A DNA stretch of 64,000 nt from Pontibacter diazotrophicus. Lineage in GTDB: Bacteria; Bacteroidota; Bacteroidia; Cytophagales; Hymenobacteraceae. A model generated the notes under the pieces. It was not told the DNA's origin, did no database searches, and worked only from the letters and a program-made list of their open reading frames with translations. Positions 1 to 64,000 of the stretch are shown here, piece by piece; the first letter of the stretch is position 1, and each line of letters begins with the position of its first letter. The DNA lies in contig NZ_QRGR01000003.1 of the NCBI RefSeq assembly GCF_003367245.1, forward strand, positions 186,001-250,000, read 5' to 3'. The position numbers were made by a program, and so were the translations under genes.

Positions 1-329
1 TACACCGCCTGGATTTTGGCTTTCTGTGGCAGCTTCGCGTTAAAAGCCTGGAATACTTCCAGTATCTGAATCGCTAACTCCCTTGTCGGCACCAGAATCA
101 GGACATTTACATACCTGTTATTCACCGGCTTGTTCCCCTGGAACATCTCCAGAATAGGCAAAGCAAAGCCAGCAGTTTTACCAGAGCCGGTTTGCGCTAT
201 GCCCAGCACATCTCTTCCTTTTAGTATGGCTGGTATTGCTTCTTTTTGTACCGGATAAGGCTGTGTGTACTGCTGCTCGTCTACGGCTTTTAACAAAGGC
301 GCCGATAAGCCTAAAGATGAAAATGACAT
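1..329 (-). CDS. DEAD-box RNA helicase, N-terminal part (RhlE-like), cut by window edge
   Basis: This is the first 109 or so codons of an ATP-dependent RNA helicase; the rest lies beyond base 1. Translation of the minus strand from the ATG at 327-329 begins MSFSSLGLSAPLLKAV. It then shows the Q motif (YPVQKEAIP), the Walker A/motif I (AQTGSGKT) and motif Ia (PTRELA) in the normal order and spacing. These helicases unwind short RNA duplexes in ribosome assembly, mRNA turnover or cold adaptation. The short N-terminus that starts almost at the Q motif resembles the RhlE group, but the DEAD box and C-terminal extension that would settle the subfamily are outside the window. Confidence 0.9.
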   Translation of the reverse strand, partial: MSFSSLGLSAPLLKAVDEQQYTQPYPVQKEAIPAILKGRDVLGIAQTGSGKTAGFALPILEMFQGNKPVNNRYVNVLILVPTRELAIQILEVFQAFNAKLPQKAKIQAV

Positions 330-492
330 AGTATGCCTGAATTTATGTGGTAAAGCTAATGCTTGTGTTTACAAAGATAGGGCTTATAATGTTCTTAGGA
401 GCTGGGCGTGGTAGCCCAAACCCAAGCTCTCTATCCTGCATAGTTTTTTGTGCCCTTAAGTCCCCCCTACTGTAAATACACCAATCTATCAC

Positions 493-2181
493 TCAAAAAC
501 CAGCGGCGGCATCATCTCCCCTTGGGTCAGCACCTCCTTCCATTCTTCCATCAGGCAGCACCAGGATTCCGGCGGCTCTTCCTATTCCTCTCGGATTGGG
601 TGCTATCTTGTGCCCCTTTAACCAAAGTTGCAGCCCTGTACCGGGTCCCAGGGCACCCAATTCCGATAGCACCCAATCCGGCTCCCACTGGTGATGAAAC
701 CTGCCCGCATTTACGGCTCCCTGCATCGGTAAATCGTGCGCTATCACATTTAATATAATTTGATATACTGTGGTGATAATGGTGGAACCACCCATGCTGC
801 CCACTACCATATACAGGTCTCCATCCTTTTCCAGTATAGTCGGCGTCATGGAGCTTAGCATGCGCTTGCCTGGTGCAATGGCATTGGCTTCTCCTCCGAT
901 TAATCCGTAGGTGTTGGGGTAACCGGGCTTTGCACTGAAGTCATCCATCTCATTATTCAGCAGAAAGCCAGCACCATCCACAAACACCAGCGCACCGAAA
1001 TTAGTATTTAAGGTAGTGGTCACGGATATTGCATTTCCCATCGGGTCCACAATGGAGTAGTGCGTGGTCTGGGCACCTTCGTAAGCAGCTGGCTTCCCGG
1101 CATATACCTCTTCGCTGTCTGTGTCACTATCCATCGAAAAATCACGCATCCGTCTCTTAATATAAGCCTCCTCCAGCAGGCCCTCTACCGGCACATCAAT
1201 AAAGTCTGGGTCTCCCAGGTGCTTTGCCCGGTCAGCATACACTCGTTTCTCAGCCTCTATCATAAAATGAGCGGTTTCAGTCGTTTTTATGCCCCACTCA
1301 TCGACTGGATAATCCTCTGAAATAGTTAAAAGCTGTATCAGTGCAATTCCACCGCTGGAGGGCGGTGGCATAGAAATAACATTGTGTTCACCGACTTTGG
1401 CTGTAAGCGGCTCCCGCCAGATGGCGCGGTAATTTGCCAGGTCTTCTTTGCTGATAATGCCTCCTCCCCTTTTCATCTCGTCCACTATATACTGCGCCGT
1501 GGCACCCTCGTAGAACCCGGCCCTGCCCTGGTCTCTTATCCTTGCAAGGGTTTTGGCTAAGTCTGGTATCCGGAGGGTATCCCCTTCCTCCCAATTGTCT
1601 TTCAGAATAAACTCCGGTCGGCGGGTGCTGTATGTGATAAAATCATCCTGATTCTCATTCAGCTTTTCTGCTTCCTTTGCTGTCAGCGGAAAGCCGTTGG
1701 CAGCCAACAGCACTGCCGGCTGCACCAGTTCTTCCCAGGGCATGGTACCGTACTTTTCGTGCAGCTGCACCATGCCGTCTACTGTGCCGGGCACACCTGC
1801 TGCCAAATGGCCTTTTACACTTAAGTCCTCTATCACTTCTCCCTCCTCATTCAGGTACATATCCCGGTGAGCGTCTCCAGGTGCTTCTTCACGATAATCC
1901 AGTGCATCGACGCTGCCGTCCTGCTGGCGTAAAACAAGAAAGCCACCGCCACCTATGTTTCCTGCATCAGGGTATACCACGGCAAGAGCAAACTGCACCG
2001 CAATGGCGGCATCCACAGCATTGCCCCCACGCAGCATAATTTCATTCCCCACCGACGAGGCAAGCGGATGCGCCGACACCACCATCGCCTTATCTGTGAT
2101 GAGACCCACTTCATCTAAGCTTCTGTTCTGGCACCCTGCTGTAATAATGAGAAGAAAGGGAATGAGTAATTTTTTGATCAT
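493..2181 (-). CDS. ggt: Gamma-glutamyltransferase (lipoprotein type)
   Basis: A 562-residue gamma-glutamyltransferase/glutathione hydrolase, an Ntn-hydrolase that cleaves the gamma-glutamyl bond of glutathione and transfers it to water or amino acids. The N-terminus has a lipoprotein signal ending in a lipobox (ITAGC), so the enzyme is probably anchored in the periplasm or outer membrane. The autoprocessing site is the TTHYSIVD motif near residue 370, whose first Thr should become the nucleophile of the small subunit. Substrate-pocket glycines are seen in SSGGIAL and GSMGGST. Length is normal for the family. It stands alone, with the helicase about 160 bases downstream and no shared operon evident. 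Confidence 0.93.
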   Translation of the reverse strand: MIKKLLIPFLLIITAGCQNRSLDEVGLITDKAMVVSAHPLASSVGNEIMLRGGNAVDAAIAVQFALAVVYPDAGNIGGGGFLVLRQQDGSVDALDYREEAPGDAHRDMYLNEEGEVIEDLSVKGHLAAGVPGTVDGMVQLHEKYGTMPWEELVQPAVLLAANGFPLTAKEAEKLNENQDDFITYSTRRPEFILKDNWEEGDTLRIPDLAKTLARIRDQGRAGFYEGATAQYIVDEMKRGGGIISKEDLANYRAIWREPLTAKVGEHNVISMPPPSSGGIALIQLLTISEDYPVDEWGIKTTETAHFMIEAEKRVYADRAKHLGDPDFIDVPVEGLLEEAYIKRRMRDFSMDSDTDSEEVYAGKPAAYEGAQTTHYSIVDPMGNAISVTTTLNTNFGALVFVDGAGFLLNNEMDDFSAKPGYPNTYGLIGGEANAIAPGKRMLSSMTPTILEKDGDLYMVVGSMGGSTIITTVYQIILNVIAHDLPMQGAVNAGRFHHQWEPDWVLSELGALGPGTGLQLWLKGHKIAPNPRGIGRAAGILVLPDGRMEGGADPRGDDAAAGF

Positions 2182-2508
2182 AGAAAATGCTTGCTTTGTT
2201 AATATGGCTTACGCAGCGCCACCCTTAACAAGTTTTGTTGAAAGAAAATGTGCCAGAAGCAATAAGGTGACAAGGAGAGGCTGCCTGGGTGAAAGAACGC
2301 ACGGGAATGACTTCGTATCTGATGTTGCAGAAGCGAATGTAGAGCTGAGACAGCGGGGAAGTAAAATTGAATATCTCCCTTGAAAAATAATTCCGTCTAG
2401 CACCTATAGGTAGCTAGACGGAACCTTTGAAGGAAAGCCATAGGATGCAATGTAAACCTGTCATCAGGCAGGCTGCACAGCAAAAGTCAGGTAGAGCTAC
2501 ATTGAAGA
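2182..2508. other. Intergenic region between ggt and the ankyrin gene
   Basis: About 330 bases lie between the 3' end of the ankyrin gene and the start of ggt, both transcribed leftward. It contains the terminator hairpin at 2391-2423 and must hold the ggt promoter. No clear TAnnTTTG box was found. Short open frames here have no protein-like features. Confidence 0.5.
2388..2423 (-). terminator. Rho-independent terminator after the ankyrin gene
   Basis: Perfect 11-bp arms at 2391-2401 (ttccgtctagc) and 2413-2423 enclose an 11-base loop. On the minus strand the hairpin is followed by a T-rich run (aattattttt), which fits termination of leftward transcription about 85 bases past the ankyrin stop codon. 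Confidence 0.65.
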
Positions 2509-3006
2509 TTAGCCCTCTCCGTGCACACGGAAAAGCTCCAAAGCTTCATCATTACCCTGCTGGTAGGCAAGATCAATTGCTGACAGACCACGGACATCCT
2601 GGATTTTTGTATCTGCACCTGCTTCTAGCAAAAGCTTCACCAGCTGGTTTCTGCCGAATAAAGTTGCAAACATCAGTGCTGTACCTCCGTTCCCGTTCTG
2701 TAGATTAAGGTCAGCTCCATTGTCTATTAGAAGCGTGGCTACCTCCGGATAGCCTTTAAAGCTAACTCCCATCAGGGCGGTATTGCCTGTTACATCCTGC
2801 GCATTGGGATCAGCCTTAGCTCCTAATAATACTTTGGTTGCCTCTACATGCCCATCGTAGGCGGCTAATATCAATGGTGTGAAGCCTTTGGCGTTCTGAA
2901 CATTGATATCGACTCCTTCTTCTATCAGTTGATTCAGATAATCAACATCCCCTTTGCGGGCAGCATCAAAAAGAAGGTCTTGCTGGTTGGTGGAGTGAAA
3001 TGTCAT
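2509..3006 (-). CDS. Ankyrin repeat protein
   Basis: A 165-residue protein made almost wholly of ankyrin repeats. About four 33-residue units run from residue 15 to the end, recognisable by G-[FN]-T-[AP]-L blocks (GFTPLILAA, GNTALMGVS, GGTALMFAT) and LLxxGAD turns. There is no signal peptide, so it should be cytoplasmic. Ankyrin repeats mediate protein-protein binding; no partner is indicated by the neighbours. Small bacterial ankyrin proteins like this often sit next to catalase genes, but none is present here. The first repeat is capped by QQDLLFDAARKGD, a typical N-cap. Fold is confident, function unknown. Confidence 0.85.
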   Translation of the reverse strand: MTFHSTNQQDLLFDAARKGDVDYLNQLIEEGVDINVQNAKGFTPLILAAYDGHVEATKVLLGAKADPNAQDVTGNTALMGVSFKGYPEVATLLIDNGADLNLQNGNGGTALMFATLFGRNQLVKLLLEAGADTKIQDVRGLSAIDLAYQQGNDEALELFRVHGEG

Positions 3007-3377
3007 ATAGCGTTTTTATTATGTTACGGAGATTTTACCGATGGGTACGGTAAAATAGCATAAATGGCTGTTCATTTCTGCTAAACTAAACCTACGTGGT
3101 GAAATATGAGTTTATTTTACTGAGGAAAAGCGCTATCACGTCCTATAATCGAAGAATTTCGTAGTAAAGCAAGATTTAGAGCATGCACTCACTTACATGA
3201 ACTAGCTTTCTCTTTAAAAAAAAATTAAATTGCCTTATATGATCCTCTGGCTGCCTTGATGATGGCATGTCCATGCCTTTATCTCCCTTTCTAAGTTTCA
3301 GCTAATACTGGAAAAGGCCACCTGCCAATACTTGAAAGGCTTTGCCAGAATGAATTTTTAGATACAGTACTATTAAA
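3007..3377. other. Divergent intergenic region (ankyrin gene / tolC-like)
   Basis: About 370 AT-rich bases separate the leftward ankyrin gene from the rightward tolC-like gene, so both promoters should be here. No convincing TAnnTTTG/TTG pair, repeat or RNA gene was recognised. Confidence 0.4.
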
Positions 3378-4862
3378 ATGAATAAAGTTTTCTACCCTTT
3401 TCTGCAACTGCTCATATTTATAGCTGCCATTTTTCCGGTTAAGGCTCAGGATGCTCCCTTTACCCGTACACTAACACTTGCTGATGCCGTACAACTGGCA
3501 AAGGAAAATTCCCCACGCTACCGCAGTGCCTCCGTGCGGTACGAAAACCGGCAATGGCAGTATAAGACTTTTCGCTCTAATTTCTATCCGCAGTTGAACC
3601 TGAGTGGGGTTTTACCAGAATATAACAGAACTATTGATCCGCGAATAACCGACACAGGAAGCCTCATTTTTATTAACACCCATAATGCCAACTCCTTTCT
3701 TCAGCTTTCCCTTGGCCAGGAGATATGGCCTACCGGCGGTTATATCTCTATCAACACGCAGCTAAAGCGGCTCGATGACTTCCAGGCAGAATCAAACCAG
3801 ACAAGGTACTCTTCCATCCCAGCCACCATTACGCTCAGACAGCCAATCTTTGGGTTTAATAACCGTGCATGGGACAGAAAGATTGCTCCGCTCCGGTTTG
3901 AAGAGGCTAAACGGGACTTCTGGGAAGAAATGGAAGATATTTCCAGCGCCACCACTGACCATTTTTTTAACCTCCTGCTAAGCCAGATAAGTTTACAAAT
4001 AACCGAGAAAAATGTCGCCAACAATGATACCCTTTACAAAATAGCGGAAGTTCGGTATGAGGAAGATGAAATTCAGGAGGATGAACTGTTGCAGATGGAA
4101 TTGACGCTTCTGAACTCTTTACAAAATCTGGAACAGGCAATACTGGATGTAGAGGCAAATACACTAAGGCTAAAAGTGTTTCTAGGCATTACCGATAATT
4201 ACCCCATCACTTTGATTCCACCTGATGCAACTCCTGAATTTGAAGTAGATGAAGAAATCGCTCTGGAGCAGGCTCATAAAAACCGCCAGGTAATAATTGG
4301 CTATAAAAGAGAAATACTGGAGGCAGAGAGGCGTGTAGCACAGGCCAAGGGAGAAACTGGTTTCACAGCCGACCTTTTTGCTTCGTTCGGGCTTACCCAG
4401 CAGGCACTGGAGTTTCAGGAAGTGTATAAGGAGCCTGCCCCGCAACAGCGTGTACGGATTGGCTTTAATATGCCAGTCATGGACTGGGGCCGGACAGCCT
4501 CCAGGCTAGGGACTGCCACAGCAAATGAAACACTGGTGAAAGAGAACGTGGAACAACAGCGGGTAAACTTCGACCAGGAGATTTACCTCAATGTTAAACG
4601 TTTCCGGGTGCTTCGAAAGCAAATGGCAGGAGCAAAACGTGCCAATGAAATTGCTGAGAAACGCTACAACCTTACAAGGGCCCGCTACCTAAAAGGACAA
4701 CTGAGCCTGTTGGATTTGAATGTTGCCACTGAAGAGAGAGATAAGGCCACCCGCAGCTATATCAGCTCCCTTGAAAGCTTCTGGTCCGCTTATTACAGAA
4801 TACGCCGCCTTACCTTATATGATTTTGAGCGTAATGAGTCTTTGCTTGCCGAAATTCAATAA
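3378..4862 (+). CDS. TolC-family outer membrane efflux protein
   Basis: A 494-residue outer membrane factor. It starts with a clear Sec signal peptide (residues 1-23, cleavage after VKA) and then shows the duplicated TolC pattern: LADAVQLAKENSPRYRSA near residue 35 and long coiled-coil helices ending in KRYNLTRARYLKGQLSLLDLNVATEERDKA near residues 425-455. Such proteins form trimeric beta-barrels with periplasmic alpha-tunnels that export drugs, metals or proteins together with an inner-membrane pump and adaptor. No pump or membrane-fusion gene is adjacent, so it is an orphan here and its partner must be elsewhere. Transcription is monocistronic, as a strong terminator follows within 80 bases. 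Confidence 0.9.
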   Translation: MNKVFYPFLQLLIFIAAIFPVKAQDAPFTRTLTLADAVQLAKENSPRYRSASVRYENRQWQYKTFRSNFYPQLNLSGVLPEYNRTIDPRITDTGSLIFINTHNANSFLQLSLGQEIWPTGGYISINTQLKRLDDFQAESNQTRYSSIPATITLRQPIFGFNNRAWDRKIAPLRFEEAKRDFWEEMEDISSATTDHFFNLLLSQISLQITEKNVANNDTLYKIAEVRYEEDEIQEDELLQMELTLLNSLQNLEQAILDVEANTLRLKVFLGITDNYPITLIPPDATPEFEVDEEIALEQAHKNRQVIIGYKREILEAERRVAQAKGETGFTADLFASFGLTQQALEFQEVYKEPAPQQRVRIGFNMPVMDWGRTASRLGTATANETLVKENVEQQRVNFDQEIYLNVKRFRVLRKQMAGAKRANEIAEKRYNLTRARYLKGQLSLLDLNVATEERDKATRSYISSLESFWSAYYRIRRLTLYDFERNESLLAEIQ

Positions 4863-4937
4863 TTGAAACAGGCAGGTGAAAAATTACAGATGGCATAATA
4901 GCATCTTCGGTGGAAAATAATCCTTAATAAAAGCTCA

Positions 4938-4975
4938 AACCTCCCGCAGGATTTATTCCTGCGGGAGGTTTTTGT
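4938..4975 (+). terminator. Rho-independent terminator after the tolC-like gene
   Basis: Perfect 13-bp GC-rich arms (aacctcccgcagg at 4938-4950 and its complement at 4958-4970) with a 7-base loop (atttatt), followed by ttttg. The A residues before the left arm mean it may also stop leftward transcription from the GH3 gene side. Confidence 0.9.
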
Positions 4976-5074
4976 TAGGCACAAGCCTTCATTTTGATCA
5001 ATGACTCTCTTCCCAGCTCTCCAGATTGAAGCCTTGCTGTTTCCTGTACATAGATCAAACGAAAGGCTACTACA

Positions 5075-8000
5075 TTACCTCTTTACAGTTACAGGATTGC
5101 TTTTCGATTTTTCCAAGGCATCATATACCACCTGTAACACATTGGTCCGGGTATTTAGCTGACTAAGCTTAAGGTTTTCTCGAGTGGGGTGTACCCTGTT
5201 CGACAGGAATACATACACCAGGTCATTTACAGGATCTATCCAGGTATAGGTTCCCGTAAAGCCGGAATGCCCGAAGCTTTCTACCGGTGCACCCGGAGCT
5301 GCGTTACTATTCTGTGCGCCGGGTTTAGCCGGACGGTCGAAGCCAAGGGCGCGGTAGTTGCCAAAGTCGCAGAACTGGCACTTACTGAATTCACTGACCG
5401 TGTTACCCGCTATGTACTGCTTCCCGGCATACTCTCCGTCGTTGAGGTACAGTTGCATCAGCTTCGCCACATCATTGGCGTTGCCAAACAAACCGGCATG
5501 CCCACTGATACCGCCCAGCATAGCAGCCCCCTCATCGTGCACGGTGCCGTGCAGCAGTTGCTTCCGGAAGTGTGGCTCATACTCTGTTGGCACAATGCGG
5601 GAGGCAGGGTACTTTTTGTAAGGGTTGAAAGTTAACGTGGTGGCACCTAATGGCTCATAAATACTCTCCTTCAGGTAAGACTCAAAGTCCTGGCCCGTAA
5701 TATTCTGCACCACCAGTGGCGCAAGTATAAAAGACAAATCACTGTACACATAGCCAGCCTGCTGGTTCATCGGAGACTCCATGATCTGCTCATATATCTT
5801 ATCGGTGTATTTGCGGTGCATGTACAGGTTCTCTGCCACTTTGATAGGGAAGCGGGCAGAGGAATCGGCTTTGAAGGTTCTCCATTTAAACTTCCCGCTT
5901 TTCCTCACAGTCTCTTTCCAGAACGGTATCCACGATTTTAGCCTTGCCTGGTGCGTAAGAATGTCTTTATAATTCAGGTTTTCCTTGTTGGACCCTACTG
6001 CCATCGGCAAATACGTGCCGAGTGTTTTGTTCGGGTCGAACTTTCCTTCCCCTTTGAGCTTCATAAGGGCCGCCAGAGAAGTGCTGACTTTTGTAACCGA
6101 TGCCAGGTCGTAAAGGTCGTTGATATGCACCGGCACCTCGTTGTCGTAGGTATGGTACCCGAAGGCTTTCTGATAGATAACCTTGCCGTTCTTAGCCACC
6201 AATACCTGCGCACCCGGCGTGGCTTTTTCCTGCATGGCCTGGGCCACCAGCGAGTCTATGCCAGCCAAATCCTGTGTCTTTATCCCTACTGCTTCCGGCA
6301 CACTGTACGCTAACCGAAGGCCTCCCTCCGTTTTCAAGCCGTCTCCCAACCTGAATGCATTCGAAACAGTAACCGGCAAACTTCCCTTTGCGCCGATGCC
6401 ACCAAAAATCATCTGTGCTGCCAGGTCCTGTGTCAGGGGCGTCTCCTGATAGGCCGTCAGCACAGCATCGGCATTTTCGATGCTTTCGAATTTAGCAAGG
6501 CTATACACATTACCGAATACACTCACAATGGTAAGCTTCGACCGGATAAGGTCTTTCAGGAACAGGTTCATTTCGGCGGTGATGCCGAAATTAGCGCTGC
6601 CGGCTTTCAGCTGCAGCTTATGAACGCCAGCTATAACCAGGTTATACTCCTGCAACTTCTCTTTCAGTTGTTGTAACTCAGCAATGGTACTGTTGGCCGG
6701 CAAGAAGAAGGTATCTACCTGCATATACCGGGACAGACCATGCTGGAAGTCTGTCTCCTGCGTTGTGCCTATAGCTAATGCGGCTATCCGCAGCGTGTCC
6801 AGGCCCTGGATTGGCAGGATATTACTTTTGTTACGTAGCAGGGTGAGTGAAGCTTCTGTGAGTTGATGATTGAGGTAAAGGGCATGTGGGTTGTTCAGGT
6901 CCTCAATAAGATGTTCGGTTTCGATAGGTTGCCATTTGTCCAGGCCCACCCATTGCTTGGCAGCCAGTACTTTCCTGCAACGGGCATCAACCTCTTCCTG
7001 TGTAATTTCATTGTTCAGTATCGCTTTCTTCACCTCCTGAATCGTCATCTTCACATCCATCGAGTTCAGGAGCATGTCGTTGCCAGCCAGCAAAGCTTTT
7101 ACGTCTACCACACCCGGCTCATAATATTTGGCCACCCCCTGCATGTTCAAAGCATCCGTGAAAATCAGGCCTTTATACCCCAACTCTTCTTTTAATAGTT
7201 CACTGACAATAGGCTTTGAGAGTGTGGAGGCAAGATTGGGCGTATTGTCCAGCACAGGGATGTTCATGTGGGCTACCATCACGCTTCCCAACCCATTTTG
7301 CATAAGCTCCCTGAAAGGGTATAACTCTACTGAGTCCAGGCGTATGCGCGAGAAATTTATCAGGGGCAGCCCATAGTGCGAATCCACATTGGTATCGCCA
7401 TGGCCGGGAAAGTGCTTGGCACTGGCCAGTACGTGCTGATCCTGCATACCGCTCATATATGCCAATGACTTTCGCGTAACATTATACTTATCCTCCCCGA
7501 AGGAGCGGAAGCCGATAACAGGGTTGTTAGCGTTGTTGTTAATGTCTACGGTTGGGGCGAAGTTCACATGAATGCCCAGTCGCTTACACTGGCGGGCAAT
7601 CTCTGCTCCCATTTCATAAATCAGTTGCTCATCCTCTATCCCACCTATCGACATCTGGTATGGAAAACGCACAGTGCTGTCGAGGCGCATTGCCAGCCCC
7701 CATTCCGCATCGATGGTCACCATCAGGGGCACTTTGCTTTCGCTTTGGTAGCGGTTGGTCATCTTGGCCTGCCGCACCGGGCCTCCCTGGAAGAAGATCA
7801 CCCCTCCCACTTTATAGGTCCTGATGAGGTTGCTGATGGAGTCGATGTGCGCCTGATCTCTGTTGGAGTACACCGGAATCATAATCAACTGCGCGATGCG
7901 TTCTTCAGGCGTCAGGGTTGCAAAAACGGAATCTACCCACGCTTGCTTTGCATTCAGAAAAGCGGGGTCTTTGTCAGGATTAAAAGAAGCAGTATCAGTT

Positions 8001-8113
8001 CTCTGGGCAGCAGGCTCCCGGAACTTACTGCGGGAGGTCTGCCCCTGCAGTCCGTATGTTCCAAACATCATTAGCATGATGAAAACAAGGCAAAAAGATG
8101 TATATTTTTTCAA
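5075..8113 (-). CDS. GH3 beta-N-acetylhexosaminidase fused to a serine beta-lactamase-like domain
   Basis: A large exported two-domain enzyme of about 1010 residues. The N-terminal half is a glycoside hydrolase family 3 (NagZ-like) barrel. It carries the hexosaminidase signature KHFPGHGDTNVDSH near residue 245, whose His/Asp dyad is the family acid/base, and the nucleophile segment FTDALNMQG. A GH3 C-terminal domain follows. The last third, from about residue 640, is a class C beta-lactamase/penicillin-binding-like serine hydrolase with an SVTK (SxxK) motif, YSDLS (YxN-like) and HSGFTG (HxG). Known fused enzymes of this type are in Bacteroidota and probably act on peptidoglycan fragments. I chose a TTG start at 8111-8113 because it begins a good signal peptide (KKYTSFCLVFIMLMMFG...). 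An upstream ATG at 8162-8164 would add 17 residues before it. Confidence 0.9.
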   Translation of the reverse strand: MKKYTSFCLVFIMLMMFGTYGLQGQTSRSKFREPAAQRTDTASFNPDKDPAFLNAKQAWVDSVFATLTPEERIAQLIMIPVYSNRDQAHIDSISNLIRTYKVGGVIFFQGGPVRQAKMTNRYQSESKVPLMVTIDAEWGLAMRLDSTVRFPYQMSIGGIEDEQLIYEMGAEIARQCKRLGIHVNFAPTVDINNNANNPVIGFRSFGEDKYNVTRKSLAYMSGMQDQHVLASAKHFPGHGDTNVDSHYGLPLINFSRIRLDSVELYPFRELMQNGLGSVMVAHMNIPVLDNTPNLASTLSKPIVSELLKEELGYKGLIFTDALNMQGVAKYYEPGVVDVKALLAGNDMLLNSMDVKMTIQEVKKAILNNEITQEEVDARCRKVLAAKQWVGLDKWQPIETEHLIEDLNNPHALYLNHQLTEASLTLLRNKSNILPIQGLDTLRIAALAIGTTQETDFQHGLSRYMQVDTFFLPANSTIAELQQLKEKLQEYNLVIAGVHKLQLKAGSANFGITAEMNLFLKDLIRSKLTIVSVFGNVYSLAKFESIENADAVLTAYQETPLTQDLAAQMIFGGIGAKGSLPVTVSNAFRLGDGLKTEGGLRLAYSVPEAVGIKTQDLAGIDSLVAQAMQEKATPGAQVLVAKNGKVIYQKAFGYHTYDNEVPVHINDLYDLASVTKVSTSLAALMKLKGEGKFDPNKTLGTYLPMAVGSNKENLNYKDILTHQARLKSWIPFWKETVRKSGKFKWRTFKADSSARFPIKVAENLYMHRKYTDKIYEQIMESPMNQQAGYVYSDLSFILAPLVVQNITGQDFESYLKESIYEPLGATTLTFNPYKKYPASRIVPTEYEPHFRKQLLHGTVHDEGAAMLGGISGHAGLFGNANDVAKLMQLYLNDGEYAGKQYIAGNTVSEFSKCQFCDFGNYRALGFDRPAKPGAQNSNAAPGAPVESFGHSGFTGTYTWIDPVNDLVYVFLSNRVHPTRENLKLSQLNTRTNVLQVVYDALEKSKSNPVTVKR

Positions 8114-8164
8114 GGTACTCAGGCAGATTGCAGGTTCGTGGAAAATCAGTGTATTCCCCCACAA

Positions 8165-8682
8165 GATAACCAGAATTGCTCACAAATGGTAGTTCGCAGG
8201 CAAAGCCTGGCAATAGGATTTCTTCAAAGTGATACCAAACCAGAAGAAGCAGTAAGAAACAAAAAGGGAGGAAATCTACAGCAATATAAGCTATAGAAAA
8301 AATTCATATACTTCACATTAAGCATATGATTATCACAATAGTATACTAACACCACAATAAGCTATCTAAAGATTTTAGCCAGAGAAAATATAGACACAAA
8401 AATCTATGAAAGCCAAACCAAACTATGGCGGCCAATCTTTTAAGTGCTTTCTGGAGCCGCCGCCTAAGCCACAACTTTTTAGACAGGCTTTATGATAGCT
8501 TATCTTACAAAAGGCCCGGAGGGAGGAGAAGTACATAAAAACAAGCCCTAAAGTACACCACAACCAGCGGGTGGGCTGTAAATCTTACTTAAACAGGCCC
8601 ACGCGAGCTGGAATGGTGGCAATTCGGCTTAAACTTTGAAAGAAGTATTGAATGAATATCTAATTGTTAAAAAAAAGAAAAT
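8165..8682. other. Intergenic region upstream of the GH3 fusion gene
   Basis: About 520 AT-rich bases between the patatin stop and the GH3 fusion gene start. It must contain the GH3 gene promoter. A 29-codon frame from 8406 has no recognisable features, and no repeat, RNA gene or convincing promoter box was seen. Confidence 0.4.
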
Positions 8683-10008
8683 TTAAATATCCTGCTCGCC
8701 AATAGCTGCATCCTGCTTGTCAGGTCTTACTTCGTTTATTAACTTCTGGACAGCGGCATTGGCAACCATGTCATCCGACTTATGTTTCACCGTCACCATG
8801 GTAGATCGGAGCTCTTTATACTTCTCCCAGTCAAACTTGATGAGGAAGTTAGCTGCGCCCCTCACCCCGGTTTCAAACAACCGAAGCTTTTCCTCATCCG
8901 GCATACTGAAGTCAAGCCAGTCAAAGTGGTCAGTATCGAGGCAATGTACCAGGTGGCGATAGTCAGGGTTCTTTGTAATGAAATCGAAATCATGCACCTG
9001 CCGGGCTGAGTCGAAAATAGCACCCACTAAATTGGGGAACTTGCTTATTATTTTAGGCTTGTCACGGTCTGCTCCCAATTTTACACCGAAGGTAGGCGCC
9101 TCAGGTACTTTATTATTGTCGTGGAAGAGGTCGATGGGGAAGTTAGAGTTTATACCGCCATCAATAAAAAAGACCTCATCAGGAATATTACCTGTATAGC
9201 CGACTTCCCTCCATTTCTTTAACTCATTGGGGCCATAAGGAAGGTCTCTGAGCCGGAAAGGGTGAAAGAAGAAAGGAATAGACATGGAAGCGCGGACAAA
9301 ATCAGCCGGGTTTACCTGATCAGGGTCTGCCCAGTACATATCAGCCATAGCAGGGAAGTTCACCTTCGTTTGAGTCGTAATATCAGCGGCCACCAGAGCT
9401 AACCTGCCTACTGTATCTGAAGTATAGGCGCTGCCATCTCTAAGCTTTAAGTTCTCATTCCCCTGCAGCCTGAGCTGCTTTAATTTGCCCCAGGTGTCTA
9501 CTCCCCTTTCCTTGAGAAGCGCTGATAACCAATCATGAAAGTTCTGCCCCGGGTTCAACCCAAAATCATCCCGCATATTATCTATCACCTGTGCACCTTT
9601 CCAGAGAAGCTTCTTTATGCTGCTGTCTGCGGTAATAGCCTTCACAAAATCTTTGGCATCAGAGTCTCCGTCCACAAACTCTTCGAAGTTTTTATTGGCT
9701 AATATCTCCAGAATCCACTTGCTGGCCTCTTTATTTTTTGGTCCTGCAGCCGCCATCAGCATGGCATTAATAGAACCTGCAGAGGTACCGCCTAATTGTA
9801 AAAACCGTATTCCCATCTGCTCCAGCACGTATACATATCCCACCAGGGCAATGCCCAACATGCCTCCACCTTCCATTACCAGGTCCACATATTGGTGTCC
9901 TTCGTCATCAACCACATCAGAAAATGTTTTTCCTTTCACCCGCTCTCGCAGTTCAGCCAGCTCAGCCTGTACAAGGCCGTTGTTTGTAGTAAACTGTTCT
10001 ACTTTCAT
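8683..10008 (-). CDS. Patatin-like phospholipase
   Basis: A 441-residue patatin-family lipid acyl hydrolase. The catalytic Ser-Asp dyad and oxyanion loop are all visible: the glycine-rich MEGGGMLG at residues 45-52, the nucleophile elbow GGTSAG with Ser76, and the DGG motif with Asp283 (FIDGGINSN). No signal peptide or membrane segment is present, so it should act in the cytoplasm or on the inner membrane face. Family members release fatty acids from phospholipids; some bacterial ones are nucleotide-activated antiphage effectors. No cyclase or other defence gene is adjacent, so a housekeeping lipase is equally likely. It is flanked by long non-coding stretches and appears monocistronic. Confidence 0.9.
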   Translation of the reverse strand: MKVEQFTTNNGLVQAELAELRERVKGKTFSDVVDDEGHQYVDLVMEGGGMLGIALVGYVYVLEQMGIRFLQLGGTSAGSINAMLMAAAGPKNKEASKWILEILANKNFEEFVDGDSDAKDFVKAITADSSIKKLLWKGAQVIDNMRDDFGLNPGQNFHDWLSALLKERGVDTWGKLKQLRLQGNENLKLRDGSAYTSDTVGRLALVAADITTQTKVNFPAMADMYWADPDQVNPADFVRASMSIPFFFHPFRLRDLPYGPNELKKWREVGYTGNIPDEVFFIDGGINSNFPIDLFHDNNKVPEAPTFGVKLGADRDKPKIISKFPNLVGAIFDSARQVHDFDFITKNPDYRHLVHCLDTDHFDWLDFSMPDEEKLRLFETGVRGAANFLIKFDWEKYKELRSTMVTVKHKSDDMVANAAVQKLINEVRPDKQDAAIGEQDI

Positions 10009-10675
10009 TTTTTATCTTTATTGAAGGTTATAAAAAACTACTCCTAATTATCTGGCTAAGACCGCACCCTCAGCCAAGGCGACAGAAAAACAATCTTATT
10101 CAGCAGCTACCAATGCAGCACATATTATAAAGCACATTTACCGTGCAAAGCAGCAACATTAAGCCAAGAGGGTGAAGCTTTTATAAAGGACGGTTGAAAC
10201 AGCCAGCTACCATACAGGTGTACAAGCCAAGCGTATGCTTATCCGGTCTGATTCAAGCTGAAAATGATGGATGGACAGAAACAGCTTATGTTATAGTATG
10301 AGCGCAACACATCAAGGGGAAGAACCTGAGTATGAAGAGATACTTCAGGTTGACAGGAAGCTGTTCCGGGGGGCTTTCAACGTATTGCCTGCTCCCGTAT
10401 TTCACCAGGAAGGCATTCAAAGCGCAGGGTGTATACTTTGATAAAGGCCTCTCGATGCAATAAAGCACGTTTCTACTATTGACAGTGCCTGAGAAACTAT
10501 AACAAAGTGACGCAGTACCTTTGTCAATGCCTACTACTTATTAGCAGCTATATAACAGGATATATAATTTAAAATACGTCTTTTAATCCAATTGGATACA
10601 AGTTTATCACCAAATATATCTAATAATAGTGCTTGTAGGCCTACTATTAATTTGGTTGAGCTCTGTAAGCTATTT
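10009..10675. other. Long intergenic region between the amidase and patatin genes
   Basis: About 670 bases without a confident gene, upstream of the leftward patatin gene and downstream of the leftward amidase gene. It contains a 47-codon rightward frame (10298-10441) described separately. No tRNA, terminator with a T-tail or repeated element was recognised. Confidence 0.4.
10298..10441 (+). CDS. Possible small protein of 47 residues, unrecognised
   Basis: An ATG-to-TGA frame in an otherwise empty region. The peptide starts MSATHQGEEPEYEEILQ and is acidic at first, then mixed (DRKLFRGAFNVLPAPVF). No signal peptide, membrane helix or known motif is seen, and no clear ribosome site precedes it. 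It could be a real short protein, the remnant of a decayed gene, or chance. Composition looks more protein-like than the other short frames around it, which is the only support. Confidence 0.2.
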   Translation: MSATHQGEEPEYEEILQVDRKLFRGAFNVLPAPVFHQEGIQSAGCIL

Positions 10676-11491
10676 TTAGACCAGATACTTTCGCGCGACC
10701 CACCCCTCCAGGTCCATTATGCCGTGCACCACATCCAACACTTCCACAAAAGACCAGTTGCCCTCCTGCTTCAGGGATAGCACTCTGGTACCGGCAGGCA
10801 GTGGCCGGCTTAACACGCTATAGCCGGCTCCAGGGCCGGAGCGGATGTTCAAATCTGTTGAGGTGACATATTCATCAAGCGTTTCGTCCCTCCTGCCCAT
10901 GGCCCTTGCCCTAAAGCTGCTCATCGGAAAAGCTGGCCCCGGATCTGACTTGCGCAGTGGAGAAATATCCTCATGCCCCAGCACATCCTGCAGGTTATAT
11001 GCGTTCACCAGCAAAGAGGCTATATGCAGACTGACCTCCAGCTGCTGTTCCGTATATTCGTGCCAGCCAGCTACCTGATTTTCATTTTTATGTACAGCCA
11101 TCACCACATTATCGTCAGGGACAGGCCGACCATCAACCGGACATACCCATTTTGCTCCTTTCCGCACAAGCCTCCCTCCGTTTACAAGCTCAATACCTAT
11201 AGAATGCCAGTTAAGCCCGGATAAGCCTCGCCAGCTGCTTCTGCCAGCATGCCAGGTAACCACGTTGAAGGGTGCGAACTGATGGATAGCACCATCTCTA
11301 CCGATAAGCAAATGCGCCGAAGCCTGCGCATTCGGGTTCTGAAACCAGTTAACAGTAGATTGCATGGTGGTTACAGCAGTGTAATGCATCACAAGGTACT
11401 TCGGAACATATAAGCCGCTTCTATTGGGAGTATGGCTGTAAGTGATTCGGGTATTGTCCGGATCGTAGAGGACGTGATTTTTTATTTCCAT
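10676..11491 (-). CDS. N-acetylmuramoyl-L-alanine amidase (Amidase_2) with SH3 domain
   Basis: A 271-residue AmpD/AmiD-type zinc amidase that cuts the lactyl-peptide bond between MurNAc and L-Ala in peptidoglycan or its anhydro-muropeptide fragments. Zinc ligands match His36 (LVMHYTA), His173 (LGHEDISP) and Asp183 (KSDPGP); Glu101 (GIELVN) fits the catalytic Glu. After about residue 200 comes a bacterial SH3 domain (TSDLNIRSGPGAGYSVLSRPLPAGTRV split over two strands) that usually binds the cell wall. There is no signal peptide, which is unusual for a wall-binding amidase. It suggests either cytoplasmic muropeptide recycling or a phage-lysin-like origin. It ends close to a long non-coding region and seems monocistronic. 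Confidence 0.9.
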   Translation of the reverse strand: MEIKNHVLYDPDNTRITYSHTPNRSGLYVPKYLVMHYTAVTTMQSTVNWFQNPNAQASAHLLIGRDGAIHQFAPFNVVTWHAGRSSWRGLSGLNWHSIGIELVNGGRLVRKGAKWVCPVDGRPVPDDNVVMAVHKNENQVAGWHEYTEQQLEVSLHIASLLVNAYNLQDVLGHEDISPLRKSDPGPAFPMSSFRARAMGRRDETLDEYVTSTDLNIRSGPGAGYSVLSRPLPAGTRVLSLKQEGNWSFVEVLDVVHGIMDLEGWVARKYLV

Positions 11492-11816
11492 AGTAGCAGA
11501 TGTCGCGGGGTTAGGTATTGGTTCTGTTTAGCATAAAATCTTAGATTCTTGGATCAAACGGCAGGACTTCCACCTCTACCATCTATCATCAAAGCTCTAA
11601 ATCAGCCGCTTAAACTAATCTTCATAAAGGAATACTGTACTACTACTCTTCTACGTATATTATATTCTTTGTATATATAATCATATTAATTCCCTACAAA
11701 GAAGAAGTCGAAGAGATTAATCTCTTCGACTTCTTCTTTGTAGGAATCTTTTAATAACCCGTACCTGTATGCTTCAGCTGATATAGGCTATAACTCCTGT
11801 TCTTGCATCAGAAACA
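11492..11816. other. Intergenic region with a perfect 52-bp palindrome
   Basis: About 325 AT-rich bases between the leftward DUF4038 gene and the leftward amidase gene. The only structured element seen is the palindrome at 11693-11744. The amidase promoter should lie in 11492-11690; no clear box was found. Confidence 0.5.
11693..11744. repeat. Perfect 26+26 bp palindrome, possible bidirectional terminator
   Basis: Positions 11693-11718 (starting cctacaaagaagaagtcgaa) are followed without any spacer by their exact reverse complement, 11719-11744. After one mismatch the symmetry continues for one more pair. It lies about 75 bases past the stop of the DUF4038 gene, so as RNA it would make a very long hairpin and may end that transcript. 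The purine-rich left arm and pyrimidine-rich right arm give a built-in T-rich side in both directions. A dispersed palindromic repeat is the alternative. Confidence 0.8.
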
Positions 11817-13199
11817 TCAAACCTCTCTTTTCTTTGGAGCAGCATAATTCTTTTTCGCATCGTCCAGTATCAGCACCCAGTCATTGTCTGGGCCGTTGGT
11901 AGGTGGCGTAAAGACTTTAGTGCCTTCGTTTCTGAACTTCCCTATAGAGGTAGATTCTCCTGTACGCGGATCAAACCACGTGGCGTTTATTCTTTTACCA
12001 GAAATGACGCCCATGTTTACGTCTATTGGTTTACCAGCTGTGCTGTATATAAAGGCAAAGTCTTCGCTCCGCGTGGCCTGTATGCGCTCCGCTCCTGTAT
12101 AAGCTTCCCGCACCAGCTTCTGGTCTGGAACGCGCATCAGGAAAGGCCGTGATTCCATTAGAGTCCGCACATGCGTCATTTGTGTAGCTCCGGGTAAGTC
12201 AAGCGCTTCTTTCCACGATCTTCTGGGCCCGTTAATAGCATTTCGCTCCGGCGTGTACATCTGCCAGATGTCGTGGCAGCCGTAGGTGTGGCCATGAGCA
12301 CCGGCAAACAGGTCCTGATAAGCAGCGCGACGCACATCATGCGCCTCTGAATAACCTAACTCCTTTGCGTTGAAACAAACGGGATGGTCTTCGTAAATGG
12401 GCTCTCCATCCATAGTTGGCTTGGTTGGAGTTAAATTGTAATCATGCGTTATCTTCTCGTACACCTTCGCGTCACGGCAGTGGCCTGTCTGGTACATGTT
12501 AAAATCCAGCCAATTGTCGTTATGGAACCACTTAGAGGAACCAGAGCCTCCTGAAGGATGGAAGGTTATCATTACCTTCGCCGGATCACCATCCCCTGCT
12601 CCCGCTGTAATGCCTTCCGCCATGGCAGTCCATACCGCTTCATCCTGCTCGTGGCGTGGGTCGCGGTCTCCACCCATAATCCAGATGATAGGCTTGTCTT
12701 TATAGCGCCTGCCTACATACTCCCCAAAGACTTTAGCATTAGAAGTATTGAATACCTCTGGTCCTTGTCCCCAGGTGTTCTTAAACAGCTTATCACCCCA
12801 GGTGGGTAACATACCGATGGTCAAGCCCAGTTCTTCCGCCTTATTCACGATGTAGTCCACATGCTGAAAGTAGGCATCGTTTGGCTTCGTTGGGTCTTCG
12901 TTATATAGTGGCAAATCGCCGTAGGGGTTCGGGTCCCGAAGGCCATTCACCTCTGCCAGCACTACTGCCTGAATTACTGTAAAACCCTTCTCGGCCCGGT
13001 TCTTTAAATACAGGTCTGCTTCTTCGCGGTTTAGCCGATGGAACAGTTCCCAGGCTGTATCACCCAAGTAGAAGAAAGGAGTGCCGTCTGCTTTAACTAT
13101 ATAGCGCTCGTTATCGCTGACACGAAAGTGCTGCGCCGCAACAGGCAAAAAGCTTATTAAAAAAAGTGAAGCACCAAGGGTAAGTAGTTTAGAAGTCAT
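11817..13199 (-). CDS. DUF4038 glycoside hydrolase (GH140/apiosidase-like)
   Basis: A 460-residue secreted protein with a signal peptide ending VAAQH. The DUF4038 barrel begins right after it with FRVSDNERYIVKADGTPFFYLGDTAWELFHRL, the family hallmark (here split for reading: YIVKADGTPFFYLGDTAWE). Candidate catalytic acids lie in IIWIMGGDRD and MDGEPIYED. The last 90 residues match the putative collagen-binding/beta-sandwich domain that usually follows DUF4038. Characterised relatives include apiosidases acting on pectic side chains, but specificity cannot be read here. The neighbouring PQQ dehydrogenase lies 129 bases upstream in the same direction, so the two could be cotranscribed. A long hairpin follows. 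Confidence 0.85.
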   Translation of the reverse strand: MTSKLLTLGASLFLISFLPVAAQHFRVSDNERYIVKADGTPFFYLGDTAWELFHRLNREEADLYLKNRAEKGFTVIQAVVLAEVNGLRDPNPYGDLPLYNEDPTKPNDAYFQHVDYIVNKAEELGLTIGMLPTWGDKLFKNTWGQGPEVFNTSNAKVFGEYVGRRYKDKPIIWIMGGDRDPRHEQDEAVWTAMAEGITAGAGDGDPAKVMITFHPSGGSGSSKWFHNDNWLDFNMYQTGHCRDAKVYEKITHDYNLTPTKPTMDGEPIYEDHPVCFNAKELGYSEAHDVRRAAYQDLFAGAHGHTYGCHDIWQMYTPERNAINGPRRSWKEALDLPGATQMTHVRTLMESRPFLMRVPDQKLVREAYTGAERIQATRSEDFAFIYSTAGKPIDVNMGVISGKRINATWFDPRTGESTSIGKFRNEGTKVFTPPTNGPDNDWVLILDDAKKNYAAPKKREV

Positions 13200-13327
13200 A
13201 AGATGTTATGTTTGAGAATCTAGCCAGAAGAATTCCGCAGTATTACTTCACCCTTAATGTAAAGCTTTCCGGGGCAAAAGACAACAGCGTCTACTATTGC
13301 AAAAAATGCAAGGGCATCAGCTTAATT

Positions 13328-15568
13328 CTAATTTAAACTCTCAGGCAGCGCAAAGGCAACATATTCGTCACCGGAGGGACTGCCGATTTTACCTCCACCA
13401 CAGGCAATCACTACATACTGCCTGCCGTTCAGATTGTAGGTGGCAGGGGTGGCATAGCCTGCTGCAGGCAACTTCGCCTCCCAGAGCACCTTTCCTGTCT
13501 TTTTATCAAAAGCCCTTATTTTTTCGTCCTTTGTCGCGGCAATAAACACAAGGCCTCCTTTCGTAACCAATGGGCCACCGTAATTCTCTGTGCCTGTTGG
13601 TGGAATGCCTTTCCTTGTCAGCTCCTCATACTCCCCCAGCGGTACCTTCCAGAGCAGTTTGCCACTGTTCAGGTCTACTGCGTTCATCGTGCCCCAGGGA
13701 GGTTTGATGCCAGGGTAGCCGTTCTTGTCCAGGAAGCGGTGATAGCCGGTAGATACATAAGGGATATCACCGATAATGTTCTTTGTGCCTGCTATGTTAT
13801 CGGCCTCGGCACCGCCAACTTCCTTTGCCAGTTCCAGTTTGGCGTGGGCTTCCTTATCTTCTGTGTTCAGCAGAAAGGCAATCAGAGCGACCCGTTCATT
13901 TTCGGGTATCTGCCTGAAAGCCGGCATCATATTGCGGCCGGACGCAATGATGCTGTTTACCTGCTCCTCATTCATGCGCTTGTTCAAAGCTGATAAATCC
14001 GGAATGGAGGTGCCGTTTCCTTTCAACTCAGTTCCATGGCAGGAGATGCAATACTTGTTGTACACAGTTTTACCAATGCCCTTCACGGAAAGATCTTCAC
14101 CGGCTTCTTTGGGCACATCCATCATGGTGAGTATCCAGGGCAGTTCGCTGCTGTTAACATACATAATACCAGATTCCGGGTCTACGGCAGCACCACCCCA
14201 CTCCCCTCCACCATCATAGCCAGGGAAAATCCAACTGCCCTCTTTACTTGGAGGATAAAACATCTCCTTGTGCTGCACCTGTCTGTACTTTTCCAGCATT
14301 TGCTGATGCGTTTCCGGTGTCAGGTCAGACACATCCTCTTCCTCAAACTTATGACGGGCAAATGGTTCTGGCAGTGTGGGAATGGGCTGGGTTGGCCACA
14401 CTTTTTCACCGGGCAAACCATGGGTTGGCACAGGCTTTTCTTCAATAGGAAAAATGGGTTCGCCGGTATCCCTATTGAACATAAATATATAACCGTGCTT
14501 GGTAATCTGAGCAACGGCATCTATTTTCTTACCGTCCTTGTTAATTGTCACCAGGTTCGGGTTGGCAGGCAGATCGCGGTCCCACAAATCGTGGTGCACC
14601 ACCTGGTAATGCCAGATGTAATTTCCGGTAGCGGCATCCAGGGCAAGCAGGCTATTGGCAAATAAATTCTGACCTTTGCGCACGCCGCCATAAAAGTCGG
14701 GGCCGGCCGTACCGGTAGGCACATACACAATGCCCCGCTCCTCATCAAGCGACATACCCGCCCAACTGTTCGCTCCGCCTATTTTTTGCCAGGCATCCGG
14801 GTCATCCCAGGTGTCATACCCTTTCTCTCCCGGATGGGGAATGGTATGGAAGATCCACCGGCGCTCACCGGTGCGTACATCAAAAGCCCGGATATGGCCG
14901 GGTGCGGCATCACCATCTTCGGTAACACGCATGCCCATTATGAGCAAATCTTTGTATATGACACCGGGTGTAGTGCCCGCAATGTAGGCATCCTCTGTTC
15001 CTTCCCTGTCCAGACCTGCTGCCAAATCTATGGAGCCACCTTTGCCAAAGCTTTCAATGAGTGTTCCATCTGCAGCATTAACCGCAAAAAGTCTGGGGCC
15101 TACACTATACAGTATCCGTTTTTCATTTCCTTCGGCACTCTCCCAATACACTACGCCCCGGTTTACCTGGTGAAACCAAGCCATATCACCGTCCGGGTTG
15201 CTTCCTGCATGTGCCGGATCGAACAGCCATTTTTGCTCACCTGTTGCAGCATCAAGGGCAAACAGCTTCAGGTAGGGCGATGTGCCATATAGCACACCAT
15301 CCACCATAATAGGGTTACACTGAATCTGAGAGTGATTTTTTGGATCTTTGTCGCCCGTACTGTAGCGCCAGGCTATCTCTAATTGGTTGATATTCTCTGG
15401 CGTAATCTGCTCGTTTGAAGAATAGCGGTTTCCTGCTTTGCTGCCGGCATACGTGGGCCAACCGCTGAGAACCTCCTGCTCCTCTTGTTTTATTGCAGGT
15501 TGCGTTGCACAGGAATAGGACAGTGCTCCGGCGAGGGGCAAAACAACCCATAAAAGCTTTTTTCTCAT
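13328..15568 (-). CDS. PQQ-dependent dehydrogenase with inserted cytochrome c domain
   Basis: A 746-residue periplasmic quinoprotein dehydrogenase. A lipoprotein signal ends in LSYSC. The eight-bladed PQQ propeller follows, with repeats such as LFALDAATGEQKWLFDP and the conserved HHDLWDRD motif near residue 330. A class I cytochrome c domain is inserted near residues 490-570, with heme site CISCH and axial Met in NMMPAF, before the final propeller blades (VDLNSGKLLWKVPLG, RAFDKKTGKVLWEAKLP). Such enzymes oxidise sugars or alcohols and pass electrons through the heme to the respiratory chain. Substrate is not readable. No pqq synthesis genes are nearby, so the cofactor must be made elsewhere or scavenged. 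Confidence 0.92.
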   Translation of the reverse strand: MRKKLLWVVLPLAGALSYSCATQPAIKQEEQEVLSGWPTYAGSKAGNRYSSNEQITPENINQLEIAWRYSTGDKDPKNHSQIQCNPIMVDGVLYGTSPYLKLFALDAATGEQKWLFDPAHAGSNPDGDMAWFHQVNRGVVYWESAEGNEKRILYSVGPRLFAVNAADGTLIESFGKGGSIDLAAGLDREGTEDAYIAGTTPGVIYKDLLIMGMRVTEDGDAAPGHIRAFDVRTGERRWIFHTIPHPGEKGYDTWDDPDAWQKIGGANSWAGMSLDEERGIVYVPTGTAGPDFYGGVRKGQNLFANSLLALDAATGNYIWHYQVVHHDLWDRDLPANPNLVTINKDGKKIDAVAQITKHGYIFMFNRDTGEPIFPIEEKPVPTHGLPGEKVWPTQPIPTLPEPFARHKFEEEDVSDLTPETHQQMLEKYRQVQHKEMFYPPSKEGSWIFPGYDGGGEWGGAAVDPESGIMYVNSSELPWILTMMDVPKEAGEDLSVKGIGKTVYNKYCISCHGTELKGNGTSIPDLSALNKRMNEEQVNSIIASGRNMMPAFRQIPENERVALIAFLLNTEDKEAHAKLELAKEVGGAEADNIAGTKNIIGDIPYVSTGYHRFLDKNGYPGIKPPWGTMNAVDLNSGKLLWKVPLGEYEELTRKGIPPTGTENYGGPLVTKGGLVFIAATKDEKIRAFDKKTGKVLWEAKLPAAGYATPATYNLNGRQYVVIACGGGKIGSPSGDEYVAFALPESLN

Positions 15569-15994
15569 TTTTTAGCTGATGAAGAAGCCACTCCATATCG
15601 GAGAGTGTGTTCCCTTCTATTGATTGGCTATCGTCTTTGAAATCAGGATCAATATAGTAAAACAACACAGGATTCCCCACTGTAAGTAAAAGTATCAGGC
15701 GTAGGGCTGATCTGGCTTTATGGTTTGGCAAAAAGATTTCTTGAGAGGTCGTCGCTTATTGAGGGAAGGAGTTGTTTCAGCAGAGTTTTTCTTATATTCT
15801 ACTATTTCTACTATGTTCGCTGGTATCAGTGAAGCTTGCTGCTGATACCACTCGTCAGTTAAACCAAAGCTATACGCTATGAGCTGATGCATGATGTAGT
15901 TATGTAGGCTTGGAAAGGTGTAGCAATGGCGAGCGCAGTTCTTTCTGAGTAGAAAATGGTATGGTGTTAAAACATTTGAGTGTGAATAGAGAAG
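15569..15994. other. Intergenic region upstream of the PQQ dehydrogenase
   Basis: About 425 bases between the DUF1206 stop and the dehydrogenase start, both leftward. A leftward 65-codon frame at 15695-15892 (MHQLIAYSFGLTDEWYQQQ...) is possible but has no recognisable domain, signal peptide or ribosome site and is not called as a gene. No repeats were seen. Confidence 0.35.
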
Positions 15995-16813
15995 CTAATC
16001 ATATTCTTTTTTGAACTGATGAAAGGAACCGAACACGAACATGAAAATGCCATAGGCAATTGTTCCGCCGGCAACAAGTATAAAAGCGATATCTCCTAAA
16101 ACACTACCGCCAGCGCCGATAAAATCAAAAGCGGTGTCCGTGTCTCCAATTTCCTGGGGATCTATTTGTATGGCCGCTTTGATAAAAAAGTAACCCAGCA
16201 CTAACAAGAGAATGCCTCGGGCACAAAAGCCAGCCCACGCCAAGGCATGTACAGCTTTCGCCCAGCCTTCCGAAAACTCATCCATATGTATCCGCTGGGT
16301 ATAGTCACCCTTCGCCACGTAATAGAATTCCGTTATCCCTGCCAAAGCAGTCATCAGGCCTGACAAACCTACCAGCCAACGGCCTCCTGCCCAAGTAAAA
16401 ACCTCTGCTATAAATAGCTGTGTCTCCTGCTCATTACCACTACTATTGCCTGACATGATTTGAATCGTGGTATAGGCTACCAGACCATAGCCAAAGCCGC
16501 TCAGGGCAATGCCTGTTCGCTTTGCCAAGCCGGAATAGTCTCCTCCCATTTCATAAGGGTCTGTTACAGCCTCAAACACACGCCATACAATATACCCCCC
16601 AAGTCCTATAATCAGGATCCATAACAGCACCTCTCCTAAAGGCAAATCCATTATTATCTCGACCATGCGTGCTTCATCAGCAGCAGCTTTGGACATTTTC
16701 AGAAAGGACAAAATGGCTATAACCCCCACTATAAGATACACCATGCCGATAGAGAAACATCCATAACGGGCAAGCAGATGAACAATGTATTTGTGTCTTT
16801 CTTTTACAGCCAT
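15995..16813 (-). CDS. DUF1206 membrane protein
   Basis: A 272-residue integral membrane protein with about six transmembrane helices arranged as three repeated two-helix units. Each begins with an Arg/Gly-rich helix start (ARYGCFSIGMVYLIVG, KRTGIALSGFGYGLVAY, AWAGFCARGILLLVLGY), which is the DUF1206 pattern. No catalytic motif is visible and the family has no established role. The protein is monocistronic and divergent from the small hypothetical gene at 17036. Function unknown; topology confident. Confidence 0.85.
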   Translation of the reverse strand: MAVKERHKYIVHLLARYGCFSIGMVYLIVGVIAILSFLKMSKAAADEARMVEIIMDLPLGEVLLWILIIGLGGYIVWRVFEAVTDPYEMGGDYSGLAKRTGIALSGFGYGLVAYTTIQIMSGNSSGNEQETQLFIAEVFTWAGGRWLVGLSGLMTALAGITEFYYVAKGDYTQRIHMDEFSEGWAKAVHALAWAGFCARGILLLVLGYFFIKAAIQIDPQEIGDTDTAFDFIGAGGSVLGDIAFILVAGGTIAYGIFMFVFGSFHQFKKEYD

Positions 16814-17035
16814 GTGAGTGCATTACGAAGCATTTTGTGCTTTTGCTTCGTTAAAATATTATCTACAAACTTACACCGGCAGGGTGAGCCGTTATGTTTA
16901 TTTATTTCTCCGCAAAGGATTTTCCTTACGTATACAAAGCTTTTCAGGCCTTTGATGCAGCTGTACGTAGTTTTACGTACTAACAGAGCATTTTCTACCT
17001 ACTTTATCTAAAATCGATAATACTAAATTTCACAT

Positions 17036-17365
17036 ATGCCAACAAACGGAAACACAAATGAATGGGACGATGAAAAATACAATCTCCTGAATGCGCACTT
17101 TCGCCAGAAGATAAATGAACTGCTGCGTTCAGACCCTTACCTGCAGCAGGCAGTGAGCGAGGGAAAGGAGCTACAACTCGGGGAACTTATAGACAGGATG
17201 ACGGCACAGGACAAAAAGCTTTGGATAGAGTTTATGAGGCTAGACCGGCTGAAACTGGAAATGGACATGAAAGACCATCTGGAAGGGAGAGGCACTCCCT
17301 ATAATGCGCAAAACGGCTTTGGGAACAGCACAGGCAGTATTAGCGATGAGGAGCAGCCCTGGTAA
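17036..17365 (+). CDS. Small conserved-looking hypothetical protein
   Basis: A 109-residue soluble, highly charged and mostly alpha-helical protein (NAHFRQKINELLRSDPYLQQ, QDKKLWIEFMRLDRLKLEM). A flexible Gly/Ser/Asn-rich tail ends in EEQPW. No signal peptide, membrane segment or known motif. It ends 38 bases before the kptA start on the same strand, so the two are likely cotranscribed, which is the only functional hint. I do not recognise the family. Confidence 0.65.
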   Translation: MPTNGNTNEWDDEKYNLLNAHFRQKINELLRSDPYLQQAVSEGKELQLGELIDRMTAQDKKLWIEFMRLDRLKLEMDMKDHLEGRGTPYNAQNGFGNSTGSISDEEQPW

Positions 17366-17403
17366 AACAGGCTGATAAGAAGAACAGTGCTTTGTGTATT
17401 CTA

Positions 17404-17958
17404 ATGATAAGCGAAAAGGAAAGCATACGCCTGAGCAAGTTTCTGAGTCATGTTCTGAGGCACCGGCCCGAAAAGCTGGATATTACACTGGATGAGCAGG
17501 GATGGGCTGATGTTGATTTCCTGATCCGGCAAATGAACAGGAAAGGTCTGGCTGTCACTCCTGAAATGTTGCAGCATGTGGTGGAGACGAACAACAAAAA
17601 AAGGTTCGCCTTTGATGACAACAGAACAAAAATAAGGGCAAATCAGGGACACTCTGTTGCAGTAGAACTCTGCTATACTGCACAAACACCTCCCCCCATG
17701 CTTTACCATGGTACCAGCAAAAAACATTTGCAGGCCATACTGGCATCAGGACTTGAGAAAAGAAAGCGGCACCATGTGCATCTCTCTACTGATGTTGCTA
17801 CTGCCCTGCAGGTTGGGAGGAGACATGGCGAGGCAGTTGTATTATGCATCAACACAGCAGGCATGCATTCAGATGGATTTCAGTTCTTCGAGTCAGAAAA
17901 CAAGGTATGGCTCACAGAACAGGTACCGGTTCAGTACATAACTGTACTGGAAGGTTAG
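17404..17958 (+). CDS. kptA: RNA 2'-phosphotransferase (Tpt1/KptA)
   Basis: A 184-residue enzyme that removes an internal RNA 2'-phosphate using NAD+, releasing ADP-ribose 1'',2''-cyclic phosphate. The family hallmarks are in order: RLSKFLSHVLRHRPEKLDI at the start with the catalytic LRHRP, IRANQGHS near residue 80 with conserved Arg and His, and the ADP-ribosyl-transferase-like NAD pocket YHGTSKKHLQAIL and HVHLSTD. Eukaryotic Tpt1 acts in tRNA splicing; bacteria lack that pathway, and the bacterial substrate is uncertain. I chose the ATG at 17404 rather than the TTG at 17392 because the conserved part begins just after it. Probably in an operon with the upstream small protein. Confidence 0.93.
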   Translation: MISEKESIRLSKFLSHVLRHRPEKLDITLDEQGWADVDFLIRQMNRKGLAVTPEMLQHVVETNNKKRFAFDDNRTKIRANQGHSVAVELCYTAQTPPPMLYHGTSKKHLQAILASGLEKRKRHHVHLSTDVATALQVGRRHGEAVVLCINTAGMHSDGFQFFESENKVWLTEQVPVQYITVLEG

Positions 17959-18083
17959 AAGTGCTAATAATTCTTTGCCTTACAAGTTTTTTTCGCCGCC
18001 ACACATTTGCCGAATGAATTGTATACAGGCTTTTTAAACCGCCAATACTTCAGGAATCGTAAGAAGGATTAAGAGGAGAAAAG

Positions 18084-18767
18084 ATGATGAGGGTAGCGCA
18101 TGTATTTGAAGTCCTTTTGCTGGCGATGATGCCATTACTTAGCTTGGGGCAGGAACGCAGTTGGGAAATAGGCATAGCAGGCGGCGCTGTACATAACTTT
18201 AGGTCTCCCTTACGCATACAGCAGGCAGATGCAGCGCCGATACGTCTTATGGCCGATTACCGCACGGAGCCATTTACGCCACCGATTTATTATGACGTGC
18301 GGCTAAGTTCCTTGAAAGAAGAAAAGGGATGGGAGCTGAAATTTACACATCACAAGCTTATTCTCCATAACAATCCTCCGGAAGTACAGCGGTTATCCAT
18401 AACTGATGGTTTTAATTTACTCACGATTAACCGATTATGGCAAATCAAGGGGCTCACCTGGTCGGCCGGAGCAGGCATTGTTATCACGCACCCTGAGTCT
18501 ACTATCCGGAACAAGCCTTTCCCTGAGAACAGAGGCATTTTCCACAAAGGGTATTACATTTCCGGACCTACCGTGGAGGCCGCTGTCGCTAAACGATATT
18601 ATTTTTCTGAACGGTGGTTCGCTTTCTGCGAAGGCAGAGTCACAGCCTCTTATGTTCAGGTGCCTGTAGTGGACGGGCATGCACGGGTAACAAATGCAGC
18701 GGTGCACCTCCTTTTTGGTGCAGGAATGAGGTTGAACAAAATAAAGCAACCTGGCACTGAGAATTAA
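18084..18767 (+). CDS. Hypothetical exported protein, possible outer-membrane barrel
   Basis: A 227-residue protein with a Sec signal peptide (residues 1-22, ending LLSLGQ). The mature part alternates hydrophobic and polar residues in beta-strand-like stretches (WELKFTHHKLILH, RLWQIKGLTWSAGAGIVI, AAVHLLFGAGMRLNKI), suggesting a small outer-membrane barrel. The strands end close to the C-terminus, though the last residue is not the usual aromatic. It follows kptA by 125 bases on the same strand and converges with the cyclase gene, with only 14 bases between stops. No family recognised. Confidence 0.7.
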   Translation: MMRVAHVFEVLLLAMMPLLSLGQERSWEIGIAGGAVHNFRSPLRIQQADAAPIRLMADYRTEPFTPPIYYDVRLSSLKEEKGWELKFTHHKLILHNNPPEVQRLSITDGFNLLTINRLWQIKGLTWSAGAGIVITHPESTIRNKPFPENRGIFHKGYYISGPTVEAAVAKRYYFSERWFAFCEGRVTASYVQVPVVDGHARVTNAAVHLLFGAGMRLNKIKQPGTEN

Positions 18768-18781
18768 GCTCAAACTTGCGC

Positions 18782-19828
18782 TTACTCCAGCACTTCGTAG
18801 AGCATGACAGGGGTGATTTTGTTTTTAAGCTTCACTTCGCCTAACTGGCGGCACATAAAAGATTCTTTTACCTTCTCATAAACATTAGACGTGATCACTA
18901 TCTGACCTGGCTGGGCTGAGGCTTGCAAACGTTGCGCTACGTTTACTACATCGCCAATAACAGTATAATCCAGCCGTTTAAGTGAGGCCGAACCTATGTT
19001 ACCCGATACCATTTCGCCTGAACTTAAACCGATAGACACCTGTGGTTTGTATACGGTGCCATCAGACACTATTTCCTCAACGGCTTCAAATTCTTTCCTG
19101 ATGGCTATAGCTGCGTCTATTGCTCTGTCCAGGTGATACTCCCCCCTGAATACAGCGAGTATGGCATCTCCCATAAACTTATCTACATGGCCTTCCTGGG
19201 CTATCACCCCCTTCACCATCAGGTCAAACAGCCTGTTGAGTATGTTGATTACTGTATTGGCGGGCACATTCTCTGTAATAGCCGTAAAGCCACAAATGTC
19301 GATGAACATTACCGTGGCCTCTATCGTCTCGTTCAGCATCAGGCTGTTCTCAAATTCCTTATGCGTCATGAAGTTGAGAACATTCTCGTCCACATACATT
19401 TTGAGGATATTGTTTTCTTTGATGGCCTTCAGGGTTGCCCGCATCTGATTAACGTGCTGGAAGGTTTTCTCCATCGTAAGTTCCAGGTCTTCGAAGTTCA
19501 CTGGCTTGCATACAAAGTCGAAGGCCCCGCGGTTCATGGCTGTCCGGATGTTCTCCATATCGCCATAAGCTGACACGATAACTGCTTTGATGATGGGGTT
19601 TATTTCCGGAAGCTTTGTGAGCAGCGTTAAGCCATCCATCTCCGGCATGTTAATATCGCTGAGCACGATATCCAGATCAGGATGTTCCTGAAGCCTTTTC
19701 AATGCTTCTAAACCGTTCTGCGCAAAAACAAATTTGTAAGTGTTCTCCCGTATCTTCCGTCTGAACTTCTGTTTGATCAGAAGCTCCAGATCGGCCTCAT
19801 CATCTACCACGAGTATCTTTGCCATCAA
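18782..19828 (-). CDS. Response regulator fused to class III adenylate cyclase
   Basis: A 348-residue output protein. Residues 1-120 are a receiver domain with phospho-acceptor Asp58 (LSDINMPEMDG) and Lys108. A linker helix follows, and from about residue 168 a class III nucleotide cyclase catalytic domain. Metal-binding Asp177 (FIDICGF) and Asp221 (FMGDAIL), purine-selecting Lys217 and Thr289 (DYTVIGD), and transition-state Asn296 and Arg300 (VNVAQR) are all present. The domain should therefore be active, with Lys/Thr as in class IIIb adenylate cyclases. It probably makes cAMP when phosphorylated. The gene overlaps the upstream single-domain regulator by 4 bases (ATGA), indicating translational coupling, and lies downstream of two histidine kinases. 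Confidence 0.93.
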   Translation of the reverse strand: MMAKILVVDDEADLELLIKQKFRRKIRENTYKFVFAQNGLEALKRLQEHPDLDIVLSDINMPEMDGLTLLTKLPEINPIIKAVIVSAYGDMENIRTAMNRGAFDFVCKPVNFEDLELTMEKTFQHVNQMRATLKAIKENNILKMYVDENVLNFMTHKEFENSLMLNETIEATVMFIDICGFTAITENVPANTVINILNRLFDLMVKGVIAQEGHVDKFMGDAILAVFRGEYHLDRAIDAAIAIRKEFEAVEEIVSDGTVYKPQVSIGLSSGEMVSGNIGSASLKRLDYTVIGDVVNVAQRLQASAQPGQIVITSNVYEKVKESFMCRQLGEVKLKNKITPVMLYEVLE

Positions 19829-20202
19829 ATAGCCAGCGTTTTAAATTTATCCTTTAGAGCACTGAAGTCCAGCGGCTTTGTTAAAAAATCATCAGCTCCG
19901 TACTGCATCGCCTGCTGGTAATTTTCCTCATCACTATAAGCAGTGATCATCATGACAACCGGAGGAGGCGTATTGTATTTCCCCCTGATCTGCCGGAGCA
20001 ATTCGATACCGCTCATACCAGGCATGTTAATGTCGGACAATATGAGAACTATCTCCGAGGGATGTTGCTCCATATAATTAACCGCCTCTTCTCCGGAAAG
20101 AGCAAATGAAAAACTGATTTCGCCATTCCGTATCTCTTTGCGAAAGCGCTGTACAAACAGTGGCTGCACATCAGCTTCATCGTCAACTACAAGTACCTTC
20201 AT
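19825..20202 (-). CDS. Single-domain response regulator
   Basis: A 125-residue CheY-like receiver with no output domain. The acid pocket (VVDDEAD), phospho-acceptor Asp57 (LSDINMPGMSG), Thr/Ser switch region (MMITAYSD) and Lys109 (TKPLDF) are intact. Its start has the same DDEAD plus QRFRKEIR pattern as the receiver of the next gene, suggesting a duplication. It overlaps the cyclase-regulator gene by 4 bases, so the pair is coupled. It may act as a phosphate shuttle or sink between the nearby kinases and the cyclase; that is inference from order. Confidence 0.93.
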   Translation of the reverse strand: MKVLVVDDEADVQPLFVQRFRKEIRNGEISFSFALSGEEAVNYMEQHPSEIVLILSDINMPGMSGIELLRQIRGKYNTPPPVVMMITAYSDEENYQQAMQYGADDFLTKPLDFSALKDKFKTLAI

Positions 20203-20489
20203 CGTTTAAAATGTATAATACAATATAATTGAAAAAAACTTATATTATGTGTTTTTATACGCAGATTCATAAGAATTAATAATAGATTTAGACATAAACT
20301 GTTCCCTACAGATGCTGTATAATTGTTATTCTTCTCGGTGTTTTAACATTGTGAATCTTTAGCAGTTACAACCCTGCTCACTACTCATGAAATAGAACCA
20401 GTTGTTACCTCAATAGCCATCATTATGGATTGGGAATCCATAACTAATATTACTTCTTATGGCTTAAATTTTAAAGTGACCCGTTTCAC
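20203..20489. other. Intergenic region upstream of the response-regulator pair
   Basis: About 290 very AT-rich bases between the TPR kinase stop and the regulator pair start. A short hairpin lies at 20423-20443 (9-bp arms, ggg loop) but lacks a T-tail. The length suggests the regulator pair has its own promoter; no clear box was found. Confidence 0.4.
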
Positions 20490-22625
20490 TTAACTGTATC
20501 TGCCGCTTTTTTTAATTGACAACTGAATGATAAACTCAGTGTATTCGCCCTCCTGACTTTCTACCTGCAGCTTACCTCCGTGCCCTTTGGTAATGATGTC
20601 GTAGCTAAGCGAGAGCCCAAGTCCGGTGCCCTGTCCGCATGGTTTGGTTGTAAAAAAAGGCTGAAACAGCTTTTCCTTTACCTTCTCGCCAATACCTGTT
20701 CCATTATCGTGCACCCGCACCTCCACTTTATCGCTTAACTGCCGCGTACTTACGCGCACCTCCGGCTTATATTCCGGCCCTGACTGCCGCTGCTTCTGTT
20801 GAACGGCATAAAAGGCGTTATTGAACAGGTTAAGAAAAACACGTCCGATTTCCTGAGGCACCACTTTCATTTTGTGGAGCTTCTCATCAAAACGTGTAAT
20901 AAGGGCAGTGTTAAAGCTCTGGTCCTTTGCACGCAGACCGTGGTAAGCCAGGCGCATATACTCGTTTGCCAACGCGTTTAAATCTGTTTCCTCTTTCTGA
21001 CCTGTACTGTTGCGCGAGTGCTGTAGCATCCCCTTTACAATGGCTTCGGCCCTGTGCCCATGCTGCTGAATTTTGTGAAGGTTCTGAACGAGGTCAGCTA
21101 ATGATGCACGCGCCTCCTCCAGCTGGTTCGTATCCAGCTCCTGCTCAATTTCTGCGCACATTTCTACGCTTACTTCCGAAAAGTTAGTGACAAAATTCAG
21201 GGGGTTCTGGATTTCATGTGCAATGCCTGCCGTCAGTTCACCTAAAGAGGCCATCTTCTCAGACTGCACAAGCTGCGACTGCGTCGCCTTCAGGTCTGTC
21301 AGTGCTTTTCTAAGTACATCCCGCTGTAGCTCTGTCCGCTCTTTCTGCTCTTGTATTTCTTCGTTCAGTTGGGCTAACTCTTTATTACGTCGCCTGAACG
21401 CCTCCATTTCCTTGATAGATTTCTCTATCCCCCGTGTAATCTCCAGGTCAATCACTTTCTTGCTCATAGCATCACTGTAAATCTCTTTGTCAAGTGCTGT
21501 ATGTTTTTCATAGTGTAAAAGTGCCTCCTGGTACCTTTCTGCCTGCTTCAAAACTTTATAGTAGCCTTTGTGGATTTTGGAGAGTGTATCTTTTGCCTTT
21601 ATTTCCTCTCCTATTTTCAAGCCTTCATCTAGATACTCTATAGCTTTGGTGGTATCTGCCTTTGGATAAGCTTTATCACAATAGAGTTCGCTGAAGCTAA
21701 ACAAAACATCCGCCTGGCCCTTCTTATCATGTATCTCCACTCTTATCTGCTGGCTTCTGTTCCAGTTCAGCTGTGCCTTTTCATAGCTCCCGAGCTTAAG
21801 ATAAATGCTGCCAATATGCAATAGCGCATTTGCCTGTCCTTTCTTGTCTCCAATTGATTCCGCTATTGATAAGCTTTGCTGGCAGAATGCCAAGGCCTTT
21901 GCACAGTCTCCTATTTTATAGTAGGCGGTGCCTATGTTATCCAGACATCCCGCTTCCCCCCACCGGTCTCCGCTCAGTTTGCGGAGGCTTAAGCTCTGCT
22001 GATAGTACGAGAGCGCTTTGTTGAATTCATTGCTCTCATAGTAGATAAGGCCTATATTGTTCAACACATAGGATTCAGTTAAAGTGGCTTTCACCTTTCT
22101 TGCTTCCTGCAGGCTCTTCAGCAGGTAGTTTAGTGCCTTGCTGTAGCTCCCCAGGTATTTGTAAGTTATTCCCAAATCGTATAAGTTCAAGGGAATATCT
22201 TCCTGGTTCGACAGTTTTTCTCTTATAGCTAAAGCTTTGAATAAATATTCAAGTGAAGACGCATAGTTGCCCTGGCAACGTTCAATAATGCCTTTGTACT
22301 GCCACACATCAGCTTGACCTTTCAAGTCATCTAATGATTGGAAGATCGGAAACGCTTTCTCTAAGCAGCTAACCGCATTATCGTGCTCTGCGCGCCGGAT
22401 GTGGCAAAAGCCCAACGTCTGCAAGCCTTCTGCTTCGCCTTTTGCATAGGCTATACCTTCAGAAAGACGCACCGCTTCCTGGCTTAGTGCAAGCGCCTGA
22501 TTAGAACTGATAACCATAAGCGCTCTTGCTTCGCTATTCAAGATATCCACCTTTTGCTTAGTGGATTCAGCTACGGAAGACATGCCCCTCTTCTGCATCA
22601 GCGTCAAATTAGAAATAGCTCCCAT
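20490..22625 (-). CDS. TPR-containing sensor histidine kinase
   Basis: A 711-residue cytoplasmic kinase. Residues 30-380 form about nine tetratricopeptide repeats (LGxxYxxxGxxxKALxxxxQSL units such as GTAYYKIGDCAKALAFCQQS). A coiled coil spans about 400-455. The dimerisation/phospho-acceptor helix follows, with His470 in AGIAHEIQNPLNF, and then an HATPase_c domain with N-box NLFNNAFYAV, G1 box DNGTGI and G2 box GTGLGLSLS. No transmembrane segment or signal peptide is found, so the signal is probably sensed by protein binding to the TPRs. It lies upstream of the two response regulators on the same strand. Its kinase core is very similar to those of the kinases at 23195 and 25304. Confidence 0.93.
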   Translation of the reverse strand: MGAISNLTLMQKRGMSSVAESTKQKVDILNSEARALMVISSNQALALSQEAVRLSEGIAYAKGEAEGLQTLGFCHIRRAEHDNAVSCLEKAFPIFQSLDDLKGQADVWQYKGIIERCQGNYASSLEYLFKALAIREKLSNQEDIPLNLYDLGITYKYLGSYSKALNYLLKSLQEARKVKATLTESYVLNNIGLIYYESNEFNKALSYYQQSLSLRKLSGDRWGEAGCLDNIGTAYYKIGDCAKALAFCQQSLSIAESIGDKKGQANALLHIGSIYLKLGSYEKAQLNWNRSQQIRVEIHDKKGQADVLFSFSELYCDKAYPKADTTKAIEYLDEGLKIGEEIKAKDTLSKIHKGYYKVLKQAERYQEALLHYEKHTALDKEIYSDAMSKKVIDLEITRGIEKSIKEMEAFRRRNKELAQLNEEIQEQKERTELQRDVLRKALTDLKATQSQLVQSEKMASLGELTAGIAHEIQNPLNFVTNFSEVSVEMCAEIEQELDTNQLEEARASLADLVQNLHKIQQHGHRAEAIVKGMLQHSRNSTGQKEETDLNALANEYMRLAYHGLRAKDQSFNTALITRFDEKLHKMKVVPQEIGRVFLNLFNNAFYAVQQKQRQSGPEYKPEVRVSTRQLSDKVEVRVHDNGTGIGEKVKEKLFQPFFTTKPCGQGTGLGLSLSYDIITKGHGGKLQVESQEGEYTEFIIQLSIKKSGRYS

Positions 22626-23194
22626 TGTATTCGGCCTGGATCTTTATACGCAATGTCTTTTTTATTTAGAGTAGTATCTTTTTTCACGCCTGTCTAGTCT
22701 ACACCTGTACCCATTAGTGCCTGTGCCACTCATTGCAACCTTTATTCATTCGCACTACCATACCAAATGATAGTGATTAAGCACCGCTTCTCTGCCTTCC
22801 GCTATATAGCCCGGCTTATAACCGACAACGTTTGCCCTAACCACAAAGCCAAACAGGTCTGGCTTTGTGGTTAGGGCAAAGCCTGAAATATTCTTGTAGA
22901 ACTTCTTCGTTTGGTTCATATCCTTATTATACCTTAATGCAATAGGGTGAATAACAGGATCTTTGATATTGATGGCCAGAAGAGGATGTGTAGTAGTAAA
23001 ATTGAGACGAAAGACCTAAAAATCAGAAGTTAATACACCGGCGGTGCCAGATTGCAACCCGCTGTATCCTCCTCCTTGGGGTGAGGTAACAGACTGAATT
23101 TACTAATAAACCTCAAAGAATGAGGGAACCAGCGGATCAGCCAAATCAAATACAGCTTGATTTAGCCTGAGTGAAACAGATGATGTTGCTGCCT
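22626..23194. other. Intergenic region between the two large kinases
   Basis: About 570 bases between the leftward kinase genes. It holds a perfect inverted repeat (22831-22880) and should contain the promoter of the TPR kinase. No open frame with protein character was seen. Confidence 0.45.
22831..22880. repeat. Perfect inverted repeat, 20-bp arms
   Basis: Arm 22831-22850 (tttgccctaaccacaaagcc) is exactly complementary to 22861-22880, with a 10-base spacer (aaacaggtct). It lies 315 bases past the stop of the 23195 kinase. No T-run follows on either strand, so it is not a standard terminator. It could be an RNA hairpin, a protein site or a dispersed repeat. Confidence 0.75.
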
Positions 23195-25213
23195 TTAGTG
23201 TGGAATCAGCACCTTCTCATCTACATGCATCAAGGGCACCTGTATAATAAACTCACTGTACTGGCCTTCTGCTGTTTCAAAGTACAACTTTCCTCCATGG
23301 CCTTTCGTCACGATATCATGACTCAAAGACAGTCCTAAACCCGTTCCCTGGCCTGTTGGTTTGGTAGTGAAAAAAGGTTGAAATATCCGGCTTACTGCTT
23401 CTTTGGAGATTCCTGTGCCGTTGTCTTTCACTCTTATTTCAAAGGCATCCCCGAGGCGGTGTGTGCTTACGGTAATCTGTGGCTGATAGGCCAAGCCCGC
23501 CTGCTTTTGCTTTGTCTGCACCGCATAAAAGGCATTGTTCAACAGGTTCACTAACACCCTTCCCAGATCCTGCGGGATAATCTCTACCTTGCCCACCTCT
23601 TCATCAAACTCAGTGACAATTTTAGCTGTAAAAGTTTTGTCCTTTGCACGCAGGCCGTGGTAAGATATGCGCAGGTACTCATCCACAAAAGCGTTGATGT
23701 CTGTAGCCTCTTTGCGGCCCAGGCTCTTACGGGAATGTTGCAGCATGCCTTTTACAATGGAGTCAGCGCGCAGGCCGTGCGCGTAAATCTTGTCCAGGTT
23801 CTGCTTCAGCTCAGAGAGCAGGCTGGTAGCTTCGTTTCTTGGCTCTTCCTTCAGCAGCTGAAGCGGGCCATCGCGTAACTCATCCACCAGTTCAGTACTG
23901 ACTTCTGAAAAGTTATTAATGAAGTTCAGGGGGTTCTGGATTTCATGTGCAATACCTGCCGTCAATTCGCCCAGTGATGCCATCTTCTCCGACTGTACGA
24001 GTTGCGCCTGTGTAGCTTTCAGATTGTCCAGGGTGTGCTGCAGTTCCCTTTTCTGTTGCTCCAGTTCATTTGACTTACGCTCCAGTTCAGCAGTACGCTG
24101 CGCCACAAGGCTCTCCATTTGCTCTGCATAGCGCCTCAAAGATGCTGTCATTTTGTTAAACTGCTGCGCCAGCGCCCCTATCTCATCCTGTACCTCAACA
24201 GGCACCTCTACTTTCAGCTCACCGGCATTTACCCGTTCCACGCCTTCCAGTACATAGTTGAGGGGCCGCAACAAGCTTTTTTGAAAAAAAGGCGGAATTA
24301 CCAGCACAATGATGAGCGTGGATATTGGAATCAGGAAAGCCAGAAACTTCAGAGCATCTCTTGTATGTTCATCTGCCGCGCCAATGGCATTGTTGTTCCC
24401 ATATAGCATAAAGCCCAGCATGCCCAGAATAATAAGGTTAAGGCACATAAACAGGCCAACCAGTTTTGCCAGAAAAGTCGTTTTCTCCTGGGCATAGGTC
24501 ATATAATTGATAACAATACCCGTGATCAGCACCAGGTAAATGCCGTGATGAAGGGGTTCCCACCAGCTGGAGGTGATGCGGAAAATACCAAGATTTGCGT
24601 TTAGCCAGGCAATAACAAGTAGCAGGCACCAAAGGGCAAAAGCCCGGTACGCTTTTGTGTCGCGGGTAGAAGGCCTTTCCAGTTCTTTCCGTATTGCTTT
24701 CCACCCTCCCGAAAAAGAGATTGAATGACCAGAGCCGGGAGCTATTGCTCTTTTCGGCTGAACCTGAGCGGAAAAAATAGCTTTCCTTATAAATACATGC
24801 ACAAACCAAATGGCCAGTATAAGCTGTATAGGAAAGGTCCAGGGATAGCCCACCTGATGAAAATACAGGCCAACACACATCAGCACAAAACTTACAATGA
24901 GTACTACGCGCATTTCGCGCGGGAATGGGTTATACCGGTAAGCGTAGCAAAAAAGCAAATTATAGAGGCCCAGAATTACCAGTATAATACTGTGCACCCA
25001 CACTATTGGCATATAGGCGTAAGTGTCGAAAGCGGAATTACGGAGAAATGATACGGCATTATATAGTGTATGCAGTACAAACATACCTGTGATCAACAAG
25101 CCATCCTTCGATTTATTTTTGATGCTCAGCAGGTACATAGCTAACGTCAGGCAGAGTGTGAACTCGGCAAGAGCTGCTATCGACTGCGGTCGGAGTTGAA
25201 ACCATTCCATCAT
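23195..25213 (-). CDS. Membrane sensor histidine kinase with HAMP-like linker
   Basis: A 672-residue sensor kinase. The N-terminal 330 residues contain about eight hydrophobic helices in two blocks, residues 8-165 and 190-320. A HAMP-like segment (LLRPLNYVLEGVERVNAGELKVEV) is followed by a coiled coil (about 350-400) and the kinase core: phospho-acceptor His423 in AGIAHEIQNPLNF, N-box NLLNNAFYAV, DNGTGI and GTGLGLSLS. The multi-helix sensor resembles seven-transmembrane intracellular-kinase inputs but no known ligand pocket is recognised. The stretch just before the core (LKATQAQLVQSEKMASLGE) is almost the same as in the TPR kinase, pointing to duplication. Probable partners are the regulators at 18782-20202. 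Confidence 0.92.
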   Translation of the reverse strand: MMEWFQLRPQSIAALAEFTLCLTLAMYLLSIKNKSKDGLLITGMFVLHTLYNAVSFLRNSAFDTYAYMPIVWVHSIILVILGLYNLLFCYAYRYNPFPREMRVVLIVSFVLMCVGLYFHQVGYPWTFPIQLILAIWFVHVFIRKAIFSAQVQPKRAIAPGSGHSISFSGGWKAIRKELERPSTRDTKAYRAFALWCLLLVIAWLNANLGIFRITSSWWEPLHHGIYLVLITGIVINYMTYAQEKTTFLAKLVGLFMCLNLIILGMLGFMLYGNNNAIGAADEHTRDALKFLAFLIPISTLIIVLVIPPFFQKSLLRPLNYVLEGVERVNAGELKVEVPVEVQDEIGALAQQFNKMTASLRRYAEQMESLVAQRTAELERKSNELEQQKRELQHTLDNLKATQAQLVQSEKMASLGELTAGIAHEIQNPLNFINNFSEVSTELVDELRDGPLQLLKEEPRNEATSLLSELKQNLDKIYAHGLRADSIVKGMLQHSRKSLGRKEATDINAFVDEYLRISYHGLRAKDKTFTAKIVTEFDEEVGKVEIIPQDLGRVLVNLLNNAFYAVQTKQKQAGLAYQPQITVSTHRLGDAFEIRVKDNGTGISKEAVSRIFQPFFTTKPTGQGTGLGLSLSHDIVTKGHGGKLYFETAEGQYSEFIIQVPLMHVDEKVLIPH

Positions 25214-25303
25214 TTTTTACTCTAATTACTTTTCATACCCGCCTTTCTTCCCAATTTACTATCTGTTTAAGTATTCAAGATTATCCTGCACAGCCTTCCC
25301 GTC

Positions 25304-25824
25304 TTATACTGCTGCTTCATCAGCAGCAACCAGGTCTCTCACCGGCAGTGAAATGCTGAATTCCGCATATTCGTCCTTTTCTGTTTCCACCTGTAGCTTG
25401 CCTCCGTGGCCTTTCGTAATGATATTGTAGCTAAGCGAAAGCCCAAGGCCTGTGCCCTCCCCCGAGGGCTTTGTGGTAAAGAAAGGCTGAAAAAACTTAT
25501 TCTTTAAGTTTACTGCTATGCCTGTGCCATTGTCGCGCACCCGCACCTCTACCCTGCTCTCCAACTGACGAGTACTCACACGCACCTCCGGAACATAGCC
25601 CTGTACAGCCTGCTCCTGCCGCTGCTGTACGGCATAGAAAGCGTTGTTGAACAGGTTCAGGAATACCCGCTCCATCTCCTGCGGCACTACTTCTACCTTC
25701 TCTACTGCCGGAACAAAATCCTTGATCAGCCTCACGTTGAAGGCCTTGTCTTTGCCGAAGACATACCGAAATCAGTTAGCAGTAAAAGGCTAGCAAGCAT
25801 GAAGAGAGAACGATAGGCTTTCAT
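25304..25824 (-). pseudogene. Histidine kinase remnant: signal peptide joined to HATPase by deletion
   Basis: Residues of a third kinase. From a GTG at 25733-25735 a 143-codon frame encodes only the ATPase half: KVEVVPQEMERVFLNLFNNAFYAV (N-box), DNGTGI, and GTGLGLSLS. The frame stays open back to KDKAFNV, which aligns with AKDQSFN and AKDKTFT of the two intact kinases, but runs into a stop at FRYVFG upstream. In another frame, an ATG at 25822-25824 starts a signal-peptide-like sequence (MKAYRSLFMLASLLLLTDFG) that reaches a stop at 25732. The sensor, dimerisation helix and phospho-acceptor His are gone. An internal deletion with a frame change explains this. A short ATPase-only protein may still be made, but it could not autophosphorylate alone. 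Confidence 0.75.
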
Positions 25825-26368
25825 AACATCTGCTCAAAACAGTGAAATACCTGCTCTGCAAAACTACAACAGGGCACTTATGCACGCTGATGCAGCACTA
25901 TGGGTTTTAACCGGAACCCATCCTGAAGAAGAAGCTAATCAGGGCGTTTTAGCTTTTAATACTCAAAAAAATCACCCTCTACACTTAGAGAGGCATTCAA
26001 TTTCTTGAAAGTGTATTTGCTTTAGTCCAATTAAGCAGACACAGTTACACACTATAATTATACGTATAATAAATTTTACTAATAAGCTAATCAGGTGTTT
26101 TCTTCAGATATTTTTAGCTGGTGTATGAATTATTTTCACCAAGCGCTGTATTCAACCCAAAGAAGCTAAAAGAGAGTCAGCTTTTGTTTACAGTAATATG
26201 TGGGAGAGCAGTAAAATGGTATAAATACAAACTCCTCTCACACCGCAATTAGTTTAAGAAGTTCATCTGCACCATCAGGAGAAGAGAAACAGGCTTAAAT
26301 CAAAAAACCGCTTCATTATAAAATGAGCGGCTTTTTTGAATAACTAACAAACACACTAACTTAAAAAG
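25825..26368. other. Intergenic region between ilvA and the kinase cluster
   Basis: About 540 AT-rich bases. It contains the ilv operon terminator (26306-26340) and, to its left, upstream sequence of the kinase remnant. No gene or repeat was recognised in the rest. Confidence 0.45.
26305..26340 (-). terminator. Terminator of the ilv operon
   Basis: An imperfect hairpin (ccgcttcat / atgagcgg, one bulged base, loop tataaa) has A-runs on the left and T-runs on the right. Read leftward it is ggttttttg-terminated, 30-60 bases past the ilvA stop. The symmetry would let it work in both directions. Confidence 0.75.
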
Positions 26369-27637
26369 TCATAAGAACATATTCAGGAAATCCTGCTTGC
26401 CGTTCAGGTACTCATAGGCAAAGCCCTCTTCCGTCATCCGAGCTTTAATAAGCTCCACGTCCTGCGACTGTTTCACTTCTATACCTATAAAAACAGGACC
26501 TTTCTCCTTGTTGTTTTTCTTGATGTACTGGAAGTGAATGATGTCATCGTCCGGGCCAAGCACTCTATTCATGAAGGTCCGGAGCGCACCGGGCGTTTGG
26601 CTGAACGTGATCATGAAGTAATGCTTCAGCCCCTGGTGCTGCATTGCCCGCTCTTTGATGTCCTCCATGCGAGTAATGTCGTTGTTGCTGCCGCTGATGA
26701 CGCAAACTACATTCTTGCCTTTGATCTTATCAGCATAATATTTCAGCACAGAGATAGACAATGTACCGGCCGGTTCCAGCACTACGCCTTCTTCGTTATA
26801 CATTTTTAAAATGTCCACGCATATCTGGCCTTCCGGCACCAGCACAACGTCATCCAGCAGCTCCCTGCAAATCCCGAAGGTTAGCTCTCCCGGGCTTTTC
26901 ACGGCAGCGCCATCCACAAAAGAATCAATGGTGTCCAGCGCCAGGCGCTTCTGTGCCTTGAGTGAGTTGTACATGGACGGTGCCCCCTGCGGCTGCACAC
27001 CTACCAGCTTTGTATTCGGGCTCAGTTGTTTAAACACACTGGATACCCCGGCAGCCAGACCGCCGCCGCCAATCGGCATAAAAAGGTAATCAATCTGGAA
27101 GTTCGCTGACTCCAGTATTTCCAGCCCCACTGTTGCCTGGCCTTCAACGATAGCGATATCATCGAAGGGAGGCACAAAGGTACTGCCGCGGCTATCCGAA
27201 AACTCCTTGGCGGCTTTAAACGTGTCGTCGTAAGTGTCACCTGTCAGCACCACCTCTACCCACCCCTTACCGAAACCGCGCACTTTGCTCACTTTTTGAG
27301 CAGGAGTTTTGGCTGGCATAAAGATATAGCCCTTCAGCCCGAGCAGCTGGCACGCGTAAGCCACACCCTGGGCATGGTTTCCGGCGCTGGAGCAAACGAT
27401 TTCCCGCTCCTCCTGCTGTGGCAGGTTGCTCATTTTGTTGTAGGCACCCCTGATTTTGTATGAGCGCACCACCTGCAAATCCTCCCGCTTCAGGTACACA
27501 CGGGCATCGTATAGCTGCGATAGCCAATGGTTCTGCAGCAAAGGGGTCTTATTAATGACCCCTTTCAGGTTCTTGGCTGCCTTTTCTACTTTCTCTAATG
27601 AAACAACGGTGTCTAAAGCGACTATATCTTTATCCAT
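26369..27637 (-). CDS. ilvA: Threonine dehydratase (threonine deaminase)
   Basis: A 422-residue PLP enzyme converting L-threonine to 2-oxobutanoate, the first step of isoleucine synthesis. The PLP Lys is Lys61 in SYKIRGAYNKM. The substrate loop SSAGNHAQG and the phosphate-binding glycines GGGGLAAG are present. Residues about 330-420 form one short ACT-like regulatory domain (HYFMITFSQTPGALRTFMNRVLG), shorter than in the two-ACT E. coli enzyme but usual for this group. It is last in the ilv operon, 6 bases after the ilvC stop, and a terminator follows. Feedback by isoleucine is likely but unproven. Confidence 0.95.
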   Translation of the reverse strand: MDKDIVALDTVVSLEKVEKAAKNLKGVINKTPLLQNHWLSQLYDARVYLKREDLQVVRSYKIRGAYNKMSNLPQQEEREIVCSSAGNHAQGVAYACQLLGLKGYIFMPAKTPAQKVSKVRGFGKGWVEVVLTGDTYDDTFKAAKEFSDSRGSTFVPPFDDIAIVEGQATVGLEILESANFQIDYLFMPIGGGGLAAGVSSVFKQLSPNTKLVGVQPQGAPSMYNSLKAQKRLALDTIDSFVDGAAVKSPGELTFGICRELLDDVVLVPEGQICVDILKMYNEEGVVLEPAGTLSISVLKYYADKIKGKNVVCVISGSNNDITRMEDIKERAMQHQGLKHYFMITFSQTPGALRTFMNRVLGPDDDIIHFQYIKKNNKEKGPVFIGIEVKQSQDVELIKARMTEEGFAYEYLNGKQDFLNMFL

Positions 27638-27643
27638 TTGCCT

Positions 27644-28690
27644 TTACTTTGATCGGGAGCGCAGCTTTCTAACTGTTGCTCCTGTTTGCCATAACTCTGA
27701 CTCGCGCAGTTCTTTCAGCTCTGCCTCAAGTTCTTTTCTGTAACCCGGAGTTGAGCCACGCTGAATGGTGCGCGCTGCTTCTTTCCCGGATTCCACACTG
27801 TCATATAAATCGTTCAAAACCGGCAGCGTAGCTTCTTTAAACTTGCCTTTCCAGTCTAAGGCACCACGCTGGGCCGTTACGGAGCAGTTGGCATACATCC
27901 AATCCATGCCGTTTTCACCTACCAGGGGAACAAGGCTCTGTGTCAATTCTTCAACCGTTTCGTTAAATGCCTCTGAAGGTGAATGTCCGCGCTCGCGCAA
28001 CACCTGGTACTGTGCTTCAATGATGCCCGCCAATGCGCCCATCAGCACACCACGCTCGCCTGTCAAGTCGCTGTATACTTCTTTTTTGAAATCTGTTTCG
28101 AAAAGATAACCGGAGCCTACACCGATACCCATCGCTACGGCTTTCTCATAGGCTTTGCCTGAAGCATCCTGGAATACAGCAAAAGAGGAATTCAAACCGC
28201 CACCGCTTACGAACAACCTGCGCAGGCTGGTACCGCTTCCTTTAGGGGCCACCAGAATAACATCAACATCTTTTGGTGGAACAATGCTGGTTTGCTCTTT
28301 AAAGGTGATGCCGAAGCCGTGAGAGAAATACAATGTTTTACCCGGCTTAAGTCTTTCTTTGATAGTAGGCCAAAGTGCTATCTGGCCTGCATCTGAAAGG
28401 AGGTTGGCAATGATAGTACCGCGCTCAGCGGCTTCTTCTATAGAGAAAAGGGTTTCTCCCTCTACCCAGCCGTCTTCCAGGGCTTTTTCCCATGAAGGAG
28501 AGTCTTTACGCTGCCCCACGATGACATTGAACCCGTTATCTTTCATGTTTAGTGCCTGTCCGGGACCTTGTACACCGTATCCAATCACTGCAATAACTTC
28601 GTCTTTCAGCACGTCCAGTGCCTTGGAAAGCGGGAATTCCTCACGTGTAACTACTGTTTCGTCTACTCCTCCAAAATTGATAGTTGCCAT
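27644..28690 (-). CDS. ilvC: Ketol-acid reductoisomerase
   Basis: A 348-residue NAD(P)H-dependent enzyme that isomerises and reduces 2-acetolactate or 2-aceto-2-hydroxybutanoate in valine/leucine and isoleucine synthesis. The Rossmann motif GYGVQGPGQALNMKDNG near residue 37 is followed by VGQRKDSPSW, whose Arg/Lys/Ser residues suggest NADPH. The C-terminal knotted domain has the metal-site acids (TDFKKEVYSDLTGERG and EAFNETVEELTQ). It is the short class I form. It lies between ilvN and ilvA on the same strand, but 238 bases separate it from ilvN and this gap holds a large inverted repeat. Confidence 0.96.
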   Translation of the reverse strand: MATINFGGVDETVVTREEFPLSKALDVLKDEVIAVIGYGVQGPGQALNMKDNGFNVIVGQRKDSPSWEKALEDGWVEGETLFSIEEAAERGTIIANLLSDAGQIALWPTIKERLKPGKTLYFSHGFGITFKEQTSIVPPKDVDVILVAPKGSGTSLRRLFVSGGGLNSSFAVFQDASGKAYEKAVAMGIGVGSGYLFETDFKKEVYSDLTGERGVLMGALAGIIEAQYQVLRERGHSPSEAFNETVEELTQSLVPLVGENGMDWMYANCSVTAQRGALDWKGKFKEATLPVLNDLYDSVESGKEAARTIQRGSTPGYRKELEAELKELRESELWQTGATVRKLRSRSK

Positions 28691-28780
28691 TTTGTTTTAG
28701 CTGGTTATAAGTTTATGATTTTTGTTTTTACTGATTGATTCTAGCTGTGCTATTGTTTTCAGTTACTCGGAAAGGCATTT

Positions 28781-28857
28781 ACCCACCCCTGCCCCTCCGA
28801 GGAGGGGAAAAAATTACTCTTGCAGAAATTCCCCTCCTCGGAGGGGCAGGGGTGGGT
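28781..28857. repeat. Inverted repeat, 29-bp arms, inside the ilv operon
   Basis: Arm 28781-28809 (acccacccctgcccctccga...) is exactly complementary to 28829-28857, with a 19-base spacer. The arms are very GC-rich in an AT-rich surrounding, and each arm contains its own smaller palindrome (cccctccgaggagggg). It sits between ilvN and ilvC, both leftward. The composition and structure look like a dispersed intergenic repeat of Bacteroidota, but that needs genome comparison. As RNA it would form a very stable hairpin that could attenuate or protect the downstream ilvC-ilvA message. Confidence 0.85.
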
Positions 28858-28928
28858 CCTTTTATTTTCTTTATCTGTTTTTGTTGTATCTGTGCTTGCG
28901 CTATGTCAACTAAAGCGCATTAATCAAT

Positions 28929-29534
28929 CTACATCGAGAAAATCTTTTCCCGGCTGTTGAGGTACTCGTTCTCGAGTGTTTCGCTGCCGGGCTCGGCACG
29001 CTCGAACTCACGAAGTTTCCGATTGAAGCCTTCGCTGCCTTTGATAATCGCGATGCGGGCGCTGCGCACAAACTCAATGAGCCCATAGGGCTGCAGCACT
29101 TTTATCAGGTTGTCTGTTTCTTCACGGTGGCCGGTTGTTTCAAAAACGGTATAGTCTTTCCGTATCACCACAGCACGGGCTCCATTCTCCCGAAGGAGTC
29201 GCTCTACCAGTGCCTTTTCAGCGATGACGTCGGTTGGCACCTTGTACAGCGCCATTTCCTGCCATATCACGTCTTCGTTGGTATGGTAATACACTTTCAG
29301 CACCTCCACCTGCTTCTCAATCTGCCGCGTCAGTTTGCGTATCACATCCTCTGTTTCGTTAATCACGATGTTAAAGCGGTGAATACCTTCTATTTCTGAC
29401 GGAGAAGTGTTCAGGCTTTCAATGTTCATCTTCCTCCTCGAAAAGATGGTGGCAATCCGGTTCAGCAGCCCCACGTGGTGCTCGGTATAAACCGTGATGT
29501 TGAACTCCTGCCTGTCGATATGATTCTGATTCAT
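28929..29534 (-). CDS. ilvN: Acetolactate synthase small (regulatory) subunit
   Basis: A 201-residue regulatory subunit of acetohydroxyacid synthase. The first ACT domain (FNITVYTEHHVGLLNRIATIFSRR split at residue 12) binds valine in relatives; the second half (DYTVFETTGHREETDNLIKVLQPYG) is the ALS_ss C-terminal domain. It stimulates the catalytic subunit IlvB and gives valine feedback inhibition. The gene begins 19 bases after the ilvB stop on the same strand, so the subunits are made together. Slightly longer than the E. coli IlvH (163) due to a C-terminal tail, typical of this phylum. Confidence 0.94.
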   Translation of the reverse strand: MNQNHIDRQEFNITVYTEHHVGLLNRIATIFSRRKMNIESLNTSPSEIEGIHRFNIVINETEDVIRKLTRQIEKQVEVLKVYYHTNEDVIWQEMALYKVPTDVIAEKALVERLLRENGARAVVIRKDYTVFETTGHREETDNLIKVLQPYGLIEFVRSARIAIIKGSEGFNRKLREFERAEPGSETLENEYLNSREKIFSM

Positions 29535-29553
29535 ACTGTTCTTTTGTTTGGGC

Positions 29554-31287
29554 TTACTTCAACCTGATTTCACTTACACTGCATCCCTGCGGCACCATCG
29601 GGAACACGTTGTTCTCTTTGGTTACCATCACCTCTAACAGGTAGGAGCCTTTGTGCGCAAGCATCTCCTGCAGGGCACTTCTCAGGTTTTCTCTCTCAGA
29701 TACTTTTTTGCCGGCGATACCGTAGCCTTCCGCCACTTTGATATAGTCCGGGCTAATGATGTCTACAAAAGAGTAGCGGCGCTCGTGGAAGAGCTGCTGC
29801 CACTGCCGCACCATACCCAGGAACTGGTTGTTCACAATGATGATTTTCACGTCCACGCCACTCTGCATGATGGTACCCAGCTCCTGAATCGTCATCTGGA
29901 TACCGCCATCGCCTGCAAAAGCTACTACCGTTCTGTCGGGTGCGCCAAATTTGGCACCAATGGCTGCCGGCAAGGCAAAACCCATCGTGCCTAAACCACC
30001 GCTGGTGATGTTGCTGCGGGTGTGGTTGAGCTTTGCGTAGCGGCATGCTACCATCTGGTTCTGCCCCACATCACTTACAATAATGGCATCGCCGTTAGTG
30101 AGTTCGTTCAGCTGCTGCATCACCTCTCCCATTGTCATTTCGCCGGAAGTCGGATGCAGCTCATCCTGTATGACCTGCGCTACTTCCTCGGCTGCATAAT
30201 CATTGAACTTCTGCAACCACTCCGGATGGTTTTTCGCCTCCACCAGCTCTGTAAGAAGCGGCAGTGTTTCTTTGCAGTCGCCCCACACCGGCACGGTGGC
30301 TTTTACATTCTTATCTATTTCAGACGGATCTATATCGAGGTGAATCACCTTTGCCTGCTTTGCGTATTTGTCCAACCTTCCCGTCACGCGGTCGTCGAAC
30401 CGCATGCCGATGGCAATCAGCACATCGCACTCATTCGTAAGCACATTGGGGCCGTAGTTGCCGTGCATGCCCAGCATGCCTACATTCAGCGGATGATCGC
30501 TCGGTATGGCCCCAGCTCCCATAATGGTCCAGGCAGCAGGGATCCCGCTTTTCTCTATAAATGCCTTAAACTCCTGTTCTGCCGAACCCAGCACGATTCC
30601 TTGGCCCCATAGTATAAAGGGCTTTTTTGCCTGGTTGATCAGCTCCGCAGCCTGTTGTATATACTCCTTCCGGACAATGGGTTTAGGGCGGTAGCTGCGT
30701 ACATGGTAGCAAGGGGTATGCTCTCCACAGGTGAATTGCTGTAGCTGCGCGTTTTTCGTTATATCAAGTAGCACGGGGCCAGGGCGGCCGCTTTTAGCGA
30801 TGTAAAAAGCCTTGGCCAACGCCTCCGGTATTTCACTTGCATCCGTCACCTGGTAATTCCATTTGGTGACAGGGGCTGATATACTAATCACGTCTGCTTC
30901 CTGAAAAGCATCCGTTCCCAAAAGATGCGCGAATACCTGCCCTGTGATACATACTAATGGTGTGCTGTCAATGAGGGCATCGGCCAGACCAGTTATAAGA
31001 TTTGTAGCACCGGGGCCGCTGGTGGCAAACACCACCCCCACTTTGCCGGATGCACGGGCATAGCCCTGGCCAGCGTGGATACCACCCTGCTCATGGCGCA
31101 CCAGCACGTGGTTTACCTGGTCACGGTAATCGTACAGGGAATCATATATGGGCATGATAGCACCGCCCGGATAACCGAAAATAGTGTCTACCCCCTCCTT
31201 CAGCAGACCACGTATAAGCGCCTCACCTCCTGATATTGTCTTCTTCTCTTCAAGCAATTCTGGAGCTTGTTTCTCTTGCGTTAACAT
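29554..31287 (-). CDS. ilvB: Acetolactate synthase large (catalytic) subunit
   Basis: A 577-residue thiamine-diphosphate enzyme that condenses two pyruvates, or pyruvate with 2-oxobutanoate. The active-site Glu is in [18 protein letters not shown], and the ThDP-binding motif is [29 protein letters not shown] (shown split: [13 protein letters not shown]). A central FAD-type domain is between. Its start overlaps the ilvD end by 38 bases, suggesting coupled translation; a later start is possible since the first 15 residues are poorly conserved. With ilvN it forms the committed step of the operon. Confidence 0.96.
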
Positions 31288-32968
31288 AATCCTCTTCTAA
31301 ATCTGTTATACATCCGTTACTTGCATCGCTCACCGTCCTGATATACTTCTGCAATACTCCCCTCTTCACTTTCGCTTCCGGGGCTACCCATTTATCGCGG
31401 CGCAGGGCCAGCAGGGCATCGTCTACCTGCAGGTGCACACTATTGGTGGCCACATCCAACGTAATCATATCACCGTCTTCTATTAGGGCAATATTACCGC
31501 CGTCAAATGCTTCCGGGCAAACGTGGCCAATCACAAAACCATGTGTTCCACCAGAGAAGCGCCCGTCCGTTATTAAGGCTACTTTATCACCTAAACCGGC
31601 CCCCATAATGGCAGAGGTTGGTTTCAGCATCTCCGGCATCCCCGGCCCGCCTTTCGGCCCGACATAGCGGATAACCACGACATCGCCTGCTTTCACTTTA
31701 TTTACTTTCAGTCCTTCGTTCAGTTCTTCTTCTGAGTTGAACACAACAGCCGGACCTTCAAATTTTAATCCTTCTTTACCCGTTATCTTCGCCACGCCTC
31801 CCTTGGTAGCCAGGTTGCCATACAGGATTTGGATGTGCCCATCGGCTTTAATAGGGTTGGATAGCGGTCTTAGCAGGTCCTGCTCTTCGCCCAATGGCTT
31901 TACATCCGCTAGGTTCTCGGCCACGGTTTTACCTGTTACTGTCAGCAGGTCACCGTTGATGAGGCCTTCGTTCAGCAGCGTTTTCATGACAGCCGGCACT
32001 CCGCCCAGGGAGCAAAGGTCTTCCATCAGGTATTTGCCGCTTGGCTTCATGTCGCCGAGCACCGGCACCCGGTTGCTCACCGCCTGGAAATCTTCCAGCG
32101 TCAGCTTCACGCCTGCCGCAGAGGCAATGGCTATCAGGTGAATCACCGCGTTTGTAGAACCGCCTAGGACCGTTATTACCACCATGGCGTTTTCGAATGC
32201 CTCCCTTACTAGTATGTCACGCGGCTTGATGTCTTTTTCCAGCAGGTTCAGCAGGTAGTGCCCTGTCTGGAGGCATTCGTCTTTCTTCTGCTGGCTTACA
32301 GCCGGAGAGGAAGAGGTATAGGGAATAGACATCCCCAGTGCTTCCGCCGCAGAGGCCATGGTGTTGGCCGTATACATACCACCGCAGGCACCCGGCCCCG
32401 GACAAGCATTGCGGATGATGCCTCTGTAATCCTCCTCTGAGATATTATTATTCAGTTTCTGACCATAAGCCTCGAAACAGGAAACGATGTTTAGCTTCTC
32501 ACCTTTGAAATTTCCTGATTTAATCGTGCCGCCATACACCATCAGCGATGGTCTGTTGAGGCGGGCCATCGCGATAAGCGAACCCGGCATATTTTTGTCG
32601 CAGCCGACCACACAAGCCAGTGCATCGTAATTATGAGCTCCTGTAATGGTTTCAATAGAGTCAGCAATTACTTCCCGCGAAACAAGGGAATAGCGCATGC
32701 CTTCCGTGCCGTTCGTGATACCGTCGCTCACACCGATGGTGTTGAAGCGCAAGCCTACCATCCCCAACTGATTCACTCCCTTCTTTACTTCATCTGCCAG
32801 TCCGTCGAGGTGCATGTTGCAGGTGTTGCCTTCGAAGCCCGTGGAGCAAATGCCCACAAAAGGCTTTTGCAGATCTTCTTCTGATAATCCGGAGCCTATC
32901 AGCATTGCCTGTGATGCAGGTAAGCTGTCGTCTTTCGTGTAAATGCGGCTGTACTTGTTTAAGGCCAT
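31250..32968 (-). CDS. ilvD: Dihydroxy-acid dehydratase
   Basis: A 572-residue iron-sulfur dehydratase making the 2-oxo acid precursors of valine and isoleucine. Cluster cysteines are seen in NTCNMH near residue 50, [10 protein letters not shown] near 122, and [15 protein letters not shown] near 195. The C-terminal signature [21 protein letters not shown] is complete. It is the first gene of the ilv operon and the last 38 bases overlap ilvB. The upstream 370 bases to the leu terminator should hold the operon promoter; no leader peptide rich in Ile/Leu/Val was found there. Confidence 0.96.
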
Positions 32969-33473
32969 TGTGGTGCTTTGCTTTTATTCACTAAGAGAAG
33001 TTTCAAGCAGCTGATTTGAATAGCTTATGACTAAAGTGCTGCTGTGTCTTCTTTCTGATTGGTAAATAGATTTCTTATTGTTGCTCTACTGAATAATAGT
33101 GATTCTTTACTTTTAAACTTTCTACAATGTCATGCTTTTGCTCCTGCTCTGAAAATGTACCTTCGAATTACCTACTATTTCCATGAGGGCACACTTTACA
33201 CATAAGTTATTGATTATAAGTTATTTATTAATGAAACCAATACACTATCTAATAATTTTAAGACATTCCTATTTGCTTATGAAGCATCGCCATTTTTTAA
33301 AAGGTAGACCTGTTAAGAGGGCCTTGGCCAATAAAAAAGCAGCCATCCCAGGAGATGGCTGCTTTATATGCTGTGCTTTTGTGCACTTATGTTTAGCAAA
33401 CTATCTCCACCCCTCGTGAAATAATCATGAGGATAATAATGAAGCGGATGACAGTTTTATTTTGCATGAAGTT
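32969..33473. other. Intergenic region: ilv promoter and leu operon terminator
   Basis: About 505 AT-rich bases between ilvD start and leuB stop. It contains the terminator at 33336-33370 and, between that and ilvD, the likely ilv promoter. Short leftward frames (MAMLHKQIGMS and similar) are not rich in branched-chain codons, so a classical attenuator peptide is not supported. Confidence 0.5.
33330..33366 (-). terminator. Terminator of the leu operon
   Basis: Perfect 12-bp arms (aaagcagccatc at 33336-33347 and 33354-33365) with a 6-base loop (ccagga). Read leftward the hairpin ends in gcttttttatt, a good U-tract. It is about 110 bases past the leuB stop. Confidence 0.88.
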
Positions 33474-34592
33474 TTAGATGATAGTGCTCAAGCCTACTTC
33501 GATGTTGCTTTTGTGTGGAACAACTAAGGCTCCTTCCAATACATAATAGGCGATAAAGCTCCCCACCTGCTCTGTGCTGTAAGGCGAAGTAGGATTCAGT
33601 TCCGGCGTCAGCACCTGTTTTTCTAAGGCGTTGTGTACGGCTTCTTTTACAAGGTCTGCCTCCTTCTGTAAGTTGAAATGCTCGAGCATCATCGCCGCTG
33701 ACAGAATAGCCGCAATCGGGTTGGCTATTCCCTTGCCTTTTGCCTGCGGATAGGACCCATGGATTGGCTCAAAAAGAGATACATGATTTCCTACTGAAGC
33801 AGAAGGCAGCAAGCCAAGTGAACCGGCTATAACAGACGCTTCATCAGACAGGATATCGCCGAACATATTTTCTGTCAGTATCACATCAAAGGCGCGCGGA
33901 TTAAGAATCAGCTGCATGGCGGCATTGTCCACGAACAGGTAATCTACGGCTACATCCGGATATCCCTGTGCCATGTCCTGTACTACCTCCCGCCATAAAC
34001 GGGATGTCTCCAGCACATTGGCTTTGTCTACCAGCGTCAGTTTCTGGCGTCTCAAAGCGGCAGACTGGAAAGCAAGGTGTGCGATGCGCACGATTTCCAG
34101 TCTGCTATAGGTGCAGTTATCGTATGCGCTGTCGGCTGTGCGTCCTTTTTCACCAAAGTAAATGCCGCCTGTCAGCTCACGGAAAATGAGCATATCAGCG
34201 CCTGCAATGCGTGTGTTCTTTAGCGGAGAGTGATCCAGCAGCACATCATAGGCTGTAACAGGTCTGATATTGGCATAAAGCCCCAAAGACTTGCGCAAGC
34301 GCAGCAGACCCTGCTCTGGCCGCACTTTGGCTGCAGGGTTATTGTCATACTTGGGGTCGCCGATGGCACCCAGCAAAATGGCATCTGCCTCCATGCAGGC
34401 ATCCACTGTTTCCTCCGGAAGCGGGTTTCCTGTTGCGTCAATGGCGCAGGCTCCCATCAGGTATTTTTCGAAATAAAAGCGATGCCCAAACCTTTCAGCT
34501 ACAGCTTCCAGTACTTTGATGGCTTCGTTACAAACTTCAGGTCCGATGCCGTCGCCCGGCAACACTACTATCTTCTTATTTAATATGCCCAT
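33474..34592 (-). CDS. leuB: 3-isopropylmalate dehydrogenase
   Basis: A 372-residue NAD-dependent dehydrogenase that oxidises and decarboxylates 3-isopropylmalate. The nucleotide-start motif [12 protein letters not shown], the substrate loop [16 protein letters not shown] and the metal-site signature [25 protein letters not shown] (shown here for the region near residue 245) are intact, as is the NAD loop [19 protein letters not shown]. It is the last gene of leuACDB and its start overlaps the leuD end by 13 bases. Confidence 0.96.
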
Positions 34593-35176
34593 GGTCTTGT
34601 GCTTTCGTATGCTTCTATCGCCTCTTTCTGGCTCACTAAAAAATCAATATCGTCGTAGCCGTTTATCAGGCACTCTTTTTTATACAGATCAATATCAAAA
34701 GTAACCCTTTCGTCCCAGGCCGGAACATAAAACTCCTGTTCCGGCAGGTTAACCACTAACTCTGTTTGCGGGTCTTTTTCTATTTGCTCAAACAGCCTTT
34801 GCAGCATCTGGTCCGACACCTGTAAAGGAAGCAAGCCGTTGTTAAGGGCATTGCCCCGGAAAATATCTGCGAAGTAACTGGATATCACCACCCGGAAACC
34901 GGCATCGTAGATAGCCCAGGCGGCATGTTCGCGGCTGGAACCACAGCCAAAGTTTTTACCTGCAACCAGAATCTGGCCGCTGTAACGCGGGTTATTCAGG
35001 GCAAAATCTGCTTTGGGGTTGCCGCTGTTATCGTAGCGCCAGTCTCTGAACAGATTCTCTCCGAATCCTTCTCTGGAAGTTGATTTCAGAAAGCGGGCAG
35101 GAATAATCTGATCAGTATCTATGTTTTCAATCGGTAACGGAACGGCGCCCGACTGTATTATCTCGAACTTTTCCAT
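34580..35176 (-). CDS. leuD: 3-isopropylmalate dehydratase small subunit
   Basis: A 198-residue swivel-domain subunit that pairs with LeuC to isomerise isopropylmalate. The conserved [14 protein letters not shown] near residue 18 and the [13 protein letters not shown] active-site loop near residue 76 are present. It overlaps the leuC stop by a single base (TAATG) and the leuB start by 13 bases, giving tight stoichiometric coupling. Confidence 0.96.
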
Positions 35177-36570
35177 TAATTCAGGTATTGGGTAATGTCA
35201 ACAATTTTACCTTCTACAGCAGTGATGGCAGCTACTAAAGGACTAGCCAGTAGTGTTCTGGAACCTGGTCCCTGGCGGCCTTCAAAGTTCCTGTTAGAGG
35301 TAGAAACACAATAGGCTCCGGCCGGTATTTTGTCTTCATTCATGGCTAAGCAGGCGCTGCAGCCCGGCTCACGTAGCTCAAAGCCCGCCTCTGCCAGCAA
35401 TTTATCCAGGCCTTCTGCTATAGCCTGTTGCTCTACATGCTTGGAACCCGGCACAATGATCGCCTCCACATGACTTGCTTTCTGGCGGCCTTTCACAAAG
35501 TCTGCCACTATCCGAAGGTCTTCGATGCGTGAATTGGTACAACTGCCAATAAACACGTAGTTTATTTCTTTGCCAATCAAAGACTCTCCCGGCGCAAAGC
35601 CCATATACTGCAACGACTTATCGAAACTGGCCGCCTCACCTGTCGGCACATTTACCGGAATAGAGGAACTAATTGGAATACCCATACCCGGATTCGTACC
35701 AAACGTAATCATCGGGGTGATGTCGCTGGCATCAAAGAAGTACTCTTTATCAAAAGTAGCTCCTTCTTCTGTGTACAAGGTCTTCCAGTAGGCCAGAGCC
35801 TGCTCCCATTGTTCGCCTTTCGGCGCATGCTCGCGGCCCTTTACATAGTCGAATGTTGTCTCGTCGGGTGCAATCATACCGCCACGTGCACCCATTTCGA
35901 TACTCATGTTACACACCGTCATGCGGCCTTCCATGCTCAGGGAGCGGATGGCACTGCCGGCATACTCTACAAAATAGCCTGTTGCCCCGCCTGTGCCTAA
36001 TTTAGAGATCACATAAAGAATCAGGTCTTTGGCAGACACACCTTTGTGCAGCGGACCATCAATGGTGATCCGCATCTTCTTCGGCTTGCTAAGCAGCAAG
36101 CACTGCGAAGCCATGACCTGGGCCACCTGGCTGGTACCAATACCAAAGGCGATGGCACCGAAGGCACCGTGCGTAGAAGTATGGCTGTCGCCACATACGA
36201 TGGTCATACCCGGTTGTGTGATACCGAGTTCAGGACCGATGACGTGTACAATACCCTGGTTCTGATGCCCCAGGCCAAACAGCTCTACACCATACTTGTT
36301 GCAGTTCTCGGTCAGTTTATCTACCTGCAACCGCGAAAGCGGCTCCTGTATAGGCAGGTGCTGGTTTTTTGTAGGAACGTTGTGGTCGGCAGTGGCAACT
36401 ATTTTATCTTTTCTGAATAGCGGCAGGTTGCGGGCTTCTATTTCATCAAAAGCCTGCGGGCTTGTAACCTCATGTATCAGGTGCCTGTCGATATAAAAAA
36501 CATCCAGGCCGCCCGGAATAGAGCGGACCACATGGGCATCCCAGATTTTATCAAATAATGTCTGTTTCAT
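35176..36570 (-). CDS. leuC: 3-isopropylmalate dehydratase large subunit
   Basis: A 464-residue aconitase-superfamily subunit carrying the 4Fe-4S cluster. Cluster cysteines lie in [14 protein letters not shown] and GCSACLAMN. Other signatures are TVADHNVPT-like (ATADHNVPT) and [16 protein letters not shown] chose the ATG at 36568-36570 ([15 protein letters not shown]), the usual family N-terminus, rather than an upstream start at 36603 that would overlap leuA by 32 bases. leuA ends only one base before this start. Confidence 0.95.
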
Positions 36571-36571
36571 A

Positions 36572-37738
36572 TTAGCTGGCCGTAACCAGATTTTTTTCTT
36601 CAACTAAAGTATGCAAATCATTGTCCACAACTTCTTTCTTACTATCTGCTATCTGCAGGAAAGAAGCATAAGCTTTATCGAGTGTACCTTTATCAAAATT
36701 GTACCCGATTTTCTGCAGGCGGTAAGCCAGTGCTGCCCGCCCGGATCGTGCCGTCAGCACAATAGACGAATCCGGCACCCCAACATCGCGTGGATCGATG
36801 ATTTCGTATGTCTCGCGATGCTTGATGACACCGTCCTGGTGAATGCCACTGGAGTGGGAGAAAGCGTTTGATCCGACAATAGCCTTGTTCGGCTGCACCG
36901 GCATGCGCATCATGTGCGATACCATGGCCGAAGTTTCCGCCAACAATTTAGAGTTGACGTTGGTGTCAAGTTTCAGGTACGGGTGCTGGCGTAAGATCAT
37001 AACCACCTCCTCTAAGGCTGTGTTTCCTGCGCGCTCACCTACTCCGTTGATGGTGCACTCAATCTGGCGGGCACCGTTCACCACACCTGCAATAGAGTTG
37101 GCAGTAGCCAGCCCTAAATCGTTGTGGCAATGCGTGGAAAGACGGACTCTGTCAATGCCTTTCACGTTTTCGTACAGGTACTTTATTTTTGCACCGTACT
37201 CTTCCGGCAGGCAGTAACCGGTGGTATCCGGGATATTCAACACGGTAGCACCCGCTTTAACGGCTGCCTCGCATATTTTTGCCAGGAATTCATTTTCTGT
37301 TCTTCCGGCGTCTTCTGCATAGAACTCTACATCTTCCACAAAGCTCTTGGCCAAGCGAACCGCCTCTATTGCACGCTCCATCACTTTCTCTTGTGTAGTG
37401 CGCAACTTAAATTTTATATGCGATTCGGAAGTGCCGATACCAGTGTGTATTCTTGGGTTGCGCGCAGTGGCAAGCGCCTCTGCCGCAATGCGTATATCCT
37501 GCTCCACAGCCCTTGACAATCCACAGACCGTAGCTTCCTTTGTCTGTGCCGCTATTGCTTTCACTGCCTCAAAATCCCCAGGGCTTGATACCGGGAAGCC
37601 AGCTTCAATCACATCTACCCCCAGAAGTTCGAGTTGCCGAGCTATTACCAGTTTCTCATCCATGTTCAATTTGCAACCAGGCACTTGCTCGCCATCCCTT
37701 AAGGTGGTGTCAAAGATTTGTATTTTCTGAGCCGACAT
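36572..37738 (-). CDS. leuA: 2-isopropylmalate synthase, short form lacking the regulatory domain
   Basis: A 388-residue DRE-TIM metallolyase that condenses 2-oxoisovalerate with acetyl-CoA in the first leucine step. The [12 protein letters not shown] motif near residue 10, metal-site [13 protein letters not shown] near residue 205 and [13 protein letters not shown] are intact. The barrel and the following helical subdomain ([19 protein letters not shown]) are complete, but the protein stops where the leucine-binding LeuA_dimer domain (about 120 residues) normally begins. It is the first gene of the leu operon. Homocitrate or citramalate synthase activity is possible for short forms, but the operon position favours LeuA. 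Confidence 0.92.
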
Positions 37739-37809
37739 ACTTTATTTGATTTATTATTGCAGATATAATTCTTAATAGAAGCGTAAATAAGGATATAAAC
37801 AGCAGCCAC

Positions 37810-37817
37810 CAAAACTA
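37810..37817 (-). promoter_or_regulatory. Possible -7 element of the leu operon promoter
   Basis: The minus strand reads TAGTTTTG, an exact match to the Bacteroidota -7 consensus TAnnTTTG, 72 bases upstream of the leuA ATG. No good TTG was found at the -33 distance, so support is partial. Confidence 0.3.
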
Positions 37818-37903
37818 TTTAAAGTATAGCCTGTTATTTCTAACTTTAGCTTTTACCGCCACAACTAGCTGTATTACAGCCAATTAATCAATTAATTGAT
37901 ACA

Positions 37904-39448
37904 ATGTCTAACAAAACAAATGATCCTGTTTTTCAACTGGTTAAATCCCTTACCAAATCAGAGAAGCGCCATTTCCGGTTGTTTTCCAAAAGGCAAGGCG
38001 TTTCTGAGGGGCTAAAGTTTCTTCAGCTTTTCGATGCCATGGATAGCCAGACAGGGTATGACGAAGAAAAAGTGCTGGCGCTGGCCCCGGACGTAAAAAA
38101 AGTACAACTGGCAAATATGAAGGCCAACCTGTACAAGCAGCTTTTATCCAGCCTTCGCCTGTACCACGCAAACCAAAACCTCGATATCCAACTACACGAG
38201 CAGCTGGATTATGCCCGGGTGCTTTACAATAAAGGATTTTACCAGCAAAGCCTGAAAATGCTTGAAAAGGTAAAGGTGGGGGCACTACAGGCAGAAATGC
38301 CACACATTGCCTTAACCGCTATCGATTTTGAGAAGCTAATCGAGTCGCAGTACATTACCAGAAGCCTAGAGGGAAAAGCAGAGGCGCTTTCTTCTGAAGC
38401 GATTGACACAGCCCTGCATGTATCCCAGATACACTCCCTCTCCAACGCTGCACTACGCCTGTACGGCTTGTATATAAAGGTCGGGCACGCCCGTAATGTG
38501 GAGGAATACAATAGTACAACCGCCTTCTTCAGGGAAAACCTGCCTGTGATAGACCTGGAACGTGCCGGATTCACTGAAAGGCTGTACTACTACCAGGCAC
38601 ACGTCTGGTATAATTATATCATCCAGGATTTTAAAGCCTGCTACAGGTATGCGCAGAAGTGGGTGGATCTGTTTGAGGATAATCCGGAAATGAAGTATAA
38701 GCAGGACATGCTTTATATCAAAGGCCTGCATAATTTACTTCTTGCCCTGTACAACATGCTGTACTACAGCAAGTTTAAAGAAGTACTGCAGAAGCTTGAA
38801 GACTTTGCTGCTGACCCGGAAAGACGCTCCAGCCCAAACTCAGAGATGCTGCTCTTCCTCTTTATCTATACCAACAAGATAAATAACTATTTCCTGGAAG
38901 GAAACTTCACCGAAGGTTTGCAGATAATACCCGAGTTGCTGGAGAACCTGAACCGCTATAAATCGCACCTTGACCCGCACCGCAGGCTTATATTTTATTA
39001 TAAAATAGCCAGCCTCTACTTTGGGAGCGGAGACTTTCATCAGGCCATTAAGTACCTCCAGAAGATCATCTATTACAAAGACATCAGCCTGCGGGAAGAC
39101 CTGCAGTGTTTTGCCCGCATCTTAAACCTTATTGCACACTATGAGGCCGGTGAGGACGAGGTGCTGGAGTATCAGATAAGGTCAGTCTATCGCTTCCTGG
39201 GTAAGATGAACGACCAACAGCAAATGCAGGTGGAGATATTCAAATTCCTGCGCAACTTAGGTGATGTTACGCCCGGGGACTTGAGAGACGCCTTTGCTGC
39301 CCTGAAGGAAAAACTGATGACCATATCCCTGGACCCATACGAAAAGAGACCTTTCCTTTACCTGGACATTATCTCCTGGCTCGAAAGTAAGATAGAAAAC
39401 ATCCCGGTTCAGGAGATTGCAAAAAGAAAGCATAAGGGGATGAAGTAA
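37904..39448 (+). CDS. Large alpha-helical protein, TPR-like, unknown function
   Basis: A 514-residue soluble protein without signal peptide or membrane segment. It is almost all helix, with many paired helices of TPR/SEL-like spacing (YARVLYNKGFYQQSLKMLEKV, YKIASLYFGSGDFHQAIKYLQKI). The N-terminus (DPVFQLVKSLTKSEKRHFRLF) is basic and conserved-looking. No enzymatic motif is visible. It is divergent from leuA with about 165 bases between them and ends before a long inverted repeat. Repeat scaffold is the safest description; I do not know the function. Confidence 0.8.
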   Translation: MSNKTNDPVFQLVKSLTKSEKRHFRLFSKRQGVSEGLKFLQLFDAMDSQTGYDEEKVLALAPDVKKVQLANMKANLYKQLLSSLRLYHANQNLDIQLHEQLDYARVLYNKGFYQQSLKMLEKVKVGALQAEMPHIALTAIDFEKLIESQYITRSLEGKAEALSSEAIDTALHVSQIHSLSNAALRLYGLYIKVGHARNVEEYNSTTAFFRENLPVIDLERAGFTERLYYYQAHVWYNYIIQDFKACYRYAQKWVDLFEDNPEMKYKQDMLYIKGLHNLLLALYNMLYYSKFKEVLQKLEDFAADPERRSSPNSEMLLFLFIYTNKINNYFLEGNFTEGLQIIPELLENLNRYKSHLDPHRRLIFYYKIASLYFGSGDFHQAIKYLQKIIYYKDISLREDLQCFARILNLIAHYEAGEDEVLEYQIRSVYRFLGKMNDQQQMQVEIFKFLRNLGDVTPGDLRDAFAALKEKLMTISLDPYEKRPFLYLDIISWLESKIENIPVQEIAKRKHKGMK

Positions 39449-39567
39449 GGAGAGGGATAGATAGGATTCATAGGCCGCTCCTAATGCAGTATTTCTGAGA
39501 AGCCTTGCTACCTTTTTAGTTGTCTCCTGCTCCTAACTTTGGTAAAGCAAGAGGTAATAAAGCCAAT

Positions 39568-39643
39568 CATCCCTGTCATCCTGAAAAGATCTTGTGAATT
39601 ACCTAAAAGCAACTAACAAGATCCTATCAGGATGACAGGGATG
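39568..39643. repeat. Inverted repeat, 28-base arms with two mismatches
   Basis: Arm 39568-39595 (catccctgtcatcctgaaaa...) pairs with 39616-39643 in 26 of 28 positions, around a 20-base spacer. It lies between the 3' ends of two convergent genes, where it could end transcription from both sides. The sequence looks like a dispersed Bacteroidota intergenic repeat (cctgtcatcctga type), which is inference. Confidence 0.75.
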
Positions 39644-39705
39644 TAAAACTGTTCTTTCTTACAGTTCCTTTTATCAGGCTGTAAAGCGTGAGGAAAAGAT
39701 AATCA

Positions 39706-41946
39706 TTACTGCCTCGATACAAATACAGGCGTCTCCGTTACAATGATTTTCAGCTTTCCGTTCTTCGTCATCACCGTTTCTTTTTTCATTTCGTCGGCAC
39801 CTTCCACGAAAGAATGGACAACAGCTTTGTCAGTTCCCAGGCTCAGTTCATATTCTCCTGTTCTGCTCACCTGGTCTGGTATCCAGAGAACGTAAATTTC
39901 ATTTTTGTTCAGCTCATACACATCAACAGCAGGGTCAGTGTTGAGGGTCTTTTTGTAGGTGTAGCTGCCCATCAGTTTGTTCAACTGCGCTTTGAAATCA
40001 GCCGCTGGCCGGCGCTTGTAGCCATTTACTTTATCAATCTCACCAGAGGTAGAGTACTTACCGGAACTTGGATTAGTCACATCGGTAGCCATGTAAGTAT
40101 AAATCCGGTAAATGCCTAGCCGTGCATAGAGAAGTGCTGCTCTGATACCCCAGTCAGCCTGCGTCTGTAAGATGCTTCTGGTTGGTGTGGCCATCGCTCT
40201 TTGAGGAGACTCGGGATGAATGTCATAGCCTGTTTCAGAAATCTGCACAGGCATGCCCCCGCATTCTTCATACGACAGCTGCAGAAAGTCTTTCGCTCTT
40301 TCTGTTGCGGTAGATAGTTCCGGACAGATTCCGGTGGTGTTTGCTTGCTGGTCCTGCGTTGAGTTGGCGGTATTATGGTACACGTGGTAATCAATGATAT
40401 CAAAAGGCAGGTCTACTACCTTCTGCCCTTTGTCATTCAGTTTATACCCTCTGTTCTCTTTGCTCCAGTCTATCATGCCCCTCATAAACCCGATGTCTCC
40501 TACAAGGCCTCCCACCACTACCTGCATGGACGGATCGGCCGTTTTAACGCCATAGCCCGGCCCCATTTTGCCTTTATGCCCATCGTAGCAGGCAGAGCTT
40601 CTGGCTGCATATTCCCGGCCATTCTGATACGCCTGCCTGCCATGCCAATAGCGATCTGGTTCATTATCTACCTGCATATACTGTACAGTACCCAAACCCG
40701 CTTTAGGTTTGTTAGCAGGTTGATTCGGGTAAAACGGCTTTTCCTTTACTGAAAGAAACTCTTCCGGAATGTCTTTGTTTCTGCCGTAGCGGGCGGAAAT
40801 ACGATAATAAAGGTGAGCTACTTTCTCGTAAGACTTCCAGTCTTCTCCATCCGCATCCCATGCTTTCGGCACATTACTCTCGCCTCTCTGTTCAGGGGGA
40901 TAGTTGGCTTCCTGAAACCAATCGGGTACTTTCTGTGGGCACACCATCACCTCTTTCCCTTCATCGTGCATGCGCTGATAGTAGGTGTCTCTTAAGGCGC
41001 CACCCCAGGCGGAAGGTTCATAAGAAAACTCCCCCTCTTTGCCTTCGAAAGTTTTCCAGTCGGTATAGTCGCGGAAGCAGGTGTATCCCTTTAGGGCCTC
41101 CCATTTATGCTCGGCCACACCGTCCCATACATTCCGTGGGTCTACCACATCCGGCCATAGTATCACCATGCCCAGCATGTTGCCGATTGGAGCCATCTCC
41201 GGCACGTGCGGCGCGGGCTCCTTGTAAGGAAGCCAGTTGCCTGTCAGCCTGATTTCGTTGGGCACGTGGGTGTCTATTTTAAAGATGATATAGGCTACAT
41301 CTATTGCTTCAGGCAATGTATACCTTGCATCCGTATTCTCCGGCGACCAGGACAGCGGGTCCTTTCCTGTAGTCCATTCCCTGAAATCTTTACCGTCAAA
41401 TACTGGGCCTTGCTCCCTTTTCCAGGTGCCATCGGCAACAGCACTTCTGCGGACAAAATAGGTCCGCATCGCTCCTTTTACTATGTCGCCATTACCGTCA
41501 TAGAACTCCATGTTCTCGAGGTTAAACTCCAGTTCTTCCGGAATCCGCACCCACAGCTCAGAGGGCTTTACGAGTGGTGTCCAGTCCAGTACCACGCTGT
41601 TATCTACATCACCGTCAAACAGCTTCAGTACGTCCTGCTGTTTGCTGTGGCTCAGGTGGTATGCCTGGATAAACTCAGAGGGTAGTATACCCTTATACCT
41701 TCCGGAGGGAAGTAAAACAGGGTCATCGTTGGATGCCCCTCCCTGATTTCCGCTAAAAAACTGCCTCGTTTCTCTTAAGAGCACGAATGCGCGGTCCTGC
41801 GTTAGCCGTGCTATTTTCTCTATAGCTTGCCCCTTCATGATTTTAGTCGAAGCATTGTGTTTTACTTCCAGGAATGTAAATCCGCATAAAACCAATACTA
41901 GTCCGAATATCAGGAAAGGGTGGGGCTTAAATGTGTTTAACTTCAT
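39706..41946 (-). CDS. Putative clan GH-A glycoside hydrolase, exported
   Basis: A 746-residue protein with an N-terminal signal anchor (FLIFGLVLVLCGFTFLEV). The first 240 residues form a beta-rich part (LPSGRYKGILPSEFIQAYH..., LELNxENMEFYDGNGD-like), perhaps a carbohydrate-binding or discoidin-like module. A TIM-barrel follows with candidate acid/base Glu in VDNEPDRYW near residue 425 and candidate nucleophile Glu in QISETGYD near residue 570. A small C-terminal beta domain (YELNKNEIYVLWIPDQVS) ends it. The NEP/E pair is typical of clan GH-A, but I cannot assign a family or substrate. The start is the ATG at 41944-41946, just before the signal sequence. Confidence 0.75.
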   Translation of the reverse strand: MKLNTFKPHPFLIFGLVLVLCGFTFLEVKHNASTKIMKGQAIEKIARLTQDRAFVLLRETRQFFSGNQGGASNDDPVLLPSGRYKGILPSEFIQAYHLSHSKQQDVLKLFDGDVDNSVVLDWTPLVKPSELWVRIPEELEFNLENMEFYDGNGDIVKGAMRTYFVRRSAVADGTWKREQGPVFDGKDFREWTTGKDPLSWSPENTDARYTLPEAIDVAYIIFKIDTHVPNEIRLTGNWLPYKEPAPHVPEMAPIGNMLGMVILWPDVVDPRNVWDGVAEHKWEALKGYTCFRDYTDWKTFEGKEGEFSYEPSAWGGALRDTYYQRMHDEGKEVMVCPQKVPDWFQEANYPPEQRGESNVPKAWDADGEDWKSYEKVAHLYYRISARYGRNKDIPEEFLSVKEKPFYPNQPANKPKAGLGTVQYMQVDNEPDRYWHGRQAYQNGREYAARSSACYDGHKGKMGPGYGVKTADPSMQVVVGGLVGDIGFMRGMIDWSKENRGYKLNDKGQKVVDLPFDIIDYHVYHNTANSTQDQQANTTGICPELSTATERAKDFLQLSYEECGGMPVQISETGYDIHPESPQRAMATPTRSILQTQADWGIRAALLYARLGIYRIYTYMATDVTNPSSGKYSTSGEIDKVNGYKRRPAADFKAQLNKLMGSYTYKKTLNTDPAVDVYELNKNEIYVLWIPDQVSRTGEYELSLGTDKAVVHSFVEGADEMKKETVMTKNGKLKIIVTETPVFVSRQ

Positions 41947-42426
41947 GTAATGCGCCGAATGTGATAAGAGCATGTATACTTTTTATGATTAAAAGCGAAA
42001 ACGGGTGATTTCGGGTTCTGACAAGACTCCTACTGAATAAAATAAATGCGCTTCTGCACTAACAACAGCTATGGCAGGGCTTTAAAAGTGTGCATTTGCA
42101 GCTTAAATTAAAAGATTCAAACATGCTCTATGCTAATAAATTATAATGAATGATATATGGGAAAAGCTTTTTCATCCTTTGGAAAAGCAAGTTTCCGTTA
42201 GAGTATAGTACGTGCTTTACAAGGTGTTCTTTTTCGCGGTCTTATTTTACTTCAGAAGAAAAAAATTGTTTCAACTCAGATCTGAGCTGTTCCTTGAGTA
42301 TGGCCTGAAAAGCTTTCATGAGGTAAATGCAGTTAAAATTTTCATGGGCACTATCAGAGGGTTTTACTTAAGCGCCTTCTTAAACAGCTGCTCCTGCCCT
42401 TCCCCTGCCCTTCCATTAGCTAATAA
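41947..42426. other. Intergenic region upstream of the GH-A gene
   Basis: About 480 AT-rich bases between the YdcF-like gene stop and the GH-A gene start. It should contain the GH-A promoter. A 76-codon rightward frame at 42212-42442 runs into the neighbouring gene antisense and has no protein features, so it is not called. Confidence 0.4.
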
Positions 42427-43059
42427 TTATGAAGAGAGGTAGCCTGTGTCCCGCTTATTGAGGTAAACAATCACATCCTCTACAGAGGCGAGATCACCTT
42501 TCTCATGATACTTACGGATGCGCTTCATTTCTCCGGCAATCAGACCGGCCCTTGCAGCCTGCACCTTCCCCTGTGAGTGAACCACTTCCTCTTTCCAAGG
42601 CAAAGCTTTTCCGGGATGGCTGTAGATATGCAGCTCCGGGTAGCTTTGAAGGGCAGCCGTTACAGCGGCCATAAAGGCACGGGGCTGCTGAAAAGGAGAA
42701 GCTGTCACGATAAGGTGCTTATACTGTTGCTTCAGCGCATGTGCCATCAACGACTCTGCCTCAATGCCGGTATGTAATATATCCGTATCTGCCGGCACAG
42801 GAGGTACCGGCTCAAGCAGTTCCACCCCCACCCCTGAATTGACCAGTGCCTTTTCCCAGCTTTCGAAGCCGGGGTATCCACTGATGGGCCCCGTATTCAG
42901 AAACAGCAACTTTTTAGCTCGCTTCTGCTGCAGTAGCTGCCGTGCAACCGCAAACACTGATTCCTGGTTGTCTTCGGTCTGGCCAAAAATGAACAGGGCA
43001 TCTGCAGGTTCTTCAGGTAGCGTATCGCAAAGGGTGCGAATTATCAGTTCTTCTATCAT
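42427..43059 (-). CDS. YdcF/DUF218-like protein
   Basis: A 210-residue soluble protein with the DUF218 (YdcF/ElyC) fold pattern: an initial strand with a Gly turn (DALFIFGQTEDNQ), a helix AVARQLLQQKRAKKLLFLNTG, and the later strand HLIVTASPFQQPRAFMAA carrying the Ser/Arg cluster seen in the family. Unlike envelope-linked members it has no membrane helix. DUF218 proteins have been linked to envelope synthesis and nucleotide binding, but the role here is open. The GH-A gene lies downstream on the same strand, but 480 bases away. Confidence 0.75.
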   Translation of the reverse strand: MIEELIIRTLCDTLPEEPADALFIFGQTEDNQESVFAVARQLLQQKRAKKLLFLNTGPISGYPGFESWEKALVNSGVGVELLEPVPPVPADTDILHTGIEAESLMAHALKQQYKHLIVTASPFQQPRAFMAAVTAALQSYPELHIYSHPGKALPWKEEVVHSQGKVQAARAGLIAGEMKRIRKYHEKGDLASVEDVIVYLNKRDTGYLSS

Positions 43060-43215
43060 AGCTACCCTTATACGGGGAGTGGTTGCACCGGATGCTTTTT
43101 AAATGTACGGAATACCCGACTAGCTAAAAATTAGTGAAGGCACACTTGGTTTGGATGGTGTATGATCTCCTTTACTTCTATGATGTATAGCAGCGTTGAT
43201 CTATCGCGCTATCTT

Positions 43216-43614
43216 TTACTCTCCTTTGGCTGAATAAATTCCTCCAAACCCAAAATCTAAAACAGTTGTTTTGGAATCACTGTTAGCTGAGCCCATCTGT
43301 TCACCATTCTTAATCCCCTGCACCTTACTTATAACTTTACCTTTCTTGGCTTTAGTGGTAACGGTATATTTCCCATTTTTTAAGTTGAGCTTATATGGGG
43401 CCTTCAAATTTTTCTTCTCCATATTAAAAGGTTCGTGGGCTCCATTCTGAGTAAGGATAACACCAGTTACTGATAAATTGAACAGCGCGGGTTTTTGCGT
43501 TGTTGATTCCACTGTTACTTCAAAAGTGTACTCCTCAAAAGCTCTGGTAGGCTCCTGCAGAGAACTCATTAAAAAGCCAAGTGGCAATAATAAAAGAGCA
43601 AGGAGCAATTTCAT
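43216..43614 (-). CDS. Small secreted hypothetical protein
   Basis: A 132-residue protein with a signal peptide (MKLLLALLLLPLGFLMSS). The rest is beta-rich and Lys/Thr-rich (YTFEVTVESTTQK, GKYTVTTKAKKGKVISKVQG). No cysteine, metal site or known domain is visible. A single small beta-sandwich is likely. It is between the fbp gene and the YdcF-like gene on the same strand but with gaps over 140 bases. Unrecognised family. Confidence 0.65.
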   Translation of the reverse strand: MKLLLALLLLPLGFLMSSLQEPTRAFEEYTFEVTVESTTQKPALFNLSVTGVILTQNGAHEPFNMEKKNLKAPYKLNLKNGKYTVTTKAKKGKVISKVQGIKNGEQMGSANSDSKTTVLDFGFGGIYSAKGE

Positions 43615-43756
43615 CTTATTTGATTTTTAGTTGATAAACAGGAGTTCCTTTTGCGCCACACCCACCAATAACTTATAGACTATAAGTAAGTTATAAAAAA
43701 CCCCATTATTACACACACTATTATAAAAAAAACCTTAACTATAATGAATACCACTT

Positions 43757-45730
43757 TTAGCTTTCCAAAGGCTGGAACCGCTCCGTGAGAAGTCCTGATC
43801 GGTAACAGCTTAGCAAATCTTTGAGATCTTCGATCATTGATTTAATCTTATCCCCATCTCTGATGTCTGCTACTTTCAGGGGTTTATCTGAATATGAATA
43901 GAGTGTTTCGCTTGACAGGATGTCAATTTCATCTTCTATCGCTTTTTCAGTGGATTCAAAAGGTAAATGCGCGATGATTTGCTTTCCCAGATCATCAAAT
44001 ATTAAGGTATAACCTGCAATGCCTGTCTCACTCTGGTACGCTTTGGCAAAGCCCCCATCAATCACGATGAGCTTTCCGTTCGCCTTGATAGGGTTTTCCC
44101 CCTTCTTTACCACCACGGGAACGTGGCCATTTATGATGATTGAATTTTCTGCATCCAGGCCAAAATCCTCTAAAATTTTGTTAACGGTTGCTGTGTCATC
44201 CCTATAGTAGTAATAATATCCTTTTGCCTCCTGGTGGATGGAGGGGTCGTTAATAAAATAGCGCTCAAAAGTCGTCATTTTGTCTTTCCCAAATAAAGGC
44301 GACTGAGGCCCTGCCCACAGGTACCACATCATATCGACTGCCAGATCATTTTCGGCCGTGCCCACCATTCCTGAAAAGGCTTCTCGGGCTATTTTGTCCA
44401 GAAAATCCAGGTACTCCCTGCCCTTCAGCTTTTTCCCCAACATTTCTACAAGGGCCAGGTCTCCGTTTTTATCAATCGGAATGCTCCCGTGGAACAGCAG
44501 ACAATCATTAGATATATGATACATTGATCCTTTTTCAAACAGGAACTGGACATGCTCCTTCAGCCTCTTGCTATGCTGAAACGACTCTGAAAGCTGTGCA
44601 ACCAGGTCCTGCTCTTCTTTCGAAAGTTTGGTAGGGTCTGCAGGGTCAATAGTGGGGAAATAGGTATCTTTTAATGCGTAGGTCTTGCCTTCAATCAGTA
44701 TTTCACCTGTGTCAAAGTTGATATTCGACAGCATCTTTCTGTGCGTGAGCCGGAAATCAGGCCTCCGGTCAATCAGTTGTTCCTCCAGCTTGAACTGGAT
44801 AATACTGATGGCTTTGTGCATGATGCGGTTCAGCCAGTGTTCGCTTTCATTGAGCAAATCTTCCGCATTCACCTTGGGATTAAATATCAGGCTTTTGTCT
44901 TCTTTGTAATGCTCCAGCGCAAAGGAGGCCAGCGGTATCAGGTTAATGCCGTAGCCTTTCTCTAAGGTGTCTGTATTTGCATACCGGAGGGAGAGCCTTA
45001 TCACGTTGGCCATACAAGCCAGGGAGCCTGAGGCAGCGCCCATCCACACGATGTCATGATTTCCCCATTGGATGTCGACGGCATGGTAATCTATAAGGCT
45101 ATCCATTACAGTTTCTGCACCGGGGCCTCTGTCGTAAATGTCGCCTATGACATGGATTTTTGAGATAGCAATCCGCTGGATGAACTCTGCTAGGGCGATG
45201 ATCAGCTTATCGCAGGCCCCAATCTCCATCACTGTTCTTAATAACCGCTCATTGTACGCGCTCTTCCTTTCGCCCAAAGCCTCTCCCTGTAACAACTCAG
45301 ATATAATCAAGCCATAATCTCGCGACAAAAGGCGATCTATTTTTCTTTTTGTATAGATGGATGTGAGTTCATAGGCGATAGACAACAGCCTTTTGATGGT
45401 ACTGGTATAGAAATTCTCCCAATCATTATTCTCCCTTTTAATGATCTGCAGCTTTTCATGGGGATAGTATATGAGTGCTGCCAGCCTTCGCAGGTCTTTT
45501 TCACTCAATGTTTCACTAAACAAGTCGCTTATCTTCTGACGAATAAGCCCGGAGCCGTTCCGGAGCATATGCTGAAACGTTTCGTGCTCCCCATGTATGT
45601 CACTTATAAATAGTTCGGGGCTTTTTGGGAGTGATAACAAAGCTTCCAGGAGAATGATCTCCTTCCCTACCTGAGCGGCATTGGGAAAGCGGTTCGACAG
45701 TAACTTTAAATATTTCGGATCATTTTTCAT
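43757..45730 (-). CDS. fbp: Fructose-1,6-bisphosphatase, class III
   Basis: A 657-residue class III (Firmicutes/Bacteroidota-type) fructose bisphosphatase, the gluconeogenic step F1,6P2 to F6P. The metallophosphatase motifs are seen in order: ISDIHGEHE near residue 42, VIGDIYDRGPGAE near residue 195, WGNHDIVWMGAASGS near residue 222, and INGHVPV near residue 535. Length is normal for this class, which is unrelated to E. coli Fbp. It begins 199 bases after glpF on the same strand, so it may be read through from the glycerol operon. The order fits use of glycerol as a gluconeogenic carbon source. Confidence 0.94.
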   Translation of the reverse strand: MKNDPKYLKLLSNRFPNAAQVGKEIILLEALLSLPKSPELFISDIHGEHETFQHMLRNGSGLIRQKISDLFSETLSEKDLRRLAALIYYPHEKLQIIKRENNDWENFYTSTIKRLLSIAYELTSIYTKRKIDRLLSRDYGLIISELLQGEALGERKSAYNERLLRTVMEIGACDKLIIALAEFIQRIAISKIHVIGDIYDRGPGAETVMDSLIDYHAVDIQWGNHDIVWMGAASGSLACMANVIRLSLRYANTDTLEKGYGINLIPLASFALEHYKEDKSLIFNPKVNAEDLLNESEHWLNRIMHKAISIIQFKLEEQLIDRRPDFRLTHRKMLSNINFDTGEILIEGKTYALKDTYFPTIDPADPTKLSKEEQDLVAQLSESFQHSKRLKEHVQFLFEKGSMYHISNDCLLFHGSIPIDKNGDLALVEMLGKKLKGREYLDFLDKIAREAFSGMVGTAENDLAVDMMWYLWAGPQSPLFGKDKMTTFERYFINDPSIHQEAKGYYYYYRDDTATVNKILEDFGLDAENSIIINGHVPVVVKKGENPIKANGKLIVIDGGFAKAYQSETGIAGYTLIFDDLGKQIIAHLPFESTEKAIEDEIDILSSETLYSYSDKPLKVADIRDGDKIKSMIEDLKDLLSCYRSGLLTERFQPLES

Positions 45731-45929
45731 AGGATATCAGGGCTTAAGCGCATCGTCGCAGCTTCATAAGCCCATATCTAAATAGTTTACAAAGCCTGTT
45801 AATGCCAATCGTGCACGCGTAAAAAGAATGTCATGCTTTTTTACGAGGTCTGGAAACAAATAATTGTCCTATGCTCCATTTTGAAGTGACTGCCCTTTAT
45901 ATTCTCTTCAGCTAGAGGCTATAACAGCA

Positions 45930-46664
45930 TCAAACTTTAATAAACATGAAGGTAAACGCAGCTAAAGCTGCTCCCAGAAGAGGTCCGAAAACAGGCACCC
46001 AGCTATAGGCCCAATCGCTGTGTCCTTTCCCCTTGATGGGCAACAGCCAGTGTGCCACCCTGGGGCCTAAGTCTCTGGCCGGATTAATAGCATAGCCTGT
46101 AGTGCCACCCAGCGCCAGACCGATGCCCCATACTAAAAAAGCCACGGGGATGGCTCCTAATGAACCCAGGCCGACCGGTGTGTTTTTTTCGTCTCCCATG
46201 GCTGCAGGTGTAAAATACAGGATGACAAAGATTAACACGAAAGTGCCGATAACTTCACTCACCATATTGATGGGGTAATTGCGAATAGCGGGCGCTGTCG
46301 CAAACACGCCTAACTTTGTGCCTGGATTGGGGGTCAGGTCGAAATGGTCTTTGTGCATGATCCAAACTAAAGTGGATCCCGTGATAGCTCCTAAAAGCTG
46401 CATCAGGCAGTAAGGCAATACGCTTGCCCACTCAAACTGGCCTGCCAGTGCCAGGCCCACGCTTACGGCGGGGTTAAGATGGGCACCGCTATATGGGCCG
46501 GCTACTACCACACCTATGAATACACCCAGCCCCCAGGCTGTCGTGATTACTATCCAGCCGCCTCCCTGCCCTTTTGTGCCCTCTAAAATAACATTGGCTA
46601 CCACGCCTGCTCCAATCAGTATAAGCAAGGATGTACCGATATATTCTGCTACCAGTGGATGCAT
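45930..46664 (-). CDS. glpF: Glycerol uptake facilitator (aquaglyceroporin)
   Basis: A 244-residue MIP-family channel with six membrane helices and the two NPA half-helices: GAHLNPAVSVG near residue 65 and YAINPARDLGPR near residue 200. The Arg after the second NPA and the Asp in NPARDLGPR are glycerol-facilitator features. It is the last gene of glpDKF, starting 3 bases after the glpK stop. It lets glycerol diffuse in, where GlpK traps it by phosphorylation. Confidence 0.95.
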   Translation of the reverse strand: MHPLVAEYIGTSLLILIGAGVVANVILEGTKGQGGGWIVITTAWGLGVFIGVVVAGPYSGAHLNPAVSVGLALAGQFEWASVLPYCLMQLLGAITGSTLVWIMHKDHFDLTPNPGTKLGVFATAPAIRNYPINMVSEVIGTFVLIFVILYFTPAAMGDEKNTPVGLGSLGAIPVAFLVWGIGLALGGTTGYAINPARDLGPRVAHWLLPIKGKGHSDWAYSWVPVFGPLLGAALAAFTFMFIKV

Positions 46665-46667
46665 ATT

Positions 46668-48179
46668 TTATTGATTAGGATTAACAGCCCAGTTTCTGGT
46701 TCTTTCTATAGCTTTGTGCCAGAAGTGCAGGTTTTTTTCCACTGTTTCAGCATCCATGGTTGGCTCAAACACATCAGCCTCCTGCCCCAGCGACTGAAGT
46801 TCAGCTATATCCTTCCAGTAGCCTACGGCAAGCCCGGCCAGGTAAGCTGCCCCAAGCGCCGTTGTCTCCCGCATCATGGGGCGCTTTACGGTGCAGTTCA
46901 GAATATCTGTCTGGAACTGTATCAGGAAATTGTTTTCCGTAGCCCCACCGTCCACTTTAAGCTCCCGTATTGGTACGCCGCTGTCTTTTTCCATGGCTCT
47001 GAGCACATCATGTACCTGGTAGGCGATAGACTCCAGTGCGGCTCTGGCAAAATGGGCAGAGGTAGTACCGCGTGTAATTCCGAAGAAAGCTCCCCTGGCA
47101 TCCTGATCCCAGTAAGGTGCTCCCAAGCCAGTAAGGGCGGGCACAAAATATACCCCCTCGTTATCAGCTAAGCTGGTAGCCATCCCTTCACTTTCTCTGG
47201 CATGTTCTATCACTTGGATCCCATCCCGCAGCCACTGTATAGCGGCTCCTCCGATAAACACACTTCCCTCCAGTGCGTATGTCACCTTTCCATTTAGTTT
47301 CCAGGCAATGGTGGTTAGGAGCTGGTTGTTGGATTTTACAGGCTGTTCTCCGGTGTTCATCACAAGGAAACAGCCCGTGCCATACGTCGTCTTCGCCATT
47401 CCCTTCTCCATACAAAGCTGCCCGAATAAAGCGGCCTGTTGATCTCCTGCGATACCAGCTATAGGAATTTTGGCGGAGAAGATTCTGCCTGAGGTGGTGC
47501 CAACCACTTCACTGCTGGACTTAACTTCGGGAAGTATGGTTGCTGGAATATCAAACAGGTCGAGTAGTTCCTGGTCCCACTGCTGATCGTGGATATTGTA
47601 AAGCATGGTGCGGCTGGCATTGGTGCTGTCTGTACAGTGCGTACTGCCATTAGATAATTTCCAGATAAGCCAGGAATCAACCGTTCCGAAGCAAACCTCG
47701 CCTTTAGCTGCCTTATCCCTGGCACCCGCTACATGGTCCAGTATCCATTTGATTTTAGTGGCTGAAAAATAAGCATCTATAATCAAACCGGTCTTGTCAC
47801 GAACCATATCTGACTTGCCCCTCTCCTTCAGTTCGTTGCAGTAGGCCGAAGTTCTTCTATCCTGCCATACAATGGCGTTATAGAGTGGCTCTCCGGTGTT
47901 TCTGTCCCAGAGAATAGTTGTTTCTCTCTGGTTCGTAATCCCGATACCTGCTACCTGATGGGCAGACAGGCCAGCCTTCATCATAGCCTCGGTAGCTACT
48001 GCCGCCTGCGAGGTCCATATCTCCATCGGATCATGCTCCACCCAGCCGGGCTTTGGAAATTTCTGTTCGAAATCACGCTGCGCGTCTGTCACTACTTTGC
48101 CCTGCTGGTTAAAGACAATGGCTCTGGAACTGGTTGTTCCCTGATCGAGCGCTAGCAAATACTGCGTTTCCTGGTTCAT
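46668..48179 (-). CDS. glpK: Glycerol kinase
   Basis: A 503-residue FGGY-family kinase making sn-glycerol 3-phosphate. The first phosphate loop [14 protein letters not shown] is at residue 10, the substrate-binding [10 protein letters not shown] near residue 46, and the FGGY signature region [22 protein letters not shown] (here given as [11 protein letters not shown]) near residue 305. Its stop overlaps the glpD start region by 4 bases and glpF follows after 3 bases. Confidence 0.96.
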
Positions 48180-49771
48180 AGGCTGGTAGGTAATATAGTG
48201 ATTTTCTGATTAATTAAATAGCCTTCCGCTATTTGTTGAAATGCGCCAATCTCTGCTTTCTCCCAATCTTCACCTAAACCTAGTTCTTCACGCATTATCT
48301 TAGCCACTGCTGGAGCCATTTCTATTGCTGCCTGTGCATCCAGGAACAATATCCTCATCCTCCTGGCCAGGACGTCTTCCAGTTTAAGCGCCATCTCATT
48401 TTTCACCATCCACACCACTTCCGCTTTTGTGTTGGGGTATTGCGCATGGAGCCGCTGTCCTAAATTAGGATTTTGCGAAATCAAATCTCTGATACCAGCA
48501 GCATCACATCCATAGATTGCCAGGTGCCCTTCTTCAACGGTTGTTTCCGGGTAGCCATGTATCCTGATATTCGAGGAAGTGCTTTTAGCTAAAGTTAAAC
48601 CCTTCAGCCCGGCAAGTGCCTCTAAAGTATCTTCCCCCATCTTTCTAAATGTGGTCCACTTGCCTCCAATAATAGAAATTAGATGGCTATCCGCAACGGA
48701 TACCTTGTGGCTGCGGGAGATCTCTTTGGTTTTAGCACCTTTTTCTTTCGGTGCAGCAAGTGGCCTTAACCCTGCATACACTGACAGTACATCCTTCCGG
48801 GTAGGCTGCCTGACAAGATATTGGGCACAGGTATTCAGTATAAAATCAATCTCCTGCTCCAGTGCCCTTGGCTCCAGTTTCGGGTCTTTTATGACCGTAT
48901 CGGTAGTGCCCAGCACCAGTTTGCCATGCCAGGGAATTCCAAATAACACCCTGCCATCAGAAGTTTCTGGTATCATGAGAGCATCCTTGCCTCCCAGAAA
49001 GGAAAGGTCCAGCACCAGGTGCGCGCCCTGGCTTGGCATAATGGAACGCCTGGCCTCGGGATTATCCATCTGCAAAATCTTATCGGCAAAAACACCTGTT
49101 GCATTTACCACTGCCTTTGCTTTTATTTCATGATGTCGTTGGCTTATCTGGTCCGTAAGTTTAACACCATCGATGATGCCGTTTTCATCTTTGGTCAGGC
49201 TCGTCACTTTCATATAATTCAAGATACATCCGCCCATTTCCGAGCAGGTCTGCGCAATATTCAGCGCCAGACGTGCATCGTCAAACTGCCCGTCGTAGTA
49301 AATGACACCTCCTCTAAGACCTTCTTCCATGATGGCTGGAATCCTTCGCACAACCGCTTTCCTGGACAGCCACTGAGACTTCCCGATTCTTAAGTTGCCT
49401 GCCATTAAATCATAGACTTTGAGGCCGACACCGTATTTTAGTTTATCCCAGAGCGAATAGATAGGAATAATAAAGGCCTGTTTCCGGGATACGTGCGGGG
49501 CATTCCGCATGATCAGTCCGCGCTCTTTCAGTGCCTCTAAGACCAACGTTATATCGCCCTGTGCCAGGTAGCGGACGCCCCCATGCAATAGTTTGGTGCT
49601 CCGGCTTGATGTACCCTTAGCGAAATCGGATCTTTCGACCAGGACTACTGACAATCCCCTTGAAAGCGCATCGAGGGCAACCCCTAAGCCGGATGCACCT
49701 CCGCCTATCACAGCCAAGTCCCAGACTTTTTGCTTGTCGTCGATTTCGTTTACACCCCTATTTCTATCCAT
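48176..49771 (-). CDS. glpD: Aerobic glycerol-3-phosphate dehydrogenase (FAD)
   Basis: A 531-residue membrane-associated flavoprotein that oxidises glycerol 3-phosphate to dihydroxyacetone phosphate, passing electrons to quinone. The FAD Rossmann motif is [15 protein letters not shown] at residue 20, followed by the family signature [15 protein letters not shown] near residue 56. A C-terminal DAO_C domain (about 400-510) is present. It is the first gene of glpDKF. glpR lies divergently 203 bases upstream, and the shared region is the obvious GlpR operator site. Confidence 0.95.
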
Positions 49772-49901
49772 TACTTTCTAATTACACTCATTTAACTGAC
49801 CATCACATCTAAATGTAGTAATTAAAGAAATATGAAGAAAGCAAAAGAAACTAACAAAAACTACAAAGAGATATTAGTTATATAGCTAAGCCTTATAGTT
49901 A

Positions 49902-49909
49902 TAAATTTG
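49902..49909 (+). promoter_or_regulatory. Possible -7 element of the glpR promoter
   Basis: TAAATTTG matches the Bacteroidota TAnnTTTG consensus exactly, 65 bases before the glpR ATG. The -33 position shows only TTA-like sequence. It lies in the glpD-glpR divergent region (49772-49974), where GlpR operators would also be expected; no clear inverted repeat operator was found. Confidence 0.4.
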
Positions 49910-49974
49910 TCTAAATTTTAGCTTACAATCGAAAAAAGGTAAAAAAAGAATACTTTTAGGAAACGAACCGAAAT

Positions 49975-50739
49975 ATGACAATTGCTGAAAGACATAAATT
50001 TATTCTTGATAAACTTAGTAGTGAGGGCTTTGTGGGTGTAGCTGAGCTAAGCAAAGAAATGGATGTGACCATGGTGACGGTGCGGAAAGATCTGAAGCTG
50101 CTGGAGGACAAAGGGCTTCTTTATCGCTCACACGGAAGCGCTACGCCTGTCTCGCCCTATGTAAATGATCGGCCGGTAAATGAGAAGAAACTGGTACAGG
50201 TAGATGAAAAAGAAAAAATTGCCTCCCTGGCTGTACAAATGATACAGGAAGACGAAGCCATTATCATTGGCTCCGGCACTACGGTAATGGCGCTGGCGAA
50301 AGCGATACCTAAGAACATGAAGCTTACTGTGCTAACAGGAGCGATGAATGTGACGATGGCACTAATGGATAACCAGCATATGGAGGTTGTACAGCTGGGA
50401 GGTGTGGTGAGAAAAAGCAGCTCCTCCGTAGTAGGGCATTTTGCTGAAGACATGCTGGTAAGCTTTGCCTGCAGTAAACTTTTCCTGGGTGTAGATGGTA
50501 TCAGCCCTGAATATGGCCTGACTACCTCCAACATGATGGAAGCCCACCTGAATAGCAAGATGATCAAATCAGTGCAAAAAACGATTATCCTGGCTGACTC
50601 CAGTAAATTCAGGCGGAAGGGGTTTGGGAAAATATGTGAAATAGACGACATAGATATCGTCATCACAGACGAAGGCATCCCCGAAACTTATAAAGTAATG
50701 CTGGAGGAAAGAGGCATCGAAGTACTCATTGCCAGATAA
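49975..50739 (+). CDS. glpR: DeoR-family transcriptional regulator of the glycerol genes
   Basis: A 254-residue DeoR-type repressor. The N-terminal winged helix-turn-helix (VAELSKEMDVTMVTVRKDLK, residues 20-40, then LEDKGLLYRSHG) is followed by the DeoR sensor domain (IIIGSGTTVMALAKAIP, LTGAMNVTMALMD, LFLGVDGISPEYGLT), which in GlpR binds glycerol 3-phosphate. It is divergent from glpDKF, so control of that operon is the natural inference; sequence alone cannot separate it from sugar-phosphate-sensing relatives. A terminator follows at 50773-50812. Confidence 0.88.
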   Translation: MTIAERHKFILDKLSSEGFVGVAELSKEMDVTMVTVRKDLKLLEDKGLLYRSHGSATPVSPYVNDRPVNEKKLVQVDEKEKIASLAVQMIQEDEAIIIGSGTTVMALAKAIPKNMKLTVLTGAMNVTMALMDNQHMEVVQLGGVVRKSSSSVVGHFAEDMLVSFACSKLFLGVDGISPEYGLTTSNMMEAHLNSKMIKSVQKTIILADSSKFRRKGFGKICEIDDIDIVITDEGIPETYKVMLEERGIEVLIAR

Positions 50740-50772
50740 GAATCTCAGACTTCAAGCCCTGAATCACTACTG

Positions 50773-50812
50773 AATGGCTGATTTACCTGGGTATATCAGC
50801 CATTTGTATTTT
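50773..50812 (+). terminator. Terminator after glpR
   Basis: Perfect 10-bp arms (aatggctgat at 50773-50782 and 50795-50804) with a 12-base loop, followed by tgtattttta. The right arm overlaps the last codons of the convergent deacetylase gene. Confidence 0.7.
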
Positions 50813-51596
50813 TAGCGGAGCCTGCTGTTTTCATATACTTAGCGGCTTCGATGAAAGTGGGATTCCAGATTTTCTTTTCGTTGGCTTTCAGGAAGTGTAG
50901 CAGTTTGCTGTGTGCCTCAAGCGATACATTCAGACTATGCTCTCCACCCACACCATGAAACAGGAACACAATTAGACTGTTTGTGCGCATCGCCTCTTTT
51001 ACCAACGCTATCAATTCGTCTCCGGACTGGCCATTGATGACAAAGGAGCCAATATTATACAGATCCGTGCCTTTGTTTTGCACCATTTCGCCATGCACAC
51101 CACGTGCGGCAACAAGATCACTTTTCAAAGCATCGAGATAAGTAACGCCATCGACTTTTGTATCCCCGCACGGATAGGCAAATGTCCTTTCCTTCTCTCC
51201 GTCAAGCGCCTGCAGAACGGAATTGGTCATCTTTATTTCATCCGTAATACGACGAAGAGAATAGGTGGCCAAATCATATTCAGGGGTAACAAAGCTTCTC
51301 CCGGGCTGGCTTCCGTCGCAGGGGTGGAAAAGTGTGTGGTTCGCCAACTCGTGCTTTTTAGCGGCTACCTTTTTCCATTCGTCTAATCGCTGTGTGAAAG
51401 CCGGCGATGCGGCAGTTAAGTAAAATGTTCCTTTTAACCCTAAAGAATCCAGGGCTGGGATAGCATTGTCCAGGTGTACATTCAGGGCATCATCATACGT
51501 CAGGACTACTGCAGCCTGTTTTTTATTCCATTCCTGTGCCCAGACAGATAGGCTGCATAAGCACAGCAAAAGCGTAAAGGTTCTTTTTAAGAGCAT
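50796..51596 (-). CDS. Polysaccharide deacetylase (NodB-type)
   Basis: A 266-residue secreted carbohydrate esterase family 4-like deacetylase. After a signal peptide (KRTFTLLLCLCSLSVWAQ) comes the NodB core: motif 1 VVLTYDDA with the catalytic/metal Asp pair, and motif 2 ELANHTLFHPC with the metal His residues (HxxxH). A later FAYPCGD resembles motif 3. It likely removes N- or O-acetyl groups from cell-wall or exported polysaccharide. I chose the ATG at 51594-51596, since the upstream frame (MLAAAAMPYKFKKNN) is not signal-like. It follows hflC by 46 bases on the same strand. Confidence 0.85.
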   Translation of the reverse strand: MLLKRTFTLLLCLCSLSVWAQEWNKKQAAVVLTYDDALNVHLDNAIPALDSLGLKGTFYLTAASPAFTQRLDEWKKVAAKKHELANHTLFHPCDGSQPGRSFVTPEYDLATYSLRRITDEIKMTNSVLQALDGEKERTFAYPCGDTKVDGVTYLDALKSDLVAARGVHGEMVQNKGTDLYNIGSFVINGQSGDELIALVKEAMRTNSLIVFLFHGVGGEHSLNVSLEAHSKLLHFLKANEKKIWNPTFIEAAKYMKTAGSAKNTNG

Positions 51597-51642
51597 GTTG
51601 TTTTTCTTGAATTTGTATGGCATTGCTGCTGCTGCCAGCAAT

Positions 51643-52581
51643 TTAATTCCCCCTCTTCAGGTATCTGTAAAGTTCGGAGTCGGTTGACAAGATGACACTT
51701 GTTTTCTCGTCAAACGATTTCTCCAGCGTCTCCATAGACCGGAGGAAGCTGTACAGATCTCTTGCCTGGGCATTTTTGTTATAAGCTTCCGCATAAATAG
51801 TGGTGGCCTGGGCGTCTGCCCGACCCTGTATCATCTCTGCTTCACGGGTTGCTTCAGACTGAATCTTGGCCAGGTCGCGTTCTTTGTTACCCTGGATCTT
51901 GCGGGCCTCGCCCTGTCCCTCAGACCTGAACTGGTCGGCGATACGGTTACGCTCACTTTTCATCCTGTCGTATACCCGGTCCCTTACCTCATCCACGTAG
52001 TTCATGCGCTTAAACCGGAAATCCAGGATCTTCACGCCAAGGTCAGCTGTCCTTTCATTTGCCCGCTGCAAAACGAGCGCCTCAATTCTGTCTCTGCCTA
52101 CGCTGATGTCATTCAGGTTCTCCATGTCTTCCATAAATTCCTCTTCCACCTCAGGCTCCCGGTTGGTAGACCTTACGATTTCCAGCAGGTCGTGGCTGGC
52201 GATGGCATTGCGTGTCTCGCCATCCAAAATATCGTCGAGCCTGGATTGGCCGGAATTTTCGTCCCGCAGACGAATAAAGAACTGGAGCGGGTTTGTGATC
52301 TGCCAGCGGGCATACGTATCCACGAAAATGAATTTCTTGTCTTTGGTAGGCACCTGATTGGCATCGCCGTCCCACTCGAGGTAGCGTGCATCAAAAAACT
52401 GCACTTTCTGGATAATCGGAATCTTGTAATGAAGACCGGGCTGCGTGCGGGGCTGCCCCACTGGCTTACCAAATTGGGTCACAATGGCCTGTTGCGTTTC
52501 GTCCAGCACAAAGACACTGGTAAAGGCAAGCGTCAGGATGATAATAGCGACTATGAGCGAGAGTATACTTCTTATGTTCAC
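51643..52581 (-). CDS. hflC: HflC, SPFH/band-7 modulator of FtsH
   Basis: A 312-residue membrane protein with one N-terminal helix (LSLIVAIIILTLAFTSVFVL) and a prohibitin/SPFH domain (GKPVGQPRTQPGLHYKIPIIQKV). A long coiled coil follows (residues 210-270, rich in RSEGQGEARKIQGNKERDLAKI). HflC joins HflK in a large periplasm-facing cage around the FtsH protease and tunes membrane-protein quality control. The gene begins 3 bases after the hflK stop. Confidence 0.94.
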   Translation of the reverse strand: MNIRSILSLIVAIIILTLAFTSVFVLDETQQAIVTQFGKPVGQPRTQPGLHYKIPIIQKVQFFDARYLEWDGDANQVPTKDKKFIFVDTYARWQITNPLQFFIRLRDENSGQSRLDDILDGETRNAIASHDLLEIVRSTNREPEVEEEFMEDMENLNDISVGRDRIEALVLQRANERTADLGVKILDFRFKRMNYVDEVRDRVYDRMKSERNRIADQFRSEGQGEARKIQGNKERDLAKIQSEATREAEMIQGRADAQATTIYAEAYNKNAQARDLYSFLRSMETLEKSFDEKTSVILSTDSELYRYLKRGN

Positions 52582-52584
52582 GGC

Positions 52585-53571
52585 TTATTGCTTTTCAGGC
52601 TGATTTAAGTTTAATAAAGGAAGGACATTATTGCCTCTCTCATCTACGATGATTTTGCCACCTATCTTTGGCAGTATCCTTTCCATCGTTTCCAGGTACA
52701 TGCGCTTCCTGGTAACCTCAGGCGCTTTCACATATTCCTCAAAGAGGGAGTTAAAGCGGGCAGCCTCTCCGGTAGCCTCGTTTACCCTGGTGAGGGCATA
52801 AGCTTCTGCGAGCTGAATGGTTTCATCGGCCTCACCACGTGCACGCGGAATAACACGGTTATACTCCGACTCAGCCTGATTAATAAGCGTTTCGCGCTCC
52901 TGCTGCGCCTCGTTCACCGCGTTGAAGGACGGCTTTACCGGCTCCGGGGGGTTCACGTCCTGCAGCACCACCTGGTCAATCCTGATTCCGTTTTCATACT
53001 CATCGCACATGCGCTGCAGCAGCACCTCCACACTCGTAGCCACCTCCTGGCGGCCTACGGTCAGCACCTCATTCACGGTGCGGTCTCCGACCACCTTCCG
53101 AACAGCAGACTCAGACATATCACGAAGCGCTTTATCGGCATTTCTTACCTGGAACAAATAACGGTACGAATCCACGATACGGTACTGCACTACCCATTCC
53201 ACATTGGCCAGGTTCAGGTCGCCGGTCAGCATTAGTGACTCATCGCCGAAGTTCTCTCTCGAGTACTGTGTGGTGGTGCCTGCCTCTACCGTGCGGAAGC
53301 CGAACTCCTGCTTCAGCTGCCGCTGCACAGGTATTTTTTCCATTTCTTCTATACCAAAAGGCAGGATAAAATGGAGACCCGGCTCTACCGTCCGGTCATA
53401 CTGCCCCACATACAGCACCACCCCTTCTTCCTCGGGGCCAACCGTTTTGATGGAGGTGAATATGATAATAAGCAGCACCAGCCCAAGTAATATCTTGCGG
53501 TAGTGCTTGCTGAGCAGGAACATGTAATACTGTAGCCTGTAATTTGGTTCTTCTGCCATGGGTGAGGGCAT
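52585..53571 (-). CDS. hflK: HflK, SPFH/band-7 modulator of FtsH
   Basis: A 328-residue partner of HflC. One N-terminal helix (ILLGLVLLIIIFTSIKTV) is followed by an SPFH domain (GLHFILPFGIEEMEKIPVQR) and a coiled coil (residues 220-280). Unlike E. coli HflK it lacks the long Gly/Pro-rich N-terminal extension, which is common outside Proteobacteria. A start at Met5 is also possible. It is the first gene of hflK-hflC, and the deacetylase gene may be cotranscribed. Confidence 0.93.
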   Translation of the reverse strand: MPSPMAEEPNYRLQYYMFLLSKHYRKILLGLVLLIIIFTSIKTVGPEEEGVVLYVGQYDRTVEPGLHFILPFGIEEMEKIPVQRQLKQEFGFRTVEAGTTTQYSRENFGDESLMLTGDLNLANVEWVVQYRIVDSYRYLFQVRNADKALRDMSESAVRKVVGDRTVNEVLTVGRQEVATSVEVLLQRMCDEYENGIRIDQVVLQDVNPPEPVKPSFNAVNEAQQERETLINQAESEYNRVIPRARGEADETIQLAEAYALTRVNEATGEAARFNSLFEEYVKAPEVTRKRMYLETMERILPKIGGKIIVDERGNNVLPLLNLNQPEKQ

Positions 53572-54179
53572 TGGTGTTGGTTATCCGACAATTTACTATA
53601 AAATTTTCACAAGCCCTAACGCCTGGTTTTATGGAAACACCTGGGTTGTGCTGCATGATATGTCCACCCAACTTTACTTCCTGCTTCCCCGTTTAGCGCA
53701 AGGAGGCAAGTTGTTTTTTGTTCAGGAGGCAATAAGTATGATTGCTGTTGGTGTTTTCCTGTGGAAGTGCCTGAAGCTTCAAGTTTAAACTCTTTCCAGT
53801 ATTATAGTAAGATTCAATGGCTTCAGATCAGCCGCAAGACTGCGAAAAGAGGTAAACAACCAGTCACGGCAAATACATAGATATGTAACTGTCCAGAACA
53901 TGCTTTATTGTCCTTTATTTTATTGAGCTAGCTCCTTTGCACACTTATTACAGCTCGCTATGGCATATATTAATAGAAGAGATATAGAAGGACGAGTTGC
54001 ATATTGACGAAGAAAAAATAAAGACAACCAACAATCCGTCAATCAACAGAGATAGCGTTAAAACACTTATTATTTTATCAAAAAGGCAATCTTGTTATAG
54101 CCATTTTGACAAAAGCTTCATTATATTGCGAGAATCACAAAATTTATCAACAAAATCAGCATTAAAAAGAAAAATATAC
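53572..54179. other. Divergent intergenic region (hflK / ppc)
   Basis: About 610 bases. The last 180 are open in the ppc frame from a TTG at 53997, but that stretch is AT-rich and unlike any PEPC N-terminus, so it is read as leader. A 76-codon rightward frame at 53558-53788 overlaps the hflK start antisense and is not supported. Both promoters should lie here. Confidence 0.45.
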
Positions 54180-56756
54180 ATGAATGGTTCTGCCAACAGC
54201 ATATTACAGGTTTACAACAAGCAAGTAGGTCTCCGATTTCAGTTGTACAATAGTTTATTCACCGCCCTTCCTTTTCACAGAATGGAAAGAACCGGCGTGT
54301 TGCTGACTATCTTCTTGCTGCATTGTGAAGAAGGCTTTAGCAAGGAGCAAAGCCCGGTTGAAATCATTGACTCTTTCTTTAAGCAGCATACGTCGTACAA
54401 AGAAGACAAAGAAATGCTGGACCTGCTGTTTCGTTTTGTGCAGTACACAGAGCGTCAGGTCGTATTGTTTGATGCGCTGGAGGATGCCGCTTACCGCGAC
54501 ATTCATGATATGCATGGCCCGGGTACGCTAAAGCAGCTACAGTCGGAAGTGCAGCAAAAGCAAAACCAGGCCCAACTAAAAGAGAAACTGGAAGACTTCT
54601 CTGTTCGTTTAGTCTTAACGGCCCACCCCACGCAGTTTTACCCAAGCGAGGTACTCGGTATCATCAACGACTTGTCTAAAGCGATGGTGAACGACAACAC
54701 CTCCCAGATAAACAGCTACCTGCGGCAACTAGGCAAAACGCCTTTCTTCAGGAATGAGAAACCCACGCCCTACGACGAGGCCGTAAACCTAATCTGGTAC
54801 CTGGAGAATGTTTTTTACACGGCAGCCGGGCATATCCTGACTTATCTGAAGAATCAATTTCCGGACGAAGTAAGCAAAAAGAATCCTATCGTTCGGTTCG
54901 GCTTCTGGCCCGGAGGCGACAGAGACGGAAACCCCTTTGTGAATGCAGGCATCACTTTAAGAGTAGCAGAAGCTTTGCGGGGCGCCGCCATGAAGTCTTA
55001 CTACCTGGATGTGCGCCGGCTAAAGCGGCGGCTAACTTTCAAAAATGTGTCTAATGTGGTACTGGCACTGGAGCAGAAGCTTTACAACAACCTGTTCGTA
55101 CCGAACCATGAGTTGGATATTTCGAGCGAAGAAATCATGCAGACACTGCAGCAGATTCGCACCACACTCATAGAGGAGCATAACAGCCTGTTCCTGGATA
55201 TGGTCGACAACCTGTTGCGTAAAGTGGAATTGTTCGGGCTTCATTTCGCCACTCTTGATATCCGGCAAGACAGTTCTGTGCACGTGGAGCTTCTGCAAAC
55301 AATAGCAGAGACAACCGATATGCTGCCTTCTGATTATTCAGACCTGCCAGCGGAGCAACAAATGACCAGTCTGCTACAGGCAAAAGGCACACTGGATCCA
55401 TCTGTTCTGGAGAGTGAATTGCACCGGGACGTACTGGAAAGTATGGCCGCCATCAAAACAATTCAGGAAACAAACGGCGAACATGGCTGCCACCGCTACA
55501 TTATCAGCCACAGCACCAGCGCTCTGGACGTGATGCACGTCTTTGGCCTGTTCCAGCTGAGCGGTTGGAAGCAGGAAGCGCTTAGCGTAGACATTGTACC
55601 GCTGTTCGAAACAATTGATGACCTGCGAAACGCTGGCGACGTAATGGCTGCTTTATATCAGAATGAGGTATACCGCCAGCACTTGCAGCGCCGCGATAAC
55701 GTGCAGACTATTATGCTGGGCTTCTCGGATGGCACCAAAGACGGAGGCTATCTGATGGCTAATTGGGGCATTTACAAAGCCAAAGAAGAGCTAAGTGCCA
55801 TCTCCAAGGAGCACGGCGTGCAGGTGGTGTTCTTCGACGGCAGAGGAGGACCTCCGGCAAGAGGCGGCGGACGCACGCACCAGTTCTATGCTTCTATGGG
55901 GCCAAACATTTCTAATAAGGAAATCCAGCTGACGATACAGGGGCAAACAATCAGCTCTAACTTCGGAACAGTGGATGCAGCACAGTTCAACATTGAACAG
56001 CTGATGCATGCCGGTATTCACAGCGCCCTCTTCGCCTCCAAGGACACCACACTGACCCCGGCCGAGGAAGAGTTGCTCCTGAACCTGTCCAGGGAAAGTT
56101 TTGAGAAGTATAACACGCTCAAGAATCATTCTAACTTCCTGGAGTATATGCTGTACGTGAGCCCGCTACGCTATTACGGGGAAGCGAACATAGGCAGCAG
56201 GCCTTCGAAGCGCAAACCAGGCAAACTTAACCTCGACGATCTGCGTGCTGTACCGTATGTGGGCTCCTGGAGCCAGTTAAAGCAGAACCTACCAGGCTAC
56301 TATGGTGTCGGCACGGCACTTCAGAGAATGGAGGAAGCCGGCAAATGGGAAGACATTGCCCAATTATACAAGCGTTCCCTGTTCTTTAAAACGCTGATGG
56401 ACAACTGTGAAATGGCGATGACTAAATGCTTCTTTCCGCTCACTGCCTTCCTGGCCAGCCACCCGAACTATGGCGAGTTGTGGAACATGATTCATGATGA
56501 GTTCCAACTGACGAGAAGCTATATCCTGCGCCTGACGGGAGCTGCTGAACTGATGGAAGATAAGCCGGTTAACCTGCAGTCTATACAAATGCGCCAGCGA
56601 ATAGAACTGCCTTTGCTAACCATACAGCAGTATGCGCTGACAAAAATACGGGAGATGGAAGAGCAGGGCCAGCAGACAGAGTATAAGCCCAAGTATGAGA
56701 AACTGGTGGTGCGCTGCTCCTTCGGTATCATCAACGCAGAACGAAATTCAGCTTAA
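54180..56756 (+). CDS. ppc: Phosphoenolpyruvate carboxylase
   Basis: An 858-residue carboxylase forming oxaloacetate from PEP and bicarbonate, the anaplerotic feed to the TCA cycle. The catalytic His is in LTAHPTQFYP near residue 142, the substrate region in GFWPGGDRDGNPFV near residue 240, and the mobile glycine loop FDGRGGPPARGGGRTH near residue 553. The C-terminus ends with the conserved NAERNSA-type tail (normally -NTG). I used the ATG at 54180-54182 (MNGSANSILQVYNKQVGLRF) because homologous sequence begins just after it. A terminator hairpin follows. It has no operon partner. Confidence 0.94.
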   Translation: MNGSANSILQVYNKQVGLRFQLYNSLFTALPFHRMERTGVLLTIFLLHCEEGFSKEQSPVEIIDSFFKQHTSYKEDKEMLDLLFRFVQYTERQVVLFDALEDAAYRDIHDMHGPGTLKQLQSEVQQKQNQAQLKEKLEDFSVRLVLTAHPTQFYPSEVLGIINDLSKAMVNDNTSQINSYLRQLGKTPFFRNEKPTPYDEAVNLIWYLENVFYTAAGHILTYLKNQFPDEVSKKNPIVRFGFWPGGDRDGNPFVNAGITLRVAEALRGAAMKSYYLDVRRLKRRLTFKNVSNVVLALEQKLYNNLFVPNHELDISSEEIMQTLQQIRTTLIEEHNSLFLDMVDNLLRKVELFGLHFATLDIRQDSSVHVELLQTIAETTDMLPSDYSDLPAEQQMTSLLQAKGTLDPSVLESELHRDVLESMAAIKTIQETNGEHGCHRYIISHSTSALDVMHVFGLFQLSGWKQEALSVDIVPLFETIDDLRNAGDVMAALYQNEVYRQHLQRRDNVQTIMLGFSDGTKDGGYLMANWGIYKAKEELSAISKEHGVQVVFFDGRGGPPARGGGRTHQFYASMGPNISNKEIQLTIQGQTISSNFGTVDAAQFNIEQLMHAGIHSALFASKDTTLTPAEEELLLNLSRESFEKYNTLKNHSNFLEYMLYVSPLRYYGEANIGSRPSKRKPGKLNLDDLRAVPYVGSWSQLKQNLPGYYGVGTALQRMEEAGKWEDIAQLYKRSLFFKTLMDNCEMAMTKCFFPLTAFLASHPNYGELWNMIHDEFQLTRSYILRLTGAAELMEDKPVNLQSIQMRQRIELPLLTIQQYALTKIREMEEQGQQTEYKPKYEKLVVRCSFGIINAERNSA

Positions 56757-56777
56757 AAAATTCTAACTGAGTGAATA

Positions 56778-56812
56778 TTAAAGCTGCCATCCTTGCCGGG
56801 TGGCAGCTTTAT
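56778..56812 (+). terminator. Terminator after ppc
   Basis: A 14-bp stem (taaagctgccatcc pairing 56799-56812, one G-T pair) with a short loop (ttgcc) ends in agctttatacttttag. It is 20 bases past the ppc stop. Confidence 0.82.
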
Positions 56813-56910
56813 ACTTTTAGCTAAATCTCAGCTCTTAAACAGCTATCCATAACTTCCTTTCTAAAAGTCTAAGTATCCAAGGCCTACTGGTAGCGCGTCA
56901 GCATATAAAC

Positions 56911-57780
56911 ATGAACTCCTCTATAAACTTATCAGCCGACTGGAGCCAAATAGAAGTCTGTGAGGTACAGGAGAAGTCGAAGCTGGTGACCTGCAAAAAT
57001 GTGCAGCCACTTAAGATTCTCAATCCTGCCTCCTATAACAAAAGCTGCCATGTGGTGCTGTCAAATTTTGGTGGCGGCATGGTATCCGGGGATCAGATTA
57101 ACCTGCATGTAACCTGTGGCACCCAAACGAACCTATTTCTCAGTTCACAGTCTAATTCCAAAATTTTTAAGTCTGTAGATGGTGCAGCAGCCGAACAAAC
57201 CACCCAGGGTACGCTGGAAGAAAATGCCCTAGCCGTTGTTTTTCCTGATCCGGTGGTGTTGCAGGAAGGCAGTATATACAGGCAGGTGCAGCACTGGGAG
57301 GTACAGCCAAAATCCCTTCTGCTGGTGATCGACTGGTTCCATTCCGGCAGAATGGATATGGGCGAACGCTATGCTTTCAATTCTTTTTTCTCGGAACTGA
57401 AAGTGACCGCAAAAGGCAAAACAGTTCTCCTCGACCGCTTCTCTTTTAGCCCCGACCAGCACATCGCTACCTCCCCTGCCAACTTCGGACAGTACCAGAC
57501 CATGTTCTCCGCTTATCTAATCGGCAGCCCGGGTGAGGAAAAGTTTGAGCATTTAAGTCAAAAGCTGCTGCAACTCCGGATGCAGGAAAGTGCTAACCTG
57601 AACTTTAACATGACTGCCAAAGATTTTGTGCTTTCTGTCGTGAAAGCACGAGAAGGCGTATACATCCTGCGGTGTATGGCAAAGAGCAGGATGGACCTGC
57701 AACCACTTTGCGATGCCATTCTCAAGGCACTTTCTTCTGAATTGTTCCTGGGCTATAATCCAGTGAAGCGGAAGTATTAG
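56911..57780 (+). CDS. ureD: Urease accessory protein UreD
   Basis: A 289-residue urease chaperone (UreD/UreH family) that binds apo-urease with UreF and UreG and helps load nickel. Recognisable blocks are NFGGGMVSGDQINLHVTCG near residue 50 (the family signature), SQSNSKIF and the later DWFHSGRMDMGERYAFNSF. It is on the plus strand and convergent with ureG, so unlike most urease loci it is not in the structural operon. It needs separate expression, giving a possible regulatory split. An extended non-operon position but full family length. Confidence 0.92.
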   Translation: MNSSINLSADWSQIEVCEVQEKSKLVTCKNVQPLKILNPASYNKSCHVVLSNFGGGMVSGDQINLHVTCGTQTNLFLSSQSNSKIFKSVDGAAAEQTTQGTLEENALAVVFPDPVVLQEGSIYRQVQHWEVQPKSLLLVIDWFHSGRMDMGERYAFNSFFSELKVTAKGKTVLLDRFSFSPDQHIATSPANFGQYQTMFSAYLIGSPGEEKFEHLSQKLLQLRMQESANLNFNMTAKDFVLSVVKAREGVYILRCMAKSRMDLQPLCDAILKALSSELFLGYNPVKRKY

Positions 57781-57863
57781 GAGTGAGCAACACGGCTAAA
57801 AACCAGGTTCAAGATAGAAACTGATTCCGGTTCTTTGGTATTGCTGAAAATAGGTCCAGCTCC

Positions 57864-58616
57864 TTACCTCCTATCCTCCCGCACTGACAGAAGTGCTTTT
57901 TCTTTGGCTTTATGTATATGATCTATGATTTCATCCAAGCCGTCTCCATGCAATGCGCGGGCAAAAACGAAAGGCCCTTCCCCGCGCATTTTTCTGGAGT
58001 CACGATCCATTACGTCTAAATCTGCCCGAACCAACTGTGCCAGATCGGTTTTGTTAATGACCAGCAAGTCGGATTGGGTAATGCCGGGTCCACCTTTACG
58101 TGGTATTTTATCGCCACCAGATACATCAATGACATAAATGGAATAGTCTACCAACTCTCGGCTGAAATGAGCTGCCAGGTTATCGCCGCCGCTCTCCACA
58201 AACAGGAAATCAATTTTATAGCTGAATTTAGCCATCAGTCCCTCCAGTGCATCCATGTTCAGCGAAATGTCTTCGCGTATGGCAGCATGGGGGCAGCCGC
58301 CTGTCTCCACCCCTACTATCCTGTCTTCGCTCAAAGCGCTGTTCCGGATCAGAAACTCCGCGTCTTCCCGGGTAAAAATGTCGTTGGTTACCACCCCTAG
58401 TTCATAGGTGTTCCGGAGCCTTTCGCAAAGCGCTTTAAGCAAGGCTGTTTTACCTGTACCCACCGGGCCGCCAATCCCCACGGTAAAAGCCCTCTTCCTG
58501 AAATTCCGGTAAGAAGGCAGCTTTCGTGTATCCCGCAGGTCATATTCCCCCGGTGACTCATAAAACTCGTGTGTGTGCCCATGCAGCAGGAGGGCTAACT
58601 TATCGACGAAGGCCAT
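57864..58616 (-). CDS. ureG: Urease accessory GTPase UreG with His-containing N-terminus
   Basis: A 250-residue SIMIBI GTPase that drives nickel transfer into urease. The P-loop is [11 protein letters not shown] at residues 47-57. The nickel-binding CPH is Cys108-His110, within [13 protein letters not shown], and the base-specificity motif is NKTD. About 40 residues precede the P-loop, longer than the E. coli-type minimum, and contain HGHTHE (residues 12-17), a short His cluster that could hold nickel. It is last in the operon, 68 bases after ureF. No ureE is present to supply nickel, so this extension may matter. Confidence 0.93.
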
Positions 58617-58684
58617 TATTTTAATTGTTTAATTTTTACTTCCTGTTGATGATGATAAAAAGGTTATAATGTAGTTGTAGCCGC

Positions 58685-59362
58685 TTAATTCTGGAACAAC
58701 TTAGAATAGATATCGTCGTGGAAGACCTGCGAAGTATCTAGCATAAAAGCAGACCTTGTGGCTTGGGTATACGTCATATTTCCATAACTTTCTATCAGGT
58801 TTTCGAAAACGGTATAGAACGCGTGCTGCAATTTGTGGCCTTCCATGGGTCCGATAAACCCCAACCGAATGGCTGCACTCACCTGGTCCCGCAGGGCCAT
58901 GTGCAGGTACATCGTTTGCACATCTCCTAAGGTAAAGTCAACCCGTTTCAGGCATAGCACATACACCAGCACAAAATGCAGCGGAAGTTCCTGCTCCGCA
59001 AACCACTCCCTAATTTCCTGCATGCCCGCCTCAGGGTAAAATAACTCCAGCAGCTTCAGCCAGTTTTTCCCCTGCACCACACTCGCCTTATGGATAACAG
59101 GCACCAGCATCATCGCGTCATATTCCTCCGCTATTTTATGAAGCTCCTCCTGCAGTTCCGGCTCCTGTACCTGAAAGCAGGAATTCATAAATGGAAACTC
59201 CATGCTCACCACCTGCTGCAGGTAGGCATACAGGTAGTTGCGCAGCTCAAACTGGTTTTGAATCAACCCAAACGTAATGCTGCTCTCTAAACCATAGGAA
59301 TAGGCAAAAGAACCTGTAGGAATGGAAGAGTCTACTAAATGCAGCAAACGGGCGAACTTCAT
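58685..59362 (-). CDS. ureF: Urease accessory protein UreF
   Basis: A 225-residue all-helical chaperone that joins UreD and UreG on apo-urease. The N-terminal LLHLVDSSIPTGSFAYSYGLE (signature SSIPTGSFAYSYGLE near residue 12) and the later FALY-like GFIGPMEGHKLQH are family features. It lies 58 bases after ureC and 68 before ureG, on the same strand. No anomaly seen. Confidence 0.92.
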   Translation of the reverse strand: MKFARLLHLVDSSIPTGSFAYSYGLESSITFGLIQNQFELRNYLYAYLQQVVSMEFPFMNSCFQVQEPELQEELHKIAEEYDAMMLVPVIHKASVVQGKNWLKLLELFYPEAGMQEIREWFAEQELPLHFVLVYVLCLKRVDFTLGDVQTMYLHMALRDQVSAAIRLGFIGPMEGHKLQHAFYTVFENLIESYGNMTYTQATRSAFMLDTSQVFHDDIYSKLFQN

Positions 59363-59420
59363 TATTTAAATGATAAAAGCTAATTGATAGTAGACTCAAA
59401 ACTGTGTTGTCCCCCTGCCC

Positions 59421-61142
59421 TTAAAACAAATTATACAGCTGCGCCAGGGGCAGTTTAGTGGCCGGTTCGCAGGTCAGGTGCACCCCATCCACCGTTACTT
59501 TATAAGTCTCCGGGTCTACTTCTATGTTTGGTAGGTAATCGTTCAGCGCCATATCCTTTTTAGAGACACTCCGGCAGTTCTTCACCGCTACCACCTCTTT
59601 CTGCAGACCATACTTTTCCTGCACATGCGCCACCGATGCCTGCGATACAAAGACCATAGACGTTTTCCCGATGGCTGAACCAAACGAACCGAACATCGGC
59701 CTGGAGTAATATGGCTGCGGCGTAGGAATAGACGCATTGGCATCGCCCATCTGCGACTGCACAATAACACCGCCTTTGATAATCATCTCAGGCCGTGAGC
59801 CGAAGAAGGCAGGCTTCCAGAGCACCAGATCCGCCAGCTTGCCCAGTTCCACAGAACCAATCTCTTCTGAGAAGCCATGCGCCCGCGCCGGGTTAATGGT
59901 ATACTTGGCGATGTACCGCTTCACTCTAAAATTATCCGCTTTGCTTTCTGAAGCGGCATCCTCTGGCAGCAGGTCGCGCTGCTCCTTCATTTTATGGGCT
60001 GTTTGCCAGGTGCGCGTCACCACCTCCCCTACCCGGCCCATGGCCTGCGAGTCGGAGGCGATAATAGACAAAGCGCCCATGTCGTGCAGGATGTCTTCGG
60101 CAGCGATTGTCTCTCCCCGGATACGGCTTTCAGCAAAAGCCACATCCTCTGGTATGTTCTTGTCGAGGTGATGGCAAACCATCAGCATGTCGAGGTGCTC
60201 GTCGATGGTGTTCACTGTGAATGGTCGCGTCGGGTTGGTGGAAGACGGAATAACGTTGGGCTCTCCGCAAATCTTGATGATATCCGGTGCGTGGCCTCCA
60301 CCAGCTCCCTCGGTATGGTAGGCGTGAATGGTCCTGCCCTTGAAGGCATTCGTGGAGGTTTCCACAAAGCCGCTTTCATTCAGCGTGTCAGTATGGATGC
60401 ACACCTGCACATCGTATTGATCCGCGATGCTGAGGCAGTTGTCGATGGCAGCCGGTGTGGTGCCCCAATCCTCATGCAGTTTAAAACCCAGGGCACCGGC
60501 TTCCACCTGCTCTATCAGCCCCTCCGGTTTAGAGGAATTTCCTTTGCCCAGAAAACCGAAATTGAGCGGGTATGCCTCTGTGGCTTTCAGCATCATTTCA
60601 ATAAAGAAAGCACCCGGTGTGCAGGTGGTAGCATTCGTACCTGCCGCAGGGCCTGTGCCTCCGCCCACCATGGTGGTGACACCCGATGCAAGTGCTTCGT
60701 TTATCTGCTGTGGACATATAAAGTGAATATGGCAGTCTATGGCTCCGGCTGTCAGAATTTGGTTCTCTCCTGCTACCACCTCGGTTGTTACCCCAACCAC
60801 CATATTTGGGGTAATGCCCGGCATAATGTGCGGGTTACCGCCTTTGCCAATGCCCGCAATGCGCCCGTCTTTGATGCCGATGTCCGCTTTATATATACCA
60901 GTATAATCGATGACAAGCGCATTCGTGATAATCATGTCCAGCGCATCGGCCTGTGCTATGCCAGCAGCCTGTCCCATGCCGTCGCGCAGCACCTTACCTC
61001 CCCCAAACTTACACTCTTCCCCATAAACACTGTAGTCTTTTTCTACCTCTACCAGCAGGCTGGTATCGCCCAGGCGAACTTTGTCACCTACAGTAGGGCC
61101 ATACATGTCGGCATAGGCGCGGCGGTCGATTTGAAAGCTCAT
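59421..61142 (-). CDS. ureC: Urease alpha subunit (catalytic)
   Basis: A 573-residue nickel amidohydrolase. All metal and active-site residues are present at the expected spacing: His138 and His140 (CHIHF), carbamylated Lys221 ([10 protein letters not shown]), His223, His250, His276, flap Cys323 with His324 (MVCHHLDKN), and Asp364 (ASDSQAMGR). Each is 4 later than in the Klebsiella enzyme, so a full catalytic subunit is expected. I used the ATG at 61140-61142 ([17 protein letters not shown]). It follows ureAB by 93 bases, where a hairpin lies. Confidence 0.96.
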
Positions 61143-61180
61143 GGGATTGATGGTTTGATTGTTAATTGTTATTCGTTGTG

Positions 61181-61234
61181 CGTTGTTCGTAGATCGTTTT
61201 TTTACATCAAATGACGTTTGATAAACGAACAACG
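61181..61234 (-). repeat. Hairpin-forming repeat between ureAB and ureC
   Basis: Arms of 10 bp (cgttgttcgt at 61181-61190, acgaacaacg at 61225-61234) flank an inner 6-bp hairpin (atcaaa/tttgat, 61206-61222). It starts right after the ureAB stop. No T-run follows the outer hairpin in the leftward direction, so read-through into ureC is expected; it could affect the ureAB:ureC ratio or message stability. Confidence 0.45.
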
Positions 61235-61235
61235 A

Positions 61236-61988
61236 TCAACGAAACAGAAAGCCTGCTGCTTTAGCCCTGGCCAGTGCTGCTGCCTTTTGCTCTTCGGTTA
61301 GCTCACCTCTGATCAAATTGTTGCCTCCGTATACCGTTCGCTCGCCTGCAAGCGCTACCAGCTGCACCCTTTTCCGCTCGCCGGGCTCAAAGCGTACCGC
61401 TGTACCGGCTGGTATATTCAGGCGGTAACCAAAAGCTTTCTCACGGTCGAACTGCAGCGAAGCGTTCGTTTCGAAAAAAGGATAATGTGAACCTACCTGC
61501 ACCGGCCGGTCGCCCATGTTGGTCACATCCATTTCTATAGTTTCGCGCCCCTCGTTTAAGGTGAGCTCTTCCGGGGCCAGCAAATACTCCCCTGGAGTTT
61601 CATTTATGGTATTGTCCGGCGTTGCGGTTTTTTTATCGTAGTTCAGGCCGGAGCCATACAATGCCAGTTCGGGGAGGCCGCGCTCGCGGCAGATGGGATG
61701 GTGCACCGTCACCAGCTTAGTACCATCCGGGAAGGTGCCCTCCACCTGCACTTCGGCTATCATATCAGCTACGCCAGGCATCACATCGCACAAGCCCAAT
61801 ATCTTTTTTCCTTTGTCCATGAGGCTGGCTACGCTTTCGCCGTCCCTTATGAACTCCAGCAATTGCGTGGCAATTAACGCCACCGCTTCGGGATAATTCA
61901 ACAGCAGACCCCGTGCATGCCTTTTCTGGGCCACAAATCCTGCATTATGCAAAACCAGCTTGTCAATGTCTTTAGGCGATAGATGCAT
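61236..61988 (-). CDS. ureA: Fused urease gamma/beta subunit (UreAB)
   Basis: A 250-residue protein that joins the two small urease subunits. Residues 1-100 are the gamma subunit ([17 protein letters not shown]..., [36 protein letters not shown]). Residues about 128-240 are the beta subunit ([56 protein letters not shown] split here). A 25-residue linker connects them with no stop or frameshift. The same order occurs in Helicobacter UreA, where the fused chain forms a larger assembly with the catalytic subunit. It starts the ure structural operon, 172 bases after the transporter gene. Confidence 0.95.
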
Positions 61989-62160
61989 GTAGTTGTGGCA
62001 TTAAAACTTACAAATAGTTGATAAGGTTATTTAGCAGCTAATCAGCAAGAAAAACATTGTTTTCTGATATGGCTGGCTCCCCTGGCATGAACAGATAATC
62101 AATGTTGACATACCGGTTTTACTGGCTTGATTCTAATATCACTATGTATGGCTAATATGG

Positions 62161-62766
62161 CTAAAAATCTAGGTTCTGGTACATCATCCAACTGCCATAG
62201 AAAATACAGATCAGCGACGACACTATAACGATACCAGACCGGAAGGTTCTGTTAATTTTCATGCGTTGGGTAAACGGAATGCTAAACAGACCCGCCGCAA
62301 TGAACATTCCGACGATAGAACCCACGCCAAAGACAAGTAGGTAGGTTATTCCTAACACGATGTCACTGATTTCACTCATCACCAGCAGTACCAAAGCGCC
62401 GCTACCAGCCAGGCCATGCAACAGGCCAACAGTATACGCCACACTGTGCTGGTAGCGGGCAACGCCTGATCCGGCAAAATTGCGCCTGTTCGCTAGCCTG
62501 CTGATGCCCATTATGATTAACATCAGCCCAACAAAGGCTTCAAAATAACCTGAGCTCAGAAAAGTAGCACGACTCAAAAGAATTACCGAACCTACTATAA
62601 CAAGTGTGGTTGTATGGCCAAGGCCCCAGTAGACCCCATCCTTCACCGCCAGTACCAGGCTATCGCGCTTCGTGATGATATTACCAACAGCAATCAGGTG
62701 ATCTGCCTCAAAGGCATGCCCCATGCCCACCAGCGCTGCAAATAATATGGGCAAGAGTGCTTCCAT
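62161..62766 (-). CDS. Nickel/cobalt transporter-like membrane protein (UreH/NicO family)
   Basis: A 201-residue membrane protein with six predicted helices. The first helix carries the family metal motif in HAFEADHLIAVGN (a variant of HAxDADH, residues 17-23) and the second GLGHTTTLVIVGS. These motifs take up Ni2+ or Co2+ in NiCoT/NicO transporters. It lies upstream of ureABCFG on the same strand, so it most likely brings in nickel for urease. Some databases call this family UreH, which is not the UreD-type chaperone. Confidence 0.85.
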   Translation of the reverse strand: MEALLPILFAALVGMGHAFEADHLIAVGNIITKRDSLVLAVKDGVYWGLGHTTTLVIVGSVILLSRATFLSSGYFEAFVGLMLIIMGISRLANRRNFAGSGVARYQHSVAYTVGLLHGLAGSGALVLLVMSEISDIVLGITYLLVFGVGSIVGMFIAAGLFSIPFTQRMKINRTFRSGIVIVSSLICIFYGSWMMYQNLDF

Positions 62767-63267
62767 CAGAAAAGGTAAAGTGTTGCCATTTGGCTATTAC
62801 TTTTCAATAATACTTAACAATTTGTCAAAATACAACAGGAAAGATAAACATATCACTTTTTACATTACCTCTCAGATCTTCTTACAGCTATTGTGACTAT
62901 AGTTAGATATTGGGCACTTATTTCGGGGAAGAGTAGTTATAGGTTCAGCTGTAAGGATGTTTGAACAACAGCTAAGCAGGACTTACACTTTATGTCTTTG
63001 AAGCGTACCTCATGAGGTTGAGTAATTTACATTTTCTAACAAAAACTCAAAATTTTAAACTTTGCGAACCTGGCAATAGTTTGTCCTGATAGGCACCTGC
63101 ATTTTTACACTTATTTATATAAAGCACATGTTTTTTGCTGATTTTTCATCTAAAAACGTAGTTCTAATACGATATCTACAAGGAATAATTTGTTTTTTGG
63201 CGATTCCTGTAGTAAATTATGCATTCGTTTACACAAATAAGTAAATGTTTACCTCAGTTAATGTTAG
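62767..63267. other. Divergent intergenic region (ni transporter/ure operon and gltB)
   Basis: About 500 AT-rich bases holding the gltB promoter and probably the promoter of the transporter/urease operon. TAAACTTTG near 63056 resembles the -7 box but has one base too many. No repeat or RNA was recognised. Confidence 0.4.
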
Positions 63268-64000
63268 ATGAATCAAGATAATACAATAAATCCAGGATTG
63301 TACAGATCCGAGTTTGAGCATGATGCCTGCGGAGTGGGATGTGTCGTAAACCTGAACGGTAAGAAAGCGCACAGCATCGTGAAAGATGCCCTGACCATGC
63401 TAACCAATATGGAGCACCGTGGTGCTACCGGAAGTGATTCTGAGACAGGTGACGGTGCCGGGATTCTGGTACAGTTACCGCACGAGTTTTTCAAAAAACA
63501 GCTGGACGAGTTTGCTATTCAACTTCCTCAGCCTGGCTTCTATGGTGTGGGGATGATTTTCTTTCCGTCGGTGTACGAGGTAAGGGATAAATGCCGCCAG
63601 ACCATGAACCAGTGCATCCGCAAGATGGGCTTTGATCTGCTAGGCTACCGTTTAGTACCTGTAAACGGACGCGTACCTGGGCATGAGTCCAAAGCGGTAG
63701 AGCCTTATATAGAGCAGGTATTCGTTCAACCAGTTGATCCGAATATAAAGGAGGATGAGCTGGAGCGTAAACTCTTTGTGCTACGCAGCCTGATAACACA
63801 CGAAATCAAGAAAACAGTAAGCGGCGAGAACGGCACCTTCTTTATTGCCAGTCTCTCCTCCCGCACTATTATATATAAAGGGCAGCTCAAGACCGACCAA
63901 GTAGAGAAGTATTACCACGACCTCCGCCATCCTGACTTCAAATCTGCTCTGGCGGTAGTGCACTCCCGTTTCTCCACCAACACCTTCCCTAACTGGAAAC
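63268..64000 (+). CDS. gltB: Glutamate synthase large subunit, N-terminal part
   Basis: The first 244 codons of a glutamate synthase; the rest is beyond the window. From the ATG at 63268-63270 a 20-residue propeptide precedes Cys21 (HDACGVGCVVN), the expected N-terminal nucleophile of the class II glutamine amidotransferase domain. The sequence goes on through MEHRGATGSDSETGDGAGIL, YGVGMIFFP and HSRFSTNTFPNW, the glutamine-site loops. GOGAT turns glutamine and 2-oxoglutarate into two glutamates. The neighbouring urease suggests linked use of urea nitrogen. The product is truncated by the window edge only. Confidence 0.95.
   Translation, partial: MNQDNTINPGLYRSEFEHDACGVGCVVNLNGKKAHSIVKDALTMLTNMEHRGATGSDSETGDGAGILVQLPHEFFKKQLDEFAIQLPQPGFYGVGMIFFPSVYEVRDKCRQTMNQCIRKMGFDLLGYRLVPVNGRVPGHESKAVEPYIEQVFVQPVDPNIKEDELERKLFVLRSLITHEIKKTVSGENGTFFIASLSSRTIIYKGQLKTDQVEKYYHDLRHPDFKSALAVVHSRFSTNTFPNWK

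Follow-up and report, generated by a model that had tools for sequence, protein, structure and literature searches.

The urease locus of Pontibacter diazotrophicus, in the 64,000-nucleotide window of contig sequence analysed here, carries a UreE-free gene set that forms one lineage across several bacterial phyla. In this lineage a histidine-bearing N-terminal extension of UreG and the absence of UreE, the usual nickel-delivery protein for urease, go together across many genomes. Judging from the sequence comparisons, we consider it probable (roughly 0.6) that in this set, which consists of a fused ureAB, ureC, ureF and ureG plus ureD, nickel collection has passed to UreG. The flexible histidine arm of UreG would gather nickel for the protein's own CPH site, which we take to be its nickel site; in the Hymenobacteraceae, an adjoining NiCoT-like importer gene probably supplies the nickel.

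Organization of the urease locus

Profile matches and ORF coordinates place all the genes of the urease locus where they had been predicted. The features are the following:

56911-57780, + strand: ureD (Pfam UreD, 142.8 bits), convergent with ureG
57864-58616, - strand: ureG, a 250 aa GTPase with an N-terminal extension (TIGR00101, 295.9 bits; cut-off 204.2)
58287-58295, - strand: CPH motif, UreG residues 108-110, followed by A-A (read from the sequence)
58485-58616, - strand: UreG N-terminal extension, residues 1-44 (alignment with solved UreGs starts at residue 43/45)
58566-58583, - strand: HGHTHE, UreG residues 12-17 (read from the sequence)
58685-59362, - strand: ureF (Pfam UreF, 84.4 bits)
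59421-61142, - strand: ureC, urease alpha subunit, 573 aa (TIGR01792, 963 bits)
61236-61988, - strand: ureAB, fused gamma/beta subunits, 250 aa (NF009671, 333.1 bits; cut-off 243)
62161-62766, - strand: NiCoT-like membrane protein, probable nickel importer (Pfam NicO, 19.6 bits, under the cut-off of 27.7)

The genes ureAB, ureC, ureF and ureG share one strand, and ureD lies on the other, convergent with ureG as the original prediction had it. The single UreAB chain that it described is borne out by the NCBIfam gamma/beta fusion model, whose cut-off is exceeded (333.1 against 243 bits). The start of ureC is the ATG at 61142, giving MSFQID, the TTG-started ORF to 61232 being too long; the best PDB matches of UreC are the single-chain ureases 4g7e and 3la4. 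An Rfam 5_ureB_sRNA match antisense to ureC (84.3 bits) is put down to conservation of the coding sequence itself.

The predicted lack of ureE extends to the whole genome. A ureE elsewhere was looked for in 6.4 Mb on 88 contigs (completeness 100), and neither Pfam half of the protein gave a match over its cut-off (UreE_N, best 11.2 against 26.9 bits; UreE_C, best 16.1 against 23 bits). The best UreE_C match was rejected as ureE, since its frame reads as a membrane permease. In the cluster itself, the order ureC-ureF-ureG has no gene at the usual ureE place. The UreG of the window is the only match in the genome to a UreG search at E<=1e-20.

The extension of UreG

The protein belongs to TIGR00101, scoring above the cut-off and carrying both the P-loop GGPVGTGKT and CPH. 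Its N-terminal extension comprises about 40 residues; alignment of the protein with the two UreG structures of the PDB starts at residue 43 or 45, which shows the extension to be genuinely additional sequence. The predicted histidine cluster ahead of the P-loop is found at residues 12-17, where 31 residues separate E17 from the P-loop (residues 49-57). This terminal stretch is modest, with three histidines in HGHTHE. The extension is predicted to be flexible: the AlphaFold model gives it low confidence (block means of pLDDT 47, 45, 55 and 66 over residues 1-40) and has no reportable contact between it and the CPH loop.

The extension keeps a common pattern, in which HxH is followed by PG-x-F/Y-x-x-R and then by an R-x-F-T strap leading into the GTPase domain. 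HxH is present in 142 of the 144 extended UreGs counted, and each of the 144 has at least two histidines (range 2 to 18). The strictest conservation is that of PG, R and R-x-F-T, the histidines being less strict; together with the two proteins that do without HxH, this suggests that some of the extension must serve a purpose other than its histidine-linked role. The core differs as well. CPHAAIRED occurs in 143/144 extended UreGs and 0/59 short ones, CPHT in 0/144 and 58/59, respectively, so that the residue following CPH depends on the type of UreG; a further core change in the extended proteins is S[RK]EL.

An alternative is that the extension carries no nickel and instead serves structure or docking, with UreF/UreD or within the UreG dimer, UreE having become dispensable for another reason such as a good nickel supply. 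This would suit the variable number of histidines, the altered core residues (CPHAA, S[RK]EL) and the strict retention of PG, R and R-x-F-T where no single HxH is so retained. We regard it as unlikely, given the near-universal HxH and the minimum of two histidines in every extension, the independent histidine stretches in three of the five short UreGs that lack UreE (see below), and the mutants of the fungal homologue Ure7 from Cryptococcus (PMC3697809).

Comparison of UreG N-termini in relatives without ureE, as had been proposed, finds the histidine-bearing extension present. Histidines are thus kept in these relatives; the exact HGHxHE cluster is not kept in other Cytophagales, which have other histidine patterns in its place, for example RHLDHFDSPGHFHHRE in L021, while the L019 extension, LFHQEHYDGPG, is without HxH. 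PG, R and R-A-F-T are retained where HGHxHE differs.

Distribution of UreE

After merging of identical UreG cores, 211 distinct cores were compared, with a UreE profile built from 23 sequences, among them diverged UreEs. UreE was found in the examined stretch for 0/147 extended cores, with less than 7 kb of sequence around the locus in 42 of the 147, and for 59/64 short ones, of which L169 scored positive on 21.9 bits only. Rows left out were UreG copies whose P-loop frame could not be read (L034 of G060; one frame of L274) and those with a core shorter than 150 residues.

Genome searches agree with the loci. Among 30 genomes, the two with short UreG have UreE_N over the cut-off and the remaining 28 do not; in a further comparison it is over the cut-off in 8/8 short-UreG genomes against 1/49 with extended UreG. 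The exception, G634, has its UreE in a second cluster with a short UreG, and G1200 likewise has both UreG types with UreE beside the short one, making two genomes in which UreE is next to the short UreG. In Myxococcota, where UreG N-termini were read for part of the set, UreE was found at E<=0.001 in 0/52 genomes (52 of 87 searched, most of them with scoring limited to the top 96 candidates). A sub-cut-off UreE_N match in G046 (22.1 bits) was rejected on reading its frame, presumably a YqgE-type protein.

Of the five short UreGs without UreE, three bear their own histidine stretch, at the C-terminus in L270 and at the N-terminus in L287 and L289 from Streptomyces, which points to repeated substitution of UreE by such stretches. 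Counting against a histidine substitute, no UreE was found for L268, a short UreG without such a stretch, in the 14.6 kb around the locus, and G763 gave none at E<=1e-3.

It is very improbable that the profiles have missed a strongly diverged UreE in the extended-UreG genomes. Pfam alone can miss one, since UreEs next to short UreGs in Verrucomicrobiota fall below its cut-off (7/80 genomes); the profile built from 23 UreEs, however, finds UreE in 0/147 extended loci against 59/64 short ones, and the ureC-ureF-ureG order leaves the usual place empty.

Replacement of UreE by another chaperone (HypA/HypB, SlyD or an unrecognised protein), with the histidine stretch incidental, is also improbable, if less so. 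In its favour, for two organisms with neither UreE nor a histidine stretch the candidate put forward by Haas et al. is HypB; against it, they report no correlation with slyD (PMC2770081). HypA was rejected as a general missing chaperone, being below the cut-off in 28/30 UreG genomes, including that of the window (19.0 against 28.9 bits); one of the two genomes above it, G221, has an extended UreG. Nor do the urease-gene orders scored, in which the proteins sought were UreE, the NiCoT-like protein and the urease proteins of the window, show any extra gene common to the package across phyla.

Gene neighbours and the transporter

The gene ureD directly follows ureG on the opposite strand in 64/80 loci; it precedes ureA in Myxococcota, and some Verrucomicrobiota have it after ureG, both genes on one strand. 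The convergent arrangement is a lineage-specific trait. Loss of ureD from loci that lack it was rejected, as it was found elsewhere in 9/9 genomes searched.

The original prediction also gave a NicO-type transporter a possible part in replacing UreE. The label stands in so far as the protein has HX4DH (HAFEADH), which we take to be the NiCoT signature and which is present in 61/62 neighbouring homologues, and weak Pfam and NCBIfam similarity to NiCoT transporters; it differs from them in being only 201 aa long and in scoring under both curated cut-offs (Pfam NicO PF03824, 19.6 against 27.7 bits). The role is not supported in the form proposed. The gene adjoins the cluster in 62/80 named loci and in none of the eight non-Bacteroidota loci, so it is dispensable for UreE-free maturation in general and is a lineage-specific neighbour. 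The earlier reading is therefore supported in part, in its pairing of the extension with UreE absence and not in the transporter's role.

A single bacterial lineage

In a UreG tree built with the extension left out, the extended proteins form one clade with support of 100/100, all 30 extended rows lying on one side of the branch; when five further outside rows are added and two long branches removed, SH-aLRT support is 97. The clade, into which the window UreG core falls, spans Bacteroidota, Kiritimatiellota/Verrucomicrobiota, Myxococcota and one Spirochaetales contig. Retention in 147 distinct UreG cores across phyla places the extension beyond chance. It arose once in the tree, however, and the 147 cases thus amount to little more than a single event. 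UreAB is fused in 79/80 scorable extended loci. Canonical ureABCEFGD clusters (the second cluster of G634; L141) share the enzyme and the UreD/F/G insertion machinery with the window; in contrast, they have UreE, a UreG without the extension, separate ureA and ureB, and a UreC only 62.6% identical to that of the window.

Relation to plant and fungal ureases

Two plant ureases group with the extended lineage in two UreC trees, to the exclusion of the short-UreG-type ureases. Support is 100/99, with limited sampling of bacteria outside the lineage, in the tree from which 15/72 rows were left out (3 long branches and 12 near-copies, kept in the other UreC tree). The UreA+B tree, without the same three long rows, gives this grouping 99 by SH-aLRT, again with limited sampling of outside bacteria. 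A plant UreG core of approximate sequence nests in the extended clade and is a lead only. UreE-free maturation in plants and fungi is usually told as UreG taking over the job of UreE in eukaryotes. We give about even odds to a different history: that eukaryotic urease did not lose UreE, and that enzyme and histidine-armed UreG were inherited together from an already UreE-free bacterial lineage, whose package is now found in Myxococcota, Verrucomicrobiota/Kiritimatiellota and Cytophagales. The window locus would then be an extant relative, with the enzyme in two chains, of plant urease and the proteins that mature it.

Like the window UreG, Cryptococcus Ure7 and Aspergillus UreG have an N-terminal histidine region with HXH and no UreE, according to PMC3697809 and PMC10100864; in Ure7 these histidines are needed for nickel binding and urease activity (PMC3697809). 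The window system differs in being bacterial and in an operon, with urease in two chains against one in plants. The statement in the Aspergillus paper that the N-terminal histidine feature is not known from bacterial UreG (PMC10100864) is contradicted by the window and by a 2009 table (PMC2770081).

The central idea, that a histidine-bearing UreG may stand in for UreE, has been in print since 2009 (Haas et al., PMC2770081). Table 1 of that paper lists Cytophaga hutchinsonii, whose stretch, HLDHFDSPGHFHHRELIH, is identical to that of L021. Its UreE-less systems share with the window the lack of ureE and a histidine-bearing UreG, and differ in the histidine pattern, HGHTHE in the window. The table pools unrelated histidine stretches, whereas here one homologous extension clade is set apart from independent ones. 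A urease phylogeny by Ligabue-Braun is cited in PMC5599630. In our literature search, with subscription papers mostly outside its scope, neither a study of the UreE-free package in Bacteroidota nor one that groups plant urease with it came up; absence from print is not claimed. Added here are the counts on 211 cores, the genomes with both UreG types, the single clade, the near-universal UreAB fusion and the grouping of plant urease.

Implications

For annotation, a missing ureE is expected in such clusters and is no sign of a broken urease. A bacterial lineage that shares the plant and fungal trait, and that groups with plant urease by UreC and UreA/B, offers a simple genetic system for the UreE-free route. 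Bacteria with both routes, among them a Pontibacter and a myxobacterium, allow the two to be compared within one cell.

The urease locus

The original prediction described a fused ureAB, a ureD convergent with ureG and no ureE, and sequence reading together with profile matches bears out its gene list throughout:

62161-62766, minus strand: NiCoT-like membrane protein, first in the minus-strand order
61236-61988, minus strand: ureAB, fused, second
59421-61142, minus strand: ureC, third
58685-59362, minus strand: ureF, fourth
57864-58616, minus strand: ureG, fifth
56911-57780, plus strand: ureD, its end 83 bases from that of ureG

By translation reading, the cluster is flanked by a glutamate synthase-like gene (63268-64000, start only) and a PEP carboxylase-like gene (53997-56756), a nitrogen and carbon assimilation setting. 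The Rfam family 5_ureB_sRNA (RF02514) matches at 84.3 bits on the plus strand (60695-60989), antisense to ureC, probably because this family was derived from conserved urease coding sequence. The nearest named relative is Pontibacter pamirensis (97.4% for ureC, 98.4% for ureG).

The predicted absence of ureE holds beyond the locus: in the whole 6.4-Mb assembly, which is 100% complete, neither Pfam half of UreE finds anything above cut-off. The best sub-cut-off UreE_C frame was rejected, its start resembling an ABC permease, and a custom UreE profile found nothing convincing among candidates from this genome (best 13.3 bits, across 23 profile positions).

The N-terminal extension of UreG

About 40 residues precede the GTPase domain of the window UreG; 4hi0 and 5xkt, the only UreGs with a solved structure, align from its residues 45 and 43, respectively. 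The extension runs from HGHTHE through ESPGEYDLR to a segment leading into the P-loop. UreGs with such a histidine-bearing extension are here called extended, and those without it short. Across the 36 extended UreGs of a modest alignment, P22, G23, R28, R42, F44 and T45 are invariant and no single histidine of the extension is; among the 144 counted, the N-terminal part contains HxH in 142 and at least two histidines in all. The motif R[AS]FT[VI]G occurs in 144/144 extended UreGs as against 0/59 short ones; the UreG of a Persicobacter plasmid has RVFT instead. CPHT is found in 58 of 59 short UreGs and CPHAAIRED in 143 of 144 extended ones, and this switch from CPHT to CPHA, beside the metal site, may mark a lost contact with UreE. 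The AlphaFold monomer of the window UreG has a confident GTPase structure, with low confidence around the CPH loop; residues 1-40 are also modelled with low confidence (pLDDT block means 45-66), and the arm is therefore probably mobile.

UreE accompanies the short UreG

UreG is present in 30 of 241 genomes of the window's order. The two with short UreG (G078 and G177) are exactly those with UreE above cut-off; 27 have extended UreG and one more (G060) an interrupted copy, and none of these 28 has UreE above cut-off. The interrupted ureG, in a Hymenobacter-family genome, has one stop inside the match. A sample of the phylum (UreG in 13/395 genomes) added eight genomes, all with short UreG and all with UreE. 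Among 49 genomes reached through extended loci, a set that seems to overlap with that of the order (at least G185 and L040 appear to be one genome), UreE was above cut-off only in Pontibacter qinzhouensis (L042). UreG occurs in 45/387 Verrucomicrobiota/Kiritimatiellota and 87/195 Myxococcota genomes; UreE_N was above cut-off in 7 of 80 UreG genomes of these phyla, each with short UreG, and was found at E<=0.001 in none of the remaining 52 (best 96 candidates scored in most). Seven further genomes, all Verrucomicrobiota, have a sub-cut-off UreE beside a short UreG.

At the level of loci, the available stretch around each of 211 distinct UreG cores was searched with a profile trained on 23 UreE sequences from this analysis, diverged ones included. 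UreE was found at 59 of 64 short loci and at 0 of 147 extended ones (stretch at least 12 kb in 87, 7-12 kb in 18, less in 42); Fisher's exact p is 6e-47, a figure that overstates the evidence since the rows are related. Of the five UreE-less short UreGs, two are on Streptomyces plasmids and have small N-terminal histidine patches (UreE sought within 5 kb each side), and one (L270, genome G715) has a histidine-rich C-terminal tail, DHHHEHEHSNHPHHHSH, like the C-terminal case of Herpetosiphon in Haas et al. (PMC2770081). At the other two, the related Verrucomicrobiota loci L267 (G834) and L268 (G763), neither UreE nor a histidine stretch was found; L267 is at a contig end, and L268, with no UreE in its 14.6-kb stretch, is an unexplained exception.

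Two genomes carry both types, indicating that UreE tracks the short UreG rather than the genome. P. qinzhouensis (G634) has the extended package (fused ureAB-ureC-ureF-ureG plus ureD, UreE-free), while a different contig carries ureA-B-C-E-F-G-D, whose UreG has 208 residues. In the Myxococcota genome G1200, an extended and a short UreG lie on different contigs, with UreE adjoining the short one. Both urease routes thus coexist in P. qinzhouensis; in the region with the canonical cluster (L141, G634:C11, 567-16168), the cluster precedes a frame like that of a HypB GTPase, another UreE-like frame and genes resembling ABC transporters.

A single extended lineage

In a tree of the GTPase core only, with the extension left out, 30 extended representatives are separated from 36 short ones by one branch (support 100/100, stem 0.83 changes per column). 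The clade contains Cytophagales, Kiritimatiellota and Verrucomicrobiota (in more than one place), Myxococcota and one Spirochaetales member, a 3.4-kb MAG contig whose assignment rests on its binning. The extension and the absence of UreE in this clade therefore count as roughly one event, and a functional link between histidines and missing UreE beyond shared descent rests on the independent histidine stretches of Streptomyces and L270.

Of 86 extended loci, 79 have a fused UreAB (six are unscorable and one has it in different frames), as does 1 of 9 scorable short-type loci (Deinococcus). At 64 of 80 named loci ureD follows ureG on the opposite strand; it lies ahead of ureA in Myxococcota, after ureG on the same strand in four Verrucomicrobiota, and more than 10 kb away in one Hymenobacter. 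The package is also found on plasmids of Hymenobacter radiodurans (L288) and Persicobacter (L330), and plasmid carriage may help to explain its spread.

Relationship to plant ureases

The top PDB matches of the window UreC are 4g7e (872.8 bits) and 3la4 (868.0 bits), single-chain ureases of 840 residues that we take to be those of pigeon pea and jack bean; bacterial chains all score 834.9 bits or less. The same plant-type chains lead for UreAB (252.4 vs 225.5 bits). A first UreC tree placed both inside the extended-package group (short side 99 by SH-aLRT). In a careful tree of 57 rows, extended and plant sequences form one clade (100/99), with the plants within a 17-row set (99/95); 1% of bootstraps recover an extended group that excludes plants, with an AU p of 0.041, barely below 0.05. 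The UreA+B tree separates short from extended plus plant sequences (99) and is compatible with plants inside or beside the extended group. Jack bean UreC scores 728-805 bits against 41 extended-package UreCs and 593-742 against 29 others. Among plasmids (12 rows listed, from 159 records), its highest bit scores are with two Hymenobacter and Persicobacter, which lead Proteobacteria by 9-39 bits. A provisional plant UreG core sequence nests in the extended clade, which serves as a lead only. Bacteria beyond the three phyla are thinly sampled in these comparisons.

Implications for nickel delivery

The idea that a histidine-bearing UreG replaces UreE, with a Cytophaga example, already appears in Haas et al. 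2009 (PMC2770081), and a commentary (PMC3697809) reports experimental support in a fungus. This analysis newly sets one extended clade apart from unrelated histidine stretches, links that clade to fused UreAB, provides two within-genome controls (G634 and G1200) and groups the extended package with plant urease. In the standard route, as outlined in PMC10100864, UreE loads UreG at CPH, and nickel passes from UreG via UreF/UreD to urease. For the extended lineage, sequence, co-distribution and ancestry are established, and from these we infer nickel binding by the UreG arm and its hand-over: UreG's own arm would load nickel onto CPH, in place of UreE.
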